Shown here: positions 1-48,480 of the stretch, piece by piece
Layout of the letters: the number at the start of each line of letters is the position of its first letter
Numbering within the stretch: position 1 is the first letter of the stretch
NCBI GenBank assembly: GCA_030524175.1
Contig: JAUNHC010000040.1
Location: 1-48,480 of the forward strand
Reading direction: 5' to 3'
Source: Eubacteriales bacterium
GTDB taxonomy: Bacteria; Bacillota; Clostridia; Lachnospirales; Lachnospiraceae
DNA: 48,480 nt
Translations under genes and position numbers: made by a program
Notes under the pieces: generated by a model
Seen by the model: the letters and a program-made list of their open reading frames with translations, nothing else
Databases searched by the model: none
What the model was told of the DNA's origin: nothing

Positions 1-50
1 ATCATTTTGGTGCAAGCGTGATTCATGGGCAGCGTAGCAATATTTTGCGC

Positions 51-338
51 TTACCCACTATCGATATCTTCACTGGCTACATTTACCTGATTTTTTCCTA
101 TCGCTCTACTAAAAGTAATTTTCCCTTTGTCTGTGTTAACCACCATCGTGACTTTTGTGTATCCTGTACTTTTATCAAAAGGTGTCTCTCCACTTCCAAA
201 AATGAAGTCAATGCATTTAATAACACATGTTTTTCCAGTATTAGAGTATCCCTGAATGATATTGAGTCCTTTACCAAACGTTGCTACCGCATCTTCCTTT
301 TGATCACTCACTATTCTTTCAATATAAAAATTAGCCAT
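51..338 (-). pseudogene. Truncated ABC/SMC-type ATPase, N-terminal piece
   Basis: A 95-residue ORF preceded by a good ribosome binding site (GAGGTGACC before the ATG at 338). It shows a P-loop, GYSNTGKT, at about residues 31-38, followed by the KCIDFIFGS stretch typical of the start of SMC/RecN-like ABC ATPases. It stops at 51 after DSG, far too early for an ATPase of this kind, and no Walker B or signature motif is visible in the 50 bases left in the window. It lies downstream of two broken genes on the same strand, as the ATPase gene does in ABC three-component systems. Truncation by a stop is what I see; the ABC-3C assignment is inference. Confidence 0.6.
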
Positions 339-438
339 TCAGGTCACCTCCTCAATGCTTCTTTTGCTTTATTACTAATTATGGTCAGCAATTTTAACTC
401 ACTATAATTTCCAAAAGTATAATTCGCCTTGAAAACCA

Positions 439-786
439 TTATTTTGTACATTTCGCATATTCCGTATTTTGTTTATTAGAAAAAACCAATCTGGCATCTG
501 TTATTTCATAACAAAAACCCTCTTTTTTGTGCGAAGCTATAACCAAGCCATCTAGAGCCAAACTTCTTAAAGCCTTATTCAAAAGTTCTCATCTGGTAGT
601 GAACTCCCTAAAGCTATAATCGTTTTCTCCATGAAGGTTATTTTCTGCCAAGCCAAAATAACTACCATAAATTGTGATGAAATCATACGCTACAATTCTA
701 TCTAATGTCATATCTTTACGTACAGTAACTGCAAGCAACAAAATTGTTCGGAGAGACAATTCAAGTGTTGTATTAAATAACAACAT
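439..786 (-). pseudogene. Broken ABC-3C-like middle component
   Basis: Starts at ATG 786 (MLLFNTTLELSLR) and reads to a TGA at 589, then continues in the same frame (ELLNKALRSLALDGLV...) to a TAA at 439, giving about 115 codons with one internal stop. The N-terminal helix and the winged-helix-like C-terminal part (LALDGLV, then a KKEGFCYEI strand) resemble the small middle components of ABC three-component systems. The start overlaps the end of the upstream gene, suggesting former translational coupling. The internal TGA follows an Arg codon and could be a CGA-to-TGA change. Family assignment is from pattern memory, not a search. Confidence 0.5.
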
Positions 787-2179
787 TATCTACGTTCACT
801 CACGATTTAATTTCACCGTCGTTTACCAACATATGACAAATGCCTTTCTTCTCTAAATTACTAATAAGTCCTCTCGTATTCATCCACGATGAGGCAGATA
901 GCGTCGTGTTTGTGATCTTTTCTATAACCGCTTCTAACCTTTCATATCTGTTTGGATGTCGATCACTATAATAAGTAGTTTCTATGCCTTCGAATGCATC
1001 ATTTTTTAATACATTGAATTGCGTTTCTCCGTCAGAAAATACTTCTCTAACAGATCGTTGTGCACTTTCAGCTCCAAAATATGCTTTTCTCTCATTTGCA
1101 TAATGGCGCTTAAATTCACGAGGAATTGCATCTGGAGCCACTGCACGTTGAATCTTCTCGGCATATACCTCATATAATGCATTTTTGTATGGCTGTTATT
1201 CGAATCCAACTCACCTTATGAAACCAACTGCACTGGCAAGGTGATTTCTTCGCTTCCAAGATATATAATCCTTTTTTCCCTGTCGTAACGAGTCGGTACT
1301 ATCGGTGTAAAGGGGTTTCCCGTAGCATCGTAAACTTCGGAGTTCCTATCATTGAACACATTAACAGTCACGCTCTCAACGTAATCCACATGAATCGATT
1401 TATCTCCATATTGATTTACTTGCTTAGTTGGAATAACATCAATTCCTCTGGGATAGTTTCACCGCCTTACATCTTTAAATTTTCCACATGATCAATGTGT
1501 ACAGGATGATCGCCATACTGATTTACTATTGTTTGATGTACAACTTTTCCTTTTTTATCAGTGGCACCTGACATATCCTCGTCCACGACCTCCGCCTCTT
1601 TTTGTTCCATTTCATCATCCTCCGGAATAGGGTACATTCGTTCATACAATCGGCCAATTTGACATCTTAATCTGTATCACTCTGGCTGTAATACATTCCT
1701 AAGTTGCTCACCTTCTTCTAAAGATTCATTTCTAAACCATAGAATTTCTGTTCCAGGGATTCACCTTAGAAACTTATCAGTTAAATAATAACTATATTCG
1801 TTTAATGTTCTAATCGTATCTATCACTAACTGACGAAATGCTGTATCTTTAATTTTAACTCCGCCATTCTCCCCAATGTTAAGTAATATTTGTTTTTCAC
1901 TTTATTATCATAGCTATCGCTCACTGCAGTTTCGTTAAAAGGTATATTAACACTCCCAAAATTAAGACACTCTCGATATTTTGATGTATCTTTTGACATC
2001 TCTTTTCCCCTCTGTCCTGTAACTGCATAAACCAGATCCGCCATAACAGTTTGTGCATTATGATTATCCTTTATACCTGCCGCATGTTCACGAGCAGTCC
2101 CCTTTGCTGGTTTCGCCTGAGTAAACAGAAAGAACAGTACACCTCCACATAGATAAGAATTTTGTCATTTGTCATTCAT
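773..2179 (-). pseudogene. Broken ABC-3C-like effector gene
   Basis: A decayed gene of about 460 codons starting at ATG 2179 (RBS GGGGAGG at 2184-2190). Pieces can be read in order: an N-terminal part (GVLFFLFTQAKPAKGTAREH, then MADLVYAVTGQRG), a middle part (WFRNESLEEGEQL, YERMYPIPEDDEM), two copies of a VNQYGD..(I/V)H(I/V)D(H/Y)VE motif (near 1480-1530 and 1385-1430), and a C-terminal part (ERKAYFGAESAQRSVREVF, KKGICHMLVNDGEIKS). It is interrupted by stops near 2165, 1763, 1670, 1216 and 800 and by about three frameshifts. Several stops are TGA where Trp would fit. The C-terminal segment resembles the domain shared by ABC-3C effectors. Non-functional. Confidence 0.5.
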
Positions 2180-2467
2180 TTATCCTCCCCGAAAAAGTAA
2201 CTGAAGTAACTGCATATCTCCTCTTGACAATAACCAAAGCAACGATAAGTTCAGAAGTGTAAAGAGACAAAGGAGCTACACTGGTATTTATCTAAAAGCT
2301 TTACATTTTATAATACCACAAACTTATAGAAAAATCTACTGCATACGCAAACATAAAATCGCGTTTGCATATTTTTCATCGCAATATTAAAGTTCTTCTT
2401 TTCTCTTTTCAAAGCACTTAGCGCTAAATACCAGATTCCAAATCTATAACAAAGGAGGATGGCACAA

Positions 2468-2659
2468 ATGACAAGAGCAGAGCGAAACAACTGGCTCACC
2501 AACATCGAGAACACATCTGCCAAAGTAGCTGCAAACGTTGAGCAAGAAACCGTAGATTTTGTTCTCAGCAAATACGGTGCATAAACTATACATGCCCTGA
2601 AGTCTTCTGACCTTTCAGATGTATTCAGCGAACTGTATGCAATCGCATCCGACAACTAA
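2468..2659 (+). pseudogene. Broken small ICE/plasmid-type gene
   Basis: Begins with ATG 2468 after a strong ribosome binding site (AAAGGAGG at 2451-2458). It reads MTRAERNNWLTNIENTS..., meets TAA at 2582 after LSKYGA, and continues in frame with LKSSDLSDVFSELYAIASDN to TAA 2657. About 63 codons with one internal stop. The MTRxER...LxxFGA/YGA...VFSELYxIA layout is one I associate with short genes in conjugative elements of Clostridia. Function unknown. Confidence 0.45.
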
Positions 2660-2660
2660 A

Positions 2661-3062
2661 CAGCAGTCCAGAGCATGACACTAAACTGCTCCATCACATC
2701 GCAGTTGCCAGAGGCGGCACCTTCTTAGAACTGCAAATGTCCATGAGTACTTTGCATCCTTTAAAACAGAAGAAACCCTCTCATATGACCAGTTTCTTGA
2801 AGATGCAGAGTCCGAAGATGGCAAAGGCTATGACCCAGCCGCTACTACTCCTTTGGAAGACACTGCTTTGCTTCGAATGATTATCGATGACCTTATTCGC
2901 CAGGTAGGAGAAATCAACCCAAAGTATGGCCGCATCCTTGAACTTATCAAGTCCGACTATAGCAAAGGGGAGATTCTTTCCGAACTGAGCCTTGGCAAAT
3001 CCCAGGGCTATGCTGACATTAAAGCAGCCCAGAAACTTGCCAAGAATCTTTACACCAAATAA
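2661..3062 (+). pseudogene. Remnant of HTH / sigma-like ICE gene
   Basis: The clean part is the last 110 codons, ending at TAA 3060-3062: FKTEETLSYDQFLEDAESED then a helical C-terminus LELIKSDYSKGEILSELSLG.SQGYADIKAAQKLAK resembling a helix-turn-helix. Upstream, the same frame has stops at 2676 and 2682 and no start with a ribosome binding site, so the 5' part is destroyed. It follows the broken 63-codon gene on the same strand. It may once have been a small sigma-like regulator of a conjugative element; I cannot confirm that. Confidence 0.4.
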
Positions 3063-3079
3063 CTAATCCTATAGAAAAA

Positions 3080-3125
3080 GCAACAGCGATACCCGTCTCT
3101 TCTGATATCGCTGTTGCCATTTTTT
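3080..3125. terminator. Intrinsic terminator, bidirectional
   Basis: A perfect 12-bp stem (GCAACAGCGATA at 3080-3091 with TATCGCTGTTGC at 3106-3117), followed by a T run at 3120-3125. The other strand also has a T-rich tail. It separates the plus-strand remnant ending at 3062 from the convergent gene ending at 3124. Confidence 0.85.
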
Positions 3126-3408
3126 ATGCTCTTTTTCTTACTTTCACCTGAAATGTATCGTGCCTTTTAATACTTTTCAATGCCTGACGCAAGGTACGAG
3201 AACGTACATGTTGATGATATGAATGTGAATACCTATGCTTATGAAATATAACACATGCACTTTCCGTCGGATACTCCGTACAATGCAGATACCAAAAATG
3301 TCCGGTATTCTTACTCTGAATTGTTACATCTCTATCATCTGAAACAATAACATTAAAATATTTCTGGTCCAGCTTAGCCAAATTCTCCGCATTAAACATT
3401 AGCATCAT
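3124..3408 (-). CDS. Hypothetical protein next to parB remnant
   Basis: About 94 residues from ATG 3408 (an in-frame TTG at 3420 is also possible). It contains NLAKLDQKYFNVIVSDDRDVTIQ and a His-rich stretch, HKHRYSHSYHQH, with no stop. It overlaps the end of the decayed parB, the arrangement seen when such a protein is translated just after a ParB-like gene in mobile elements. Of the island genes it is the only one that looks unbroken. Function unknown. Confidence 0.5.
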   Translation of the reverse strand: MMLMFNAENLAKLDQKYFNVIVSDDRDVTIQSKNTGHFWYLHCTEYPTESACVIFHKHRYSHSYHQHVRSRTLRQALKSIKRHDTFQVKVRKRA

Positions 3409-4398
3409 CTTCTCTGGCAAACCACACTTCCAGTGCTTTATTCAAAATTTCTTCAATATCTTTCGCTTCTTTCCCATCAAAGTATTTCTTAGAAATCGTT
3501 TCTGCAACCTTGATATTCATTGTTTGTCCTTCAGGTCCACCGTCTTTGTCAAATAACGACGCACCATTGCTTTTGTTAATTGTCGGGAATGCTCTCGCAA
3601 TTTGATTGCCATATGTATAGTAAGCTTCACATGCAAGTCCATCATTTCCTCATACATCATCTGCTGTTCTTCTTCCGAAAGAAATGATATCTGAATTCCA
3701 ACCTAAAACTGCAGCGAACCATTATCCAGCTTGTGACGTAATGGCTTTATCGAATCATTCACCTTTAACAACCTACCAACAGAACTGCTAGATAAGTCAT
3801 ATTCTTTTCCCACAACTTCTCGATTGCTGAAAAGTTGGTCACTGTGACCAACTTTCAAAGTGGCATCTTCCAGTCTAGCTACTTCTTCCATAATTTTCTC
3901 ACGTTGTCTCTGATACAACACCTTGTCATATCGTTCCTTCAAGACTGCTACCTTTTCTGATATTTCCTAATCTACAAATGATCTCTGCATCAGATTCGTC
4001 TCAATTACATACACATAGGCATCCGTATCCGGCAAGTCCTTCTTTATGATAGCCGGAATCTCTGTAAACCCAGCCAATCTCGCCGCATTCTGTCTATAAT
4101 GTCCGGAAAGCATTTCATAACCATCTTCCGTCGTTCTTACGATTACCGGATTTAATATACCATGTGTTCTCATACTCTCAATCATATCGGCCAAGCGATC
4201 CCTCTCATATAAATGAAATGGATGTTCATGGAACGGTTTGATGGAGTCGATGCTTAGCATCGAAACTCCATTTTTCATTTTCACTGTAGGTACACTTACC
4301 GGCATATCTTCCGTTAAAAGATTCACCGCATCAAATACTTTTCTTCTCTCATTAGCCCTCATTTCTCCTTTATTCTTCATCAAAAAGGCGCCCTGCAT
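3392..4398 (-). pseudogene. Decayed ParB-like partition protein gene
   Basis: The 5' part (4398-3967; start more likely at ATG 4380) encodes a ParB/Spo0J N-terminal domain: SIDSIKPFHEHPFHLYE, then LSGHYRQNAARLAG and YVIETNLMQRSF. A TAG at 3964-3966 interrupts it. The frame continues with EISEKVAVLKERYDK...SSSSVGRLLKV (the HTH part), a second TAG near 3700, then QISFLSEEEQQMMYEEM, and after a frameshift near 3560 the terminal DGGPEGQTMNIKVAETISKK to TAA 3392. Total about 333 codons, the usual size of these ICE/plasmid ParB proteins. Two stops and at least one frameshift make it a pseudogene. Confidence 0.8.
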
Positions 4399-4473
4399 TC
4401 ACAATACAAAGCGCCCCTCCCATTCTCCTAAACCTTCAGCTTTACAAATCTCCCTCCCCCCAGTCCATATAGT

Positions 4474-5328
4474 TCAAAAAATACTCATAATAAGCTTTGC
4501 CGCCCCATTAAAAAGAATACAAAAAACAATCCCTGCCGCAGTAGGCAATGCTGCTGCCAAGGCGGTCCATCTAAGACTTTGTGTCTCTTTTTTTATTGTA
4601 AGCAAGGTTGTGGAACAGGGCCAGTGCATTAAGGAGAATAACATGGTGCTTACTGCTGTCACCCAGGTCCATCCGTTTGCAATGAACAGCTGCTTCATTT
4701 CTACAAGGCTATCCATTTCCAAAATACTTCCCTGGGCCATGTATGCCATAATGATAATGGGGATTACGATTTCATTGGCGGGGAATCCCAGAATAAAAGC
4801 CATTAAGATTACTCCGTCTAATCCCATAAGCCTTCCCATGGGATTTAGAAACTCCGCACAATGATTCAGCACACTTACATTTCCTATTTTTACATTAGCC
4901 ATGAGCCAGATGATCATTCCTGCAGGGGCTGCCACAGCCATGGCACGGCCCAGTACGAAAAGAGTTCTGTCAAAAACAGAGCGTACTATCACTCTGCCCA
5001 CCTGGGGTTTCCTGTAAGGAGGAAGTTCCAGGGTGAAGGAGGAAGGGACTCCCTTGAGTACTGTCTTGGACAAGAGCTTCGTGGCTCCAAAGGTCATAGC
5101 AATCCCAAGGAGTATCACCCCTGTTAAAAGTACCGCAGACATCACAGAAGAAAAAGTGCCTCCTGAGGTTCCTATAAAAAACATGGTGAGTATTGCGATG
5201 AGCGCAGGATATCTTCCGTTACAAGGAACAAAACTATTTGTCAGTATTGCCAGAAGCCGTTCTCTTGGGGAATCAATGATCCGGCATCCTACAACACCTG
5301 CAGCGTTACATCCGAAGCCCATGCACAT
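4474..5328 (-). pseudogene. feoB: feoB, 3' half (separated by the prophage)
   Basis: Encodes the C-terminal membrane part of the ferrous iron transporter FeoB: CMGFGCNAAGVVGCR at the junction, SPRERLLAILTNSFVPC, several hydrophobic segments, LGFPANEIVIPI and HWPCSTT, ending naturally at 4474. These are conserved gate-domain motifs of FeoB. The upstream half is on the other side of the prophage. The frame runs 24 codons into phage DNA to an ATG at 5400 but has no good ribosome binding site, and a terminator lies within that stretch. Probably silent in the lysogen; restored on excision. Confidence 0.93.
5321..5328. other. attL core (feoB 3' side)
   Basis: ATGCACAT is present here and again at 47684-47691. 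Left of the core is feoB, right of it is phage DNA. Joining the left host side to the right host side through one core copy gives ...KQALTMCMGFGCNAAG..., an intact FeoB frame, which fixes the crossover to these 8 bp. Short identity is normal for large serine integrases. Confidence 0.88.
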
Positions 5329-5349
5329 GGTCAGTGTAATTCTGCAAAA

Positions 5350-5382
5350 CAAAAAAACTCTAAGATTAGTCTTAGAGTTTTG
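5350..5382. terminator. Terminator at left phage end
   Basis: A 12-bp perfect stem, AAAACTCTAAGA (5354-5365) and its complement (5370-5381), around a 4-nt loop. Read leftward it is followed by a T run. It would stop phage transcripts before they enter the feoB 3' half. Confidence 0.75.
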
Positions 5383-5525
5383 CTTTATGGCACAATGCAT
5401 TTGCGGTCAGGTACTTACCTACCTAATAATGATTATATCAGTCCGAATCGCCAAAATCAATACATTTTCAGGGTATATCTTTATAATTCTTTTATAATTT
5501 TTTCCTTCAAATTGTCATTTTCATA

Positions 5526-5554
5526 TTGACTTTACGCCTATATAGGCGTATAAT
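5526..5554 (+). promoter_or_regulatory. Promoter with palindromic operator for the 5587 operon
   Basis: TTGACT (5526-5531), 17 bp, TATAAT (5549-5554). A perfect 18-bp palindrome, TACGCCTATATAGGCGTA (5533-5550), fills the spacer and touches the -10. A repressor bound there would block polymerase. The HTH protein encoded second in the operon is the obvious candidate (inference). Confidence 0.85.
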
Positions 5555-5586
5555 ATACTTAAAGATAAGGAAAGGGGATCACCAAA

Positions 5587-5913
5587 ATGACAAAGACGGA
5601 AGTTGTAAGAAATATTATGAACAGTATAGATGAAATCAAAGATAAATATGACTACGATTTTATCGGTGTCAGAGTACAGGAAAACGAATTTGTTCAGGGT
5701 GAGATCCTTGACTACTCTTATATCTGGGTTGACGGAGAATGCACAAGCGAAGAATTAGACGGTACATGTGCGATCAGACTTGAGGACGCAGAACTTGCAA
5801 ACGGATATTATGGTCAACATATTGCTATCATTGCTGGAAACTACGGTGAGTATGGACAGGATCTGGGAGAAATTATAATCAGAGACGCCGAAGTATTGGA
5901 GGTGCTGTCATGA
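5587..5913 (+). CDS. Very acidic 108-aa protein, first gene of left-end operon
   Basis: I do not recognise the family. The protein has 24 Asp/Glu against 7 Lys/Arg, so its net charge is strongly negative, with no membrane segment or signal peptide. It starts at ATG 5587 after AAGGAAAGGGG, 33 bp downstream of a strong promoter with a palindromic operator, and its stop overlaps the next start (ATGA at 5910). A small acidic protein followed by an HTH gene under an operator-bearing promoter is the layout of anti-CRISPR/Aca operons, and acidic proteins can mimic DNA. Role as an anti-defence protein is inference only; it could equally be an uncharacterised host-interaction protein. Confidence 0.8.
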   Translation: MTKTEVVRNIMNSIDEIKDKYDYDFIGVRVQENEFVQGEILDYSYIWVDGECTSEELDGTCAIRLEDAELANGYYGQHIAIIAGNYGEYGQDLGEIIIRDAEVLEVLS

Positions 5914-6188
5914 AAAGATATTCTGATTGTATCAGAACTGACGGAATGTGCGGAGTCTGCTCATTGGTAAATCATGGATATGACTGCCACAATAACAAAC
6001 TAAATGGATTGCTGTATCAGCGGACCTTATGTGAGCTGAAGCAGAGAGAATTGGCGGAAAAATCCGGGGTGAACATTCGCCTGATCCAGAAATATGAGTC
6101 CCGTGAATATAGCTGTGCCAATATGACACTAGCAACTGCTATTGCTCTTTCAGATGCCCTTGAATGTGATGTGAGGGATTTGCTATGA
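5910..6188 (+). CDS. HTH (XRE-type) regulator, 92 aa
   Basis: The C-terminal two thirds is a helix-turn-helix of the XRE/Cro type: LCELKQRELAEKSGVNIRLIQKYESRE, then LATAIALSDALECDVRDLL. The N-terminal 30 residues hold several Cys and His (CIRTDGMCGVCSL, YDCH) that could bind metal. It is translationally coupled to genes on both sides through ATGA overlaps. It is the likely autorepressor of the operon through the palindrome at 5533-5550; by position it corresponds to Aca proteins. Confidence 0.85.
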   Translation: MKRYSDCIRTDGMCGVCSLVNHGYDCHNNKLNGLLYQRTLCELKQRELAEKSGVNIRLIQKYESREYSCANMTLATAIALSDALECDVRDLL

Positions 6189-6706
6189 GTAATAATATAC
6201 TCCCCCGCATTTGTAAATCTTGTGGCTGCACTTTTGATGGTGGCCCACGCGCTTGGTATTGTCCCGGCTGCAGAGTCGATCGCCGCAAAGCGCAATTAAA
6301 AGAACATAGGATGCGCCGGCGGGAGCCTAGGTATAATCCGATAGGCAGTGTTATAAAATGTGAGCTTTGCGGTAAGGAAATCATAAAAAATAGTGGCAGA
6401 CAGCGGTATTGCCCGCAATGTGCAGAGAAGCACTTAAAAGAGGTTGATAATTTACAATCTCTAGAATGGAAAAGAAATAACCCAGAAAAGATAAGAGAAG
6501 GAAAAAGATTATATAGCAAGCGAAGGCACGCGGAAGAGGGCAAGCAATCTGGAATCAAATATATCTCATGGGAAAAATCGCATAAAAAATGGAAAGTGAT
6601 TCCTTACGTCAACGGAAAGCAAGTCAGAATAGGTGAATACAGCAGTTTGGATGATGCGAAATCTGCACTAATAAAATTTTTAAATACAATGGATGATCCA
6701 TCTTAA
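6185..6706 (+). CDS. Zinc-ribbon protein with AP2-like DNA-binding domain
   Basis: 173 residues. The N-terminus has two CxxC...CxxC zinc ribbons (CKSCGCTF/YCPGC, then CELCGKEI/YCPQC), a basic linker (RMRRREPRY, KRLYSKRRHAE), and a C-terminal domain with the pattern of AP2-type DNA binding: YISWEKSHKKWKVIPYVNGK then IGEYSSLDDAKSAL. AP2 domains occur in phage homing-endonuclease-like proteins, but no HNH or GIY-YIG catalytic motif is visible. It is the last gene of the three-gene operon (ATGA overlap with the HTH gene) and is followed by a terminator. Likely binds DNA; role unknown. Confidence 0.75.
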   Translation: MSNNILPRICKSCGCTFDGGPRAWYCPGCRVDRRKAQLKEHRMRRREPRYNPIGSVIKCELCGKEIIKNSGRQRYCPQCAEKHLKEVDNLQSLEWKRNNPEKIREGKRLYSKRRHAEEGKQSGIKYISWEKSHKKWKVIPYVNGKQVRIGEYSSLDDAKSALIKFLNTMDDPS

Positions 6707-6717
6707 TATTAAATCAA

Positions 6718-6775
6718 GGGTTATCACTTCACGATTTTTCAATCGTTTATGTGACAGCCCCTTTTTATTTTTTAG
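6718..6775 (+). terminator. Terminator of the left-end operon
   Basis: An imperfect long hairpin (GGG..ATCAC..ACGAT paired with ATCGT..GTGA..CCC) directly followed by CTTTTTATTTTTT. It lies 12 bp after the last gene of the operon. Confidence 0.7.
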
Positions 6776-6846
6776 TTTAATATTATTAAGGTAAGATAAA
6801 CACCTGCCATTTAATACGTCTTTTCAACACATTAATCTTTGCATAG

Positions 6847-6890
6847 AAAAACCACCCTTGAAACTTTGACGAGATATCAGGGTGGTATTT
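6847..6890. terminator. Bidirectional terminator, likely end of late operon
   Basis: ACCACCCT (6851-6858) pairs with AGGGTGGT (6879-6886). The T run is stronger on the minus strand (GGTGGTTTTTC), where the late and lysis transcripts arrive from the right. Confidence 0.7.
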
Positions 6891-7004
6891 TCTACTCTTT
6901 TCACAGGTCAAACCACTCGTGGTTGGTTATTTCCTTATGTTTTTATCATAACAGATTCCCAAATTTTTTTCAAGCTTTTTTTCATCTCGATTTTAGCTGA
7001 ATTA

Positions 7005-7087
7005 AGCCAGCAGGGTACCTCTGCCGGCTTTTATCTTACGTGTCTACCATCTTTTGTTATATATGTACTTGTTAATCAGACAAGTAC
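7005..7087. other. Two hairpins in the 6707-7153 intergenic gap
   Basis: The 447-bp gap between the left-end operon and the endolysin gene holds no convincing gene. Besides the two terminators it has a 9-bp stem-loop at 7005-7029 (AGCCAGCAG / CTGCCGGCT, one G-T pair) and a perfect 8-bp stem at 7065-7087 (GTACTTGT / ACAAGTAC). Both are of unknown function; they may be secondary terminators or protein-binding sites. Confidence 0.5.
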
Positions 7088-7153
7088 CCCGCATCACTAT
7101 AATACCACAATATCACCTATATTACAGCAATTTTCGTTCGCCAAATTCCTCCA

Positions 7154-8581
7154 TTATTCGAATGTATTCGCCGCCATATGAGCCGCCACTGCTGCCCATC
7201 CATTCCGGCCGCAAATCCCATCCTGGGTCTGGTTGGTATTTTTCTGGAAGGTTCTGAAAGCCTTGTCTGTCGCATCTCCAAAACTCCCATCTGCCTCAAC
7301 TCCCAGCATCACCTGCAGCATCTTGACAGCTATGCCGGTGCAACCCTTGGAGATTTCCGGGAACTGCAAGGTGATGTCTGGGGTCAGGCTGGCTTTTGTC
7401 TTAACGGATACTACAGGATACACGGCCTTGCCGTTCCAGTCGTAGATAACATAGCCTTCCTTCCAATCCTTTTTGGCATTTTCCAAGCTTTTATATGCTC
7501 CCAACTGAGATTTACTATCCTCCCAGGTTTTCCGGATCCTGTAATACTGATCTACAACCACTTCGCCTGTATTGCCTGCGATTTCCTGCTTAAACCTTGT
7601 CCAATCCCCTTTTGCCCGGATCGCAGAGGGGCAGTTTTTGGCACACACATCATAATGCTGCACCACCCGATCAGCCGGGATACCAAGCTCTTTCATAAGC
7701 TGCTTGCACACCTGGACGGTGTTATTAAATGCCTTGCTGTAGTTGTATCCAGCCTGCACGCACATCTCAATACCCACGGAATTACGGTTGTTCACTGTCC
7801 CAAACAGCCGGCCGCCATAATTGACACCTACATGCCACGCTCCCCGGTTGTATGGGGTTGCCTGATAAGCGCTGGTGTCGTCCACATACACATGGGCGGA
7901 CATACCGTTGAAATTCCCGTCATGCTGAGCCTTGGCGTGGGCTTTGGCATTGGCCCCGGCACTGTAGTTATCGGTATTGTGGATGACGATGTACTTGGGT
8001 GTCTGGCCCTCATAGCTGTTATTGTTGCTGATATAATCCTTGTTGATATTCATGTTTGCCTCGCTTTCACCTGGGGTGTTCAGGATTTTTGATAATATCG
8101 TCAGTATCTTGCTGCCGTAGTCTTTCCCGGCGGCCCATCCGGCTCCTGAAGGGTTCTCCTGGATTCCCAGCCACTCCACATAGGGAGCGCTACCTCTTTT
8201 GACATACGTAAATCTCGGGTCCACACAAACTCCATTAAGCCTCTGATCGCAAGCATAGGCCTTGAGGTGCTGTATCTGCGCCCGGATACCTAATTGTGGC
8301 GTATCCCAGGAGTTGCCGCGCATACCATTGGACGTGACGCCAATCCCAGCAAAATTGTTTTGATCCAGGGTGACGGCGCTGCCGGCGAAGGTAAAATTAC
8401 CTGTTTCCAGACAGCTTTGTGCAAAAGCAACATCTCCCCGGACTCCCTCTGCGGCTCCTTCAGATATGTAGTAATGCAGCATCCCCAGGACTGACGCCGG
8501 CGCCCCTGGATTTACTGACAGGATATAGGCTTTAAGCTGTGCTGCACTTGCCTGGGCCTGTCCTATTATTTTAGTTGCCAT
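7154..8581 (-). CDS. Endolysin, modular, amidase plus glucosaminidase
   Basis: 475 residues in four parts. Residues 1-175 resemble an endo-beta-N-acetylglucosaminidase (EGVRGDVAFAQSCLETGNF, NNFAGIGVT). Residues 195-340 are an N-acetylmuramoyl-L-alanine amidase of the PGRP/Amidase_2 type (YIVIHNTDNYSAGANAKAHA with the metal-binding His, then VGIEMCV and QHYDVCAKNCP). Next is a SPOR-like segment (YKSLENAKKDWKEGY). The last 60 residues are a peptidoglycan-binding repeat (GIAVKMLQVMLGVEADGSFG). It cuts host cell wall for lysis. It starts at ATG 8581 after GGAGGTAACTT and is the last gene of the late operon. Confidence 0.93.
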   Translation of the reverse strand: MATKIIGQAQASAAQLKAYILSVNPGAPASVLGMLHYYISEGAAEGVRGDVAFAQSCLETGNFTFAGSAVTLDQNNFAGIGVTSNGMRGNSWDTPQLGIRAQIQHLKAYACDQRLNGVCVDPRFTYVKRGSAPYVEWLGIQENPSGAGWAAGKDYGSKILTILSKILNTPGESEANMNINKDYISNNNSYEGQTPKYIVIHNTDNYSAGANAKAHAKAQHDGNFNGMSAHVYVDDTSAYQATPYNRGAWHVGVNYGGRLFGTVNNRNSVGIEMCVQAGYNYSKAFNNTVQVCKQLMKELGIPADRVVQHYDVCAKNCPSAIRAKGDWTRFKQEIAGNTGEVVVDQYYRIRKTWEDSKSQLGAYKSLENAKKDWKEGYVIYDWNGKAVYPVVSVKTKASLTPDITLQFPEISKGCTGIAVKMLQVMLGVEADGSFGDATDKAFRTFQKNTNQTQDGICGRNGWAAVAAHMAANTFE

Positions 8582-8609
8582 AAGTTACCTCCATATAAAG
8601 AGAGGACGA

Positions 8610-8837
8610 TTACTCGCCCTCTGTACTCTCTCCGTCATCCAGTTCCGGCAGCCCGGCTATGGATGTTGCAATTGACAACACCCCGGCCAGTGCGGTTGTT
8701 GATACTACCACAGCCCAATCAACACCTGTGATCATGGTTGTGGTTCCGACCGTTGCCACGAAGGTTTGTGCCATTGTCTTTACTGCCCTTACTCCTGCTG
8801 CCTTCCACCATTTCTTCCAATCTCTTTTTTCCTTCAT
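8610..8837 (-). CDS. Holin, r1t/phi-LC3 type
   Basis: 75 residues: a charged N-terminus (MKEKRDWKKWWKAAG), two hydrophobic segments (MAQTFVATVGTTTMITG and VDWAVVVSTTALAGVLSIAT) and an acidic C-terminus (ELDDGESTEGE). This matches small phage holins that form the membrane hole releasing endolysin. It sits directly upstream of the endolysin, as usual. Family subtype is from memory. Confidence 0.85.
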   Translation of the reverse strand: MKEKRDWKKWWKAAGVRAVKTMAQTFVATVGTTTMITGVDWAVVVSTTALAGVLSIATSIAGLPELDDGESTEGE

Positions 8838-8841
8838 AACT

Positions 8842-9132
8842 TTATTCCTCTCTTTCTATCCCATCGATCCGATGGTGTGCAGATTTTGTTGACTGCTCCA
8901 CGATGATCATCCGTTCTGTGAGTCCCTGTACGTCCTTTTTAACTGCCGTCATATCATATTTGATATCCCGGACATCTCCGGCTATGGTATCCAGTTTGAC
9001 ATTGATTGTGGCGCTTTCCACGGCTTTTTTCTCGGCATCTGAGGTATCGGCCCTTTTTGTGCTTTTGAGTCCAAAAAATACCGCAAAGGAAGCAGATACC
9101 AAACTGATCAATAACGCTATTTCAATAGTCAC
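8842..9132 (-). CDS. XhlA-like membrane protein, holin-associated
   Basis: 96 residues from GTG 9132, chosen because AAAGGAGC lies just upstream; the same frame could start further upstream without a better site. It has one N-terminal membrane segment (EIALLISLVSASFAVFFGL) and a long coiled coil (INVKLDTIAGDVRDIKYDMT...LTERMIIVEQS), the layout of hemolysin XhlA-like phage proteins that help lysis. Its start overlaps the end of the 31-aa ORF upstream. Confidence 0.75.
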   Translation of the reverse strand: MTIEIALLISLVSASFAVFFGLKSTKRADTSDAEKKAVESATINVKLDTIAGDVRDIKYDMTAVKKDVQGLTERMIIVEQSTKSAHHRIDGIEREE

Positions 9133-9217
9133 GCCTGCAGCTCCTTTCTCCGGCTTTGCGCCGGCGCAATTCATCCCATAAAAATAAGACCGTCTCCGGT
9201 CTCGCTCTGATCTCCAT
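9122..9217 (-). CDS. Small basic 31-aa ORF
   Basis: Starts at ATG 9217 after AGGAGGCATAAAG, a very strong ribosome binding site, and ends at TGA 9122, overlapping the start of the XhlA-like gene. The protein is basic (LRRRKAGERSCRRDY). Its codons contain one copy of the palindrome TTGCGCCGGCGCAA (9156-9169). May serve mainly for translational coupling. Function unknown. Confidence 0.5.
   Translation of the reverse strand: MEIRARPETVLFLWDELRRRKAGERSCRRDY
9156..9169. repeat. Dispersed palindrome TTGCGCCGGCGCAA, copy 1
   Basis: Perfect 14-bp palindrome inside the 31-aa ORF of the lysis module. See the finding on the family of five sites. Confidence 0.8.
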
Positions 9218-9228
9218 CTTTATGCCTC

Positions 9229-9402
9229 CTATGCACGGTACAATTTATCGCAGTTCATACAAGGTTCCTGCCCTTCCGGAATATGAAAGTGTCTGCAGTC
9301 CTCACACTGATCCGATTCCCGGCAATGCCTCTTACATGGGCCGCCATATCTTCCGCAGATGCCTCTATGGTTGTGGGCGCACTCGTGATTATTCTGTAAC
9401 AA
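9229..9402 (-). CDS. Cys/His-rich 57-aa protein
   Basis: Reads from TTG 9402, 9 bp after AGGAGG, to TAG 9229. It has eight Cys and six His in 57 residues (HECAHNH, ICGRYGGPCKRHC, DQCEDCRHFH, PCMNCDKLY), so it should fold around zinc. It overlaps the end of the XkdX-like gene. The spacing of Cys pairs and the strong ribosome binding site support a real gene despite the TTG start. Function unknown. Confidence 0.6.
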   Translation of the reverse strand: MLQNNHECAHNHRGICGRYGGPCKRHCRESDQCEDCRHFHIPEGQEPCMNCDKLYRA

Positions 9403-9517
9403 TATACTCTGCCTCCTCCTGGGTAATCGTTCCAGCCTGCATCATGGAGTCAATTTTTTCATCTCCCACTTTGCCGGCCCGGTACAGTCTCTTTAAACTC
9501 TCAATAAGCATCCTCAT
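9389..9517 (-). CDS. XkdX-like small tail-region protein
   Basis: 42 residues (MRMLIESLKRLYRAGKVGDE, ITQEEAEYIV) after AAGGAGG. The helix plus E-E-AEYI ending is typical of the XkdX family found between tail-fibre and lysis genes of Firmicutes phages. Molecular role unknown. Confidence 0.8.
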   Translation of the reverse strand: MRMLIESLKRLYRAGKVGDEKIDSMMQAGTITQEEAEYIVTE

Positions 9518-9954
9518 AATAAGCCTCCTTCCATTAATTCCAGCGTGAAGCTGTCAATCAATTGGTGATCGTGTGCAAGCTGCTCTAAGGTAGGTTCACC
9601 GGCGCTGTCGTAATTAAGATACTTATCCAAGTCAGCCAATATTTCCTCTTCGGTCAACTCGTAGACTGTTCGGAATTGGTTTCCGTCATACTGGTAGAGG
9701 ATATTCCCTGTTGGTAGTTCTGGCACTTCTGGTTCCGGCTGTTCTGGTTCTGGTGCTTCCGGTTCTTCGGGCGCCTCCGCCGGATCTTCTATGGCTGCTT
9801 CTTCTACTGGCGGTTCTGGATTTTCCGGAATTGGCATTGTTAGCGGCTCCACGATCACCTGCTCGTTGGTTAGCACCGTTACATCCCGTTTCCCGTCCGG
9901 GAGGAGAGTCACTGTCACTGGTGGCATTTTTGAGGTATACAACATTTTTTCCAT
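9514..9954 (-). CDS. Hypothetical protein with Pro/Glu-rich linker
   Basis: 146 residues from ATG 9954 (AAGGAG 9 bp upstream). A folded-looking N-terminus (PVTVTLLPDGKRDVTVLTNE) is followed by a strongly acidic Pro/Glu repeat (residues 45-82, EPEAPEPEQPEPEVPE) and a C-terminal part (QYDGNQFRTVYELTEEEIL). It overlaps 269 bp of the reverse transcriptase reading frame. No catalytic motif. Its position between tail/DGR and lysis genes suggests a virion or assembly accessory. Confidence 0.75.
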   Translation of the reverse strand: MEKMLYTSKMPPVTVTLLPDGKRDVTVLTNEQVIVEPLTMPIPENPEPPVEEAAIEDPAEAPEEPEAPEPEQPEPEVPELPTGNILYQYDGNQFRTVYELTEEEILADLDKYLNYDSAGEPTLEQLAHDHQLIDSFTLELMEGGLL

Positions 9955-11077
9955 TGCTTATCATCTCCTTGCATAATTTATTGATCTCATCTGCTTTGTT
10001 CCGCTTTCTCCAGTGCTTACACTGGGCGTTGGTCAGCCATCCACTCAAGCTGACGATACGTTTTGCCTGCCTTTTTGTGATTTTCCCAGTCTTTTTGACC
10101 GTAGTTATGGCCTTGCGGTATCTCCGAAAGATACGCGGCCGAACGATAAATTTGTCCCTGGATGCTATAAATCCCATCATATCAATGTAGCCTGTGCGCA
10201 GGTCAATATACTCATCACCGGACTTGATCTTGATCTCCAGGTTGTCCCAGCACCACGATCGGAATTCCTTGACCGCTAGTTTAAGGTCTTTTAGGCTCGT
10301 GGCAATAAACAGAATATCATCCATGAATATCATCACATGCATGACCAGCCTTACGCGCACGGCCAATCCATCCCGGCGCTTACGGGTTTTATAGAGCCGT
10401 TCGGTCGCATGGTGATAGGCAAATGACATATACAAGTTTGCAAGATACTGGCTTAAGTATGATCCGATTGACAGACCTACTTCAAAGGTATCAATCAGCG
10501 CAAACACCAATTTCAACAGCAGGCGATTGTTCACATACCGTTTTAATATCGCTTTCAGTTTGCGTATATTGATATTCTCATAATAATGGCGTGCATCGCC
10601 TTTCCATGCGTATCGCATCTTGCGGTTGCTTATCCACTTTTTGACTGTTTTTGCCCCTGACAGCGGGCCTTTATTTTTCAGCGATGCGAACTGATAGTAT
10701 CCTATCTTTTTCCGCAGCAGTTCTTCCAGGCCGATCACCGCAACGTAATCGTAGAGCTGCTGCTTGATATTCTGGATTCCGATACGGCGGAGCTTGTCAT
10801 TCTCTCTGCGCCATGTGTACCAGATGGATTTCCAGACAAAGCGTTCGTTCCGGATTTCTTCCTGCATCCCATCAATGATCGTTTCAATGATTCCATTGAA
10901 CATCCAGCATTGATGCGATTTTGCGATATCTTTTAAAAACTGGTATGGCAACCCCGAATAATCCCGGAATATCTGCAATGTATCCCGGCGGCCCATCTTA
11001 TCCTCCAGACATTGGCGAACCGCTGAGGATATTAAATCTCTATCTGTTATATCAACGTTTTTACAGTATTTTTTCAT
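9686..11077 (-). CDS. DGR reverse transcriptase
   Basis: About 463 residues from ATG 11077 (an upstream start at 11152 is possible; neither has a clear ribosome binding site). RT motifs: DARHYYENINI (first catalytic Asp), GSYLSQYLANLYM with the SQ that marks diversity-generating retroelement RTs, and FMDDILFIATS (FxDD in place of YxDD). It copies the template repeat with errors at adenines and directs the cDNA into the variable repeat. It lies directly downstream of the template repeat and target gene. No Avd-like accessory gene is visible. The last 89 codons overlap the Pro/Glu-rich gene and encode an Arg/Ser/Gly-rich tail that may be only a by-product of overlap. Confidence 0.93.
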   Translation of the reverse strand: MKKYCKNVDITDRDLISSAVRQCLEDKMGRRDTLQIFRDYSGLPYQFLKDIAKSHQCWMFNGIIETIIDGMQEEIRNERFVWKSIWYTWRRENDKLRRIGIQNIKQQLYDYVAVIGLEELLRKKIGYYQFASLKNKGPLSGAKTVKKWISNRKMRYAWKGDARHYYENINIRKLKAILKRYVNNRLLLKLVFALIDTFEVGLSIGSYLSQYLANLYMSFAYHHATERLYKTRKRRDGLAVRVRLVMHVMIFMDDILFIATSLKDLKLAVKEFRSWCWDNLEIKIKSGDEYIDLRTGYIDMMGFIASRDKFIVRPRIFRRYRKAITTVKKTGKITKRQAKRIVSLSGWLTNAQCKHWRKRNKADEINKLCKEMISNGKNVVYLKNATSDSDSPPGRETGCNGANQRAGDRGAANNANSGKSRTASRRSSHRRSGGGARRTGSTRTRTAGTRSARTTNREYPLPV

Positions 11078-11259
11078 CGTTTCTATCGTCGAAGGAGTTT
11101 CGGCTTTTCTACTAATCCCGGCATGCCCCAATTCGGGCATGTCCCTACTCACGCCGCCGCGTTTTCGGTCCCCTGCTCTTTCTTATTTAAGTGTTGTTTT
11201 ACAACAATCCCCTTTTCGGGGACGGAATGACGTGCTATACAATAATAAAAATAGAAATA

Positions 11260-11351
11260 CAAACCGCGTAGTTCCACCTGGCGTTCGAGAGGCCGTTCCT
11301 GCCATTCAGGTAAGACAAACCAGCATTCGCACCGTTCCTGAGGTTCCCGCG
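11260..11351 (-). repeat. DGR template repeat (TR)
   Basis: 92 bp nearly identical to 11537-11628. In coding orientation it would read NLRNGANAGLSYLNGRNGL..., rich in AAC codons as in known TRs. Of 19 adenines on this strand, 8 are replaced in the variable copy; only one other difference exists (T to C, silent). It lies in the non-coding gap between the target gene and the RT gene. Confidence 0.95.
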
Positions 11352-11433
11352 CGCACGTCAAGCCCTAGTGAGGATAAAATCCGCACTTTTATCGCTTGCT
11401 ATTTTCTTACAGTTTCAAAATCATAGGTAGCAT

Positions 11434-11523
11434 GTTCTGCTACGGCTAAGCCGCAGCAGAACTAATTAAAGCCCTGTAGAGGGGAAGCCCCCTCTTGCTT
11501 CGCAATTCACCCCTAGCAGGGCT
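11434..11523. other. Two hairpins downstream of the variable repeat
   Basis: A hairpin at 11434-11462 has a 13-bp stem (one G-T) and a 3-nt loop. A larger inverted repeat at 11470-11523 has AGCCCTG / CAGGGCT ends. DGRs carry hairpin or cruciform elements just after the variable repeat that help target recognition; the second could also terminate the tail transcript. The assignment is by position. Confidence 0.65.
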
Positions 11524-11529
11524 TCGGAC

Positions 11530-13062
11530 TTAAACGCAAACCGCGCAGTTCCACCAGGCGATCGAGAGGCCGTTCCCGCCATTCAGGAAGGACAAACCAG
11601 CATTCGCACCGCTCCCGAGGCTCCCGCGTGATAAGTGTTCTCTCAATCCAATGCTGTCACCACCAAAATAATACCGGTCGCCTGTACCGGATGCACTACC
11701 ATTTCCGATGGTCCGGATCATATGCGCACCAGTTTCCAGGTCTACATTTATTTCTCCGATCCAAATATCAGCCGAACCAGTGCTCGTGAACTCACCAATC
11801 TTTTTCCAGGTGTTCTGGAATGTAGCAAGGTCAGTTGTATAATCAGCTCCTGCTTTGGCGTAAAATATGGTCTTTTCGGCGGTCTCCTTATACATGACCT
11901 CATTACTGGATACCATGTAAGCACCGATGCTATCTTCCACGCCCTGAAGTTTATAGGAATGTCTATTATCCGTATTCGAAGTCATGGAGCCATCATTTCC
12001 CAGCACAGAATCCGTCTGGCCGGAATACAACGGCATGGTCGATATGTAAGAGGTGGCGGTCACTATCATGGATGGCGCATCTACGTATACTCTGCTGTAG
12101 GTAGCGTCAACCGCCTCTACCTTTGTGATCATCACCTTGTCAGCAAGATTGCGCATATAAGCATTGCCGCGGTCAATGTTCGTATTGGCAACGGGATCGC
12201 CAATTGACACCACACTGCCAATCAGGAAATTTGCAGCCTGGGCCTTGGTCAGCACCACATAATTCCCTGTAGATGCCTGGGAGACTTTGTACTGGTAGCT
12301 GTAATTGGTATATCCGGCAAATATCTTTTGGCTGGATGATGTGGCGTATTTGATCCGCAGCATCGTGATCAGGAAAATACTTCGCTCAGATCCGGAACCC
12401 GTATAGCCGGCTCCTTTCTTTTGCATAGCTGTGCGGAGCGATTGATAGGAAGTAAAGTTGCTTACCGGCAGCCCAGAGGAAGAGTAAAATACCCCGTCAA
12501 TCGTGCCGGCGTAATACTTGGTTATGATTCCATACGGCAGAGGATTGCCCTTGGCATCTTTACAGTGCGGCATCAGTACAAGTCCCAGTTCCGGGTGTGG
12601 AGAGTCGGACAGATGCCAGATCTCTCCGTCTGATACCTGCTGAATCCCATAATATAAGGGCGGTGTCAGTACACCAACATCTACCTTGCCGGTGCGGCTG
12701 AATCCGCCCTGTCCATCTATATAGGTAGGGATTTTTACCCCTGCGTCATTGACAATAAAGTTGCAGTCCGTAAACCAGAATGCATTGTATGGTGCAAAGT
12801 CATCGCGGCCTTTCACAGTGTCCGTGGACGGTTCGCAGGTTTTCCCTACAGAATCATTAAGACGTTCTCCGATGACCGTATCTGATACGGACTGCTTATA
12901 AAATTTGGTGCTAAATACCTCTCCTGTGGCCCTGGAAGAAAAGTAGGCTCCCCAGTCCAGCGACTGTGCATTAAATATACCGGCATCTATCCGGCGTGTG
13001 TAATCCAGGATCTTATCCAGGGTGGGCTTGTCAGCGATTTGTAATACTTTGTTCCGTTTCAT
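11530..13062 (-). CDS. DGR target: variable receptor-binding tail protein
   Basis: 510 residues. The N-terminus (KVLQIADKPTLDKILDYTRR) probably attaches to the tail. The C-terminal part (RYYFGGDSIGLR...NGLSIAWWNCAVCV) is the C-type-lectin-like fold used by DGR target proteins, with the variable residues clustered in the last 32 positions. It should be the host-receptor adhesin whose binding surface the retroelement diversifies. It is preceded by the large tail fibre gene (2-bp gap). Confidence 0.9.
   Translation of the reverse strand: MKRNKVLQIADKPTLDKILDYTRRIDAGIFNAQSLDWGAYFSSRATGEVFSTKFYKQSVSDTVIGERLNDSVGKTCEPSTDTVKGRDDFAPYNAFWFTDCNFIVNDAGVKIPTYIDGQGGFSRTGKVDVGVLTPPLYYGIQQVSDGEIWHLSDSPHPELGLVLMPHCKDAKGNPLPYGIITKYYAGTIDGVFYSSSGLPVSNFTSYQSLRTAMQKKGAGYTGSGSERSIFLITMLRIKYATSSSQKIFAGYTNYSYQYKVSQASTGNYVVLTKAQAANFLIGSVVSIGDPVANTNIDRGNAYMRNLADKVMITKVEAVDATYSRVYVDAPSMIVTATSYISTMPLYSGQTDSVLGNDGSMTSNTDNRHSYKLQGVEDSIGAYMVSSNEVMYKETAEKTIFYAKAGADYTTDLATFQNTWKKIGEFTSTGSADIWIGEINVDLETGAHMIRTIGNGSASGTGDRYYFGGDSIGLREHLSRGSLGSGANAGLSFLNGGNGLSIAWWNCAVCV
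11537..11628 (-). repeat. DGR variable repeat (VR)
   Basis: The last codons of the target gene, ending 5 bp before its stop codon. Compared with the template, the eight adenine changes are all amino-acid changing: N to S, R to G, N to S, Y to F, R to G, N to I, R to W, Y to C. The GC-rich end next to the stop, shared with the template, would be the initiation-of-mutagenic-homing region. Confidence 0.95.
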
Positions 13063-13063
13063 T

Positions 13064-15391
13064 TTATTCCTCCTCTATTTCATATACGGTCAGCAGTCCA
13101 TTTTCCATGCCTAACACACACTCTGCGCCTGTAGTGGCATCCACCATAATGCCGTCTGACCTATCCATGTAACCAGACAGCAGATATCCTCCGGCGGCTT
13201 GTTTTGCGACATCAACGGTAATATCCGGTTTGAGCGGGTCGTTGGTGTACATATAGGTGAGGTCATCAGCAGAGCGCAGGTTGTGTAAGGGTGACTGGTC
13301 GGCAAATGGCTCAAAGTATGGGGTCGCAATCTCGAAAACAACCGTAAGGGGATTGTTTTTTAAATGAGTATTCCACAAGGATGTGTCTTTTGTGTTATAC
13401 GCTTCATCATAAACCATAATCCTCCCAGCATCGTCTACGGAAATTCCTTGCTTACACAAATAAGTATCATTTGCTGACATCGCGGAATAGCAATCAGAAT
13501 ATATCCTTGCCTTAACGCTAACAGCAACATTCTCCACTCTATTCATGTACTTTAATATTTTTTTCCTGAACACACCAGTAGTATTTGTAACCTCATATTC
13601 CCATCCTTCATCCGCGCTACCATCGAATACTACCATTTGATTCGTTCTCATCACGCCCCACAACACCCTATGCGCCACAGATGTATTCCCGTTAGCATCC
13701 ACATAGGATTCCCCGGGCTGTACACAGCAGATTTTGTCTCCTGAATAGAGAGGGGAGGCAAGTGGAATAGTGATGTCGGAGTGGTGGTAAGGGGTGTATG
13801 GAGTGGCGGTGTCGCCAAGTTCAATCTGCATATTTACGTTTTTCGTATTGTCCAATGAAATACTGGCTTCTTTATTTGTTTTGTCCGCAAATACAGGCGC
13901 AATGTACATATCATATTCCGCTGAAAGTGTAAACGTACCAGATTTCCATATTTGATCCCAGGCATGGCCTCCATTCAAATCAAGTTGGATAATCCCATAT
14001 TCAAATGGAACACTTGTATTATACGAAAATGTTACTTTTTGACCTTTCTTCAGAAAAATTCTTTGGTCTGTTGATATGCGGATATCCTGCGCACTTCCAT
14101 TCCAATCGCCTTTCCTCCACTCGTTTTTAAACAGATTTTTTCCCTGACATTTCACCTTCAGCACAGGCGCCTGAGTGCACGCCTGAAACCCTGGTTTATT
14201 TGTGCCTTTATATATCTGAGGGTAGACAGTTCGTGGGGTAAATGTTAACCCCGTACTGATATAAAAGCCTAACCTTATATAAAAATCAGATGCATTGATT
14301 ATCTCACTTGTGATATTCCAGGGAGTCGTATATGCCGTAGACAAAACTCCATTATGCCAAGCACCATTATAATATGCATCCACATAAAATGATGGATGCA
14401 GCATATCGCCGTGGCTGATACCGTATTTCCCGGAAGAGTTAAACATCTTTAGGGTTTCTGCGTGCGTGTATGTTTTACTAAAAGCTACGTTTGCTTTTTT
14501 ATCGTATGTCCCGGAAAATGTAAAGCTGCCGTCTCCATTGTTCGTGCAGACAATCCCATTTGCTGACTGGGATGGAATATCGGCAAAGTTAAAACAGTTT
14601 CTATTTTCACCCACTGTCCAAATATCCTGTGGGTAATCCGGGCTTGGGCTTGGTTTGCCTCCGGTGTAGGGTTCCCAATCCCCATTTCCATCCTGGTACA
14701 TGATAGGTTTAATTGTTTCGCTCTCAATTATTGTGTTGGGCGGTGCGTAGAATACTACCTGTACAAGAAACCCATCCGAATCAATTATTTCTTGAGTCAA
14801 ATCATACTCAAAATTATTTGTAAGCGTCCGTATAATGCTTTGCTTATTTTCAATTTGTACCGTAAATGTTGGCGTTGTTTTTTGTATTCCGTTTCCCAGC
14901 TTACACTTTAATTTTCCGGCTTTAAATAATTTTATGGCTGTTGAATTTTCGATTATGTATCTAACATCAAAAGTGCTTTGCAATGTACCACTTCCAGTTA
15001 TCGTAAAGCTTCCATCGCCATTATTTGTAAGCGTTGCTCCACCAGCACTTTTAGTCGGTATTCTATCTGCATTAAATAACTGCGCCCCAGTCGTCTGCAC
15101 CTGCTCCGTCTTCCCTGTAATCTCCTTGATCACCACAGGAGCAGAAACCGTAGGGCTGCAGGTATGCTCTGCGGCGTCCGTATATTCCGCTACTAAATCC
15201 GTCATGCCATCAACTCCCCGGGGGATACCGAAGTCCAGGACGGCATTTTCGGTAGTCCCGGTATTGGTAACGGTCGCTGCGGTACCGGGCTGCAGAGTAG
15301 ATACCTTCCCTACTTTCATTGTGCCGGACGGACCTTGTTTGCCCTGTTCTCCGATGGGGCCAACTACTTTTCCAATATTAATTTTTGCCAT
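13064..15391 (-). CDS. Tail fibre protein
   Basis: 775 residues. It begins with a collagen-like segment (VGPIGEQGKQGPSG) and contains two copies of a module with a TNNGDGSF(T)(I/F)(T/S)G core (near residues 120 and 285), followed by beta-rich regions with PSPDYPQDIWTVGE and KCQGKNLF motifs common in Firmicutes phage tail fibres. The C-terminus (VDATTGAECVLGMENGLLTV) resembles other phage fibre ends. It likely extends the adsorption apparatus. A repeated beta module suggests carbohydrate binding (inference). Confidence 0.85.
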   Translation of the reverse strand: MAKINIGKVVGPIGEQGKQGPSGTMKVGKVSTLQPGTAATVTNTGTTENAVLDFGIPRGVDGMTDLVAEYTDAAEHTCSPTVSAPVVIKEITGKTEQVQTTGAQLFNADRIPTKSAGGATLTNNGDGSFTITGSGTLQSTFDVRYIIENSTAIKLFKAGKLKCKLGNGIQKTTPTFTVQIENKQSIIRTLTNNFEYDLTQEIIDSDGFLVQVVFYAPPNTIIESETIKPIMYQDGNGDWEPYTGGKPSPSPDYPQDIWTVGENRNCFNFADIPSQSANGIVCTNNGDGSFTFSGTYDKKANVAFSKTYTHAETLKMFNSSGKYGISHGDMLHPSFYVDAYYNGAWHNGVLSTAYTTPWNITSEIINASDFYIRLGFYISTGLTFTPRTVYPQIYKGTNKPGFQACTQAPVLKVKCQGKNLFKNEWRKGDWNGSAQDIRISTDQRIFLKKGQKVTFSYNTSVPFEYGIIQLDLNGGHAWDQIWKSGTFTLSAEYDMYIAPVFADKTNKEASISLDNTKNVNMQIELGDTATPYTPYHHSDITIPLASPLYSGDKICCVQPGESYVDANGNTSVAHRVLWGVMRTNQMVVFDGSADEGWEYEVTNTTGVFRKKILKYMNRVENVAVSVKARIYSDCYSAMSANDTYLCKQGISVDDAGRIMVYDEAYNTKDTSLWNTHLKNNPLTVVFEIATPYFEPFADQSPLHNLRSADDLTYMYTNDPLKPDITVDVAKQAAGGYLLSGYMDRSDGIMVDATTGAECVLGMENGLLTVYEIEEE

Positions 15392-15400
15392 GTTATCCTC

Positions 15401-16198
15401 CTAACTATCTGGGGTAATCCAATAGGCATACCCCTCTGAATCTATCTCAAACTGAGGTGGAGTGGTTGCATCCGAGTAATAAACATACAGGTCTTCACCT
15501 TCTATGCCCAGCGTAAAAAGACCATTCGCCGGAATGGTAATTCCATTGCTGCCAGCCGGCCCCGGAGGACCGTTCAGCTCTCCCTTGTTTAATTTCTCTT
15601 CCACCGTGTTTGCTACAGAGTTTGCATTACCTGCCGCCGCTGTTGCCTGTGCAGCCGCTTCATTGGCCCGCTCCTTGGAGTCGCCTATGGACTGCACAGC
15701 CTCGGTAACAGATTTGGCTTGTTCCTTGGCGGCTTCGGCGCGTTTGGATTCCGCGGTTACTCTGGCTGTTTCCGCGGATACCCTGGAGGTTTCAGCCGAT
15801 GTCCGGGATGCCTCAGCTGATACCCTAGCAGTTTCAGCGGATTTCCTGGCATTCTCAGCAACCACCCTGCTTGACTCTGCCGATGCTCTTGCAGTTTCAG
15901 CAGATTTCCGGGAGGATTCAGCCGTTACCCTTGCTTTTTCCGCAAGCCCTACCTCTTCTGCAACGGCATCCAGGCGGGAGGATAGTTCATCAGTGATCTC
16001 TCCGAGTGCATTATAGATTTCACTCTTGAGATCTTCTTTGGTCATCAATCTTCGACAGTCACCAGGCGCCACCGTAAAGTAGATACTCTTCCCGGAGGCC
16101 ACGTTCGGGTCGCCACCCAGGACAATCGCAAGCTCTCCCGCCTGCATACGGTCCATGTCGAAATCTTCATACATGCCGCGTCTCATATTAATCGCCAT
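15401..16198 (-). CDS. Tail/baseplate fibre with heptad repeats
   Basis: 265 residues from ATG 16198 (GGAGG 8 bp upstream). The N-terminus (RGMYEDFDMDRMQAGELAIV) is the conserved baseplate-binding part seen in BppU-like proteins. Residues about 90-165 are a run of 7-residue repeats (xARVSAE / xSRTSAE), predicted to form a trimeric coiled coil. A collagen-like piece (GPPGPAGSNG) and a small beta domain end the protein. It overlaps the upstream tail protein gene by 11 bp. Confidence 0.85.
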   Translation of the reverse strand: MAINMRRGMYEDFDMDRMQAGELAIVLGGDPNVASGKSIYFTVAPGDCRRLMTKEDLKSEIYNALGEITDELSSRLDAVAEEVGLAEKARVTAESSRKSAETARASAESSRVVAENARKSAETARVSAEASRTSAETSRVSAETARVTAESKRAEAAKEQAKSVTEAVQSIGDSKERANEAAAQATAAAGNANSVANTVEEKLNKGELNGPPGPAGSNGITIPANGLFTLGIEGEDLYVYYSDATTPPQFEIDSEGYAYWITPDS

Positions 16199-19100
16199 CT
16201 GCCACACCTCCAATCAGGGATTCTAATTTAGCGATACGCTGCTCAAGGACTGTTTGGCTCTTCTTTAGCGCATCAATCTCTTTCTTCTGCTCCTGTACAA
16301 GTTTTAGCACAACCGGGAACAACATTCTCTCATTCCAGTCCTCGACTTCGCCCTCTACATGGTCGGCAGCGATAGGGAAGATTTTATCTACATCATCCGC
16401 ATACATTCCGGGGATATCCCGGGAAATACGTTCATCGCTATCAACGAGATACCCTTCCTTGTACTGGAACCACACCACCGGAAGGTTGTATAATACCTCT
16501 GCTTCTTCCAAGGTCATATCTCGGACATGATTTTTATATTTCTTTGCGGAAGAACTACTCGAATACATTCTACCTCCTGGTACTATCCGCACAATCTTAC
16601 CGGTGGTGTCGTTTTGATTATATACCGCCGGGAATATAACATCCCGGTCAGACTCTATAATCGCATGGCATGTTAGCCGGCCATTATCATAATCCGGTCT
16701 AAACCAGAACTTCGTTGAGCCACTGTTGTTCCGCCAAATGGTCTCACGCATATACGAAGTGGATCCAAAATAGGTTGTCGAATTAAGGTAGGTTGTTGAG
16801 TTGAAGTTGACAGATGATTTAAAAGTGGCAGCTCCATTAAAATCCGCTGTATGATTAAAAGTTGAGCTACCCTGGGAACGCGTTTTAAACACTACGCACT
16901 CCATAGTGTCTCCATACACCTTGCATCCTTCAATTCTTGCGTTTCCGTCACCTCCATACACCGAGAATGGCCCGCTGGTCTGCACCCTGGCGTTTGCTGC
17001 ATCCAGGCTGATATTAAAAGTTCCTATACCTCCTTCATCTGTTGTGCGTTTAGCAGTGCAGGACAGCGATGTCTGTCCAACCGTCCATCCAGCGAGATTA
17101 CCTGTGTCGATATAACTGGCATTGATATAGACTTTACCTCCATACAGGTAGATTCCCTGCGTGTCCCCATTATTGGTGAGGATATTGAATATTTCCTGCT
17201 GGGAGAGATTCGGCTTTATATTAGCAAGTTTAGAGTCCGTATAGGCGTTGGCGCTACTCAGTGCGTTATCTGCGTAACCATAAGCGATATCTCCTATCGT
17301 CTGCCCGGATAAACTGAATGTCTTTGCCCGGATAGTTACATTACCAGCATCGTCAATGTAAAAGGTGGTGTTATTAGAACTATCCTTAACACTGATACCT
17401 TTGGCATTGATGAAATTCCCGGCCAAAACCCCCGCCAGTACATACTCGATATTAAGGTATATCTTTCCGTCCTTGATAAATATCCCCTGCGTACTCCCGC
17501 CGTTCGTAAGCTTGTTAAATACCTCGCTCTGCCCCAGGCTGGTGTCATATTCCGTGATAGCTCCGGATATATCCGAGGCATCCACATATTTCGTATCAAT
17601 CCAATCATCAGCGTTATAATTCCCGGTTTCGCGGCCAACCTTACATATTTTTACGGCGGCTTTTTTATCCTCAACTGAGGTAACCCACAAATCACCTACC
17701 TCATAAGGAGGGATTGGCTGGGCCACAAATATTTGAGCTTTTCCGTCTATGGCATCAAACACAGAATCCGGAGGGGTTGTCTTGCTCTCATCCCATCCGG
17801 ATCCATTGTATCTGTAGGTCCTCTGGCGGCTTGTATCATACCAGAGGTCGCCCTTGTGTTCTGCTTTCTGGGCAGTGTTCCAGTTCAATGCCGGGTCTGC
17901 TGATTGATACCAGGTTTCAGCCTTCTTGTCGGCCTGGGCCTGTAGATCGCTTACAGTTTCCGCGAACTCACCAGTCAGGAAGGTGTTGAGGTTGGTATCA
18001 TCCGTGTATTTGCTGGCTTTTTCCCAGTCCGTGGATACATAGGTTCCCGTACTCCTTGACACCCGGCAGCGCATCATATCGCCGCCACTACCCTGCGCCC
18101 ACAGGTCGCCGATATCATATGGAGGTTGTGGCGTTACAACAAATACCCGGCGTTTACCGTCTGCGGTATCCTGGGCGTGTTCAGCCGATGCTATCGCCTT
18201 GGTGATATCCGCATCCTGAATGATCTGCCATTTCCAGGTAGCGCCGTCAAGTAAAAATCGGTAAGCATACCCCTTTGACTTCCAATAAAATATATCACCC
18301 TCATGCTTCTTCCGCAGCTCCGTGGTGGTCCACTGGGATGCAGGGTGGTTTTGGAGAGACGGCTCGTAATCATAGTAAAAACTCTCAATCTGCCCGTCTA
18401 TCTGGGCTTGCAGTTCCTCTATGTCCGGTCCATATACAGCATTTACGAAATCGTTTAGCTCATCTTGAGCTAACTCTTCGATGGTCTTGCCGCGCAAGGA
18501 AAAGCTGTCCGCTACAATCTCTACTCGCCCGGTGTCTATATCCGCATTAAATAGGATATTCCCCTGATTATCCCGAACCACCAGTGCCCCGGTGTTGATC
18601 CAGTCGGCATTGAGACCGATGGTATGCAGTATCCGGGCGATCACATCACCATCCACGGTCATGCCACCATTCCAGGTATCCCCACCATCCGTAGACACGC
18701 CCCAGGCTTCCGCAGTCATTTTCCAGACAATAGCGGATTCCTTCAGGATTGGCTTGTCATGCAGGTAATATATCTTACTGCCGTCTTGCTGAGTTTCGAT
18801 AGTGGAATATAACCCGCTGGATTGTTCCAGACGGTTGCCAAGGTCTTCCATTGCTTTTTCCCATTCCGTTTTATTGCGCTTTATCTGCCGGCGAAGTGTC
18901 CGGTACGTCTGGGTTGCCTTGCTGGGACGGGTAGCGCTATTCCGGGCCGGCGATTCTGCACCGCAGGATACCTTCTGGTAATTTCCAGCCTGGAAGGTAG
19001 TCTCTGTAATGACTGTGCGGTACCGGTTGCCTTTACGGTCCACCAGATATGCACAGTCACCGGCCTCCATAGCGGGGTCACTCAAGCAAGAAACCGAAAA

Positions 19101-20150
19101 CGGCCGGAAAGTCATACCGATAAGCCGGCTACCGAGGTAAGACGCAACCAGAGCACCTTTCCCGCCCTGGATCAGCTTGTTATCTTCGATGGTCAGCACA
19201 TAATCATCCTCACCGGCTTGATATGTGATATCATCCTCTTCGCTGTCTTCCGGTGCTGTCTCTATCACCCGGATTCCGGTTATGGTTACATCATCGGTAG
19301 CTACAGTCATGGAGGATAAGGAGTGGATCTGGTGGAATTTGGAAAGCGACTTAAAGTCTCCACCGTCGTAGTCGTCACCAGAAGAATAATCCTTAAAGTT
19401 TCCTCCATCGGCGTTGTCCCCCGTGGAATACGGTTTATCCCCGTCAAACTTGCCGCCGTCCAGGTCATCCTCGTTTTCCAGGACGCTCATGTCGTACCAG
19501 CCAAGCGAGAGCTGCCCGTTTGCATTGCACTTGCACCAATGGCAGCTTATCTGTCCGACATAGGACAGGATTTCCCGGAAGGTAGATTTATCATCTGGTC
19601 TGGTATCCACCACATAGTCATCCATTTCAAACGCCGCACTGTCTGGGGCCAACTGCACCTCGCAGCAACTGCAGGCATCCCGGACGATCGCACCCAGGGT
19701 GGCTGGGTAGGTAAGCTTGCTTAAGGTGTAGGGCTGGTCAAAACGAGCCATGTTATCCAAACACTCCAAGGTGATGATAGAGCCGTTGTATCTCGGATCA
19801 TCTACAGTATAAATACCTTTTTTTACGGTCTCTATCGTTTCATCTGGCAGCTCCAATCCCACCCTGATATCGGAAACAACGGCGCCCGTGAAATCATAAT
19901 CGGAATAGTCGTCATAAATGTTATTAAGAATAAGAGTAAATTTCCCGGTAATGGCTGCTCCTATATCAAAATTATTATCGCTTGATGTAGCCTCCTCAAC
20001 CTTAAATCCGTTATTCCAGATTTGTGAGTTGTCAACCGGAAGTTTTGTTCCATCGGCCAGAGTGATCGTGCAAGACTCTATGTAGCGGCGATTGTCATTG
20101 TTCAGTTCGTTTCTAAATGTTGTTGATGTGTTTTGCATGATATCACCCAT
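16188..20150 (-). CDS. Large tail protein with C-terminal S74 chaperone domain
   Basis: 1320 residues. The N-terminal 400 residues resemble prophage endopeptidase/baseplate hub proteins (DGTKLPVDNSQIWNNG, AIVRDACSCCEVQL). The middle carries three GDLW modules (PPYDIGDLWAQG, KGDLWYD, PPYEVGDLWVT). The end is an intramolecular chaperone of the peptidase S74 type: SSSSAKKYKNHV with the Ser/Lys pair for self-cleavage, then GMYADDVDKIFP and a terminal coiled coil (QKKEIDALKKSQTVLEQR). The chaperone would trimerise the fibre and then be released. Start at 20150 or 20138. Confidence 0.9.
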   Translation of the reverse strand: MGDIMQNTSTTFRNELNNDNRRYIESCTITLADGTKLPVDNSQIWNNGFKVEEATSSDNNFDIGAAITGKFTLILNNIYDDYSDYDFTGAVVSDIRVGLELPDETIETVKKGIYTVDDPRYNGSIITLECLDNMARFDQPYTLSKLTYPATLGAIVRDACSCCEVQLAPDSAAFEMDDYVVDTRPDDKSTFREILSYVGQISCHWCKCNANGQLSLGWYDMSVLENEDDLDGGKFDGDKPYSTGDNADGGNFKDYSSGDDYDGGDFKSLSKFHQIHSLSSMTVATDDVTITGIRVIETAPEDSEEDDITYQAGEDDYVLTIEDNKLIQGGKGALVASYLGSRLIGMTFRPFSVSCLSDPAMEAGDCAYLVDRKGNRYRTVITETTFQAGNYQKVSCGAESPARNSATRPSKATQTYRTLRRQIKRNKTEWEKAMEDLGNRLEQSSGLYSTIETQQDGSKIYYLHDKPILKESAIVWKMTAEAWGVSTDGGDTWNGGMTVDGDVIARILHTIGLNADWINTGALVVRDNQGNILFNADIDTGRVEIVADSFSLRGKTIEELAQDELNDFVNAVYGPDIEELQAQIDGQIESFYYDYEPSLQNHPASQWTTTELRKKHEGDIFYWKSKGYAYRFLLDGATWKWQIIQDADITKAIASAEHAQDTADGKRRVFVVTPQPPYDIGDLWAQGSGGDMMRCRVSRSTGTYVSTDWEKASKYTDDTNLNTFLTGEFAETVSDLQAQADKKAETWYQSADPALNWNTAQKAEHKGDLWYDTSRQRTYRYNGSGWDESKTTPPDSVFDAIDGKAQIFVAQPIPPYEVGDLWVTSVEDKKAAVKICKVGRETGNYNADDWIDTKYVDASDISGAITEYDTSLGQSEVFNKLTNGGSTQGIFIKDGKIYLNIEYVLAGVLAGNFINAKGISVKDSSNNTTFYIDDAGNVTIRAKTFSLSGQTIGDIAYGYADNALSSANAYTDSKLANIKPNLSQQEIFNILTNNGDTQGIYLYGGKVYINASYIDTGNLAGWTVGQTSLSCTAKRTTDEGGIGTFNISLDAANARVQTSGPFSVYGGDGNARIEGCKVYGDTMECVVFKTRSQGSSTFNHTADFNGAATFKSSVNFNSTTYLNSTTYFGSTSYMRETIWRNNSGSTKFWFRPDYDNGRLTCHAIIESDRDVIFPAVYNQNDTTGKIVRIVPGGRMYSSSSSAKKYKNHVRDMTLEEAEVLYNLPVVWFQYKEGYLVDSDERISRDIPGMYADDVDKIFPIAADHVEGEVEDWNERMLFPVVLKLVQEQKKEIDALKKSQTVLEQRIAKLESLIGGVADGD

Positions 20151-20508
20151 ACCTTTCTATAATATCAAAGTTGAGGGAGGAATAACGTTCTCTGCCTTTT
20201 GCCCACCATTTCACGTCCGCCTCCATATCTCCCGTATAAAAACTTCTTGTTGTATCAGAACCGTCTAACGGATCCCAATACGTTACATTCACATATTCCG
20301 GATTAAACGCCACTAATATCTCATGTATTTCCTGTTTCGTTAGGTTCGACCACCCCAATGAGAGTGTCCTTGACATTCCGATTCTATTTTTATGCATAGT
20401 CTTATCATCGGTACGTCCTGCATCTTTGGCGCTTATATCGCTTTTTTTCCATCGCAGTTTCGATGGGCATTTGAATGTTTTCCCATCTACTAAAATGACT
20501 CCATCCAT
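20143..20508 (-). CDS. Small tail protein
   Basis: 121 residues (ILVDGKTFKCPSKLRWKK, RTLSLGWSNLTKQEIHEIL, YWDPLDGSDTTRSFYTGDM). It sits between the tape measure and the large baseplate protein, where distal tail or adaptor proteins are usually found. It overlaps the next start by 8 bp. Family name not certain. Confidence 0.75.
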   Translation of the reverse strand: MDGVILVDGKTFKCPSKLRWKKSDISAKDAGRTDDKTMHKNRIGMSRTLSLGWSNLTKQEIHEILVAFNPEYVNVTYWDPLDGSDTTRSFYTGDMEADVKWWAKGRERYSSLNFDIIERYG

Positions 20509-20519
20509 CTGCCCACCTC

Positions 20520-23500
20520 CTAAATATCTTCCGTGACAGTGTAACGCCCTTCATATTTCTTTTTACCCTTCCGGATAAACTTGTAAGCTGCCTCACTGTC
20601 AGCATTTATTGTAACTTCAACCGTAACATTCTTGTCATTATTGTCAGCAGCAAAAATATCGCTGGCCTCAAAAGCGTCCATTACAGCCTCAAATACCCCA
20701 AGTTTGATGCCATCCACCATTTTTGTGACAGCATTCCCGAACAGTGCATAAACATTTTCTCGCGGAGTATATGCTGCCTCTTGTCCATCCATATGATCTG
20801 ATATAGCGGCAGCAAGCTTGCTCATGGCAGAGCTGCGTTCAAATGGCACAACGGCTTCTGCACCATCTTCTCCAACTCCAATAACAGAAGGACTATCGAA
20901 AAATCCGCCTTTTTTGTACCATTGTACGGAAGATCTCATGTTGTACGAATAGGAAGTCCCGTTACTCCATGCACTGCTTGAGACGGATATTTGCGGCGTA
21001 GGAATATGTACAGAACGGAATCCATTCGCTATCTGTTGTGCGGCATTCTGCCCCACCCAAGTCAAATCTCCAATGGCGCTTGAAATCCTGTATCCCAGGT
21101 TTATGAAGGATGACGCGATATTTCCGGTTGTTCTATTGGTATCTGCAAGCATATTGTCCAATTCGGTTTTAACCTTTTTGGATGCCCGTTCCCATATCTG
21201 GTTAGTATTGATCAGTACAGATTTCCAGTAACTCTGCACTGTAGTCAGTACGTTACCCATTGTTTTTTTGGTATCTGTGTCCATTCCCGACACGGAACCA
21301 GCCACCGTCTTCTGTGACTCTTTCCAGTTTGAATCCGTGTTCTTTTTAACATTGTCGAAAGACTTTTCTACAGTATTTTGAATTGCTGGAAAGTCTTTTT
21401 GTGATTTCCCTGTAAGCCAGTCCCATATTCCACCAACCGTGGATTTTACATTGTCCCAAACTTCGCCGGTTTTAGTCTTTGCAGATTCCCACGCTTCAGA
21501 TACAGAGCCTTTGATATTTTCGAAATTTGTAGATGCAGACGTGGTCATATTGTCCCATATTCCACCTACAGTTGTTTTGATACTATTCCAGACTTTATTA
21601 CCTTTTTCCTTCACGGTATCCCAGGCTCCGGTCACGGTATCTTTAATATCCGTAAATTTTTCAGACGCTGCAGTCTTAAGCCCTTCCCAAGCATCTCCTA
21701 TAGTGCCGGTAATTCCTTCCCATGCCGTGGACGCCGCATCTGTGATAGTTGTCCACACTCCACCAATAGTATCTTTGATATTGGTAAACACACCCACCAC
21801 ATCAGCTACAAGATTTTTGATGCCACCCAATAGACCATCCATGAGATATCCGCCCATCTCGGCCATGACGGTTGATGGTGAGTGTATCCCGAATATAGAC
21901 TTAAATCCTTCCACAAACGGCGAAAAGATGTTGTCTTTAATCCAAGATCCAATTCCAACAAAAGCATCTTTAATCCCCTTCAGGATTCCAGCTACTATGT
22001 CTCCTCCGCACTCTTCGATTTTGCTCTGGAAATACTCCTTGGCGCTGTTAATGGCGCTCCCAATGGCCTCACCTATGACTGTGCCTATATCGAAAAGAGC
22101 TTTGACTGCAGATGCTAAGTATTCACCTGCGCTTGCAAAAGTTCCTTTCCAGTCAAAATCTATAAGAAAGTCCTTGATAGCACTACCTATTTGAGCAACA
22201 ATTCCCTTCCAGTCAATTGTCTGAATTACTCCTGAAAGTAAATCCCACAATGCTTTAGGCAGACTGGCAAGCGCCATCAAAGCCTCATAAATAATCCCTT
22301 TCCAGTCAATTGCATTTAAGAATTTACCTACGGAAACTCCGATTTCTTTCCAGTCAATAGAGTACAGCGCTGATTTTATCGCTGTGAACAGTCCCTTTAC
22401 TCCATTTGACAGTCCTTCCCCGGCTTTCGCCCAATCAATTTTAGCTACTGCATCATTGATAAATTGTGAAAAGGAAAGCCCGAACTGTTCCCATTCAAAC
22501 CCCGTAAGTGCTTCATATCCGAAGTCTATGATTGTGTTGATACCCTGGGCAAATGTTGTACCCACAAGTCCCCAATCAGTCGTGAACAGAAATGAATTTA
22601 CACTGTCGATAATACCTGCCGTGATGTTTGATATGGTTGACCTTATCAGCCCCCAGTCCAGATTAGATAGGGCTGCGTTGATTCCATTCCCTGCTGCAAC
22701 TCCAATCCCATTCCAGTTAAATGTGGTTGCAAATGCCTGCAGGTAAGTAAAGACCGTATTGATACCATTTGCCAGTGACGTTCCTGCCAGGCTCCAATCT
22801 GTGGAACCGATCGCGTTATTAAGCGTCTGTGCTATTCCCTGGCCATAATTAAAGGCCGTGGATTTCAACAGGTCCCAATCAATGCCATTCAATACGCCAT
22901 TGATTCCATTTCCGATGGCGTTTCCAAGACTTCCCCAATGGAAGTTTTCAGCAAAGGTGTTAGCAAACCCAAATACGGTATTAAGCCCTTGTGCCAGGGT
23001 GTTTCCAACAAGTCCCCAGTCAGTGGTTTCGATAAATCCATTTAGGAAAGTGGCAATACTTTTGGCAATCTTATTAGCTGTATTCTTAATGTTGTCCCAC
23101 GGAATATTGGCAAGAGCAGTATTCAGCTTTTTCCCGAGCATAGAGCCGATCTCGGTAAAATCAGCGTTCTTCCAAGCATCCTTGATCTGCTGTGCCAAAT
23201 CCTTCATTTTGCTGGTGATCTGGACCGTCTCAAACATATCACCAGGCGTGAGTCCGCCCATATCCCCAGCATCATCATTGTCAGAATCAGATGAGCTATT
23301 ATCATCCATCTTGTTAATCTGATCAAAGCCAAGGATAGTCTTTTTGAGGTCTTCGTTTGCCTGTTTCGCCTTCTTGGCACTGGAGGTATTCTGGTTTAGA
23401 CTGGCGGCGTAATCCTGGTTAACTTTCTTAGCCCTTACATAGCTGCTGTTTCCTGTAAGTGCCCCGGTCAACTGCCCGAACGCATTTACGACAGAAATAA

Positions 23501-24902
23501 TTTTCTGTATGAGGCTGTTAAGGATTGGAGCGACTATGTCCAGGATTGGAGCGAAGGCTGCTGCCAGGGCGTTCTTAAGCTGTGTTAATGACGACATCAG
23601 CATAGACAGGCTACGATTTGTGCTGTCGCTGTATTGGGCGAGATTCTGGAATCCTTCCTTGGCTCCATCCAACGCGCCGCGAATAACAAAGCTTGCAAAC
23701 ATAAACTTCGCCGTCATGCCAATGGTTTTTAGGACTCCTGACAGCCCTCTGCCTGAAGTCCCCAATCCGTTAAATGACGACTTTGTCCGGTGTAACACCG
23801 GAATACCCGATGCAAATCTCTGTATGAGCGCACCGAATAGTCCGGATGTCTTTTTGATGACAGTGCCAACGCCAGTGAAAACAGATTTCATGCCACCAAA
23901 TGTTTTCCCCATTCCTCCCCATCCTCTGGGAGTCTTAAAGCTTACGTTTTCCTGTGCTGCTGTTTTTGGACGCTGTACGTCCAATCCTTTTTTCTGCATG
24001 ACACGCTTTTCATTGTTATAGCGTTCTAGTGTCTCCCGTGCTTTTTCTATATCATACTTAACATTCTGCCAAGCTCTGGCCTCTTCATCCAGTCCCATTG
24101 CCTTCATGCGTTCCTGCTTTTCCAAATATCTCTGCAGTTTCTTTTCTGTATCTTCAATCGCTTTGGAATTCTTTTCCCAGGCGCGGTATATCCCCTCTGA
24201 AGCTCCGGCCTTTTGCAGCTCTTTCATACGAGATTTCATATTACTGAGCTTTTCTTCTTCGCTTTTGATTGTGGCATCTATGGGACTCCTTGTTTTTGCA
24301 CTGGAAGCCCGGCTCTTTCTCTCTTCGAGTTTCAGAAGTGCCTTTTCTGACTTTTCAGCCTCCTTACGGAGTTCAATCAGTTCCTCGCTCAGTCCTACTT
24401 TTCCGGAGTTTTCCATCTCTCCGGCTGACTGTTCCAGACGTTCCATTTGTTCTGTAGCACTTTTGATATCATGCTGCAGATTCTCCCATGATGCCCGGTT
24501 CTTTGATACTCCAAGCCCCTCCATCTTAGCCATTTTCTCTTCCAGTTTAGAGAGGTAGTTTTCAGTCTTTTCTATCTCCGCATCCAATGTCTGGAAGTCT
24601 TCCGTGTGCACCTTTATCCCAGCATCTAGCTGGAATTGTTTTACCCGGTCTTTCATTCCTCCGTATAGGTTTTTGGGGGTTAGCTGAGACGTCATTTTCT
24701 TAATTTTTGCCAGAGTATTTCTGACAGAAGAAATTGCCTTTCCATTATCAAGACCGCTTAAGGGGCTTTTCGTCTTTTCTGCCTCTTTGCGGATGGAGGC
24801 AGTGGTTTCCTTTGCGATCTGCTTGGCCTTTTCCATCTCTTTTTTGTATGGGGCTGTTGTCGCTTCAAGCACTACTTTTAATTTTGCAAGTTCTTCGCTC
24901 AT
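20520..24902 (-). CDS. Tape measure protein
   Basis: 1460 residues, the longest gene of the prophage. The N-terminal 330 residues are charged coiled coil. Next is a hydrophobic stretch (FMFASFVIRGALDGAKEG, APILDIVAPILNSLIQKI). A series of about 50-residue repeats follows, with DW(G/S)L(V/A)G..(L/F)AQG(L/I)N and DWKGI cores, then a Trp-containing repeat (TVGGIWDNM, GEVWDNVKSTVGGIWDWL). It sets tail length and probably takes part in DNA delivery. No lysozyme motif seen. Confidence 0.95.
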   Translation of the reverse strand: MSEELAKLKVVLEATTAPYKKEMEKAKQIAKETTASIRKEAEKTKSPLSGLDNGKAISSVRNTLAKIKKMTSQLTPKNLYGGMKDRVKQFQLDAGIKVHTEDFQTLDAEIEKTENYLSKLEEKMAKMEGLGVSKNRASWENLQHDIKSATEQMERLEQSAGEMENSGKVGLSEELIELRKEAEKSEKALLKLEERKSRASSAKTRSPIDATIKSEEEKLSNMKSRMKELQKAGASEGIYRAWEKNSKAIEDTEKKLQRYLEKQERMKAMGLDEEARAWQNVKYDIEKARETLERYNNEKRVMQKKGLDVQRPKTAAQENVSFKTPRGWGGMGKTFGGMKSVFTGVGTVIKKTSGLFGALIQRFASGIPVLHRTKSSFNGLGTSGRGLSGVLKTIGMTAKFMFASFVIRGALDGAKEGFQNLAQYSDSTNRSLSMLMSSLTQLKNALAAAFAPILDIVAPILNSLIQKIISVVNAFGQLTGALTGNSSYVRAKKVNQDYAASLNQNTSSAKKAKQANEDLKKTILGFDQINKMDDNSSSDSDNDDAGDMGGLTPGDMFETVQITSKMKDLAQQIKDAWKNADFTEIGSMLGKKLNTALANIPWDNIKNTANKIAKSIATFLNGFIETTDWGLVGNTLAQGLNTVFGFANTFAENFHWGSLGNAIGNGINGVLNGIDWDLLKSTAFNYGQGIAQTLNNAIGSTDWSLAGTSLANGINTVFTYLQAFATTFNWNGIGVAAGNGINAALSNLDWGLIRSTISNITAGIIDSVNSFLFTTDWGLVGTTFAQGINTIIDFGYEALTGFEWEQFGLSFSQFINDAVAKIDWAKAGEGLSNGVKGLFTAIKSALYSIDWKEIGVSVGKFLNAIDWKGIIYEALMALASLPKALWDLLSGVIQTIDWKGIVAQIGSAIKDFLIDFDWKGTFASAGEYLASAVKALFDIGTVIGEAIGSAINSAKEYFQSKIEECGGDIVAGILKGIKDAFVGIGSWIKDNIFSPFVEGFKSIFGIHSPSTVMAEMGGYLMDGLLGGIKNLVADVVGVFTNIKDTIGGVWTTITDAASTAWEGITGTIGDAWEGLKTAASEKFTDIKDTVTGAWDTVKEKGNKVWNSIKTTVGGIWDNMTTSASTNFENIKGSVSEAWESAKTKTGEVWDNVKSTVGGIWDWLTGKSQKDFPAIQNTVEKSFDNVKKNTDSNWKESQKTVAGSVSGMDTDTKKTMGNVLTTVQSYWKSVLINTNQIWERASKKVKTELDNMLADTNRTTGNIASSFINLGYRISSAIGDLTWVGQNAAQQIANGFRSVHIPTPQISVSSSAWSNGTSYSYNMRSSVQWYKKGGFFDSPSVIGVGEDGAEAVVPFERSSAMSKLAAAISDHMDGQEAAYTPRENVYALFGNAVTKMVDGIKLGVFEAVMDAFEASDIFAADNNDKNVTVEVTINADSEAAYKFIRKGKKKYEGRYTVTEDI

Positions 24903-24934
24903 ACTTCACCTCCTTCCACATAAAAATAGCAGGG

Positions 24935-25359
24935 TCACATTCCCTGCCGGCGGCGCCGGTTAAACTCTTTTATGTATTCCTGACGCTGTTTTTTGTATTC
25001 TTCTAAATCTCGTATTCTTTTTTGTTCTTCATAATACTTCTTATCATTATCAAATATATCCGTATAATAATCCCAAGGCTTTGAAAGCTCGTTCTTTTTT
25101 TCCGAAAACAATATCGCTATATTTATAGCTGTCGCCTCTGCGATCTTGAAATCATCAATGATTTTTTCCCTACGCTTCCGGCTCTCCACCCTTATACGGC
25201 TTTCCATCATATCCAAAATTTCGTTGATAGAGGATTCCCAGAATAAATCTATAGGTATCCCAGCATCCAAAGCCTTCGGATACAGATCAGAGAGGTAATC
25301 AGACTGCAGCTTTATTCGTTCCCCATCTCTTCCATGATTGCCACCGCCTGCTTCTCTGG
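24935..25359 (-). CDS. Tail assembly chaperone, frameshift extension (T part)
   Basis: Open in the -1 frame relative to the 25312-25746 gene from the slip site onward; ends at 24935. Without a frameshift its only start would be TTG 25270 (LDAGIPIDLFWESS) with no ribosome binding site. The charged helical C-terminus (YYEEQKRIRDLEEYKKQRQEY) fits the T domain of G-T fusions, which binds the tape measure and recruits tail subunits. Expression as a fusion is inferred from position and the slippery site. Confidence 0.75.
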
Positions 25360-25746
25360 GAAAAAACCCGATACCGCCATAAGTGGAATGATCACTTTGC
25401 TAAATAAATCTGTCTGGTTGCCGTCCTCTTCCGTCCATTTATCATAGAGTTTTTGCACATCTGTATAGTCAATCCCGTGTTCCCAAGGGTCCATAGCAGC
25501 CTGTATGATCGTCAGCATTACAGACAGCGGAGGAATATCGTCAATCAGGTTCAGGATATTCTTTCTGTACTTATTTTCTAGTTTCCCGATTGTAGATGCC
25601 TTTAGCTTCAATCGGTAGTCCCTCCCTCCTACTGTCCAGTAATGGAATGGCTTGCGTTTCTTCCTCTCTTCGTTCAGGTCTACTACCTTTTTCTCAGATA
25701 CTTCTTCCTCTCTGATCTCTTCATCAAAACCACCAAGATTGTTCAT
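25312..25746 (-). CDS. Tail assembly chaperone (G part)
   Basis: 144 residues: an acidic N-terminus, then FHYWTVGGRDYRLKLKAS, LENKYRKNILNLIDD and a C-terminal helix (FFPEKQAVAIMEEM). It lies between the major tail protein and the tape measure, the fixed place of this chaperone. It should bind the tape measure during tail assembly. A -1 slip near its end gives the longer fusion. Confidence 0.85.
   Translation of the reverse strand: MNNLGGFDEEIREEEVSEKKVVDLNEERKKRKPFHYWTVGGRDYRLKLKASTIGKLENKYRKNILNLIDDIPPLSVMLTIIQAAMDPWEHGIDYTDVQKLYDKWTEEDGNQTDLFSKVIIPLMAVSGFFPEKQAVAIMEEMGNE
25360..25366 (-). promoter_or_regulatory. Probable -1 ribosomal frameshift site
   Basis: On the coding strand the heptamer T TTT TTC lies in the X XXY YYZ register of the upstream chaperone gene (GGT TTT TTC CCA), about 16 codons before its stop. 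The -1 frame is open from here to 24935. Such slips join the G and T tail chaperones in many long-tailed phages. An alternative weaker slip is GGGGAAC just before the stop. Confidence 0.7.
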
Positions 25747-25760
25747 TTTTTAGCTCCTCC

Positions 25761-26171
25761 TTATGCCGGGTCTGTATATTTGAGGTCGCTCTGGACCATC
25801 ATAGTTACATCAAATTCGATTACCCCGTTTACCCCTCCGCCTGTACGCTTGACAGAAACCTGGGAGTCAAATTCTGTAGTGCTTCCGTCCACTAATGTTT
25901 CCTGGAAGGACAATATCTCATCGCTCTTTTCTGCTTCTCGCAAGGTACGATAAGGAGATTCCGCAGATGTATTGTCATATTTAAACTTGTAGACCATTTC
26001 AGGGAGATCCCCAATACCTTTTTCATACTTTTTATGCGGATCAGTGAGTACCGTGTTATCTACTTTTTCCGGGTCTGTTCCCATCTCTGGTATTTCCTTT
26101 AACCCCGGAAGGTCAGTGTAAGTCGAACCGCCTTTTTTCTTATATCCTAACTTTGCTCCATTTGCTAACAT
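25761..26171 (-). CDS. Major tail protein
   Basis: 136 residues (MLANGAKLGYKKKGGSTYTD, LKEIPEMGTDPEKVDNT, and a terminal strand MMVQSDLKYTDP). This is the usual pattern of the small tube-forming protein of Firmicutes siphophages: polymerises into the tail tube. Followed by the chaperone and preceded by the tail terminator. Confidence 0.9.
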   Translation of the reverse strand: MLANGAKLGYKKKGGSTYTDLPGLKEIPEMGTDPEKVDNTVLTDPHKKYEKGIGDLPEMVYKFKYDNTSAESPYRTLREAEKSDEILSFQETLVDGSTTEFDSQVSVKRTGGGVNGVIEFDVTMMVQSDLKYTDPA

Positions 26172-26186
26172 TCTTCATCATCCTTT

Positions 26187-26546
26187 CTAATTGTTCCAAT
26201 ATACGTAATCGGAGTACATGTCAATGATCCCTTCGTACCTCATCTGCTTGTGTTTCAGCCCCGATGGGTCTGGCGTATCTGCGCATCCGGTACGTACCAG
26301 ACCTAAAGCCGCCATTGCTTCATCTACAGCCAGCGTTGCTGCCGAAGTGCTCTGATTGTGCCAGATATCAATGCGATAGCGGACTTTCGCCTTGTCTTCT
26401 TTGTTGCCGGTGCGCTCAACAACACTGTTATCTTCTTCGACATACTGGATTGCCGGGAAGTCCGCCCAATCTTTCGGGTATACATCGGATACATTATCAG
26501 TCACTTTCAGGAGAGCTGCGTATACCTCATCTTTTACATTTTTCAT
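26187..26546 (-). CDS. Tail terminator / minor tail protein (DUF3168-like)
   Basis: 119 residues (MKNVKDEVYAALLKVTDNVS, YRIDIWHNQSTSAATLAVDE, AMAALGLVRTGC). The order gp10-like, this gene, major tail protein matches the tail-terminator position, and the pattern resembles DUF3168-type completion proteins. Its ATG overlaps the stop of the upstream gene. Confidence 0.8.
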   Translation of the reverse strand: MKNVKDEVYAALLKVTDNVSDVYPKDWADFPAIQYVEEDNSVVERTGNKEDKAKVRYRIDIWHNQSTSAATLAVDEAMAALGLVRTGCADTPDPSGLKHKQMRYEGIIDMYSDYVYWNN

Positions 26547-27058
26547 TTTGTCACCTTCTTGATATTTGCTATAAAATCTGTTTTTAAATCCTCCAGGATA
26601 ATGTCCTGACTATCTTTGATGGCAGGATACATAAATGGCTGTGCGGGCTGTCCCGTACACTGATAAAATCTCCCCTGTGGAGTGTCGATATGAAACCAGT
26701 GATATTTTTCCGCTACACGCTTGTCAACTTGGCTCTCATGAATCCACCAGGGGGTCTGAGTGTAAGCTATGTTATAATCTGGCGATATTCCTTCATGATG
26801 TTCCTGTCCTTTTGGTCCCGTCCCAAATTCCACGAAAGGAGCATACAAGCTGTTTGTCCAGCAGACACCAGTTACCAAATCCGTTTCTTCCTGTACCTCT
26901 GCGTAAATGCTTTGTCTCAGCGCTCCTGTATCAACTGCGCATCTCAAAACAGCAGCAGACCGCACGGCCTGAATCCCTTTCTCAACTGCTTTTTTCATAT
27001 CCATCTGTGATAAGTCAGATAGTTTTTGTTCCAGTTCCTTGTGCCCCTCTGTGCTCAT
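26543..27058 (-). CDS. HK97 gp10-like head-tail protein
   Basis: 171 residues: AVRSAAVLRCAVDTGALRQS, SLYAPFVEFGTGPKG and FMYPAIKDSQDI are hallmarks of the HK97-gp10 family, which joins the tail to the head. It overlaps both neighbours by 4 bp, indicating a coupled operon. Confidence 0.9.
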   Translation of the reverse strand: MSTEGHKELEQKLSDLSQMDMKKAVEKGIQAVRSAAVLRCAVDTGALRQSIYAEVQEETDLVTGVCWTNSLYAPFVEFGTGPKGQEHHEGISPDYNIAYTQTPWWIHESQVDKRVAEKYHWFHIDTPQGRFYQCTGQPAQPFMYPAIKDSQDIILEDLKTDFIANIKKVTK

Positions 27059-27429
27059 ATGTGTTCCACCTCTAACGTAAGTGTGCGGTATGCTTTGATA
27101 GATATGATTTTATAGTCCGGTTTCTGTCCAGCCTCGGCATAAATGCAGATTCCGTCCAGTTCTCTAACATCAAAGCCACCCCCAAAGTCATAATGCATCC
27201 TTCCTTTGTCATCCGCTTTGGCAATGTACCTCCCCTCAATCTTCAGATTTCTGACATACGGTAATCTCTGCCCATATTTCTCTGCCTGGGTTTTCCCTGA
27301 CACCGGCCAGGATTCTCCCCGGAATGATACGGCAGCTCCATATTCTTCGCAAGAGCTTCCTTCTTTGTCTTTTCTGATAATTCTGGGTTTCCAAAAGTAA
27401 TTCTCAATCCTGCTTTGTTTTAGCCTCAT
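27055..27429 (-). CDS. Head closure / head-tail joining protein
   Basis: 124 residues (YFWKPRIIRKDKEGSSCEEY, SVKGESW-like SFRGESWPVSGK, GICIYAEAGQKPDYKI). By order (connector, this gene, gp10-like) it is the head-closure protein, though I do not recognise the family firmly. It overlaps the connector gene by 26 bp. Confidence 0.75.
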   Translation of the reverse strand: MRLKQSRIENYFWKPRIIRKDKEGSSCEEYGAAVSFRGESWPVSGKTQAEKYGQRLPYVRNLKIEGRYIAKADDKGRMHYDFGGGFDVRELDGICIYAEAGQKPDYKIISIKAYRTLTLEVEHI

Positions 27430-27724
27430 AGGTTTTTCCTCCTACTCTCGCCAACCGATATCGATGCAGAATATCATATATCTGCTTAGGTGCATTGTCG
27501 AAGCTGTAGCTTTCACCACCTTCACTCCTTCCAGCTTCTCCCTCGGTTCCCCTCCGGTTATATGCCACTATGGTTATATCTCTGGTGGGTTTTTCTAAAG
27601 GTGGAATAAGCTTTGTGCGGTTTGTGTAACTCAGGACAAATTCCTTTGCGTCATCATACAGAAGAGAGAGCAATTCTTCATTGCTCTCCCCAGTCAACTT
27701 TTTTATTTTTTCAATTTCAGTCAC
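27404..27724 (-). CDS. Head-tail connector (gp6-like adaptor)
   Basis: 106 residues. The helical N-terminus (EEKIKKLTGESNEELLSLL-type: IEKIKKLTGESNEELLSLLY, then DDAKEFVLSYTNR) is typical of phage gp6-like adaptor proteins that extend the portal. It follows the Rho-N-like small gene and precedes head closure. Confidence 0.85.
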   Translation of the reverse strand: MTEIEKIKKLTGESNEELLSLLYDDAKEFVLSYTNRTKLIPPLEKPTRDITIVAYNRRGTEGEAGRSEGGESYSFDNAPKQIYDILHRYRLARVGGKTYEAKTKQD

Positions 27725-27970
27725 TCATACCACGTCCTTTAAAACGGCCAGCAGCTCCTCCTTATTCAAAGACGCTGCACCTTCGATACCTTTCTCTTTT
27801 GCCAAGGCTTTCAGCTCTGTAACAGTCATTTTCCAGATATCTGTCGTTCCTTCTTTCTGTTCCCGTTCAGTACCTTCCGGTTTAAGTAGTTTAAATCCCA
27901 ATGCTTTTAATTTATCTGCTGTTGTTACCGAATCTGTCACGCGCTCTATGTTATTTTTAATAAATCTCAT
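27725..27970 (-). CDS. Small protein with SAP/Rho-N-like domain
   Basis: 81 residues from ATG 27970, chosen for AAAGGAG 7 bp upstream. The C-terminus (WKMTVTELKALAKEKGIEGA, SLNKEELLAVL) is a SAP/Rho-N-type helix-extended-loop-helix. Such proteins are common between capsid and connector genes of Firmicutes phages; the role is unknown, perhaps in head decoration or packaging. Confidence 0.8.
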   Translation of the reverse strand: MRFIKNNIERVTDSVTTADKLKALGFKLLKPEGTEREQKEGTTDIWKMTVTELKALAKEKGIEGAASLNKEELLAVLKDVV

Positions 27971-27974
27971 GCTA

Positions 27975-28907
27975 TCACTCCTTTGCATCTTTGATATTGA
28001 TAAATATGGAGTCTAGTTTATTATCCAGCACCCAGATATCATGGAACCGGCGGTAGTCCATTTGCCAAGCATTCAGTTTCTGGTTGATAGTTGGATCAAA
28101 GATTCTCATGATATCCTGCTTTGTGACCGCAATCGGGGTCGTGCGTGGGCAGATGAAGAAATTGATATTCTTTGCGGTAGTCCCTTTAGTATATCCTCCA
28201 CCTTCCTGTCCCGAAGTCTTTCCATCATAAATTGTGATGGCTGTATACATACGGTTGGACGGTGTAGACACAATCGGAACTAAATCCACTGCCGGAACCT
28301 GTGTATTGATTCCTCCTTTAGAAAATGTAACCGCCGTAATTTTCCCTGCCAGTTCCAGTTCAAGTTCCATGATAAACTCAGATGTAGCATGACATACCAA
28401 TGGGCCATTGTATAAATCTCTGATAGCCCTGATCCCTTCTTTCATCTTCCTAAGTGCAGATGTTCCGGTTGCTCCTGGTGTATACCCATACTCGCTCATA
28501 CCCGCCTTGTTGGCCGTGATGGCTTCTGAAGCAATCTTTGAAATCCTGTATGCGTCAATTTCCGGCACCACGAACATCCGCTGGAACTCTCCCATAACAG
28601 ATGCTGCTGTAGTAACAAAATTGTTTTCATTGATATCAACTGGGTCGAGCTGGAACTTACGTCCTCTATCCTGTGTCATCTTTCTGGTTTCGTATTCCAG
28701 CGTTACTCCGCCCTGTACATAACCATTGTCTCGATCGTAATCTCCCATGCCTTGTACAGACATTTTGGGGATCTTGACTTCTGCTCCTCCATTATAAAGG
28801 ACCTGTCCGGCATTGCTGTCCATCCATCCGGTCACAGCTTCCTGGATTGCCACTTTATCCAACGTATTCTGAAATAACGTTGCTGTTGCTAATGTATTAA
28901 TAGGCAT
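27975..28907 (-). CDS. Major capsid protein
   Basis: 310 residues (NTLDKVAIQEAVTGWMD, QGMGDYDRDNGYVQGGVTLE, DRGRKFQLDPVDINE, a helix with VMGEFQRMFVVPEIDAYR). It matches HK97-fold capsid proteins of Firmicutes siphophages and follows the scaffold gene. It builds the icosahedral head. Confidence 0.93.
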   Translation of the reverse strand: MPINTLATATLFQNTLDKVAIQEAVTGWMDSNAGQVLYNGGAEVKIPKMSVQGMGDYDRDNGYVQGGVTLEYETRKMTQDRGRKFQLDPVDINENNFVTTAASVMGEFQRMFVVPEIDAYRISKIASEAITANKAGMSEYGYTPGATGTSALRKMKEGIRAIRDLYNGPLVCHATSEFIMELELELAGKITAVTFSKGGINTQVPAVDLVPIVSTPSNRMYTAITIYDGKTSGQEGGGYTKGTTAKNINFFICPRTTPIAVTKQDIMRIFDPTINQKLNAWQMDYRRFHDIWVLDNKLDSIFINIKDAKE

Positions 28908-28929
28908 TTATTTCACCTTCCCTTTCTTC

Positions 28930-29562
28930 TTATACTCCCATCATTAGAGCTTCTACTTGTTTTTCCAGTTCCTCGCCTCCTGTGCCGGGGGCTTTCTTCG
29001 GTGGTTTTCCACCTTTTAATTTTTCCTCTACGGCAGATTCCACAGCCTTCTGAAAGGCTTTTTCTACTGATTCCAGAGACTTTTTACAGGTATCTGCATC
29101 TGAGTAATTCAGCACCTCTGCCAAATCAACCGGAAGTCCCTTTTCCGCCAGTGTATTCTTAGCTTCTGCTGCCAGCTCCTTTCTGGTGATAGCTGCCTCT
29201 CTGTCTGCCAGTTCCTTCTCCCTTTTCTGCTGCATATACTGTGCTTTCTCTTCTTTATTCATCTTTGCCAGCTTTTCAGCCTCAGATAGCTTATCATCTG
29301 TGAGCGCCTGCCACTTCTCCTGTGCATTTGTAAGCGCTGTATCAATAGCTTTTTGCACTCTGCGGTCAAATTCTGCTTGATGGCCGCCTTTTAACAAATC
29401 GTCAAAAGACGGGGGAGTATCACCATCTCCATCTCCTCCTTCAGTTCCGTCATCCCCTCCGGCTCCGCCGCCATTGCCGTCATCGGCCCCAGCTCCGTCT
29501 CCTCCCTCTGCGAAATGCTGTAGGTTCATAGGGATCCTGCAATTAAAATATTTTTTTCTCAT
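28930..29562 (-). CDS. Capsid scaffold protein (DUF4355-like)
   Basis: 210 residues from ATG 29562 (AAAGGAAAAG upstream). A Gly/Asp-rich N-terminal region (about residues 20-55) is followed by a long coiled coil (WQALTDDKLSEAEKLAKMNK, EKELADREAAITRKEL) and a C-terminal part ending in VEALMMGV. This is the layout of scaffolding proteins preceding the capsid gene; it guides head assembly and is removed afterwards. Confidence 0.9.
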   Translation of the reverse strand: MRKKYFNCRIPMNLQHFAEGGDGAGADDGNGGGAGGDDGTEGGDGDGDTPPSFDDLLKGGHQAEFDRRVQKAIDTALTNAQEKWQALTDDKLSEAEKLAKMNKEEKAQYMQQKREKELADREAAITRKELAAEAKNTLAEKGLPVDLAEVLNYSDADTCKKSLESVEKAFQKAVESAVEEKLKGGKPPKKAPGTGGEELEKQVEALMMGV

Positions 29563-29642
29563 CTTCTTTTCCTTTCCGCCCAACCTATTCGCTTACTGCG
29601 CCCGGGCCATTCGTTGTGGGTTAGTTTACCCTCTTTTCGGAG

Positions 29643-29673
29643 CACAAAAATAAGACGCTTCACCCCGCGTCTC
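29643..29673 (-). terminator. Weak terminator between head genes
   Basis: On the minus strand AGACGC pairs with GCGTCT around an 8-nt loop, followed by TATTTTT. It lies between the 55-aa ORF and the scaffold gene and may trim or attenuate the late transcript. Confidence 0.6.
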
Positions 29674-29691
29674 ATAGGGAGACATTATGGA

Positions 29692-29859
29692 TCACAACTC
29701 CTTTCCATCTTTTGTAGATGCAATCTTTACAATTTCAGCAACTCCCTCTCTTACAAGATGCTCCGCCCGGTTCTTGTCAACATCCAGAATCGATCCTTCT
29801 TCCTGGATGTTCCTTAGCACTACGTCATTGTATCGTTTGATCACTTTAACTTTCACCAT
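29692..29859 (-). CDS. Small 55-aa head-region protein
   Basis: Starts at ATG 29859 after GGGAGGTGAAA and ends at TGA 29692. It reads KVKVIKRYNDVVLRNIQEEG then RAEHLVREGVAEIVKI, a compact basic domain. Short proteins of this pattern (V..Y.D......G....V...RA..L...GVAE) often lie between minor head and scaffold genes in Firmicutes phages. Function unknown. Confidence 0.75.
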   Translation of the reverse strand: MVKVKVIKRYNDVVLRNIQEEGSILDVDKNRAEHLVREGVAEIVKIASTKDGKEL

Positions 29860-29874
29860 TTTCACCTCCCTTCG

Positions 29875-29888
29875 TTGCGCCGGCGCAA
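29875..29888. repeat. Dispersed palindrome TTGCGCCGGCGCAA, copy 2
   Basis: Exact copy in the short non-coding gap between the minor head gene and the 55-aa ORF. Confidence 0.8.
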
Positions 29889-29929
29889 TTTTGTTAGAAA
29901 CAAACGCAAGTCATGAAGATAAGCAGTTT

Positions 29930-30991
29930 TTACTTTCTCTTCTTTACGTCAGCGGATTCTTTGTCTATATATTTTTTATACCATTCTGCATAAGTCATAG
30001 AGGCAGGAATAAGCTCTGTGCGTCCTGTTTTTGGATTATAGCCCCTCCGCCGTAGTTTCCTTAATTCTTCAGCAGATACAATGCTTATGGTCGTGGATCG
30101 GCACCAAGGGTGCATTGGGGGGTAGTTTTTTCCAATTATCCGTTCCGATAGAAGAAATACTTTACCGTCCAAGCTCCGGCACACTTCGCTTGTACGCAAA
30201 TCAAGAGTGGCTAAATATCGGTATTTTTTAAGTTCACACTCTTTATAGCTGATAGCATTCATCTCACCAGAAACAAAGCAGGCTTCTGTTCTTACCAGTC
30301 TCCGGGCTTGCATGGCTCCCTGGCTAAACCTGTTGGCTATAATATCTGCCGTTTCCCTCTCAGTCCGTCCGGTGATAAGACTTACCAGCAATTCCTCTTT
30401 GAGCGTCTGCGCCAGTTGATTCGTATTCTTCCAAATTCGGTTTGAGTAATGGCTGCCGGACCAGTTCATATTCAGCACATTATCTATCTGTTTCTTTCCT
30501 ACATAGTTAAAACTGAATCCTAGCCCTGTGCGCTTCTGTATTTCAAAAATCGAACGATAGTAAGAGTCTCCCGCAAGCTCTGTATAAAAATTAGTGCTGA
30601 TATTTCTTTCCTGTTGGTATACATCGTGCATTATCAGATCTAGTTGATTCTGTATTTGGCTGAGACGTTCCAACCTTGACTGATAGGCTGGTCCTTCCAG
30701 CTCCGCCAGGAGCTGGCTTTTCGTTTTGTCGGAATCTCCATTTTTCAAGGCAAGCAGAAGTTCATCCAGGGATGTTCTGTTTTGTAGCGTATCGAGCAGC
30801 CTCCTGGCGTCATTCTCTGAGAGCTTATGCTTTGTCATGTATTTTTTGAAAATCCCCTCCGCCTCGATACACAGCCATGCAGATGCCTTGTTGTATATCC
30901 TGGATATTACATCTACAGTTTCTTCAGCTCTTTGCATCTGCTCATACATATTCCAGGCTGCGCGGTTCTGCCAGTATTTTTCATTGCTCAT
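29930..30991 (-). CDS. Minor head protein (Mu F / SPP1 gp7 type)
   Basis: 353 residues. The C-terminal domain has RLVRTEACFVSGEMNAISY, EVCRSLDGKVF and YPPMHPWCRSTT, the signature of phage head morphogenesis proteins of the Mu gpF family. It overlaps the portal gene by 11 bp. It likely sits inside the portal vertex and helps DNA exit or packaging. Confidence 0.93.
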   Translation of the reverse strand: MSNEKYWQNRAAWNMYEQMQRAEETVDVISRIYNKASAWLCIEAEGIFKKYMTKHKLSENDARRLLDTLQNRTSLDELLLALKNGDSDKTKSQLLAELEGPAYQSRLERLSQIQNQLDLIMHDVYQQERNISTNFYTELAGDSYYRSIFEIQKRTGLGFSFNYVGKKQIDNVLNMNWSGSHYSNRIWKNTNQLAQTLKEELLVSLITGRTERETADIIANRFSQGAMQARRLVRTEACFVSGEMNAISYKECELKKYRYLATLDLRTSEVCRSLDGKVFLLSERIIGKNYPPMHPWCRSTTISIVSAEELRKLRRRGYNPKTGRTELIPASMTYAEWYKKYIDKESADVKKRK

Positions 30992-32390
30992 CTATCTCAT
31001 CCTTTTCAGGTGGCTCTTCGCCCGGTTTTTCCCCGTCAGGAGGAACGTTCCCAGTTCCTGCAAACATTTCCTGCTGCCGTTTCAGATTTTTCCTTTCTTC
31101 TTCCTCAACGGCTTTCAGTTCTTCCTCCACGTCTTCTACAAAAGGAATTTGTGACAGCAACGTTTTCTTTCCTACCTTTCCCCATAAATTTGAGACAATC
31201 TGGCTGATTTCTACAAGATTCTTTGGCATCGCCCGCGTAAAGATGGGAGTAATGCTGGATATATCTACCTTTATCCCCTTTATATCCAAAAAATTTGCGA
31301 ATATCCGGATCCGCTTACGCAGCCCCTTTTTATAATATCTAGTCTTAATCTTTGTAATATTTTCCATACCAAGCAGTTTGAACTCCATAGCCACACCAGA
31401 CACATTGCCTCCAAAAGCTTCATCTGTCATACAAGGGATATGTGAAAACTTATGTATGTCTTGTTCAATCGCCTTCTTGAGTATCTCCACACCAGATTCA
31501 TCGAATGTACGGGTGATATATTCTGCCTTCGCATCTGCGGGCATTTCAAGTAACCGTTCCTCCCTCATACGCTGCGCCGCTGTTTTTCCTTCGGCATCCT
31601 CGCTCTCATCATCTCCCAACATAAAGCCGTACAATGCCAGTATAGAATCAATAAACTGGTTCTTGTCAGTGATACGATCGCTCATAAGTGAGTTGTAAGC
31701 ATCAATGAGTGGTATCTGCAGCTCATAATCTCCAATAGCAAGTTTATTGTTCTGATATTCAATGACAGGCACTTCGCCCATATAATGGGCTTCTGGTTCT
31801 TCAATCAGGGCCTGTGGGCCGTCAATAGCCTGTATATTCAATACATAGCGGTAATTCTTAGTAAGCGTTGTAGCTACATACACAGGACTTGTGTCGCCGG
31901 CATCATTTTTTTTGATGTAATAATACACTGCAAACAATTCGTTTTCTTCGATTGTATCATCATGCACCATGAAAGTATGTTCTGGAGGTAGGTTCTTAAT
32001 TGTCAGTTCGCTTTCTCCCTCTTTCGCATAATCGTATTCATACGCCAGCCCGTATATTGATAAGTCAAGTCCGTTATCACCATCTATTTCGTCAGCTCCC
32101 GCCTGCTCGAAGGCATCCATAAGAGGAGTAATGTCGCTTTCGCTTTTATAACTCACAGGGTTCCCAATAAAATAGCTTGAGGCCGTATCGGTGATATCTT
32201 TTGCATGGTTGCAGACCAGCTTTACCTTGCGATCTGTCTCTTCCAAAATATGGTGTTTTCCCTCGTAGTACATTTTTTTATTTACCAGATCCTTCGAAAA
32301 CTTTATATGCTTTTCTATCAGTCTCCGAATGGCCTGTTTATTAGGGTTAAGTTCATCCCATTCTTCCGCAGGCATTGTGAATTTATACAT
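30981..32390 (-). CDS. Portal protein, SPP1 type
   Basis: 469 residues. Typical features: KLVCNHAKDITDTASSYFIG and NPVSYKSESD near the N-terminus, VPVIEYQNNKLAIGDYE, SGVAMEFKLLGMENITKIK near residue 335 and an acidic C-terminal tail. The portal forms the dodecameric ring through which the terminase pumps DNA. It lies between the large terminase and the minor head gene. Confidence 0.95.
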   Translation of the reverse strand: MYKFTMPAEEWDELNPNKQAIRRLIEKHIKFSKDLVNKKMYYEGKHHILEETDRKVKLVCNHAKDITDTASSYFIGNPVSYKSESDITPLMDAFEQAGADEIDGDNGLDLSIYGLAYEYDYAKEGESELTIKNLPPEHTFMVHDDTIEENELFAVYYYIKKNDAGDTSPVYVATTLTKNYRYVLNIQAIDGPQALIEEPEAHYMGEVPVIEYQNNKLAIGDYELQIPLIDAYNSLMSDRITDKNQFIDSILALYGFMLGDDESEDAEGKTAAQRMREERLLEMPADAKAEYITRTFDESGVEILKKAIEQDIHKFSHIPCMTDEAFGGNVSGVAMEFKLLGMENITKIKTRYYKKGLRKRIRIFANFLDIKGIKVDISSITPIFTRAMPKNLVEISQIVSNLWGKVGKKTLLSQIPFVEDVEEELKAVEEEERKNLKRQQEMFAGTGNVPPDGEKPGEEPPEKDEIDEQ

Positions 32391-32403
32391 CTTGTATCGC
32401 CCC

Positions 32404-33693
32404 CTAACTGAATCCGTATTTTTTCTTATTTTTGATTTTTGCCGTCCTCCTGGTCATGGAATCCTCCATCCCATAACGGACAGCATCTATAGTATGATTG
32501 TCCTTATCCGGATAACTACCCTTGAAATTTCCGTTTTTATCCATTTCCAGCTCATATCCGGTAAACTCTCTGACTGCATTCGGACATCGCTTCGGATCTA
32601 TGATAATCTCTTCCAGTTCATCGGACAGGAATTCCATTCCATAGTCGACAGATCCAGGGCCTTTTTTCGCCCCTATAACTCTCAGCCCCAGCTCGTTCAG
32701 GGCAGCAATCGCCCTGGGTTCCTCGGAGTCCGCTGTTATTATCTTATTGAGAGGATTATACTTCCTGATTTCCCTGGCGGCTTTCGTATTGCCAAGCTTC
32801 ACAGCGTATATCTCTCCGAACAAGTATAGACGCTTCTGTTTACTGTTGTAGTGCATCTTGATATAAGCAAGCGGATCAGCACCGTATCCAAAGTCAAGCC
32901 CCTGTTTGATCCTGTCAAATATAGAAATCTCATCATCTGTAATCTCTCGGACGGTAACATTTTCAAAGACTGCCCCTCCGGTTCCCGTTGCAATTCCTAA
33001 GTATTCATGCTCATAGGCTTTTGGTTTAATAGCTTTTAGGTGTTCAGCTTCGTTGAAGAACTGTTCTCCCAACCATTCTCTGGGTACTGTTCTGTAATCT
33101 GTATGACTGATCTTCGTATCGGATCGTTTCACTAATACATCCTGATTCACCCAGTTATTCATTGATTTCGGTGGATTCCAGGAATAAAAAACAAAATACT
33201 TCGATCCGCCTCTCATGAGGGATTGAAGTATTGTACGTTCTTCTTCCGGCCCTTCGAACTCCGACCGTTCTTCAAACCATATATATTTAAAATATCCGTT
33301 TTTCAGTTTTACGGACTTGATTTTCTGCGGGTCATCAGCGCCCCTGAATATAATCTTATTTCCGTATGGTATATATGTCAGTCCAAGAGGCGATAGTCTT
33401 ACCTTCCATTTATCCGACACTCCCAAGGCATCAATTGCCCAGCGGAGTTGTTCAAATACTGATTCTTCAAGGAATCTGCCCACCCGGCGCATCGCTATCG
33501 CATTAGCCTGTGGATCTTGCATCATACCCAGGATAATCTCTATACTGATAAATGATGATTTTGTGGAGCCTCGCCCTCCGGCCAGTTTGTAATGTGTGTG
33601 CTTATGCTCTGCAATATCCCAGTGCAGGTCATAAAATGACGGGGCGATTAATTCAGTAAGCTTAACCTGTGTCTTCTGGTTTGGGGATGTCAT
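32404..33693 (-). CDS. Terminase large subunit (PBSX type)
   Basis: 429 residues. ATPase: Walker A LAGGRGSTKSSF (residues 38-49), then FKYIWFEERSEF (Walker B region). Nuclease: GLDFGYGADPLAY and NHTIDAVRYGMED near the C-terminus carry the acidic metal-binding residues. It cuts and packages DNA into the prohead. It overlaps the small subunit gene by 32 bp. Confidence 0.95.
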   Translation of the reverse strand: MTSPNQKTQVKLTELIAPSFYDLHWDIAEHKHTHYKLAGGRGSTKSSFISIEIILGMMQDPQANAIAMRRVGRFLEESVFEQLRWAIDALGVSDKWKVRLSPLGLTYIPYGNKIIFRGADDPQKIKSVKLKNGYFKYIWFEERSEFEGPEEERTILQSLMRGGSKYFVFYSWNPPKSMNNWVNQDVLVKRSDTKISHTDYRTVPREWLGEQFFNEAEHLKAIKPKAYEHEYLGIATGTGGAVFENVTVREITDDEISIFDRIKQGLDFGYGADPLAYIKMHYNSKQKRLYLFGEIYAVKLGNTKAAREIRKYNPLNKIITADSEEPRAIAALNELGLRVIGAKKGPGSVDYGMEFLSDELEEIIIDPKRCPNAVREFTGYELEMDKNGNFKGSYPDKDNHTIDAVRYGMEDSMTRRTAKIKNKKKYGFS

Positions 33694-34150
33694 TGACGAT
33701 CACCACGCCTTCCACGCCTTTTATATCCAGCTTATCATTCCACATACCAAGATGCCTGCCAAGAAGCTCCAAAGCCGCTCTTTTATCGCACAGCTTCACT
33801 TCCCTTTCTGTTCCCCACTCATTCGGTTTTATCTTGACCGATTGGATGCAGGCCAAATCATCATCTGAAGCATCTTTCTTTATTTTCGCAGTTTCTGGGT
33901 CCATGACGTCCGTTATTCTGGCGAATCCAATTCGTGCCAGTTCCTGCACTACTCGGTCAGCATTAACACCTGTACGTTTTGATCTCTCAGCTATTGCTTT
34001 GTCAATACATGCGCGAATGTTAGGTTTTGTTAAGTTTTCACATCCTATCTCCTTTGCTGTATCAGGACTGTAACCGGCCCTTATAGCAGCCTGAGTGGCA
34101 TTCAGGTCTATAAGGTATTCTTCTACAAATCTATTCTGTTTTTTTGTCAT
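33662..34150 (-). CDS. Terminase small subunit
   Basis: 162 residues. The N-terminal MTKKQNRFVEEYLIDLNATQ then AAIRAGYS is the classic Terminase_2 HTH start; the middle (LARIGFARITDVMDP) and the end are typical of the family. It recognises the packaging site and recruits the large subunit. It is the first coding gene of the late operon, after the non-coding structured leader. Confidence 0.95.
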   Translation of the reverse strand: MTKKQNRFVEEYLIDLNATQAAIRAGYSPDTAKEIGCENLTKPNIRACIDKAIAERSKRTGVNADRVVQELARIGFARITDVMDPETAKIKKDASDDDLACIQSVKIKPNEWGTEREVKLCDKRAALELLGRHLGMWNDKLDIKGVEGVVIVNDIPKPEDTG

Positions 34151-34182
34151 TCAGGCTCCTCCTATCCAATTTATAGTTAAAT

Positions 34183-34212
34183 ACAAAAAGAGACAGCCGA
34201 AGCCATCTCTTT
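34183..34212 (-). terminator. Intrinsic terminator with UUCG loop before terminase genes
   Basis: On the minus strand AAGAGAUGGC-UUCG-GCUGUCUCUU (two wobble pairs) is followed by TTTTTG. It lies 33 bp upstream of the small terminase start and directly downstream of the structured non-coding stretch, so it gives that RNA a defined 3' end or acts as an attenuator of the late operon. Confidence 0.85.
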
Positions 34213-34538
34213 TATCACTTCTTATCCCAGTCCTGGGACATGCGGTTTTGCTTGGGCAACCGCCAACCAGATCGACCACCACCGATAGGGCCGGCTTGGA
34301 TTTGTCCCTGCAACGTGTAAGACAGTTGCCAACAAAGGTACTTTTTTGCTGTGGTTGGACCTTGCACTCGCTCCACGCTGCGTTGTTATCGATATACGCT
34401 TACCCACCGCCGTTCTCTATCCGATTTGCGAAGCTATGAAGAGAACGGTAAGAACGTCAGCTTCTAATCAGCTCCCGGGCTATGACACCCGGCAGCCGTT
34501 CTACATACGGAGAGGTTCATTGGTATACCTACCAATTT
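34213..34538 (-). ncRNA. Putative structured non-coding RNA / late leader
   Basis: About 330 nt without a credible ORF, bounded by a promoter-like region and an intrinsic terminator. Helices seen: 34519-34536 (7-bp stem), 34471-34496 (CCGGG/CCCGG extended by GCT/AGC), a composite helix CTTACC + GTTCTC (34399-34404, 34412-34417) with GAGAAC + GGTAAG (34441-34452), a possible H-type pseudoknot (CCAAC 34329-34333 with GTTGG 34354-34358; AAGGT 34335-34339 with ACCTT 34359-34363), GCGGTT/AACCGC (34242-34263), and long-range GTCCC/GGGAC (34304/34235). I cannot match it to a known RNA class. It may be a stand-alone phage RNA or an anti-termination leader. Confidence 0.6.
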
Positions 34539-34546
34539 CAGTTTAT

Positions 34547-34588
34547 ACTATAACATTCTAAATCGTAACATGTGTAACATTCGTAACA
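34547..34588 (-). promoter_or_regulatory. Candidate late promoter with phased activator repeats
   Basis: Three exact GTAACA copies lie exactly 9 bp apart (34565, 34574, 34583; TGTTAC on the transcribed minus strand), with a variant ATAACA at 34550. A -10-like TATAGT (minus strand, 34552-34547) follows and no good -35 is present, as expected of an activator-dependent late promoter. The RinA/ArpU-like gene next door is the obvious activator (inference). Confidence 0.6.
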
Positions 34589-34593
34589 AAGTT

Positions 34594-35001
34594 TCATTTT
34601 TCCTGCATGAATCTTAAAAATTCCATCTTTACACTACCCTCTGTAGCGTTTCTTCCCATTTTAGCAGCCACCTGGCTCCAGGTTAACCCTTCGAAAACTT
34701 TGTACCTTATAATCCTCTGCATCCTCATGGGTGCCATATTTATGACCTTCTCAGCTTGAATCTTAATCTGCTTTGCGTTAATCTTCATTTCCTGAAGCAA
34801 TTTTTCTTCTTCATCTTCCAATATAGGAGATTCCAATATCCCCGTTACAGGAAAATTCATTGGCTGATAAGGAAACTCTGGATTGCTACCCTTTACTTTG
34901 TCTTGCACTGTCTTGCTTTTTCGATGATTACGGATATCTTCCTCGGTCTCCTTAATTAGTTCACAGGCGTCTATGTAGTCATACAGTATGCTCTTATTCA
35001 T
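34594..35001 (-). CDS. Late transcription activator candidate (ArpU/RinA-like)
   Basis: 135 residues from ATG 35001 (a GTG at 35013 would leave no spacing to the ribosome binding site). The C-terminus is a sigma-region-4-like helix-turn-helix: MRMQRIIRYKVFEGLTWSQV then AAKMGRNATEGSVKM. The middle is a charged helix. The last gene before the late operon is where ArpU/RinA-type regulators are found, and the repeats at 34565-34588 lie just past its stop. Predicted to switch on the late promoter. Confidence 0.75.
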   Translation of the reverse strand: MNKSILYDYIDACELIKETEEDIRNHRKSKTVQDKVKGSNPEFPYQPMNFPVTGILESPILEDEEEKLLQEMKINAKQIKIQAEKVINMAPMRMQRIIRYKVFEGLTWSQVAAKMGRNATEGSVKMEFLRFMQEK

Positions 35002-35009
35002 CGGCTGTC

Positions 35010-35186
35010 TCACCTCCTGTATTCTTTTCCCGTCTTTCTGTCTCGCAATCCGATAATTTCAAATCCCAGGCGTTCAGCCACTCCGTTGACAAAATTGTAT
35101 GCATTAAAAATATGCATCGGCATACGTCCTGCTGCCCTAATAGCTCTTTCTGCTGTTGGATCTGGATATCCTTCTTTATTTGGCAA
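35010..35186 (-). CDS. Small conserved phage protein, 58 aa
   Basis: TTG start at 35186 after GGAGGAAAGCAA; ends TGA 35010, overlapping the activator's ribosome binding site. It reads NKEGYPDPTAERAIRAAGRM and ends LGFEIIGLRDRKTGKEYRR. The G-YPDPTA-A and RDRKTG-E-R pattern is one I know from small proteins ahead of late regulators in Firmicutes phages. Function unknown. Confidence 0.7.
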   Translation of the reverse strand: MPNKEGYPDPTAERAIRAAGRMPMHIFNAYNFVNGVAERLGFEIIGLRDRKTGKEYRR

Positions 35187-35439
35187 TTGCTTTCCTCCTT
35201 GTCCTTGTTCTGGGTCTTAATTTAAAAATCCCTTTTTCTTGGCACTGCAGCGGACTACATCCACGGCGGTGTCCCTCTATTAATATGTAATCACAGGTGC
35301 TCCCAGATGAAATATCACCTTGTGCGCGGGAGAAATAATAACATTTTGAGCACTGCTGCTGTTTGAGTCTATAAATTTCTTTTCCTGTCATTTTTGACCA
35401 TTTTGGTGTCCTGGCTTCCGCCATCCTAATTCCACTCAT
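35176..35439 (-). CDS. Small Cys-rich protein, 87 aa
   Basis: Starts at ATG 35439 after GGGGAGG (longer in-frame starts lack a site). It holds four Cys arranged CSKCYYF...CDYILIEGHRRGCSPLQC, suggesting one zinc site, between basic ends (TPKWSKMTGKE, RPRTRTRRK). Function unknown; possibly nucleic-acid binding. Confidence 0.7.
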   Translation of the reverse strand: MSGIRMAEARTPKWSKMTGKEIYRLKQQQCSKCYYFSRAQGDISSGSTCDYILIEGHRRGCSPLQCQEKGIFKLRPRTRTRRKAIAK

Positions 35440-35458
35440 GTCTTTTCCTCCCCAAATG

Positions 35459-35623
35459 TTAGTATTCAGTTCCTGGCTCCGGCTGAAATTCTTCGCACGA
35501 ATCATAAATATCGGTCTCTGTAAAAAAATTTCTGCTTTCTACCATTGTGCATATCCATCTCAGTTCATTGTTGCTATCTGCCACGATGTCATGATGCTTG
35601 CAATACATACACTCCTTACTCAT
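35459..35623 (-). CDS. Small Cys-containing protein, 54 aa
   Basis: From ATG 35623 (GAGGAGAC upstream) to TAA 35459. It reads MSKECMYCKHHDIVADSNN...ICTM...YDSCEEF, with Cys/His pairs that could bind one metal ion. It overlaps the YopX-like gene end by 8 bp. Function unknown. Confidence 0.65.
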   Translation of the reverse strand: MSKECMYCKHHDIVADSNNELRWICTMVESRNFFTETDIYDSCEEFQPEPGTEY

Positions 35624-36329
35624 GTTTTTGTCTCCTCTCTATCATTTTCCGGCTCAGTTCGTTGCGGTCATCTGAATATACAACTTGCCTACCTTTGTTA
35701 TGTCGGTGGCAGAGATGCCACAAAGAGAAACAATCTCCGTGTCCGTCTTTATTTCCTGCTACGCTCTGAGCGTAGAATCCTGACATTGATTCCGAATACC
35801 TTACCTGCCATATTGCTTGTCCATCTGAGATGTAACCATTTTCCCAGATTTTTTCACCATTCTGATCGGTTAATCCTGTATACTGGCAAATGGTATCTGG
35901 GTCTATCTCGTATTGCATTCCAAAAAATATGCTATCATCACCCAACGGTACGTTTATGTAATTCTTATCCATCAGGAATCCTTCTGCCCATTTCCCAGTA
36001 TCCTTCCGTTTTGCTTTAAATAATATTTCTCTCATGTTTTTCCTTTCCTGCATCCTCTTTACTGATGTACCAAGTACCTGATATTCAGAAAGCTGTTTAC
36101 TTAAGCTATTCACTTTGCTGATTAAGACATCCTTTTCGGAGCCAAGCATAGAAACCGTAGCCATATAAAGCTGATTTATAGTCTCTTTTGTTTCAACCTT
36201 GTTCTGCAATTCCTGTACTTGTTCCGGCGTTAGGCCGGAATCCATGTAAGCCCTCAACTCCTTTAAGGCAGAATAGATATTTTCTAGCTCCATTCCCCTC
36301 GGCACCTCGTCAATGCTGTAATTCCTCAT
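35616..36329 (-). CDS. YopX-family protein with N-terminal extension
   Basis: 237 residues. The C-terminal part from MREILFKAKRKDTGKWAEGF, with IDPDTICQYTGLTDQNGEKI, is a YopX domain. The first about 95 residues (GMELENIYSALKELRAYMDS, LTPEQVQELQNKV) are a helical region that is often a separate phage protein. There is an internal site, AGGAAAGGAAAAAC, before the ATG of MREILF, so both a fusion and a shorter YopX product are possible. Role unknown. Confidence 0.75.
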   Translation of the reverse strand: MRNYSIDEVPRGMELENIYSALKELRAYMDSGLTPEQVQELQNKVETKETINQLYMATVSMLGSEKDVLISKVNSLSKQLSEYQVLGTSVKRMQERKNMREILFKAKRKDTGKWAEGFLMDKNYINVPLGDDSIFFGMQYEIDPDTICQYTGLTDQNGEKIWENGYISDGQAIWQVRYSESMSGFYAQSVAGNKDGHGDCFSLWHLCHRHNKGRQVVYSDDRNELSRKMIERRQKHE

Positions 36330-36673
36330 AAATAATTCCTCCCAAATATTTTTGTAAAATCATTCCTGCTGCCACATCTTTGCTCAAATTCCTGCTGCCC
36401 AAGCCTATGTAGATAATCCGCTGTCTCTTTTGACATGTGTGCAGCTTCCCGGCCGGTGCGGTGGCAGGTTGGGCAGAGATGGAGTTTTAAACCATATTGC
36501 TCTGAGTATTTTCTTCCCGGGTTTCCGCTATATATGTGGTGTTCTTCTGTGAACCCGAATCTGTGGCACAGGTAGCAGATTTCTTTTCTGTCTCCCGGTA
36601 TGATGCTTTTCGGGTGTGACTTCCGCTTTTTAACTGCTGCCTGTTTTGGGTACATAAGCCCCGTCATACCCAT
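36326..36673 (-). CDS. HNH-like zinc-binding protein
   Basis: 115 residues with CYLCHRFGFTEEHHIYSGNP and LKLHLCPTCHRTG: two CxxC pairs around an E-HH motif, the layout of small phage HNH nucleases (DUF968-like). The H-H dyad is present; the third His is probably in CPTCH. HNH proteins often assist terminase in cos phages, but this gene is among middle genes. Nuclease activity is likely, not certain. Confidence 0.7.
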   Translation of the reverse strand: MGMTGLMYPKQAAVKKRKSHPKSIIPGDRKEICYLCHRFGFTEEHHIYSGNPGRKYSEQYGLKLHLCPTCHRTGREAAHMSKETADYLHRLGQQEFEQRCGSRNDFTKIFGRNYL

Positions 36674-36927
36674 ACTCCGACCAGTTCCGGGACATCTCCG
36701 GCACCGCGTCTAAAATAGATAAATGGTGTTTTTTGATCAAAATATTCCTGCATCTCTTCGATGGTATCTTTGATAATGACAATATTTGTGGGCTTATCCA
36801 CATCGTATAATCTTGCTACGTATTTTCCTGGGTAATCAAACGTATTGTAATATACGGCGTACATTGGTACCTCTATTTTGGTGCAATCTACCTGTGTTAT
36901 CTCTTCCACGATCTTGTCCTTTTCCAT
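36664..36927 (-). CDS. Hypothetical 87-aa protein
   Basis: Start at ATG 36927 (GAGAGGAGAAACAG upstream). It has IEVPMYAVYYNTFDYPGKYV and RLYDVDKPTNIVIIKDTIEE, an alpha/beta pattern seen in small early phage proteins. No motif allows a function. Confidence 0.65.
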   Translation of the reverse strand: MEKDKIVEEITQVDCTKIEVPMYAVYYNTFDYPGKYVARLYDVDKPTNIVIIKDTIEEMQEYFDQKTPFIYFRRGAGDVPELVGVWV

Positions 36928-37085
36928 CTGTTTCTCCTCTCTAATGCTCTGATCAGTGTTATGATATTGTCCTGCTTCCGGTTCTGGATTATTTGACATC
37001 CTGGTATCCGTGTTAATTTCTTCCATTTTGGCGGATTCTCCCCGTATTTCTTCTTGTACTGCTTCTTTTTCTGCCTTTTATTCAT
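36897..37085 (-). CDS. Small basic protein, 62 aa
   Basis: ATG 37085 after GGGGAAAGGATCGG. Strongly basic (MNKRQKKKQYKKKYGENPPK, ALERRNRWKRTRSWKR). Short Lys/Arg-rich proteins with this N-terminus occur among early genes of many Clostridia phages and may bind nucleic acid. It overlaps the next gene by 31 bp. Confidence 0.6.
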   Translation of the reverse strand: MNKRQKKKQYKKKYGENPPKWKKLTRIPGCQIIQNRKQDNIITLIRALERRNRWKRTRSWKR

Positions 37086-37158
37086 ACCGATCCTTTCCCC
37101 GGCTCCCATCTGACAGGCTCGGGAGCCGGATGAATCTATATGGATTTTAGTTGCACCC

Positions 37159-38487
37159 TTACTCTATCCATGGTCTTCCGGCATGGTCTACCATGGCATT
37201 TAACCAGGACTCCCAGAAGGAGATTGTCCGAAGTTCGTTGTAGGTGACATTTTTAAATCCTTCGAAGGCTTTTGCCAGATACTCTGCTGCTCCATATGGG
37301 GTCCGTGATTCTATAAAATCCTTTCTGGTAGTTGGCTTATCCAGGATCTCTGCGTCTTTCTGTGACTGCTCCAGCTTCCCCTCCGGTACTTCTGTCTGTT
37401 GCGCTGGCGCAATTTCTGGTTCTGGTGGTTCTGGCTGGGGCATGTATTCTGGATGGTTCTGGATGTTGTCCTGCCCGGGAAGCTGCTCCTCTGATTCTGG
37501 TTCCTCCGGTGATTCCGGTTGAGGCACTGATTTGCTCTCTTTTGGTTGCTCTGGTGCAGTTTCTTGACTTTTTTCTCCTTTTTGCGGTTCTGTTTGCGCC
37601 GGCGCAAAATCGGTGTCCGCTTTAGTGTTTGCTAAATGTGATGGCGTTTCTATCCCTGGTGCTGTTTTTTGACTTTCCTCCGGTTTTTCCGGCTCTTTTT
37701 GCGGTTCTTTAGGCTCTTCTTCAGACTCCTTAATGCCAAAATAGGTTTCATAGGTCCTGCTGCCAGCTGCAGCTTCTCCGAATATCTCCTGAGTGATGGT
37801 AAAAAACCGGTCCCAGGTGATATCCTGGGTATCCTTGCCAAACTCTTTGACCATGATTCCCTTGTCGGCGCTGTAGAGCATCAGGAATACGGTGCCTTTA
37901 CGGTAACTGCGGTTGCCGGAAGGGTTGATGATCTCTACCATCTCTTTGATATTCCCGGTCCGGTATGCTTCGCTGGCATATATGTCATTTAGGATTTCTC
38001 GGTGTTCCCTGAAAAATTCCAGGATCGTCTTACTGAGCTTGTCCTCCGGCTGGTCCTGCTGCCAGTTCATGAGATTTTCCGGATTATTCTCGTTCTCTTT
38101 GTTAAAACGCTGCATTTCCCGGATGTCTTCTCTTTTGGCTTCTGGCCAGAACATATCCCGATCGGCTTCCGGGAGCTGTAGCATCTCTACTAGCTGCGCA
38201 AACTTAAAGTCCCGGTATTGTTCCTGTAATTCCGGGGTATCCCCGGGGAGAGAATATTTCTCGTAGACACGCATGAACCGGCTTACTCCCGAAGGGTTCA
38301 TATCATATTCTGATTTGGCGAAATCTGCGATGCTCTTGTAGCCATCCAGTTCGTAAGCCCGGGATTTATCTATCCGGGTGAGCTGCCATCCGATGCGGAC
38401 AAAACTCTTTACGATCCCGCCGATATTTTCTTTGATTTCCTGTTTTGATTGGATATAGTCATCCATTGATAATTGTATGTAATCCAT
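37159..38487 (-). CDS. Unrecognised early protein with long acidic Pro/Glu linker
   Basis: 442 residues from ATG 38487 (AGGAGGTATAT). The N-terminal 130 residues are helical with an HTH-like part (SIADFAKSEYDMNPSGVSRF). A middle domain (about 150-270, TVFLMLYSADKGIMVKEFG) resembles nothing I can name. Residues about 275-395 are a Pro/Glu/Gln-rich linker. The C-terminal 50 residues (DFIESRTPYGAAEYLAKAFE) are folded again. DNA encoding the linker contains one exact and one near copy of TTGCGCCGGCGCAA. Likely a DNA-associated protein of the replication region (inference). Confidence 0.7.
   Translation of the reverse strand: MDYIQLSMDDYIQSKQEIKENIGGIVKSFVRIGWQLTRIDKSRAYELDGYKSIADFAKSEYDMNPSGVSRFMRVYEKYSLPGDTPELQEQYRDFKFAQLVEMLQLPEADRDMFWPEAKREDIREMQRFNKENENNPENLMNWQQDQPEDKLSKTILEFFREHREILNDIYASEAYRTGNIKEMVEIINPSGNRSYRKGTVFLMLYSADKGIMVKEFGKDTQDITWDRFFTITQEIFGEAAAGSRTYETYFGIKESEEEPKEPQKEPEKPEESQKTAPGIETPSHLANTKADTDFAPAQTEPQKGEKSQETAPEQPKESKSVPQPESPEEPESEEQLPGQDNIQNHPEYMPQPEPPEPEIAPAQQTEVPEGKLEQSQKDAEILDKPTTRKDFIESRTPYGAAEYLAKAFEGFKNVTYNELRTISFWESWLNAMVDHAGRPWIE
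37399..37412. repeat. Dispersed palindrome, copy with one mismatch
   Basis: TTGCGCTGGCGCAA, one base different, within the Pro/Glu linker coding region of the 442-aa protein (codons for APAQ). Confidence 0.7.
37594..37607. repeat. Dispersed palindrome TTGCGCCGGCGCAA, copy 3
   Basis: Exact copy in the same linker region, again encoding APAQ, 195 bp from the variant copy. Confidence 0.8.
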
Positions 38488-38497
38488 ATATACCTCC

Positions 38498-38845
38498 TTA
38501 CATCCATATAATTTCTTCTGTGTTTCCAAAATCTTCCCATGCTCGGTATGCCCTGCTGCATAGGCAGTTTATCGCATATTCTTCTGTTTCTTCCTTTTTT
38601 CTGAGCCAGGCGCAGTGTTTCCGGCAATAGTCTTGTATTTTTTCCAGGAGATCCAGTTCCCCCTGCTGAGTAATCTCAGCTAGTGCTTTCTCTTTCCATT
38701 CTCCATGGGACATCTCCCCCATTGGGGTTTCGTACGTCTCTCTTAATACCGTACGTTCCCTTCGTGTTCCTATCCTGGTTATTTCGTAGCATCCTGTGCC
38801 AACCATCCGGGCCTTCCTCATCGTGATCGCATAATCTTCTATCAT
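38498..38845 (-). CDS. Hypothetical 115-aa protein
   Basis: Starts at ATG 38845, which overlaps the stop region of the PcfJ gene (TAATATG), so translation is probably coupled. It reads TGCYEITRIGTRRERTVLRE then MGEMSHGEWKEKALAEI and a Cys-containing C-terminal helix. I do not recognise it. Confidence 0.65.
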   Translation of the reverse strand: MIEDYAITMRKARMVGTGCYEITRIGTRRERTVLRETYETPMGEMSHGEWKEKALAEITQQGELDLLEKIQDYCRKHCAWLRKKEETEEYAINCLCSRAYRAWEDFGNTEEIIWM

Positions 38846-38846
38846 A

Positions 38847-40790
38847 TTACGCACTGGCAGCTACCTGCGCTCTCACCCTCACTCTCTTTTTATCCAGTAC
38901 CTCTGCCTGGTATTCGTCCAGGAATTTCTTTACGCTTGCCCACTCTGTTTTTTTGTCCCCATACCCATAGCTCTGTACGACCTTGTTATCTCCGATTTCC
39001 AGGGTGTAAAACGCAATATCTTCCCGGCCACTCTTCCGCAGGAAGAGAATAAAGGATTTTCCATTGTTATGATTTTCAATGTATACATCACTTCTCCCTA
39101 CGCAATGATTTAGGTTCGCTCCCTCTATGACAAAATCAGAGGCTTTTTCAGGGATAACAATGGTATAATCCTCATTTTCATAGCCATATTTCTTTTCCAG
39201 GCTCTTTTTTAGCTTTGGGATCCTGGTGTATTTTTCGTCAACCTTCTCGCAGCGCTCCTGAAACTTTTGCTTGTTGATCAAGGTTGATGCCTCGTTATGC
39301 CGGCGCTCCAAGTCCCGTGGGAACAGAATCACATCGTTTTCCATGTCCCAGTCAAGTGCGGCGGCCATGTTTATATAATCCTCCCAGTGGGTCTCCCTTT
39401 CTGCAATGGTGCTGTAGGAGTCATTTTTTTCCATGTAGTTCCTGATCCGGCTAACTGAAGCATATTTTGTCAGGTTTCCCATGGACTTTAAATCAATTGC
39501 GGACGATTCTAGATATCTCTTGTCCTCTTTTGGCATTTTTCTTCCCTGATTTTGCTCTATTCTCAGGATTTGCAGATATTTCATCCCTCCGTCTGCCTGT
39601 ATCAGCTCCCGGATTTTCTGCGCGTCTATTCCTAGAATCTCCTGCGGGGTCTTTCCTTTCCATGTTTCATGACTTTTTATGTAGTCATTCGTGAGATTAA
39701 ACAGACCAGCTTTTAAAAAATATTCAAGGAATGGAGATATCTCAAATTTTTCAAAGAACCTCTCGAGTTCTATTTCTCTCCGTTCGTGTTTTGCCCATAT
39801 GTCCACTGGCGCATACTGAAACTTTGTCCCCTGAAGGGCTTTCTTTGCGTTTCTTGTATACAGATACCCTTTTTCTTTCCAAGCGGAGAAACTGGCATCT
39901 TTGGAATCGTACCAGTGTTCATTTTTGCTCCACGGGTAGGCCAAATTAAAATCATGGTATGTCTTCTTTTCGCTGTATGTTGTAATTTCCTGTTCTTCCA
40001 TCTCGTATCTTTCCCCATCCACGCTGCTTATTTTTCTTACTTTAAAATACCGTATCAGAAAACCTTCCGGGATTGACTGCAGGTATATGGCCTGCTTGGT
40101 ATTTTTCATAACAGCAGCCTTTCCTTGGGCTTTATATTGTATCCTGCTGCCGCATTCCGGGCATCTTCCAGCCGCATTATGTTTCTGTCTTCCGTCCAGT
40201 GCGACATTCTGATCACAGTGAGCGCAATGTCCATGTTTCCGGTCTTTACTGTCATAAAACAAATATCTCTCTGTCTTAAATACGGTAGCGCCCAGCCACC
40301 TGTCCCAATCCTTTGGGAGAGGTTTCCGCTTGCCTGCTCTCTCATTTATCCTGGCTTGGCGGTTATCATATTCCCTGTCACGCTTCTCCTGTCTGATTTT
40401 ATCTTCCAAACGGTACAGGCAATCGCTTCCTCTGTCACTATTCCAGCTTTTTTTCCCGTATTTTTCCGCCAGTTTTGTGCTTTCTATATCCATGGTTATC
40501 CTCGGACTGCAATAGCAGCCAAGCGCTCCATGCATGGCGTAATAGATTCCACCGGATATCCATTGTTCGGGTAGGAACAGATATGTCACATAGTTTTTCC
40601 CGTCACAGGCCCAGCGGAATTTGATCTCCGCTTCTTTTTCCTCACCCTTCGGGCACATGATCCTTCTGGCATCATACACATCAAGGACCATTGTTTTTCC
40701 CAACATCCGGATTCTCCCCACCCAATCTTCTTTTCCATGGGCTTTGATATCCAGGACCGGCAGGGGGAGTATTTCTTTTTTCTTAAGCAT
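38847..40790 (-). CDS. PcfJ-domain protein
   Basis: 647 residues from ATG 40790 (GGAGGGGAAGAAA upstream; the longer frame has no site). It has two zinc-ribbon CxxC pairs (CAHCDQNVAL, CPECGSRIQY) near residue 200. The C-terminal PcfJ region shows FVIEGANLNHCVGRSDVYIE and FILFLRKSGREDIAFYTLEI. PcfJ was named from a conjugative plasmid, and homologues are frequent in Clostridia prophages. Biochemical role unknown; it sits among DNA-metabolism genes. Confidence 0.88.
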   Translation of the reverse strand: MLKKKEILPLPVLDIKAHGKEDWVGRIRMLGKTMVLDVYDARRIMCPKGEEKEAEIKFRWACDGKNYVTYLFLPEQWISGGIYYAMHGALGCYCSPRITMDIESTKLAEKYGKKSWNSDRGSDCLYRLEDKIRQEKRDREYDNRQARINERAGKRKPLPKDWDRWLGATVFKTERYLFYDSKDRKHGHCAHCDQNVALDGRQKHNAAGRCPECGSRIQYKAQGKAAVMKNTKQAIYLQSIPEGFLIRYFKVRKISSVDGERYEMEEQEITTYSEKKTYHDFNLAYPWSKNEHWYDSKDASFSAWKEKGYLYTRNAKKALQGTKFQYAPVDIWAKHERREIELERFFEKFEISPFLEYFLKAGLFNLTNDYIKSHETWKGKTPQEILGIDAQKIRELIQADGGMKYLQILRIEQNQGRKMPKEDKRYLESSAIDLKSMGNLTKYASVSRIRNYMEKNDSYSTIAERETHWEDYINMAAALDWDMENDVILFPRDLERRHNEASTLINKQKFQERCEKVDEKYTRIPKLKKSLEKKYGYENEDYTIVIPEKASDFVIEGANLNHCVGRSDVYIENHNNGKSFILFLRKSGREDIAFYTLEIGDNKVVQSYGYGDKKTEWASVKKFLDEYQAEVLDKKRVRVRAQVAASA

Positions 40791-41280
40791 TTTCTTCCCC
40801 TCCGGTGTAATAATCTTTGATAATTTTCTTTGCCCGTCCCATACCCGGGATCCCCAGGGTGACGCGCTTTGTAGATATACCTGCTGCCTTGACGATATCT
40901 CCATTTACGTTCTGCTGGTTTTTAAAAGACCAGGAGAGCAGCGCTGCGATACAATCTTTCAGGGTCTTGCCTTTTTCGCGGACGGCCTTTGCCATCTCGT
41001 CCGACTCCGCACACTGGCCACGGATATATTCCACCCAATCCTCCATGATCTCCTTAGGTTTCAGTTCCTTGCACTCTATGTCCAGCTTTCCCATGGCAGC
41101 AGTCATGGCATCGCAGAGGACAGGGATTTCACCTGCTGTATACAGATCCACATATTCCTCCGGGATCCCATTTTCTTTTGCCAGCATCTTGAGACCATCC
41201 AATTCTCCCCCGTTAAATAAACCCTCCGCCATGCTGTTGATATCCTGATAGCTGTCCATCTCACCGTATCTCTCAAACAT
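40783..41280 (-). CDS. PcfJ-associated hypothetical protein, 165 aa
   Basis: Reads MFERYGEMDSYQDINSMAEG, NGIPEEYVDLYTAGEI, VEYIRGQCAESDEMAKAVR and a C-terminal RVTLGIPGMGRAKKIIKDYY. It overlaps the PcfJ start by 8 bp. In related phages a protein of this type regularly precedes PcfJ, so the two probably act together. It lacks the C-terminal pattern of PcfK/AcrIIA9-like proteins. Function unknown. Confidence 0.75.
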   Translation of the reverse strand: MFERYGEMDSYQDINSMAEGLFNGGELDGLKMLAKENGIPEEYVDLYTAGEIPVLCDAMTAAMGKLDIECKELKPKEIMEDWVEYIRGQCAESDEMAKAVREKGKTLKDCIAALLSWSFKNQQNVNGDIVKAAGISTKRVTLGIPGMGRAKKIIKDYYTGGEENA

Positions 41281-41443
41281 TTAATCCTCTCCCTTCTTCC
41301 ATTCTTTTTGTCGGCCAGAGCGCAGGGCACGGCCAGCCTCTCATCATGCATCTGTCTGTATAAAATGCACAATTTACACAATGTGTCTTTTTACAGTATC
41401 TTTTTAATTTCTTTACCATCTTAAAAGCTTTCTTTTTCTTCAT
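41273..41443 (-). CDS. Small Lys/Cys-rich protein, 56 aa
   Basis: ATG 41443 after AAAGGAATCCAAA; ends TGA 41273 overlapping the next start. Basic N-terminus (MKKKKAFKMVKKLKRY), then five Cys (YCKKTHCVNCAFYTDRC, PCPALW), probably one zinc site. Function unknown. Confidence 0.65.
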   Translation of the reverse strand: MKKKKAFKMVKKLKRYCKKTHCVNCAFYTDRCMMRGWPCPALWPTKRMEEGRGLNV

Positions 41444-41491
41444 TTTGGATTCCTTTCTGCACGGGAAAGTCCCGTGTAATTTACGATTTTG

Positions 41492-41875
41492 CTAACTAAT
41501 ATGGTCCATATTTGATTTATATTGATACCGGATTGCATGTCCTTTGCTCAACTCATAGAGCTGCTGCCACAGGTCTGCATTTTTTAATGGCTCCCCTCCG
41601 GCTTTTTTCCAGCCGTTGCGCTCCCATGAAGCAAGGTAGACGTGACCGGTCATGAGATAGCGGCAGTTGGTATGTATGGTGATGACTGCTGCCTTGTGCA
41701 TATGCTTTAATGCTTCAATGGCGCAGGTCATGGCTAAACGATGCCCGGTAGTCTGCTGCAGTTCTCCTTCTCCCGGAAGACTGTGCCCTACACAAGTCAG
41801 GATGTATTTATATTTTGCGCCGGCGCAAGTCGGGGCTTTTGATGATATGTACAGATAGATGTCTACCTCCTGCAT
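41492..41875 (-). CDS. RNase H-like protein, catalytically degenerate
   Basis: 127 residues with the RNase HI fold pattern: a first strand pair, TGHRLAMTCAIEALKHM, AVITIHTNCRYLMTGHVYLA and RNGWKKAGGEPLKNADLWQQ. The Glu of the IEAL helix is kept, but the first Asp (normally TDG) reads YIS, and the third (normally DS) reads NC. It is therefore probably not an active nuclease of the usual type. It lies next to the HUH Rep gene, so a structural or nucleic-acid-binding role in replication is plausible. Confidence 0.8.
   Translation of the reverse strand: MQEVDIYLYISSKAPTCAGAKYKYILTCVGHSLPGEGELQQTTGHRLAMTCAIEALKHMHKAAVITIHTNCRYLMTGHVYLASWERNGWKKAGGEPLKNADLWQQLYELSKGHAIRYQYKSNMDHIS
41815..41828. 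repeat. Dispersed palindrome TTGCGCCGGCGCAA, copy 4
   Basis: Exact copy near the 5' end of the RNase H-like gene. Confidence 0.8.
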
Positions 41876-41876
41876 C

Positions 41877-42635
41877 TCAAATCCTCCTGTCTAATTTAAC
41901 AATCGTATAATGACGATATGCGAATCCGGTTACTGGGTTGATGCCCTGGCGTATGGAATCCGGGTCCACATAATATCCTTTAGGGGCTTTCGGTGGGATA
42001 GGATGTCCCTGGCTATCCATCAGACTCCGGCGGTTAACTGGTTTTTCTTTCGGATCCTTGCGGATCAGGTTCTTGGATGGGCTGTACCGCTTCAGGGTTT
42101 CCGGTTCCCAGTCTTCCAGGGGCTTCGTGACATATTTTGCCAGATCCCGGAACCCTCCGGCCTCGTAGGTGGTGCGGAAGTTTATGTGCCCTTTTTTCCA
42201 GATCGAGCTGAATATGAGATCCGTCCCGGTGTCCGATGTAGAAAAGCGATTGACCAATATATGGATATGAGGGCCACCTTTCTTTCCGATTCCCATGCGC
42301 AGGATGTACTTTAGCTCTTGTCCGTACTTTTTATATCGTCTCCTGGCTGTCCGTATGAGCCAAGCCGTGTCCTGTTTCATCTCTTCCGGTGATGGACGTT
42401 CTCCTTTTTTGTACGTGACTGTCATCCAGTAATCGTTAGGGCCAAAATTCCACTTCATCAATCTCCGAACATCCCGCTCCCTTTTCCACTGGTTCTGCTT
42501 CCTGATTTCTTCCCGGGAGGCTTTCCTTCTCTTTCCTCTGGTCTGCCCCTTGGCTCCATACCTCCCGGTATGTTTTTCCTCTATCTCTCTACACCATCCA
42601 AATTCCCATGCGTGCCTTATGTACCCAAGCTTCAT
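41877..42635 (-). CDS. HUH-type replication initiator (rolling-circle Rep-like)
   Basis: 252 residues. It has PHIHILVNRF (the HUH metal-binding motif) near residue 125 and DLAKYVTKPLEDW near residue 165, carrying the candidate nicking Tyr. Other conserved parts: FGPNDYWMTVTYKKGERPS and the RRRYKKYGQELKYIL helix. Such proteins nick DNA and stay bound to the 5' end, starting replication. A long inverted repeat at 42740-42801, just upstream, is a candidate origin. A dsDNA phage using an HUH Rep is notable but known in Clostridia prophages. Confidence 0.85.
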   Translation of the reverse strand: MKLGYIRHAWEFGWCREIEEKHTGRYGAKGQTRGKRRKASREEIRKQNQWKRERDVRRLMKWNFGPNDYWMTVTYKKGERPSPEEMKQDTAWLIRTARRRYKKYGQELKYILRMGIGKKGGPHIHILVNRFSTSDTGTDLIFSSIWKKGHINFRTTYEAGGFRDLAKYVTKPLEDWEPETLKRYSPSKNLIRKDPKEKPVNRRSLMDSQGHPIPPKAPKGYYVDPDSIRQGINPVTGFAYRHYTIVKLDRRI

Positions 42636-42737
42636 TCCACCACCTCATTGTCGTATGTCTAATACTCCTAATCGAGCTTTTAAGGGACTGATTGTCCCAA
42701 AAAAGGTAAAAAATAAATAGGGGTATCCCCATTTTTA

Positions 42738-42846
42738 TTGACTTCACGCCGCTCAGATGGTATATTATAAGTAGTGAAGTTTTATCTGAGTGGCGGAAGT
42801 CACCTGGCTCATGTATTTGCAGATACATGAGCTATTTTTATTTTAT
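42738..42846 (+). promoter_or_regulatory. Long inverted repeat with plus-strand promoter and terminator (candidate origin or small RNA)
   Basis: GACTTC-CGCC-CTCAGAT arms at 42740-42758 and 42784-42801 form an 18-bp stem with one bulge and one mismatch. ACTTCAC (42741-42747) can alternatively pair with GTGAAGT (42774-42780). A plus-strand promoter TTGACT-17 bp-TATATT (42738-42766) overlaps the left arm, and a perfect terminator hairpin with T tail is at 42811-42846. This would make an RNA of about 70 nt from 42773. Position 100 bp upstream of the Rep gene suits a double-strand origin. The two readings are not exclusive. Confidence 0.55.
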
Positions 42847-42984
42847 GATTGTAAAGCCGCCTTCAAAGAGGTCTTTTGCTTTTTCGGCGCATTCTACAGC
42901 TTTTTCTTTGGTCCCGTAACAGCTTGCAAGGGTACCGTCTGCAAAGCGTATGATCCATACATGTTTTTCCTCTTTATTTTCCAT
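42838..42984 (-). CDS. Small early protein, 48 aa
   Basis: ATG 42984, overlapping the upstream stop (AATGGAAAATAA). It reads KHVWIIRFADGTLASCYGTK then AVECAEKAKDLFEGGFTIIK, a compact alpha/beta fold. Function unknown. Confidence 0.65.
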   Translation of the reverse strand: MENKEEKHVWIIRFADGTLASCYGTKEKAVECAEKAKDLFEGGFTIIK

Positions 42985-43117
42985 TGCTTAAAACCTCGTA
43001 ATTTTCGATTAACCTCATGATCTCCTGGTGCCTCCTGGTCGTCTCTTGGTGGCTTTTGTCTGCCTCCCGATGTGCCATAGCAAGTATCTCCTGTACCTCG
43101 ATCTGTAGCTTAGTCAT
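42974..43117 (-). CDS. Small helical early protein, 47 aa
   Basis: ATG 43117 after GGTGAGACAG; reads MTKLQIEVQEILAMAHREAD then ETTRRHQEIMRLIENYEVL. All helical. Function unknown; one of these small early genes may be the integrase directionality factor, which I could not identify. Confidence 0.6.
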   Translation of the reverse strand: MTKLQIEVQEILAMAHREADKSHQETTRRHQEIMRLIENYEVLSNGK

Positions 43118-43244
43118 CTGTCTCACCTCTCAGTTGTTTTATTTCCCACGCCCCCACCACTCCAATAATCAGAATCTGCCAGATCGGCATGTCCACATAG
43201 CGGCCTGCTAACACCGACAGAACTATAATTATATAGTGATCCAT
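43110..43244 (-). CDS. Small membrane protein, 44 aa
   Basis: ATG 43244 after AGGAGGACAAGCCC. It has two hydrophobic stretches (HYIIIVLSVLAG and WQILIIGVVGAW) and an acidic end. Overlaps the next gene by 8 bp. Function unknown. Confidence 0.6.
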   Translation of the reverse strand: MDHYIIIVLSVLAGRYVDMPIWQILIIGVVGAWEIKQLRGETDD

Positions 43245-43267
43245 GGGCTTGTCCTCCTATCCCGCCA

Positions 43268-43417
43268 TCAGGCGGTTTTCTCCTCTGCGTTTTGTTTTGG
43301 ATTGTGTTCATCTACAATCCGGTAGAACATTGCTGTCTCATCTGATCTGGGTATATGTATATCTGCTGGGTTTGTGTAAACTTTACCATCACGGGTTTTT
43401 ATGATTACTGTTGCCAA
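43268..43417 (-). CDS. Small early protein, 49 aa
   Basis: TTG start at 43417, 5 bp after GGAGGTGG. It reads ATVIIKTRDGKVYTNPADIH then DETAMFYRIVDEHNPK. It is the first early gene beyond the reversed DUF4393 gene. Function unknown. Confidence 0.6.
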   Translation of the reverse strand: MATVIIKTRDGKVYTNPADIHIPRSDETAMFYRIVDEHNPKQNAEEKTA

Positions 43418-43472
43418 TAAAACCACCTCCTTAGTTATGGTATGCATTTTTGCTTGTCTGGGTTCCTTCCTA

Positions 43473-43501
43473 TTGATTTTCAATATTTGTCTGTCTATAA
43501 T
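43473..43501 (+). promoter_or_regulatory. Promoter of the DUF4393 gene
   Basis: TTGATT (43473-43478), 17 bp, TATAAT (43496-43501). It points away from the early operon and would start RNA near 43508, 31 bp before the chosen start codon. Confidence 0.75.
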
Positions 43502-43538
43502 GTACTTACAGGCTCCTATCGGAGTTGAGTATGAACGA

Positions 43539-44330
43539 ATGGAGTTGATTGAAATTAACCCAATTATCCCAGATGAAACCAAGCATCAATTTTATAAGGA
43601 TGCCATCCATCCTTCTGCAAAAGAACTTGGTAAAACACTATCTCTCGTTCCCCGTTTAGTAAACACTATAATATCGCCTCTTGAAAAATACATTTATACT
43701 AAAGAATGTAATATTCAATACACAAAAGATTTAATTGCTGAAAAAATCAAAAATCAGAATCCAGAATCACTTGTTGCGCCCGAGCCATATGTTGCCGTCC
43801 CCGCCTTAAATGCAATTTCCTACTCAATGGACAACGACCAGCTCAGAGACATGTACGCTAATTTATTAGCCAAATCCATGATAAAAGGTACTCGATCCCT
43901 TGTTCATCCTTCTTTCGTTGAATGCATAAAACAAATGTCTCCTTTAGATGCAAAGTTGTTCCACCATTTAGCTCATACGGAATTCACAGGTCTTATAGAC
44001 TTAATTGCTGTGGAAGAGTATGATAAGGAACTGGGTATGTATTCGTCCTATGAAATTTTAGAAACTAACATATCAGGTCTCGATTTATCGGATCATCAGC
44101 TTCAAAGTGCATCCTTTAATTTACTAGAACGCTTAGCATTTATTAAAATATCCCAAGATGTATTGGCTGATAAGTATTGTTATTCTAGAATTTTGCTATC
44201 ACGCGAATACAAACATTTAGCGAAACTACATAGTCACTTGCGTACAGAAAACCAGGAAAAATTATTTAATATAACAGACTTCGGAAAACTGTTTATTAAA
44301 ATATGCCTTGATGATGCAATTCCCGAGTAA
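43539..44330 (+). CDS. DUF4393 / Abi-alpha protein, probable phage-exclusion cargo
   Basis: 263 residues from ATG 43539; earlier in-frame starts lie within or upstream of the promoter -10. The family pattern is clear: NPIIPDETKHQFYKDAIHPS then AKELGKTLSLVPRLVNTI, LVAPEPYVAVPALNAISYSM and LRDMYANLLAKSM. DUF4393 is also named Abi-alpha because some members cause abortive infection. It has its own promoter and is reversed relative to the surrounding early genes, as cargo genes expressed in lysogens often are. Leftward lytic transcription would run antisense through it. Confidence 0.85.
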   Translation: MELIEINPIIPDETKHQFYKDAIHPSAKELGKTLSLVPRLVNTIISPLEKYIYTKECNIQYTKDLIAEKIKNQNPESLVAPEPYVAVPALNAISYSMDNDQLRDMYANLLAKSMIKGTRSLVHPSFVECIKQMSPLDAKLFHHLAHTEFTGLIDLIAVEEYDKELGMYSSYEILETNISGLDLSDHQLQSASFNLLERLAFIKISQDVLADKYCYSRILLSREYKHLAKLHSHLRTENQEKLFNITDFGKLFIKICLDDAIPE

Positions 44331-44348
44331 CTCTTGAATAATCACAAT

Positions 44349-44516
44349 TTAGGCTTTAAACATTTCAGCAAGATTTAGAGTCATCTCATTTAATATTTTT
44401 TTTAATTCCTCCATTTCATCTTCGTGGTTATTTATGTGTTGTAAGATTATATCCTGCTGGCCTTGGACCTGCTGTTCAAGGCCAGTTATTCTTTTGTCCA
44501 ATTCCTCCAGTTCCAT
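44349..44516 (-). CDS. Small coiled-coil protein, 55 aa
   Basis: ATG 44516 (or TTG upstream) to TAA 44349. It reads MELEELDKRITGLEQQVQGQ then INNHEDEMEELKKILNEM, a leucine-heptad coiled coil. Its DNA contains a perfect 9-bp hairpin, CTGGCCTTG / CAAGGCCAG (44457-44485). The ribosome binding site is weak. Function unknown. Confidence 0.55.
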   Translation of the reverse strand: MELEELDKRITGLEQQVQGQQDIILQHINNHEDEMEELKKILNEMTLNLAEMFKA

Positions 44517-44542
44517 TATCTTTCTCAATTTCCCCTGCCCCC

Positions 44543-44707
44543 TTATCCTGCTTTTCTTTCATTTAAAGAAATCATTTTTTTCTTCCATTTTCGGTTCATG
44601 TAGGCCATGCTATCTGCCTTTTCTACAAGAATTCTTTTATCCTCTTCGTCCATGAATGGAAGAGCCTCTGCTATTTTTTTAAGAATCACTTCTTCGCGTT
44701 CTAACAT
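44543..44707 (-). CDS. First early (lytic) gene, small helical protein, 54 aa
   Basis: ATG 44707 after GGAGGTGATTC, 30 bp downstream of the consensus leftward promoter. It reads MLEREEVILKKIAEALPFMD then RILVEKADSMAYMNRKWKK. Small helical proteins of this kind stand next to the repressor in many Firmicutes phages. It may be a Cro-like or other switch component, but no HTH is evident. Confidence 0.65.
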   Translation of the reverse strand: MLEREEVILKKIAEALPFMDEEDKRILVEKADSMAYMNRKWKKKMISLNERKAG

Positions 44708-44736
44708 TTTGAATCACCTCCTTGTTATTTAATCAC

Positions 44737-44765
44737 ATTATATTTCTACTTAGTAGATTTGTCAA
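44737..44765 (-). promoter_or_regulatory. Leftward lytic promoter with palindromic operator
   Basis: Minus strand TTGACA (44765-44760), 17 bp, TATAAT (44742-44737), both perfect consensus. The spacer contains the perfect palindrome TCTACTTAGTAGA (44745-44757), the likely CI operator. A related sequence TATCTAGTAA occurs at 44778-44787, between this promoter and that of the repressor, and again at 45528-45537. Confidence 0.88.
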
Positions 44766-44798
44766 GTTGTTTTTTGGTATCTAGTAACATTTTTGTGA

Positions 44799-44827
44799 TT
44801 GACAAGCATATGTAATAATGATATTCT
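44799..44827 (+). promoter_or_regulatory. Repressor promoter
   Basis: TTGACA (44799-44804), 17 bp, TATTCT (44822-44827), then AAAGGAGG and the GTG start of the repressor. It is divergent from the lytic promoter; their -35 boxes are 33 bp apart. Confidence 0.8.
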
Positions 44828-44849
44828 ATATGTAAAGGAGGTGAGAAAG

Positions 44850-45236
44850 GTGACGGTAAACGAAAGGATTAAATATCTCAGAAAACACGTACTTCATTTA
44901 ACGCAAGAGGAGCTTGCGCCTCAGATAAAAATTAGCCGTTCTAATTTAGGCGCGATAGAAATAGGTAGGGTAAAAGCCACTGATAGGGTTATCGAGGATT
45001 TATGCGAGAAGCACGATGTTAATATTGATTGGTTACTCAAAGGAGAGGGGGATCCTCTACGGGAAAAAACAAGAACTGAAAAAATAACAGATTTTGCCGC
45101 TGACATATTAAAAGACGAGGAAGAATCTTTCCGCAGACGGTTGATAGAGGCGCTTGCTGATTTGGATATCGAAGAATGGGAATTGCTTGAAAAAATAGCT
45201 GAAAAGGCTTCTAAAAATAAAAAAGCTAGGCAGTAA
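44850..45236 (+). CDS. CI-like repressor without peptidase domain
   Basis: 128 residues from GTG 44850 (AAAGGAGG 8 bp upstream). The N-terminal HTH_XRE domain is clear: RIKYLRKHVLHLTQEELAPQ then IKISRSNLGAIEIGRVKATD, ending DWLLKGEGDP as in many phage repressors. The C-terminal 55 residues are acidic and helical. There is no S24/LexA-type peptidase domain, so it should not be cut by RecA-stimulated self-cleavage. Predicted to hold the divergent lytic promoter shut. Confidence 0.88.
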   Translation: MTVNERIKYLRKHVLHLTQEELAPQIKISRSNLGAIEIGRVKATDRVIEDLCEKHDVNIDWLLKGEGDPLREKTRTEKITDFAADILKDEEESFRRRLIEALADLDIEEWELLEKIAEKASKNKKARQ

Positions 45237-45246
45237 CACCTAGCTT
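45223..45246 (-). terminator. Terminator between repressor and convergent small ORF
   Basis: AAGCTAGG (45223-45230) and CCTAGCTT (45239-45246) form a perfect 8-bp stem covering both stop codons. On the minus strand it is followed by TTTTTATTTTT; on the plus strand the T run is weaker. Confidence 0.8.
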
Positions 45247-45341
45247 AACAATCTTTTAATGAATCTTGATATTATTTTTAATTTATCATAATCAGAAATA
45301 CTGTTAATTAGCGCTATAATCTCATTTTTCATTTTTTCCAT
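45240..45341 (-). CDS. LexA-box-controlled 33-aa ORF, possible antirepressor
   Basis: Starts at ATG 45341 after GGGAGGGCGTAC and ends at TAG 45240, 3 bp from the repressor stop, convergent with it. The peptide (MEKMKNEIIALINSISDYDK, ISRFIKRLLS) is amphipathic and has no signal peptide. It forms a complete small unit: a LexA-box promoter about 60 bp upstream and an intrinsic terminator at its end. Because the repressor lacks a self-cleavage domain, an SOS-induced antirepressor peptide would explain induction. That role is inference; the RNA itself could be the active product. Confidence 0.6.
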   Translation of the reverse strand: MEKMKNEIIALINSISDYDKLKIISRFIKRLLS

Positions 45342-45366
45342 ATGTACGCCCTCCCAGTTCAAATAG

Positions 45367-45447
45367 CAAACACACGTTCGAAATTCCTTACGTTTATGAT
45401 ACTACGGGAAGCGGGAAAAGGCAATAGGAAAATCAAACATTTGTTCG
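45367..45447 (-). promoter_or_regulatory. LexA-regulated promoter with two SOS boxes
   Basis: On the minus strand CGAACAAATGTTTG (45447-45434) and CGAACGTGTGTTTG (45380-45367) each match the Gram-positive SOS box CGAACN4GTTCG with one change and fit the clostridial GAACN4GTTT form. Between them is TTGCCT (45424-45419), 17 bp, TATCAT (45401-45396). One box lies above the -35 and the other just after the start of transcription. Confidence 0.8.
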
Positions 45448-45658
45448 TTTTGTTTTTACTTACCCGAAAATGTATTATATTTTCATTATATCATTAATAC
45501 ATTTATTGTCACTGGAAAAGATTTCCATATCTAGTAAATATTATAATAATTTTTGTTTAATTATGAATTTATAGCGACTTTTCAGACGTATTGCACAAAT
45601 ATATTTTGTTTCAAGGACTATTGTGCCTGAATTTTCGTTAAATTTCAACAGATATGAA

Positions 45659-45675
45659 CTGCATATTATATGCAG
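45659..45675. promoter_or_regulatory. 17-bp palindrome upstream of the zinc-ribbon gene
   Basis: CTGCATATTATATGCAG is a perfect palindrome with one central base, 41 bp before the ATG at 45717, in the leader or core promoter. It has the size of a dimeric repressor operator. The AT-rich 45448-45716 interval contains no gene that I can support, and I could not settle the promoter. Confidence 0.5.
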
Positions 45676-45716
45676 CATATATCATAAATAAAGCATACCA
45701 AAGGGGGATTTACAAC

Positions 45717-46097
45717 ATGGCACTTATAACATGTCCAGAATGTGGCAAAGAATTTTCCGATCAAGCGAGCGCTTGTCCAAACTGCGCTTGCCCTACTCAG
45801 CCAATTGCATCAAAGGGTGGAATAACTTGTCCTAAGTGTAAAGGGCGTAATGTACAGGTATCACTCGAAGCTGTCGAGGAAAAGAGCAAAGGCCGAGACG
45901 AAGTAAGGAAGAAGAGCATTGTGACCAGAGCTGCCAATAGTGCAGGGCGCGCTACTATGGTCATGGCAACCGCAGGACTTTGGGCGCTGACTCCGAAAAA
46001 ATCTAAATATTCGGAAAAGAAAACCGGAAAAACTAAGATTATCAACAAGAAATATGCTATCTGTCAAGACTGCGGCAACTCTTGGGAGGTTAAATAA
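45717..46097 (+). CDS. Double zinc-ribbon protein between repressor and integrase
   Basis: 126 residues from ATG 45717 (AAAGGGGG upstream). Zinc ribbons: CPECGKEFSDQASACPNC at the N-terminus, CPKCKGRNV at residues 37-45 paired with CQDCGNSW at the end. A weakly hydrophobic stretch (MVMATAGLWALTP) lies between. Zinc-ribbon proteins of this kind, placed in the lysogeny module, may act in immunity, exclusion or membrane-associated signalling. The palindrome upstream suggests separate control. Function unknown. Confidence 0.75.
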   Translation: MALITCPECGKEFSDQASACPNCACPTQPIASKGGITCPKCKGRNVQVSLEAVEEKSKGRDEVRKKSIVTRAANSAGRATMVMATAGLWALTPKKSKYSEKKTGKTKIINKKYAICQDCGNSWEVK

Positions 46098-46204
46098 TAA
46101 CTATCAATACATAAAACCGCCCCAGTGTTGGCGCACCGGGACGGCCTATACCTCCGAAGAGATACACATATTACTTCGCAACTAATATTGTATCATCTCC
46201 GGAG

Positions 46205-46246
46205 ACAGCCTGCAAGCGGAACACAAGTTCGCTGGCTGTTATTTTT
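46205..46246 (+). terminator. Terminator upstream of the integrase gene
   Basis: ACAGCC (46205-46210) pairs with GGCTGT (46234-46239), with further inner pairing (GCGGAAC with GTTCGC), then TATTTTTATAC. It separates the zinc-ribbon gene from the integrase. A GC-rich hairpin at 46116-46145 without a T run precedes it. Confidence 0.7.
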
Positions 46247-46286
46247 ATACTCTTTTTTACATACTTTGAAACAGAGAGGTGATACG

Positions 46287-47663
46287 ATGAATGAAACAAT
46301 TCGCTGTGCCTGTTACGTCAGGGTGTCAACAGAAAATCAGCTTGATAATTTTAGTGTCGAGGAACAGATCGACCGGCTGACAGCTTACTGCAAGGCAAAA
46401 GATTATCCAATCGTTAAATTTTATACTGACGGCGGTTACTCTGGCGGAAACCTGAATCGTCCTGCTCTACAACAGATGCTGGATGATATTAATAAAAAGT
46501 ACATTAACATGGTCATTGTTTATAAGCTGGACCGGCTTTCACGCAGCCAAAAGGATACCTTATCTTTAATTGAGGATTCCTTCCTTGCAAACGGAGTGGA
46601 CTTTATTTCGCTGAACGAAAACTTTGACACCTCCACGCCTGTTGGCCGGGCCACCATCGGTATGTTGTCCGTTTTCGCGCAGCTTGAAAAGGACCAGATC
46701 ACTGAGCGTTTTACAATGGGGCGTGTTGGCCGGGCCAAGAGCGGTCACTTCCACGGTGGTGCATACGCACCAGTCGGTTACGATTATGTCGATGGGGAAT
46801 TGGTTGTCAATGAATATGAGGCCCTGCAGGTGAATGATTTATACGAAAGGTTTGTAAAGGGGTATCCTCTGCATGATTGCTGGCGATATATGCAGTCAAA
46901 GTACAAAACCAAATATGGGGAGTGGTCTAGCGAAACCCTTGTAAGGAATGTGCTAAAGAATAAGGTATACATTGGGTATGTCCAATTTCAGAAAAAATAC
47001 TATAAAGGTGTTCACCAGCCAATTATAACTGAAGAACTTTTCCAGGCAGCACAAAATATATTTAAAACTGCCAAACGTGATCAGCCTTCCTTCAGGCGGT
47101 CCCCTTTTAAGGCCAACACGCTCCTGTCTGGACTCATTTATTGTGGTAACTGTGGTGCGAGGTACCACGGCGAACACGGGAACTATTCTTGTTACAGTCG
47201 CACTAAAGGTGATAAGAAGCAAATAAAAGACCCGTCATGCAGAAATAAAAAGTGGAAAATAGAAGAACTAGACAAGATTGTTGTTGAATATATATCGGCT
47301 TTGAACTTTGATGAGAGCAGTAAAAAACAGCGGAGCAAGCCAAGAAAGAAGGACTATAGCCATCGTATCAGTGAAATCGAGCGCCAAATCTCTAACCTGA
47401 TTGATTTGTACCAAATAGGAAGCATTCCAATGGATACTATATCCTCTAAAATAGATGCTCTCTCTCAAGAAAAAAGTACCCTCATTGCTAAGTCAGAACC
47501 AGATGATCAAAACGCCCCTACCAGCACTGAGAAATTACAATTCAAGGAACAGTTTATTTCTCTTCTGGATGGCGGTAGTCTCCAGGAAAAGCGTGCTTGT
47601 TTAGCCAACTTGATTGACAAAATAATCATAACAGAAGAACACATAGAAATCCTTTTAAAATAG
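46287..47663 (+). CDS. int: Large serine integrase
   Basis: 458 residues from ATG 46287 (AGAGAGGTGATACG upstream). The catalytic domain starts RCACYVRVSTENQ with the nucleophile Ser at residue 14, then KLDRLSRSQKDTLSLIE and GMLSVFAQLEKDQI. A recombinase domain follows, then a zinc ribbon (CGNCGARYHG...CYSR...CRNK) and a C-terminal coiled coil (ISEIERQISNLIDLYQ). It cuts attP and attB with a 2-bp stagger and joins them in one direction; excision needs a directionality factor not identified here. Its stop is 20 bp from the attR core. Confidence 0.95.
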   Translation: MNETIRCACYVRVSTENQLDNFSVEEQIDRLTAYCKAKDYPIVKFYTDGGYSGGNLNRPALQQMLDDINKKYINMVIVYKLDRLSRSQKDTLSLIEDSFLANGVDFISLNENFDTSTPVGRATIGMLSVFAQLEKDQITERFTMGRVGRAKSGHFHGGAYAPVGYDYVDGELVVNEYEALQVNDLYERFVKGYPLHDCWRYMQSKYKTKYGEWSSETLVRNVLKNKVYIGYVQFQKKYYKGVHQPIITEELFQAAQNIFKTAKRDQPSFRRSPFKANTLLSGLIYCGNCGARYHGEHGNYSCYSRTKGDKKQIKDPSCRNKKWKIEELDKIVVEYISALNFDESSKKQRSKPRKKDYSHRISEIERQISNLIDLYQIGSIPMDTISSKIDALSQEKSTLIAKSEPDDQNAPTSTEKLQFKEQFISLLDGGSLQEKRACLANLIDKIIITEEHIEILLK

Positions 47664-47683
47664 ATTGCAGATATACACACTCT

Positions 47684-47691
47684 ATGCACAT
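47684..47691. other. attR core (feoB 5' side)
   Basis: Second copy of ATGCACAT, with phage DNA on the left (20 bp after the integrase stop) and feoB on the right. See attL at 5321-5328. Confidence 0.88.
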
Positions 47692-48480
47692 AGTCAATGC
47701 CTGTTTTCCGCATGCACAGCAGCATTTGAAGGGTTTGTCAAGATTGTAGGCAATTCTGGGCAAGTAGCCGGCATCTTCAAGAAGTGTAAAGAGCGGAAAG
47801 AAAATTGCCATGGGTGGGAGCATAACGGATACTACCCACGCCAGTACTCTGTACACGCCGAGAACAAGGACGCCGTGAAGCCAGGACGGAGCATGTAAAT
47901 AAGTAAAAAAATCAGTCAGACGGTCCTGTATCCAGAATAGTCCGTCTGCAAGCAGCCTGGAAGGATAATTTGCGCCGGCAATAGTAAGCCAAAATATAAA
48001 TGCAAGCAAAAGCAGCATAACAGGGTATCCGGTACTTTTACTTGTTAAAATGCGGTCTAGTCTGAAATCAAAATTGTTATAATTTTTGTCAGGATAAATC
48101 ACTGCGTCTCTGCAAATTTTTTCCGCAGAATTGACAAGTTCTGACACAATAAGATCTTTGAGATCATCTGCACCTATGTTGCACTGTGCAAGGAATTCCT
48201 GTGCTGCCAGGAGTTCCTTATTTAAAGATTCGTCCTGGAGAAGATTTTCTCCCAGATAAGCAGATACCTCTCTGATAAGTGTTTCATCCTGCTCCAACAG
48301 CTTAAGGCAAAGCCAACGGCTAAACTTTACATCTTTGCATTTCCTTAACAGGATGGGCATAATCCGCTCAATGGCCTTTTCCACCGGTTCCGGATAAACC
48401 ACAAGATATTGACCTTTTGAATCAATCTGCCTTGGATACGATTGGTTTTGATACAGCTGCTTTGCATGAGGCTGCTTTGG
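47692..48480 (-). pseudogene. feoB: feoB, 5' part (runs off the window, cut by the prophage)
   Basis: The frame is open from the right window edge, so the GTP-binding domain lies outside. Visible are the helical region after the G domain (AIERIMPILLRKCKDVKFSR), SKSTGYPVMLLLLAFIFWL, APSWLHGVLVLGVYRVLAWV and FTLLEDAGYLPRIAYNLDKP up to KQALTMC, all typical of FeoB. Phage DNA then adds 20 foreign codons (starting IECVYLQ) to a stop at 47626, antisense to the integrase end. The truncated product would lack the second gate and the C-terminal membrane segments. Confidence 0.95.

Follow-up and report, generated by a model that had tools for sequence, protein, structure and literature searches.

The prophage described here raises the question of how a phage repressor without a protease domain can respond to DNA damage in its host. 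The window, a stretch of 48,480 nucleotides, is one whole contig (C68) of the 119 that make up a 5.95-Mb Lachnospiraceae genome, and it holds a prophage inserted in feoB, between the two halves of that gene (Table 1). The prophage encodes a terminase, an SPP1-type portal protein and, as read by eye, a long tape-measure-like ORF. Its immunity region consists of a 128-aa HTH repressor, a divergent promoter of perfect consensus with a palindrome, and a small transcription unit (hereafter micro-unit) convergent to the repressor gene. As the earlier note had held, the repressor has no S24 domain: only HTH domains exceeded the Pfam cut-offs, and no S24 or M78 peptidase was matched on the contig at E<=0.001, the five M78 matches of the genome all lying on other contigs. 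A RecA-cleavable (S24) CI repressor and an ImmR/ImmA (M78 protease) switch were thus ruled out, so that the two best-known routes from damage to repressor are missing.

We consider it probable that the micro-unit supplies another route, in which an SOS-induced SinI-like microprotein forms a heterodimer with the oligomerisation hairpin of the non-cleavable repressor, unpairs the repressor and thereby triggers lysis. In the lysogen, host LexA on the two promoter-flanking boxes would keep the micro-ORF off, and the non-cleavable HTH repressor, joined by its C-terminal two-helix hairpin, would silence the divergent lytic promoter. Upon DNA damage, RecA-stimulated self-cleavage of LexA would allow transcription of the micro-ORF, the 33-residue product of which would fold into a two-helix hairpin of the kind found at the repressor C-terminus and heterodimerise with that C-terminus; the repressor dimer or oligomer would be broken up, the operators vacated and the lytic genes started. 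We infer the binding of the peptide to the repressor, its antagonistic direction and the induction of the prophage, starting from what sequence comparison establishes about the anatomy of the unit, its LexA motif, its coding status, its conservation beside the repressor class, its profile likeness and its hairpin-specific co-divergence.

Every part previously described for the micro-unit was found in the sequence, namely two LexA boxes, a promoter with a 17-bp spacer, a ribosome-binding site, a 33-aa ORF, a terminator and a gap of 3 bp between the end of the ORF (45240) and the repressor stop codon (45234-45236). The promoter (TTGCCT-17-TATCAT, 45424..45396) agrees with the consensus at 9 of 12 positions and is flanked by both boxes, and the terminator overlaps the 3' end of the repressor gene. 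On the other side of the repressor gene, the palindrome within the divergent promoter is a candidate operator by its position; it is present in a single copy and is not enriched over shuffles. The sequence TATCTAGTAA, found exactly at 44778-44787 in the repressor-lytic intergenic region and at 45528-45537 upstream of the micro-unit, is possibly a second operator class, its frequency being near chance level once one mismatch is allowed.

Table 1. Coordinates of the prophage borders, the immunity region and the micro-unit in the window.
Feature	Position	Strand	Remarks
FeoB_C half of feoB	4477-5400		
Divergent (lytic) sigma-70 promoter TTGACA-17-TATAAT	44737..44765	-	Perfect, 12/12
Palindrome TTCTACTTAGTAGAT, candidate operator	44744..44758	+	By position only: between divergent -35 and -10
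128-aa HTH repressor, GTG start, without peptidase domain	44850..45236	+	
Repressor C-terminal helical hairpin, codons 89-127, proposed peptide target	45114..45230	+	Helices 92-103, 107-127
Intrinsic terminator of micro-unit	45213..45246	-	10-bp stem 45246-45223 and T tail
33-aa micro-ORF, stop codon included	45240..45341	-	Predicted two-helix hairpin, putative antirepressor microprotein
Shine-Dalgarno GGGAGGG	45349..45355	-	7 nt 5' of ATG at 45341
Proximal LexA (SOS) box CGAACGTGTGTTTG	45367..45380	-	Motif; class -31 to -41 recurs in relatives
-10 TATCAT of micro-unit promoter	45396..45401	-	17-bp spacer
-35 TTGCCT of micro-unit promoter	45419..45424	-	
Distal LexA (SOS) box CGAACAAATGTTTG	45434..45447	-	Motif; relatives have boxes in the same class, -91 to -105 from start codon
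Large serine recombinase of prophage	46287-47660		
FeoB_Cyto half of feoB	47629-48402		

Binding of LexA to the micro-unit boxes is suggested by their motif. The LexA consensus of Bacillus subtilis is CGAACRNRYGTTYC, from which each of the two boxes departs by 1 mismatch. The window contains 3 sites with at most 1 mismatch to this consensus (0.47 expected; 3 reached in 0 of 100 shuffles), 2 at the micro-unit and 1 at 46218-46231. A looser pattern, GAACNNNNGTTY, was not enriched in the window (4 matches vs 2.4 expected), and the exact match of the boxes to a strict pattern, CGAACRNRYGTTYG, is partly circular, because that pattern was fitted to the micro-unit sites, its last letter having been chosen after they had been seen. 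Genome-wide, the strict pattern was not enriched either (2 matches vs 5 for its backward control), and LexA patterns were no commoner than their backward controls. The GAAC-N4-GTTC core of the micro-unit boxes is also present at host recA, where CGAACATAGGTTCG directly follows the -10 element, and at host uvrB, which has GAACATACGTTC in its upstream region, and the sites of the motif upstream of host lexA are degenerate. The third LexA-like site of the window, CGAACTTGTGTTCC (46218-46231, minus strand), has a perfect GAAC-N4-GTTC core, lies 56 bp 5' of the serine recombinase start and doubles as a weak terminator-like hairpin; SOS control of excision could be exerted through it. Elsewhere in the host genome, locus L124 carries LexA-like boxes at 1501 and 1827, around a short HTH-like ORF and 5' of a long ORF without an assigned function.

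Relatives of the repressor were gathered from 397 genomes of the family, viral contigs, named genome contigs and phage records (8 of the 31 phage matches were retrieved), with matches in 28 of the 397 genomes, its own included. Among the 89 loci analysed (repressor alignment in 87), 81 are distinct, and 40 of these have a counted convergent small ORF, picked by eye, with its end at -4 to +58 bp relative to the stop of the repressor gene in 39 cases and at -30 in L116. These 40 micro-ORFs were chosen among the convergent ORFs and supplied the seeds of later profiles; seven peptides (L049, L054, L056, L070, L079, L099, and L106) are trimmed or have an uncertain start. Copies are present in Blautia phage Montmirail, where the product is annotated as hypothetical (WAK79206.1), and, unannotated, in Butyrivibrio phage Arawn. 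Omission of L048, L075, L110, and L115, which are repeats or near-copies of counted loci, left 37 comparison loci, which still contain 5 (L068, L078, L084, L093, and L119) with displaced or overlapping micro-ORF copies. HicAB toxin-antitoxin genes separate the repressor from the micro-ORF in L068, L084, and L119, the orientation still being convergent; L084, the HicA of which falls below the Pfam cut-off, and L119 retain two LexA boxes. In L113 (-663..-489) and L093 (791..1031, both relative to the repressor stop), the gene opposite a family micro-peptide is, as judged by eye, another HTH-like one, which suggests that the pairing extends to other regulators.

Of 392 genomes of the order searched with the peptide profile alone, 26 gave matches, 36 in all, with the own genome and window included. 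We read 29 of these peptide-first loci, 28 of them distinct (L157 repeats L131). The peptide is convergent with a repressor of matching profile in 19, within 50 bp in 17, two of the 19 (L129 and L148) being repeats of the first set and several being mutually close kin; in 9, one of which lies at a contig end, such a repressor is absent within 1.2 kb. What had appeared to be a lone micro-unit is, by both counts, a widespread module. Beyond its own genome, a phylum-wide peptide search matched 3 of 398 genomes, each match lying inside a long frame and probably due to chance, and a search of the phage collection gave one match (E=8), which by its coordinates is the L068 copy beyond the HicAB genes.

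The LexA motif recurs with the module. The 6.8 kb 5' of the 40 micro-ORFs contain 30 boxes vs 14 in the 180 kb that form the rest of the same loci, a conservation across loci that excludes chance. At least 1 strict box lies within 170 nt 5' of the start codon in 22 of the 40, and a box is found within 300 nt 3' of the repressor gene in 22/40 micro-ORF loci vs 1/37 others (Fisher p=2e-7), the repressor frame of that single comparison locus, L089, looking broken off. Two boxes are present in 8 of the 40 loci, with a spacing of 57-69 nt in 7 of the 8. With a position weight matrix derived from four sites of the host (one each of recA and uvrB, and two of lexA that are degenerate and were selected by eye), 20 of the 40 loci score above the 95% background level (2 expected) and 7 above the 99% level (0.4 expected). 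A strict box is missing from 18/40 micro-ORFs and is present in only 8 of the 28 distinct peptide-first loci, so that SOS control is not visible everywhere. We also count against the proposed SOS trigger the report on the prophages of C. clostridioforme LM41, in which mitomycin C and fluoroquinolones gave no induction (PMC11318856), an objection that would apply if those prophages carry the module.

The probable target of the peptide emerges from comparison with the repressor itself. AF2 models the peptide with helices at residues 2-13 and 18-32 (pLDDT 94) and the repressor C-terminus with helices at 75-86, 92-103, and 107-127 (mean pLDDT 86). When the profiles of 57 peptides and of 57 repressor C-termini were aligned with each other (HHalign, local mode), the probability was 82.6 and the score 22.1, with 30 columns aligned and an identity of 7%; NEIIALINSISDYDKLKIISRFIKRLL was paired with RRLIEALADL-DIEEWELLEKIAEKAS. 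The reversed peptide profile, by comparison, reached a probability of 4.6 (score 11.8), none of 100 column shuffles exceeded 3.0 (score <=11.0), and alignment of the peptide with the DNA-binding domain of the repressor gave 0.1; in global mode, the probability for peptide and C-terminal domain (CTD) was only 13.2, at a score (21.1) similar to the local one. A hidden Markov model of the peptide (15 seeds) scored single repressor CTDs above their shuffles but not above their own reversals (p=0.18); hence, the hairpin claim rests on the profile-profile alignment, and the amphipathic pattern alone explains part of the likeness. The peptide profile matched six sequences of the PDB, none meaningfully (best E 0.14), and Foldseek matched no chain to the peptide model. 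Structure matches listed for the repressor model cover mainly residues 1-68, so that the CTD fold is barely sampled, and include SinR (1b0n_A), via the DNA-binding domain only. Remote as the likeness is, the peptide resembles the C-terminal hairpin of the repressor in detached form.

Peptide divergence tracks that of the repressor CTD and not that of its DNA-binding N-terminal domain (NTD). Mantel tests on 57 pairs gave r=0.45 for peptide and CTD (p=0.0005, the lowest value that 2000 permutations allow) and r=0.03 for peptide and NTD (p=0.33); the corresponding values for the 40 pairs are 0.41 (p=0.0005) and 0.05 (p=0.28), and the CTD correlation holds on thinning to 53, 46, and 37 pairs. Along the repressor, the correlation is about 0 for segment 2-61, rises to 0.25 for 62-75 and 0.38 for 75-88, peaks at 0.48 for 89-104 and amounts to 0.35 for 105-122. 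Physical linkage could partly cause the co-divergence, the CTD codons being nearest to the peptide gene; against linkage alone stand the position of the peak, off the segment nearest to that gene, and the maintenance of the pairing across insertions. NTD and CTD distances are mutually uncorrelated, so that the repressors look like domain mosaics. A natural domain swap in genome G554 (L135 and L154) combines NTDs of 51% identity with CTDs and peptides that are 100% identical, and the converse pair, L036 and L106, has NTDs of 75% identity, CTDs of 29%, and peptides of 13%. In view of the profile likeness and the co-divergence, the C-terminal oligomerisation hairpin is a likelier target than displacement of the repressor straight from its operator, as had been proposed before.

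Co-divergence and hairpin likeness suggest association of the peptide with the CTD but not the sign of its effect. An SOS-induced hairpin might instead join the CTD as a co-repressor, stabilising or re-tuning the repressor and so delaying or limiting induction, and the small protein gp7 of phage GIL01 enhances LexA binding (PMC4551915). We regard such an effect as improbable, since SinI-type hooks that share residues with their partner repressor abolish DNA binding (PMC3163267), and since with a stabiliser under LexA no SOS route to the repressor would be visible in this phage, neither S24 nor M78 having been found and the one remaining good LexA-like site, at 46218-46231, preceding the recombinase. 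Of similarly low probability is a different job for the micro-protein during the SOS response, as a small toxin, an excision factor or a host-takeover factor that merely travels with the repressor cassette. Linkage could produce the co-inheritance, some copies have no neighbouring repressor of matching profile, and no Pfam, PHROG or NCBIfam match assigns a function: the window peptide has no family match above cut-off in these collections, and the Arawn relative has a weak match (E=0.0013) to a PHROG that is uncharacterised. A passenger of this kind would nevertheless have to account for the profile likeness to the repressor hairpin itself, for a divergence that tracks the CTD and falls to zero at the DNA-binding domain, and for a pairing that is kept across insertions, all of which speak against it.

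Between the antirepressor peptide and the regulatory RNA offered by the earlier note, the peptide is best supported and the RNA disfavoured. Compared with its nearest relative, L031, the window peptide has a pS of 0.94 and a pN of 0.19, which matches the repressor of the same two loci (0.86 and 0.18) and indicates equal purifying selection; the ORF is thus a gene. Constraint is weaker in the peptide pair of L110 and L112 (pS 0.16, pN 0.06, from 4 and 5 changes). A Shine-Dalgarno-like motif precedes 30 of the 34 untrimmed starts, with GGAG or GAGG in 23. The test of whether relatives keep the boxes while the ORF is not conserved therefore came out for the peptide. That the ORF is incidental and an SOS-induced convergent transcript interferes with the repressor gene, by antisense overlap or by collision of polymerases, would suit the convergent layout, the terminator inside the repressor 3' end and the overlaps or short gaps, but is the least probable reading given the selection at the amino-acid level, the ribosome-binding motifs and hairpin pattern common to the peptides, the persistence of the ORF with 380-407 bp or HicAB genes between it and the repressor, and an efficient-looking terminator that would end the transcript at the repressor's end.

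The closest precedent of the proposed repressor antagonism is SinI-SinR of B. subtilis. Residues 74-111 of SinR form a two-helix oligomerisation hook, SinI has a related hook at residues 3-39, and the SinI-SinR heterodimer does not bind DNA (PMC3163267). Both systems have an HTH repressor with a C-terminal two-helix hook, predicted in our case, and a small antagonist, here putative, related to that hook, the relatedness here being remote and weak in global mode (13.2). Unlike SinI, which is chromosomal and under Spo0A control, the micro-ORF belongs to a prophage, is 33 aa long, has LexA boxes and is convergent with the repressor gene. The SinI model of Pfam (PF08671) had no match listed for 18 members of the family, HMMER filters dropping most matches with E above about 0.1, and its 8 matches in the genome were sub-threshold, with 0 on the prophage contig; membership of the SinI family by Pfam was accordingly rejected. 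The Gifsy antirepressors GfoA, GfhA, and GftA are small, directly LexA-controlled and act on non-cleaved repressors, GfoA and GfhA each on heteroimmune ones (PMC3121763). With these, as with Tum of phage 186 and AntC of N15, the micro-unit shares a repressor without a self-cleavage domain and LexA boxes, by motif, at the promoter of a small putative antirepressor gene. The Gifsy-type proteins are larger, Tum with 146 aa being nearly twice the size of GfoA and GftA, are encoded outside the immunity region and, in the available text of the report, show no hairpin homology to their repressors (PMC3121763).

A non-cleavable HTH repressor with a helical-hook CTD is known from phage TP901-1 of Lactococcus, whose helical CTD1 dimerises and whose synthetic peptide 90-125 multimerises alone (PMC4941734); the C-terminus of our repressor is predicted to contain helices 92-103 and 107-127. 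For TP901-1, induction is reported to depend on RecA "through unknown mechanisms" (PMC11149083). Mor, the antagonist in TP901-1, is an HTH protein of 72 aa (PMC11323111) that binds the NTD of CI (PMC11149083) and thus differs from an SOS-controlled hairpin; the annotated gene layout differs too, and no gene comparable to the micro-ORF is annotated near cI. In the Qtip and TF-smORF modules of vibriophages, the cI repressor is inactivated by small proteins of the phage (PMC10432266, PMC11323111); unlike the micro-unit, these are SOS-independent, are encoded divergently from the transcription factor gene and reportedly lack homologues, Qtip having 79 aa. A small antirepressor of arbitrium phages (PDB 9IAQ, 2026), controlled by peptide communication, shows that the field is moving close. 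Among the matches listed in the open-access literature, a scope outside which most subscription papers and all preprints fall, no report of such a module was found. The expectation that a 33-residue antirepressor would be new has to be qualified: the principle is precedented by SinI-SinR and Gifsy, and shortness alone is not novelty. The micro-unit would combine SinI-type hook antagonism with LexA control, each already known; what appears new is that the peptide family aligns with the C-terminal helical hairpin of the repressor itself.

It is an evenly balanced possibility that many prophages of Lachnospiraceae and related gut Clostridia are induced in this way by detached hairpin copies of about 30-40 residues, the DNA-binding domains being swapped while the hairpin-microprotein pair is kept, and heteroimmune prophages being woken together. 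If domain swaps change immunity and leave one pair in place, heteroimmune prophages within one cell would have a single antirepressor specificity in common and would respond together to one SOS pulse. For the response of Gram-positive repressors without a protease to DNA damage, the module offers an explanation open to testing, a concrete, small, and transferable mechanism in gut bacteria, where prophage induction is poorly understood. Very short genes of this class can be missed by annotation, as the Arawn copy was and the Montmirail copy was not, and predictors of prophage induction would have to take them into account. The natural domain swaps could serve to map the specificity of the repressor-microprotein pair.

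Two further features of the prophage were noted. An Abi_alpha-like abortive-infection protein (PF14337, E=1e-41; 43401-44330, plus strand) adjoins the lytic side of the immunity region. At 9686-13062, the prophage contains a candidate diversity-generating retroelement, with an RVT_1 reverse transcriptase (9686-11152, minus strand) and a 97-nt direct repeat, 89% identical between 11255-11351, the candidate template, and 11532-11628, the candidate variable repeat, which lies at the 3' end of a 510-aa ORF (11530-13062, minus strand).
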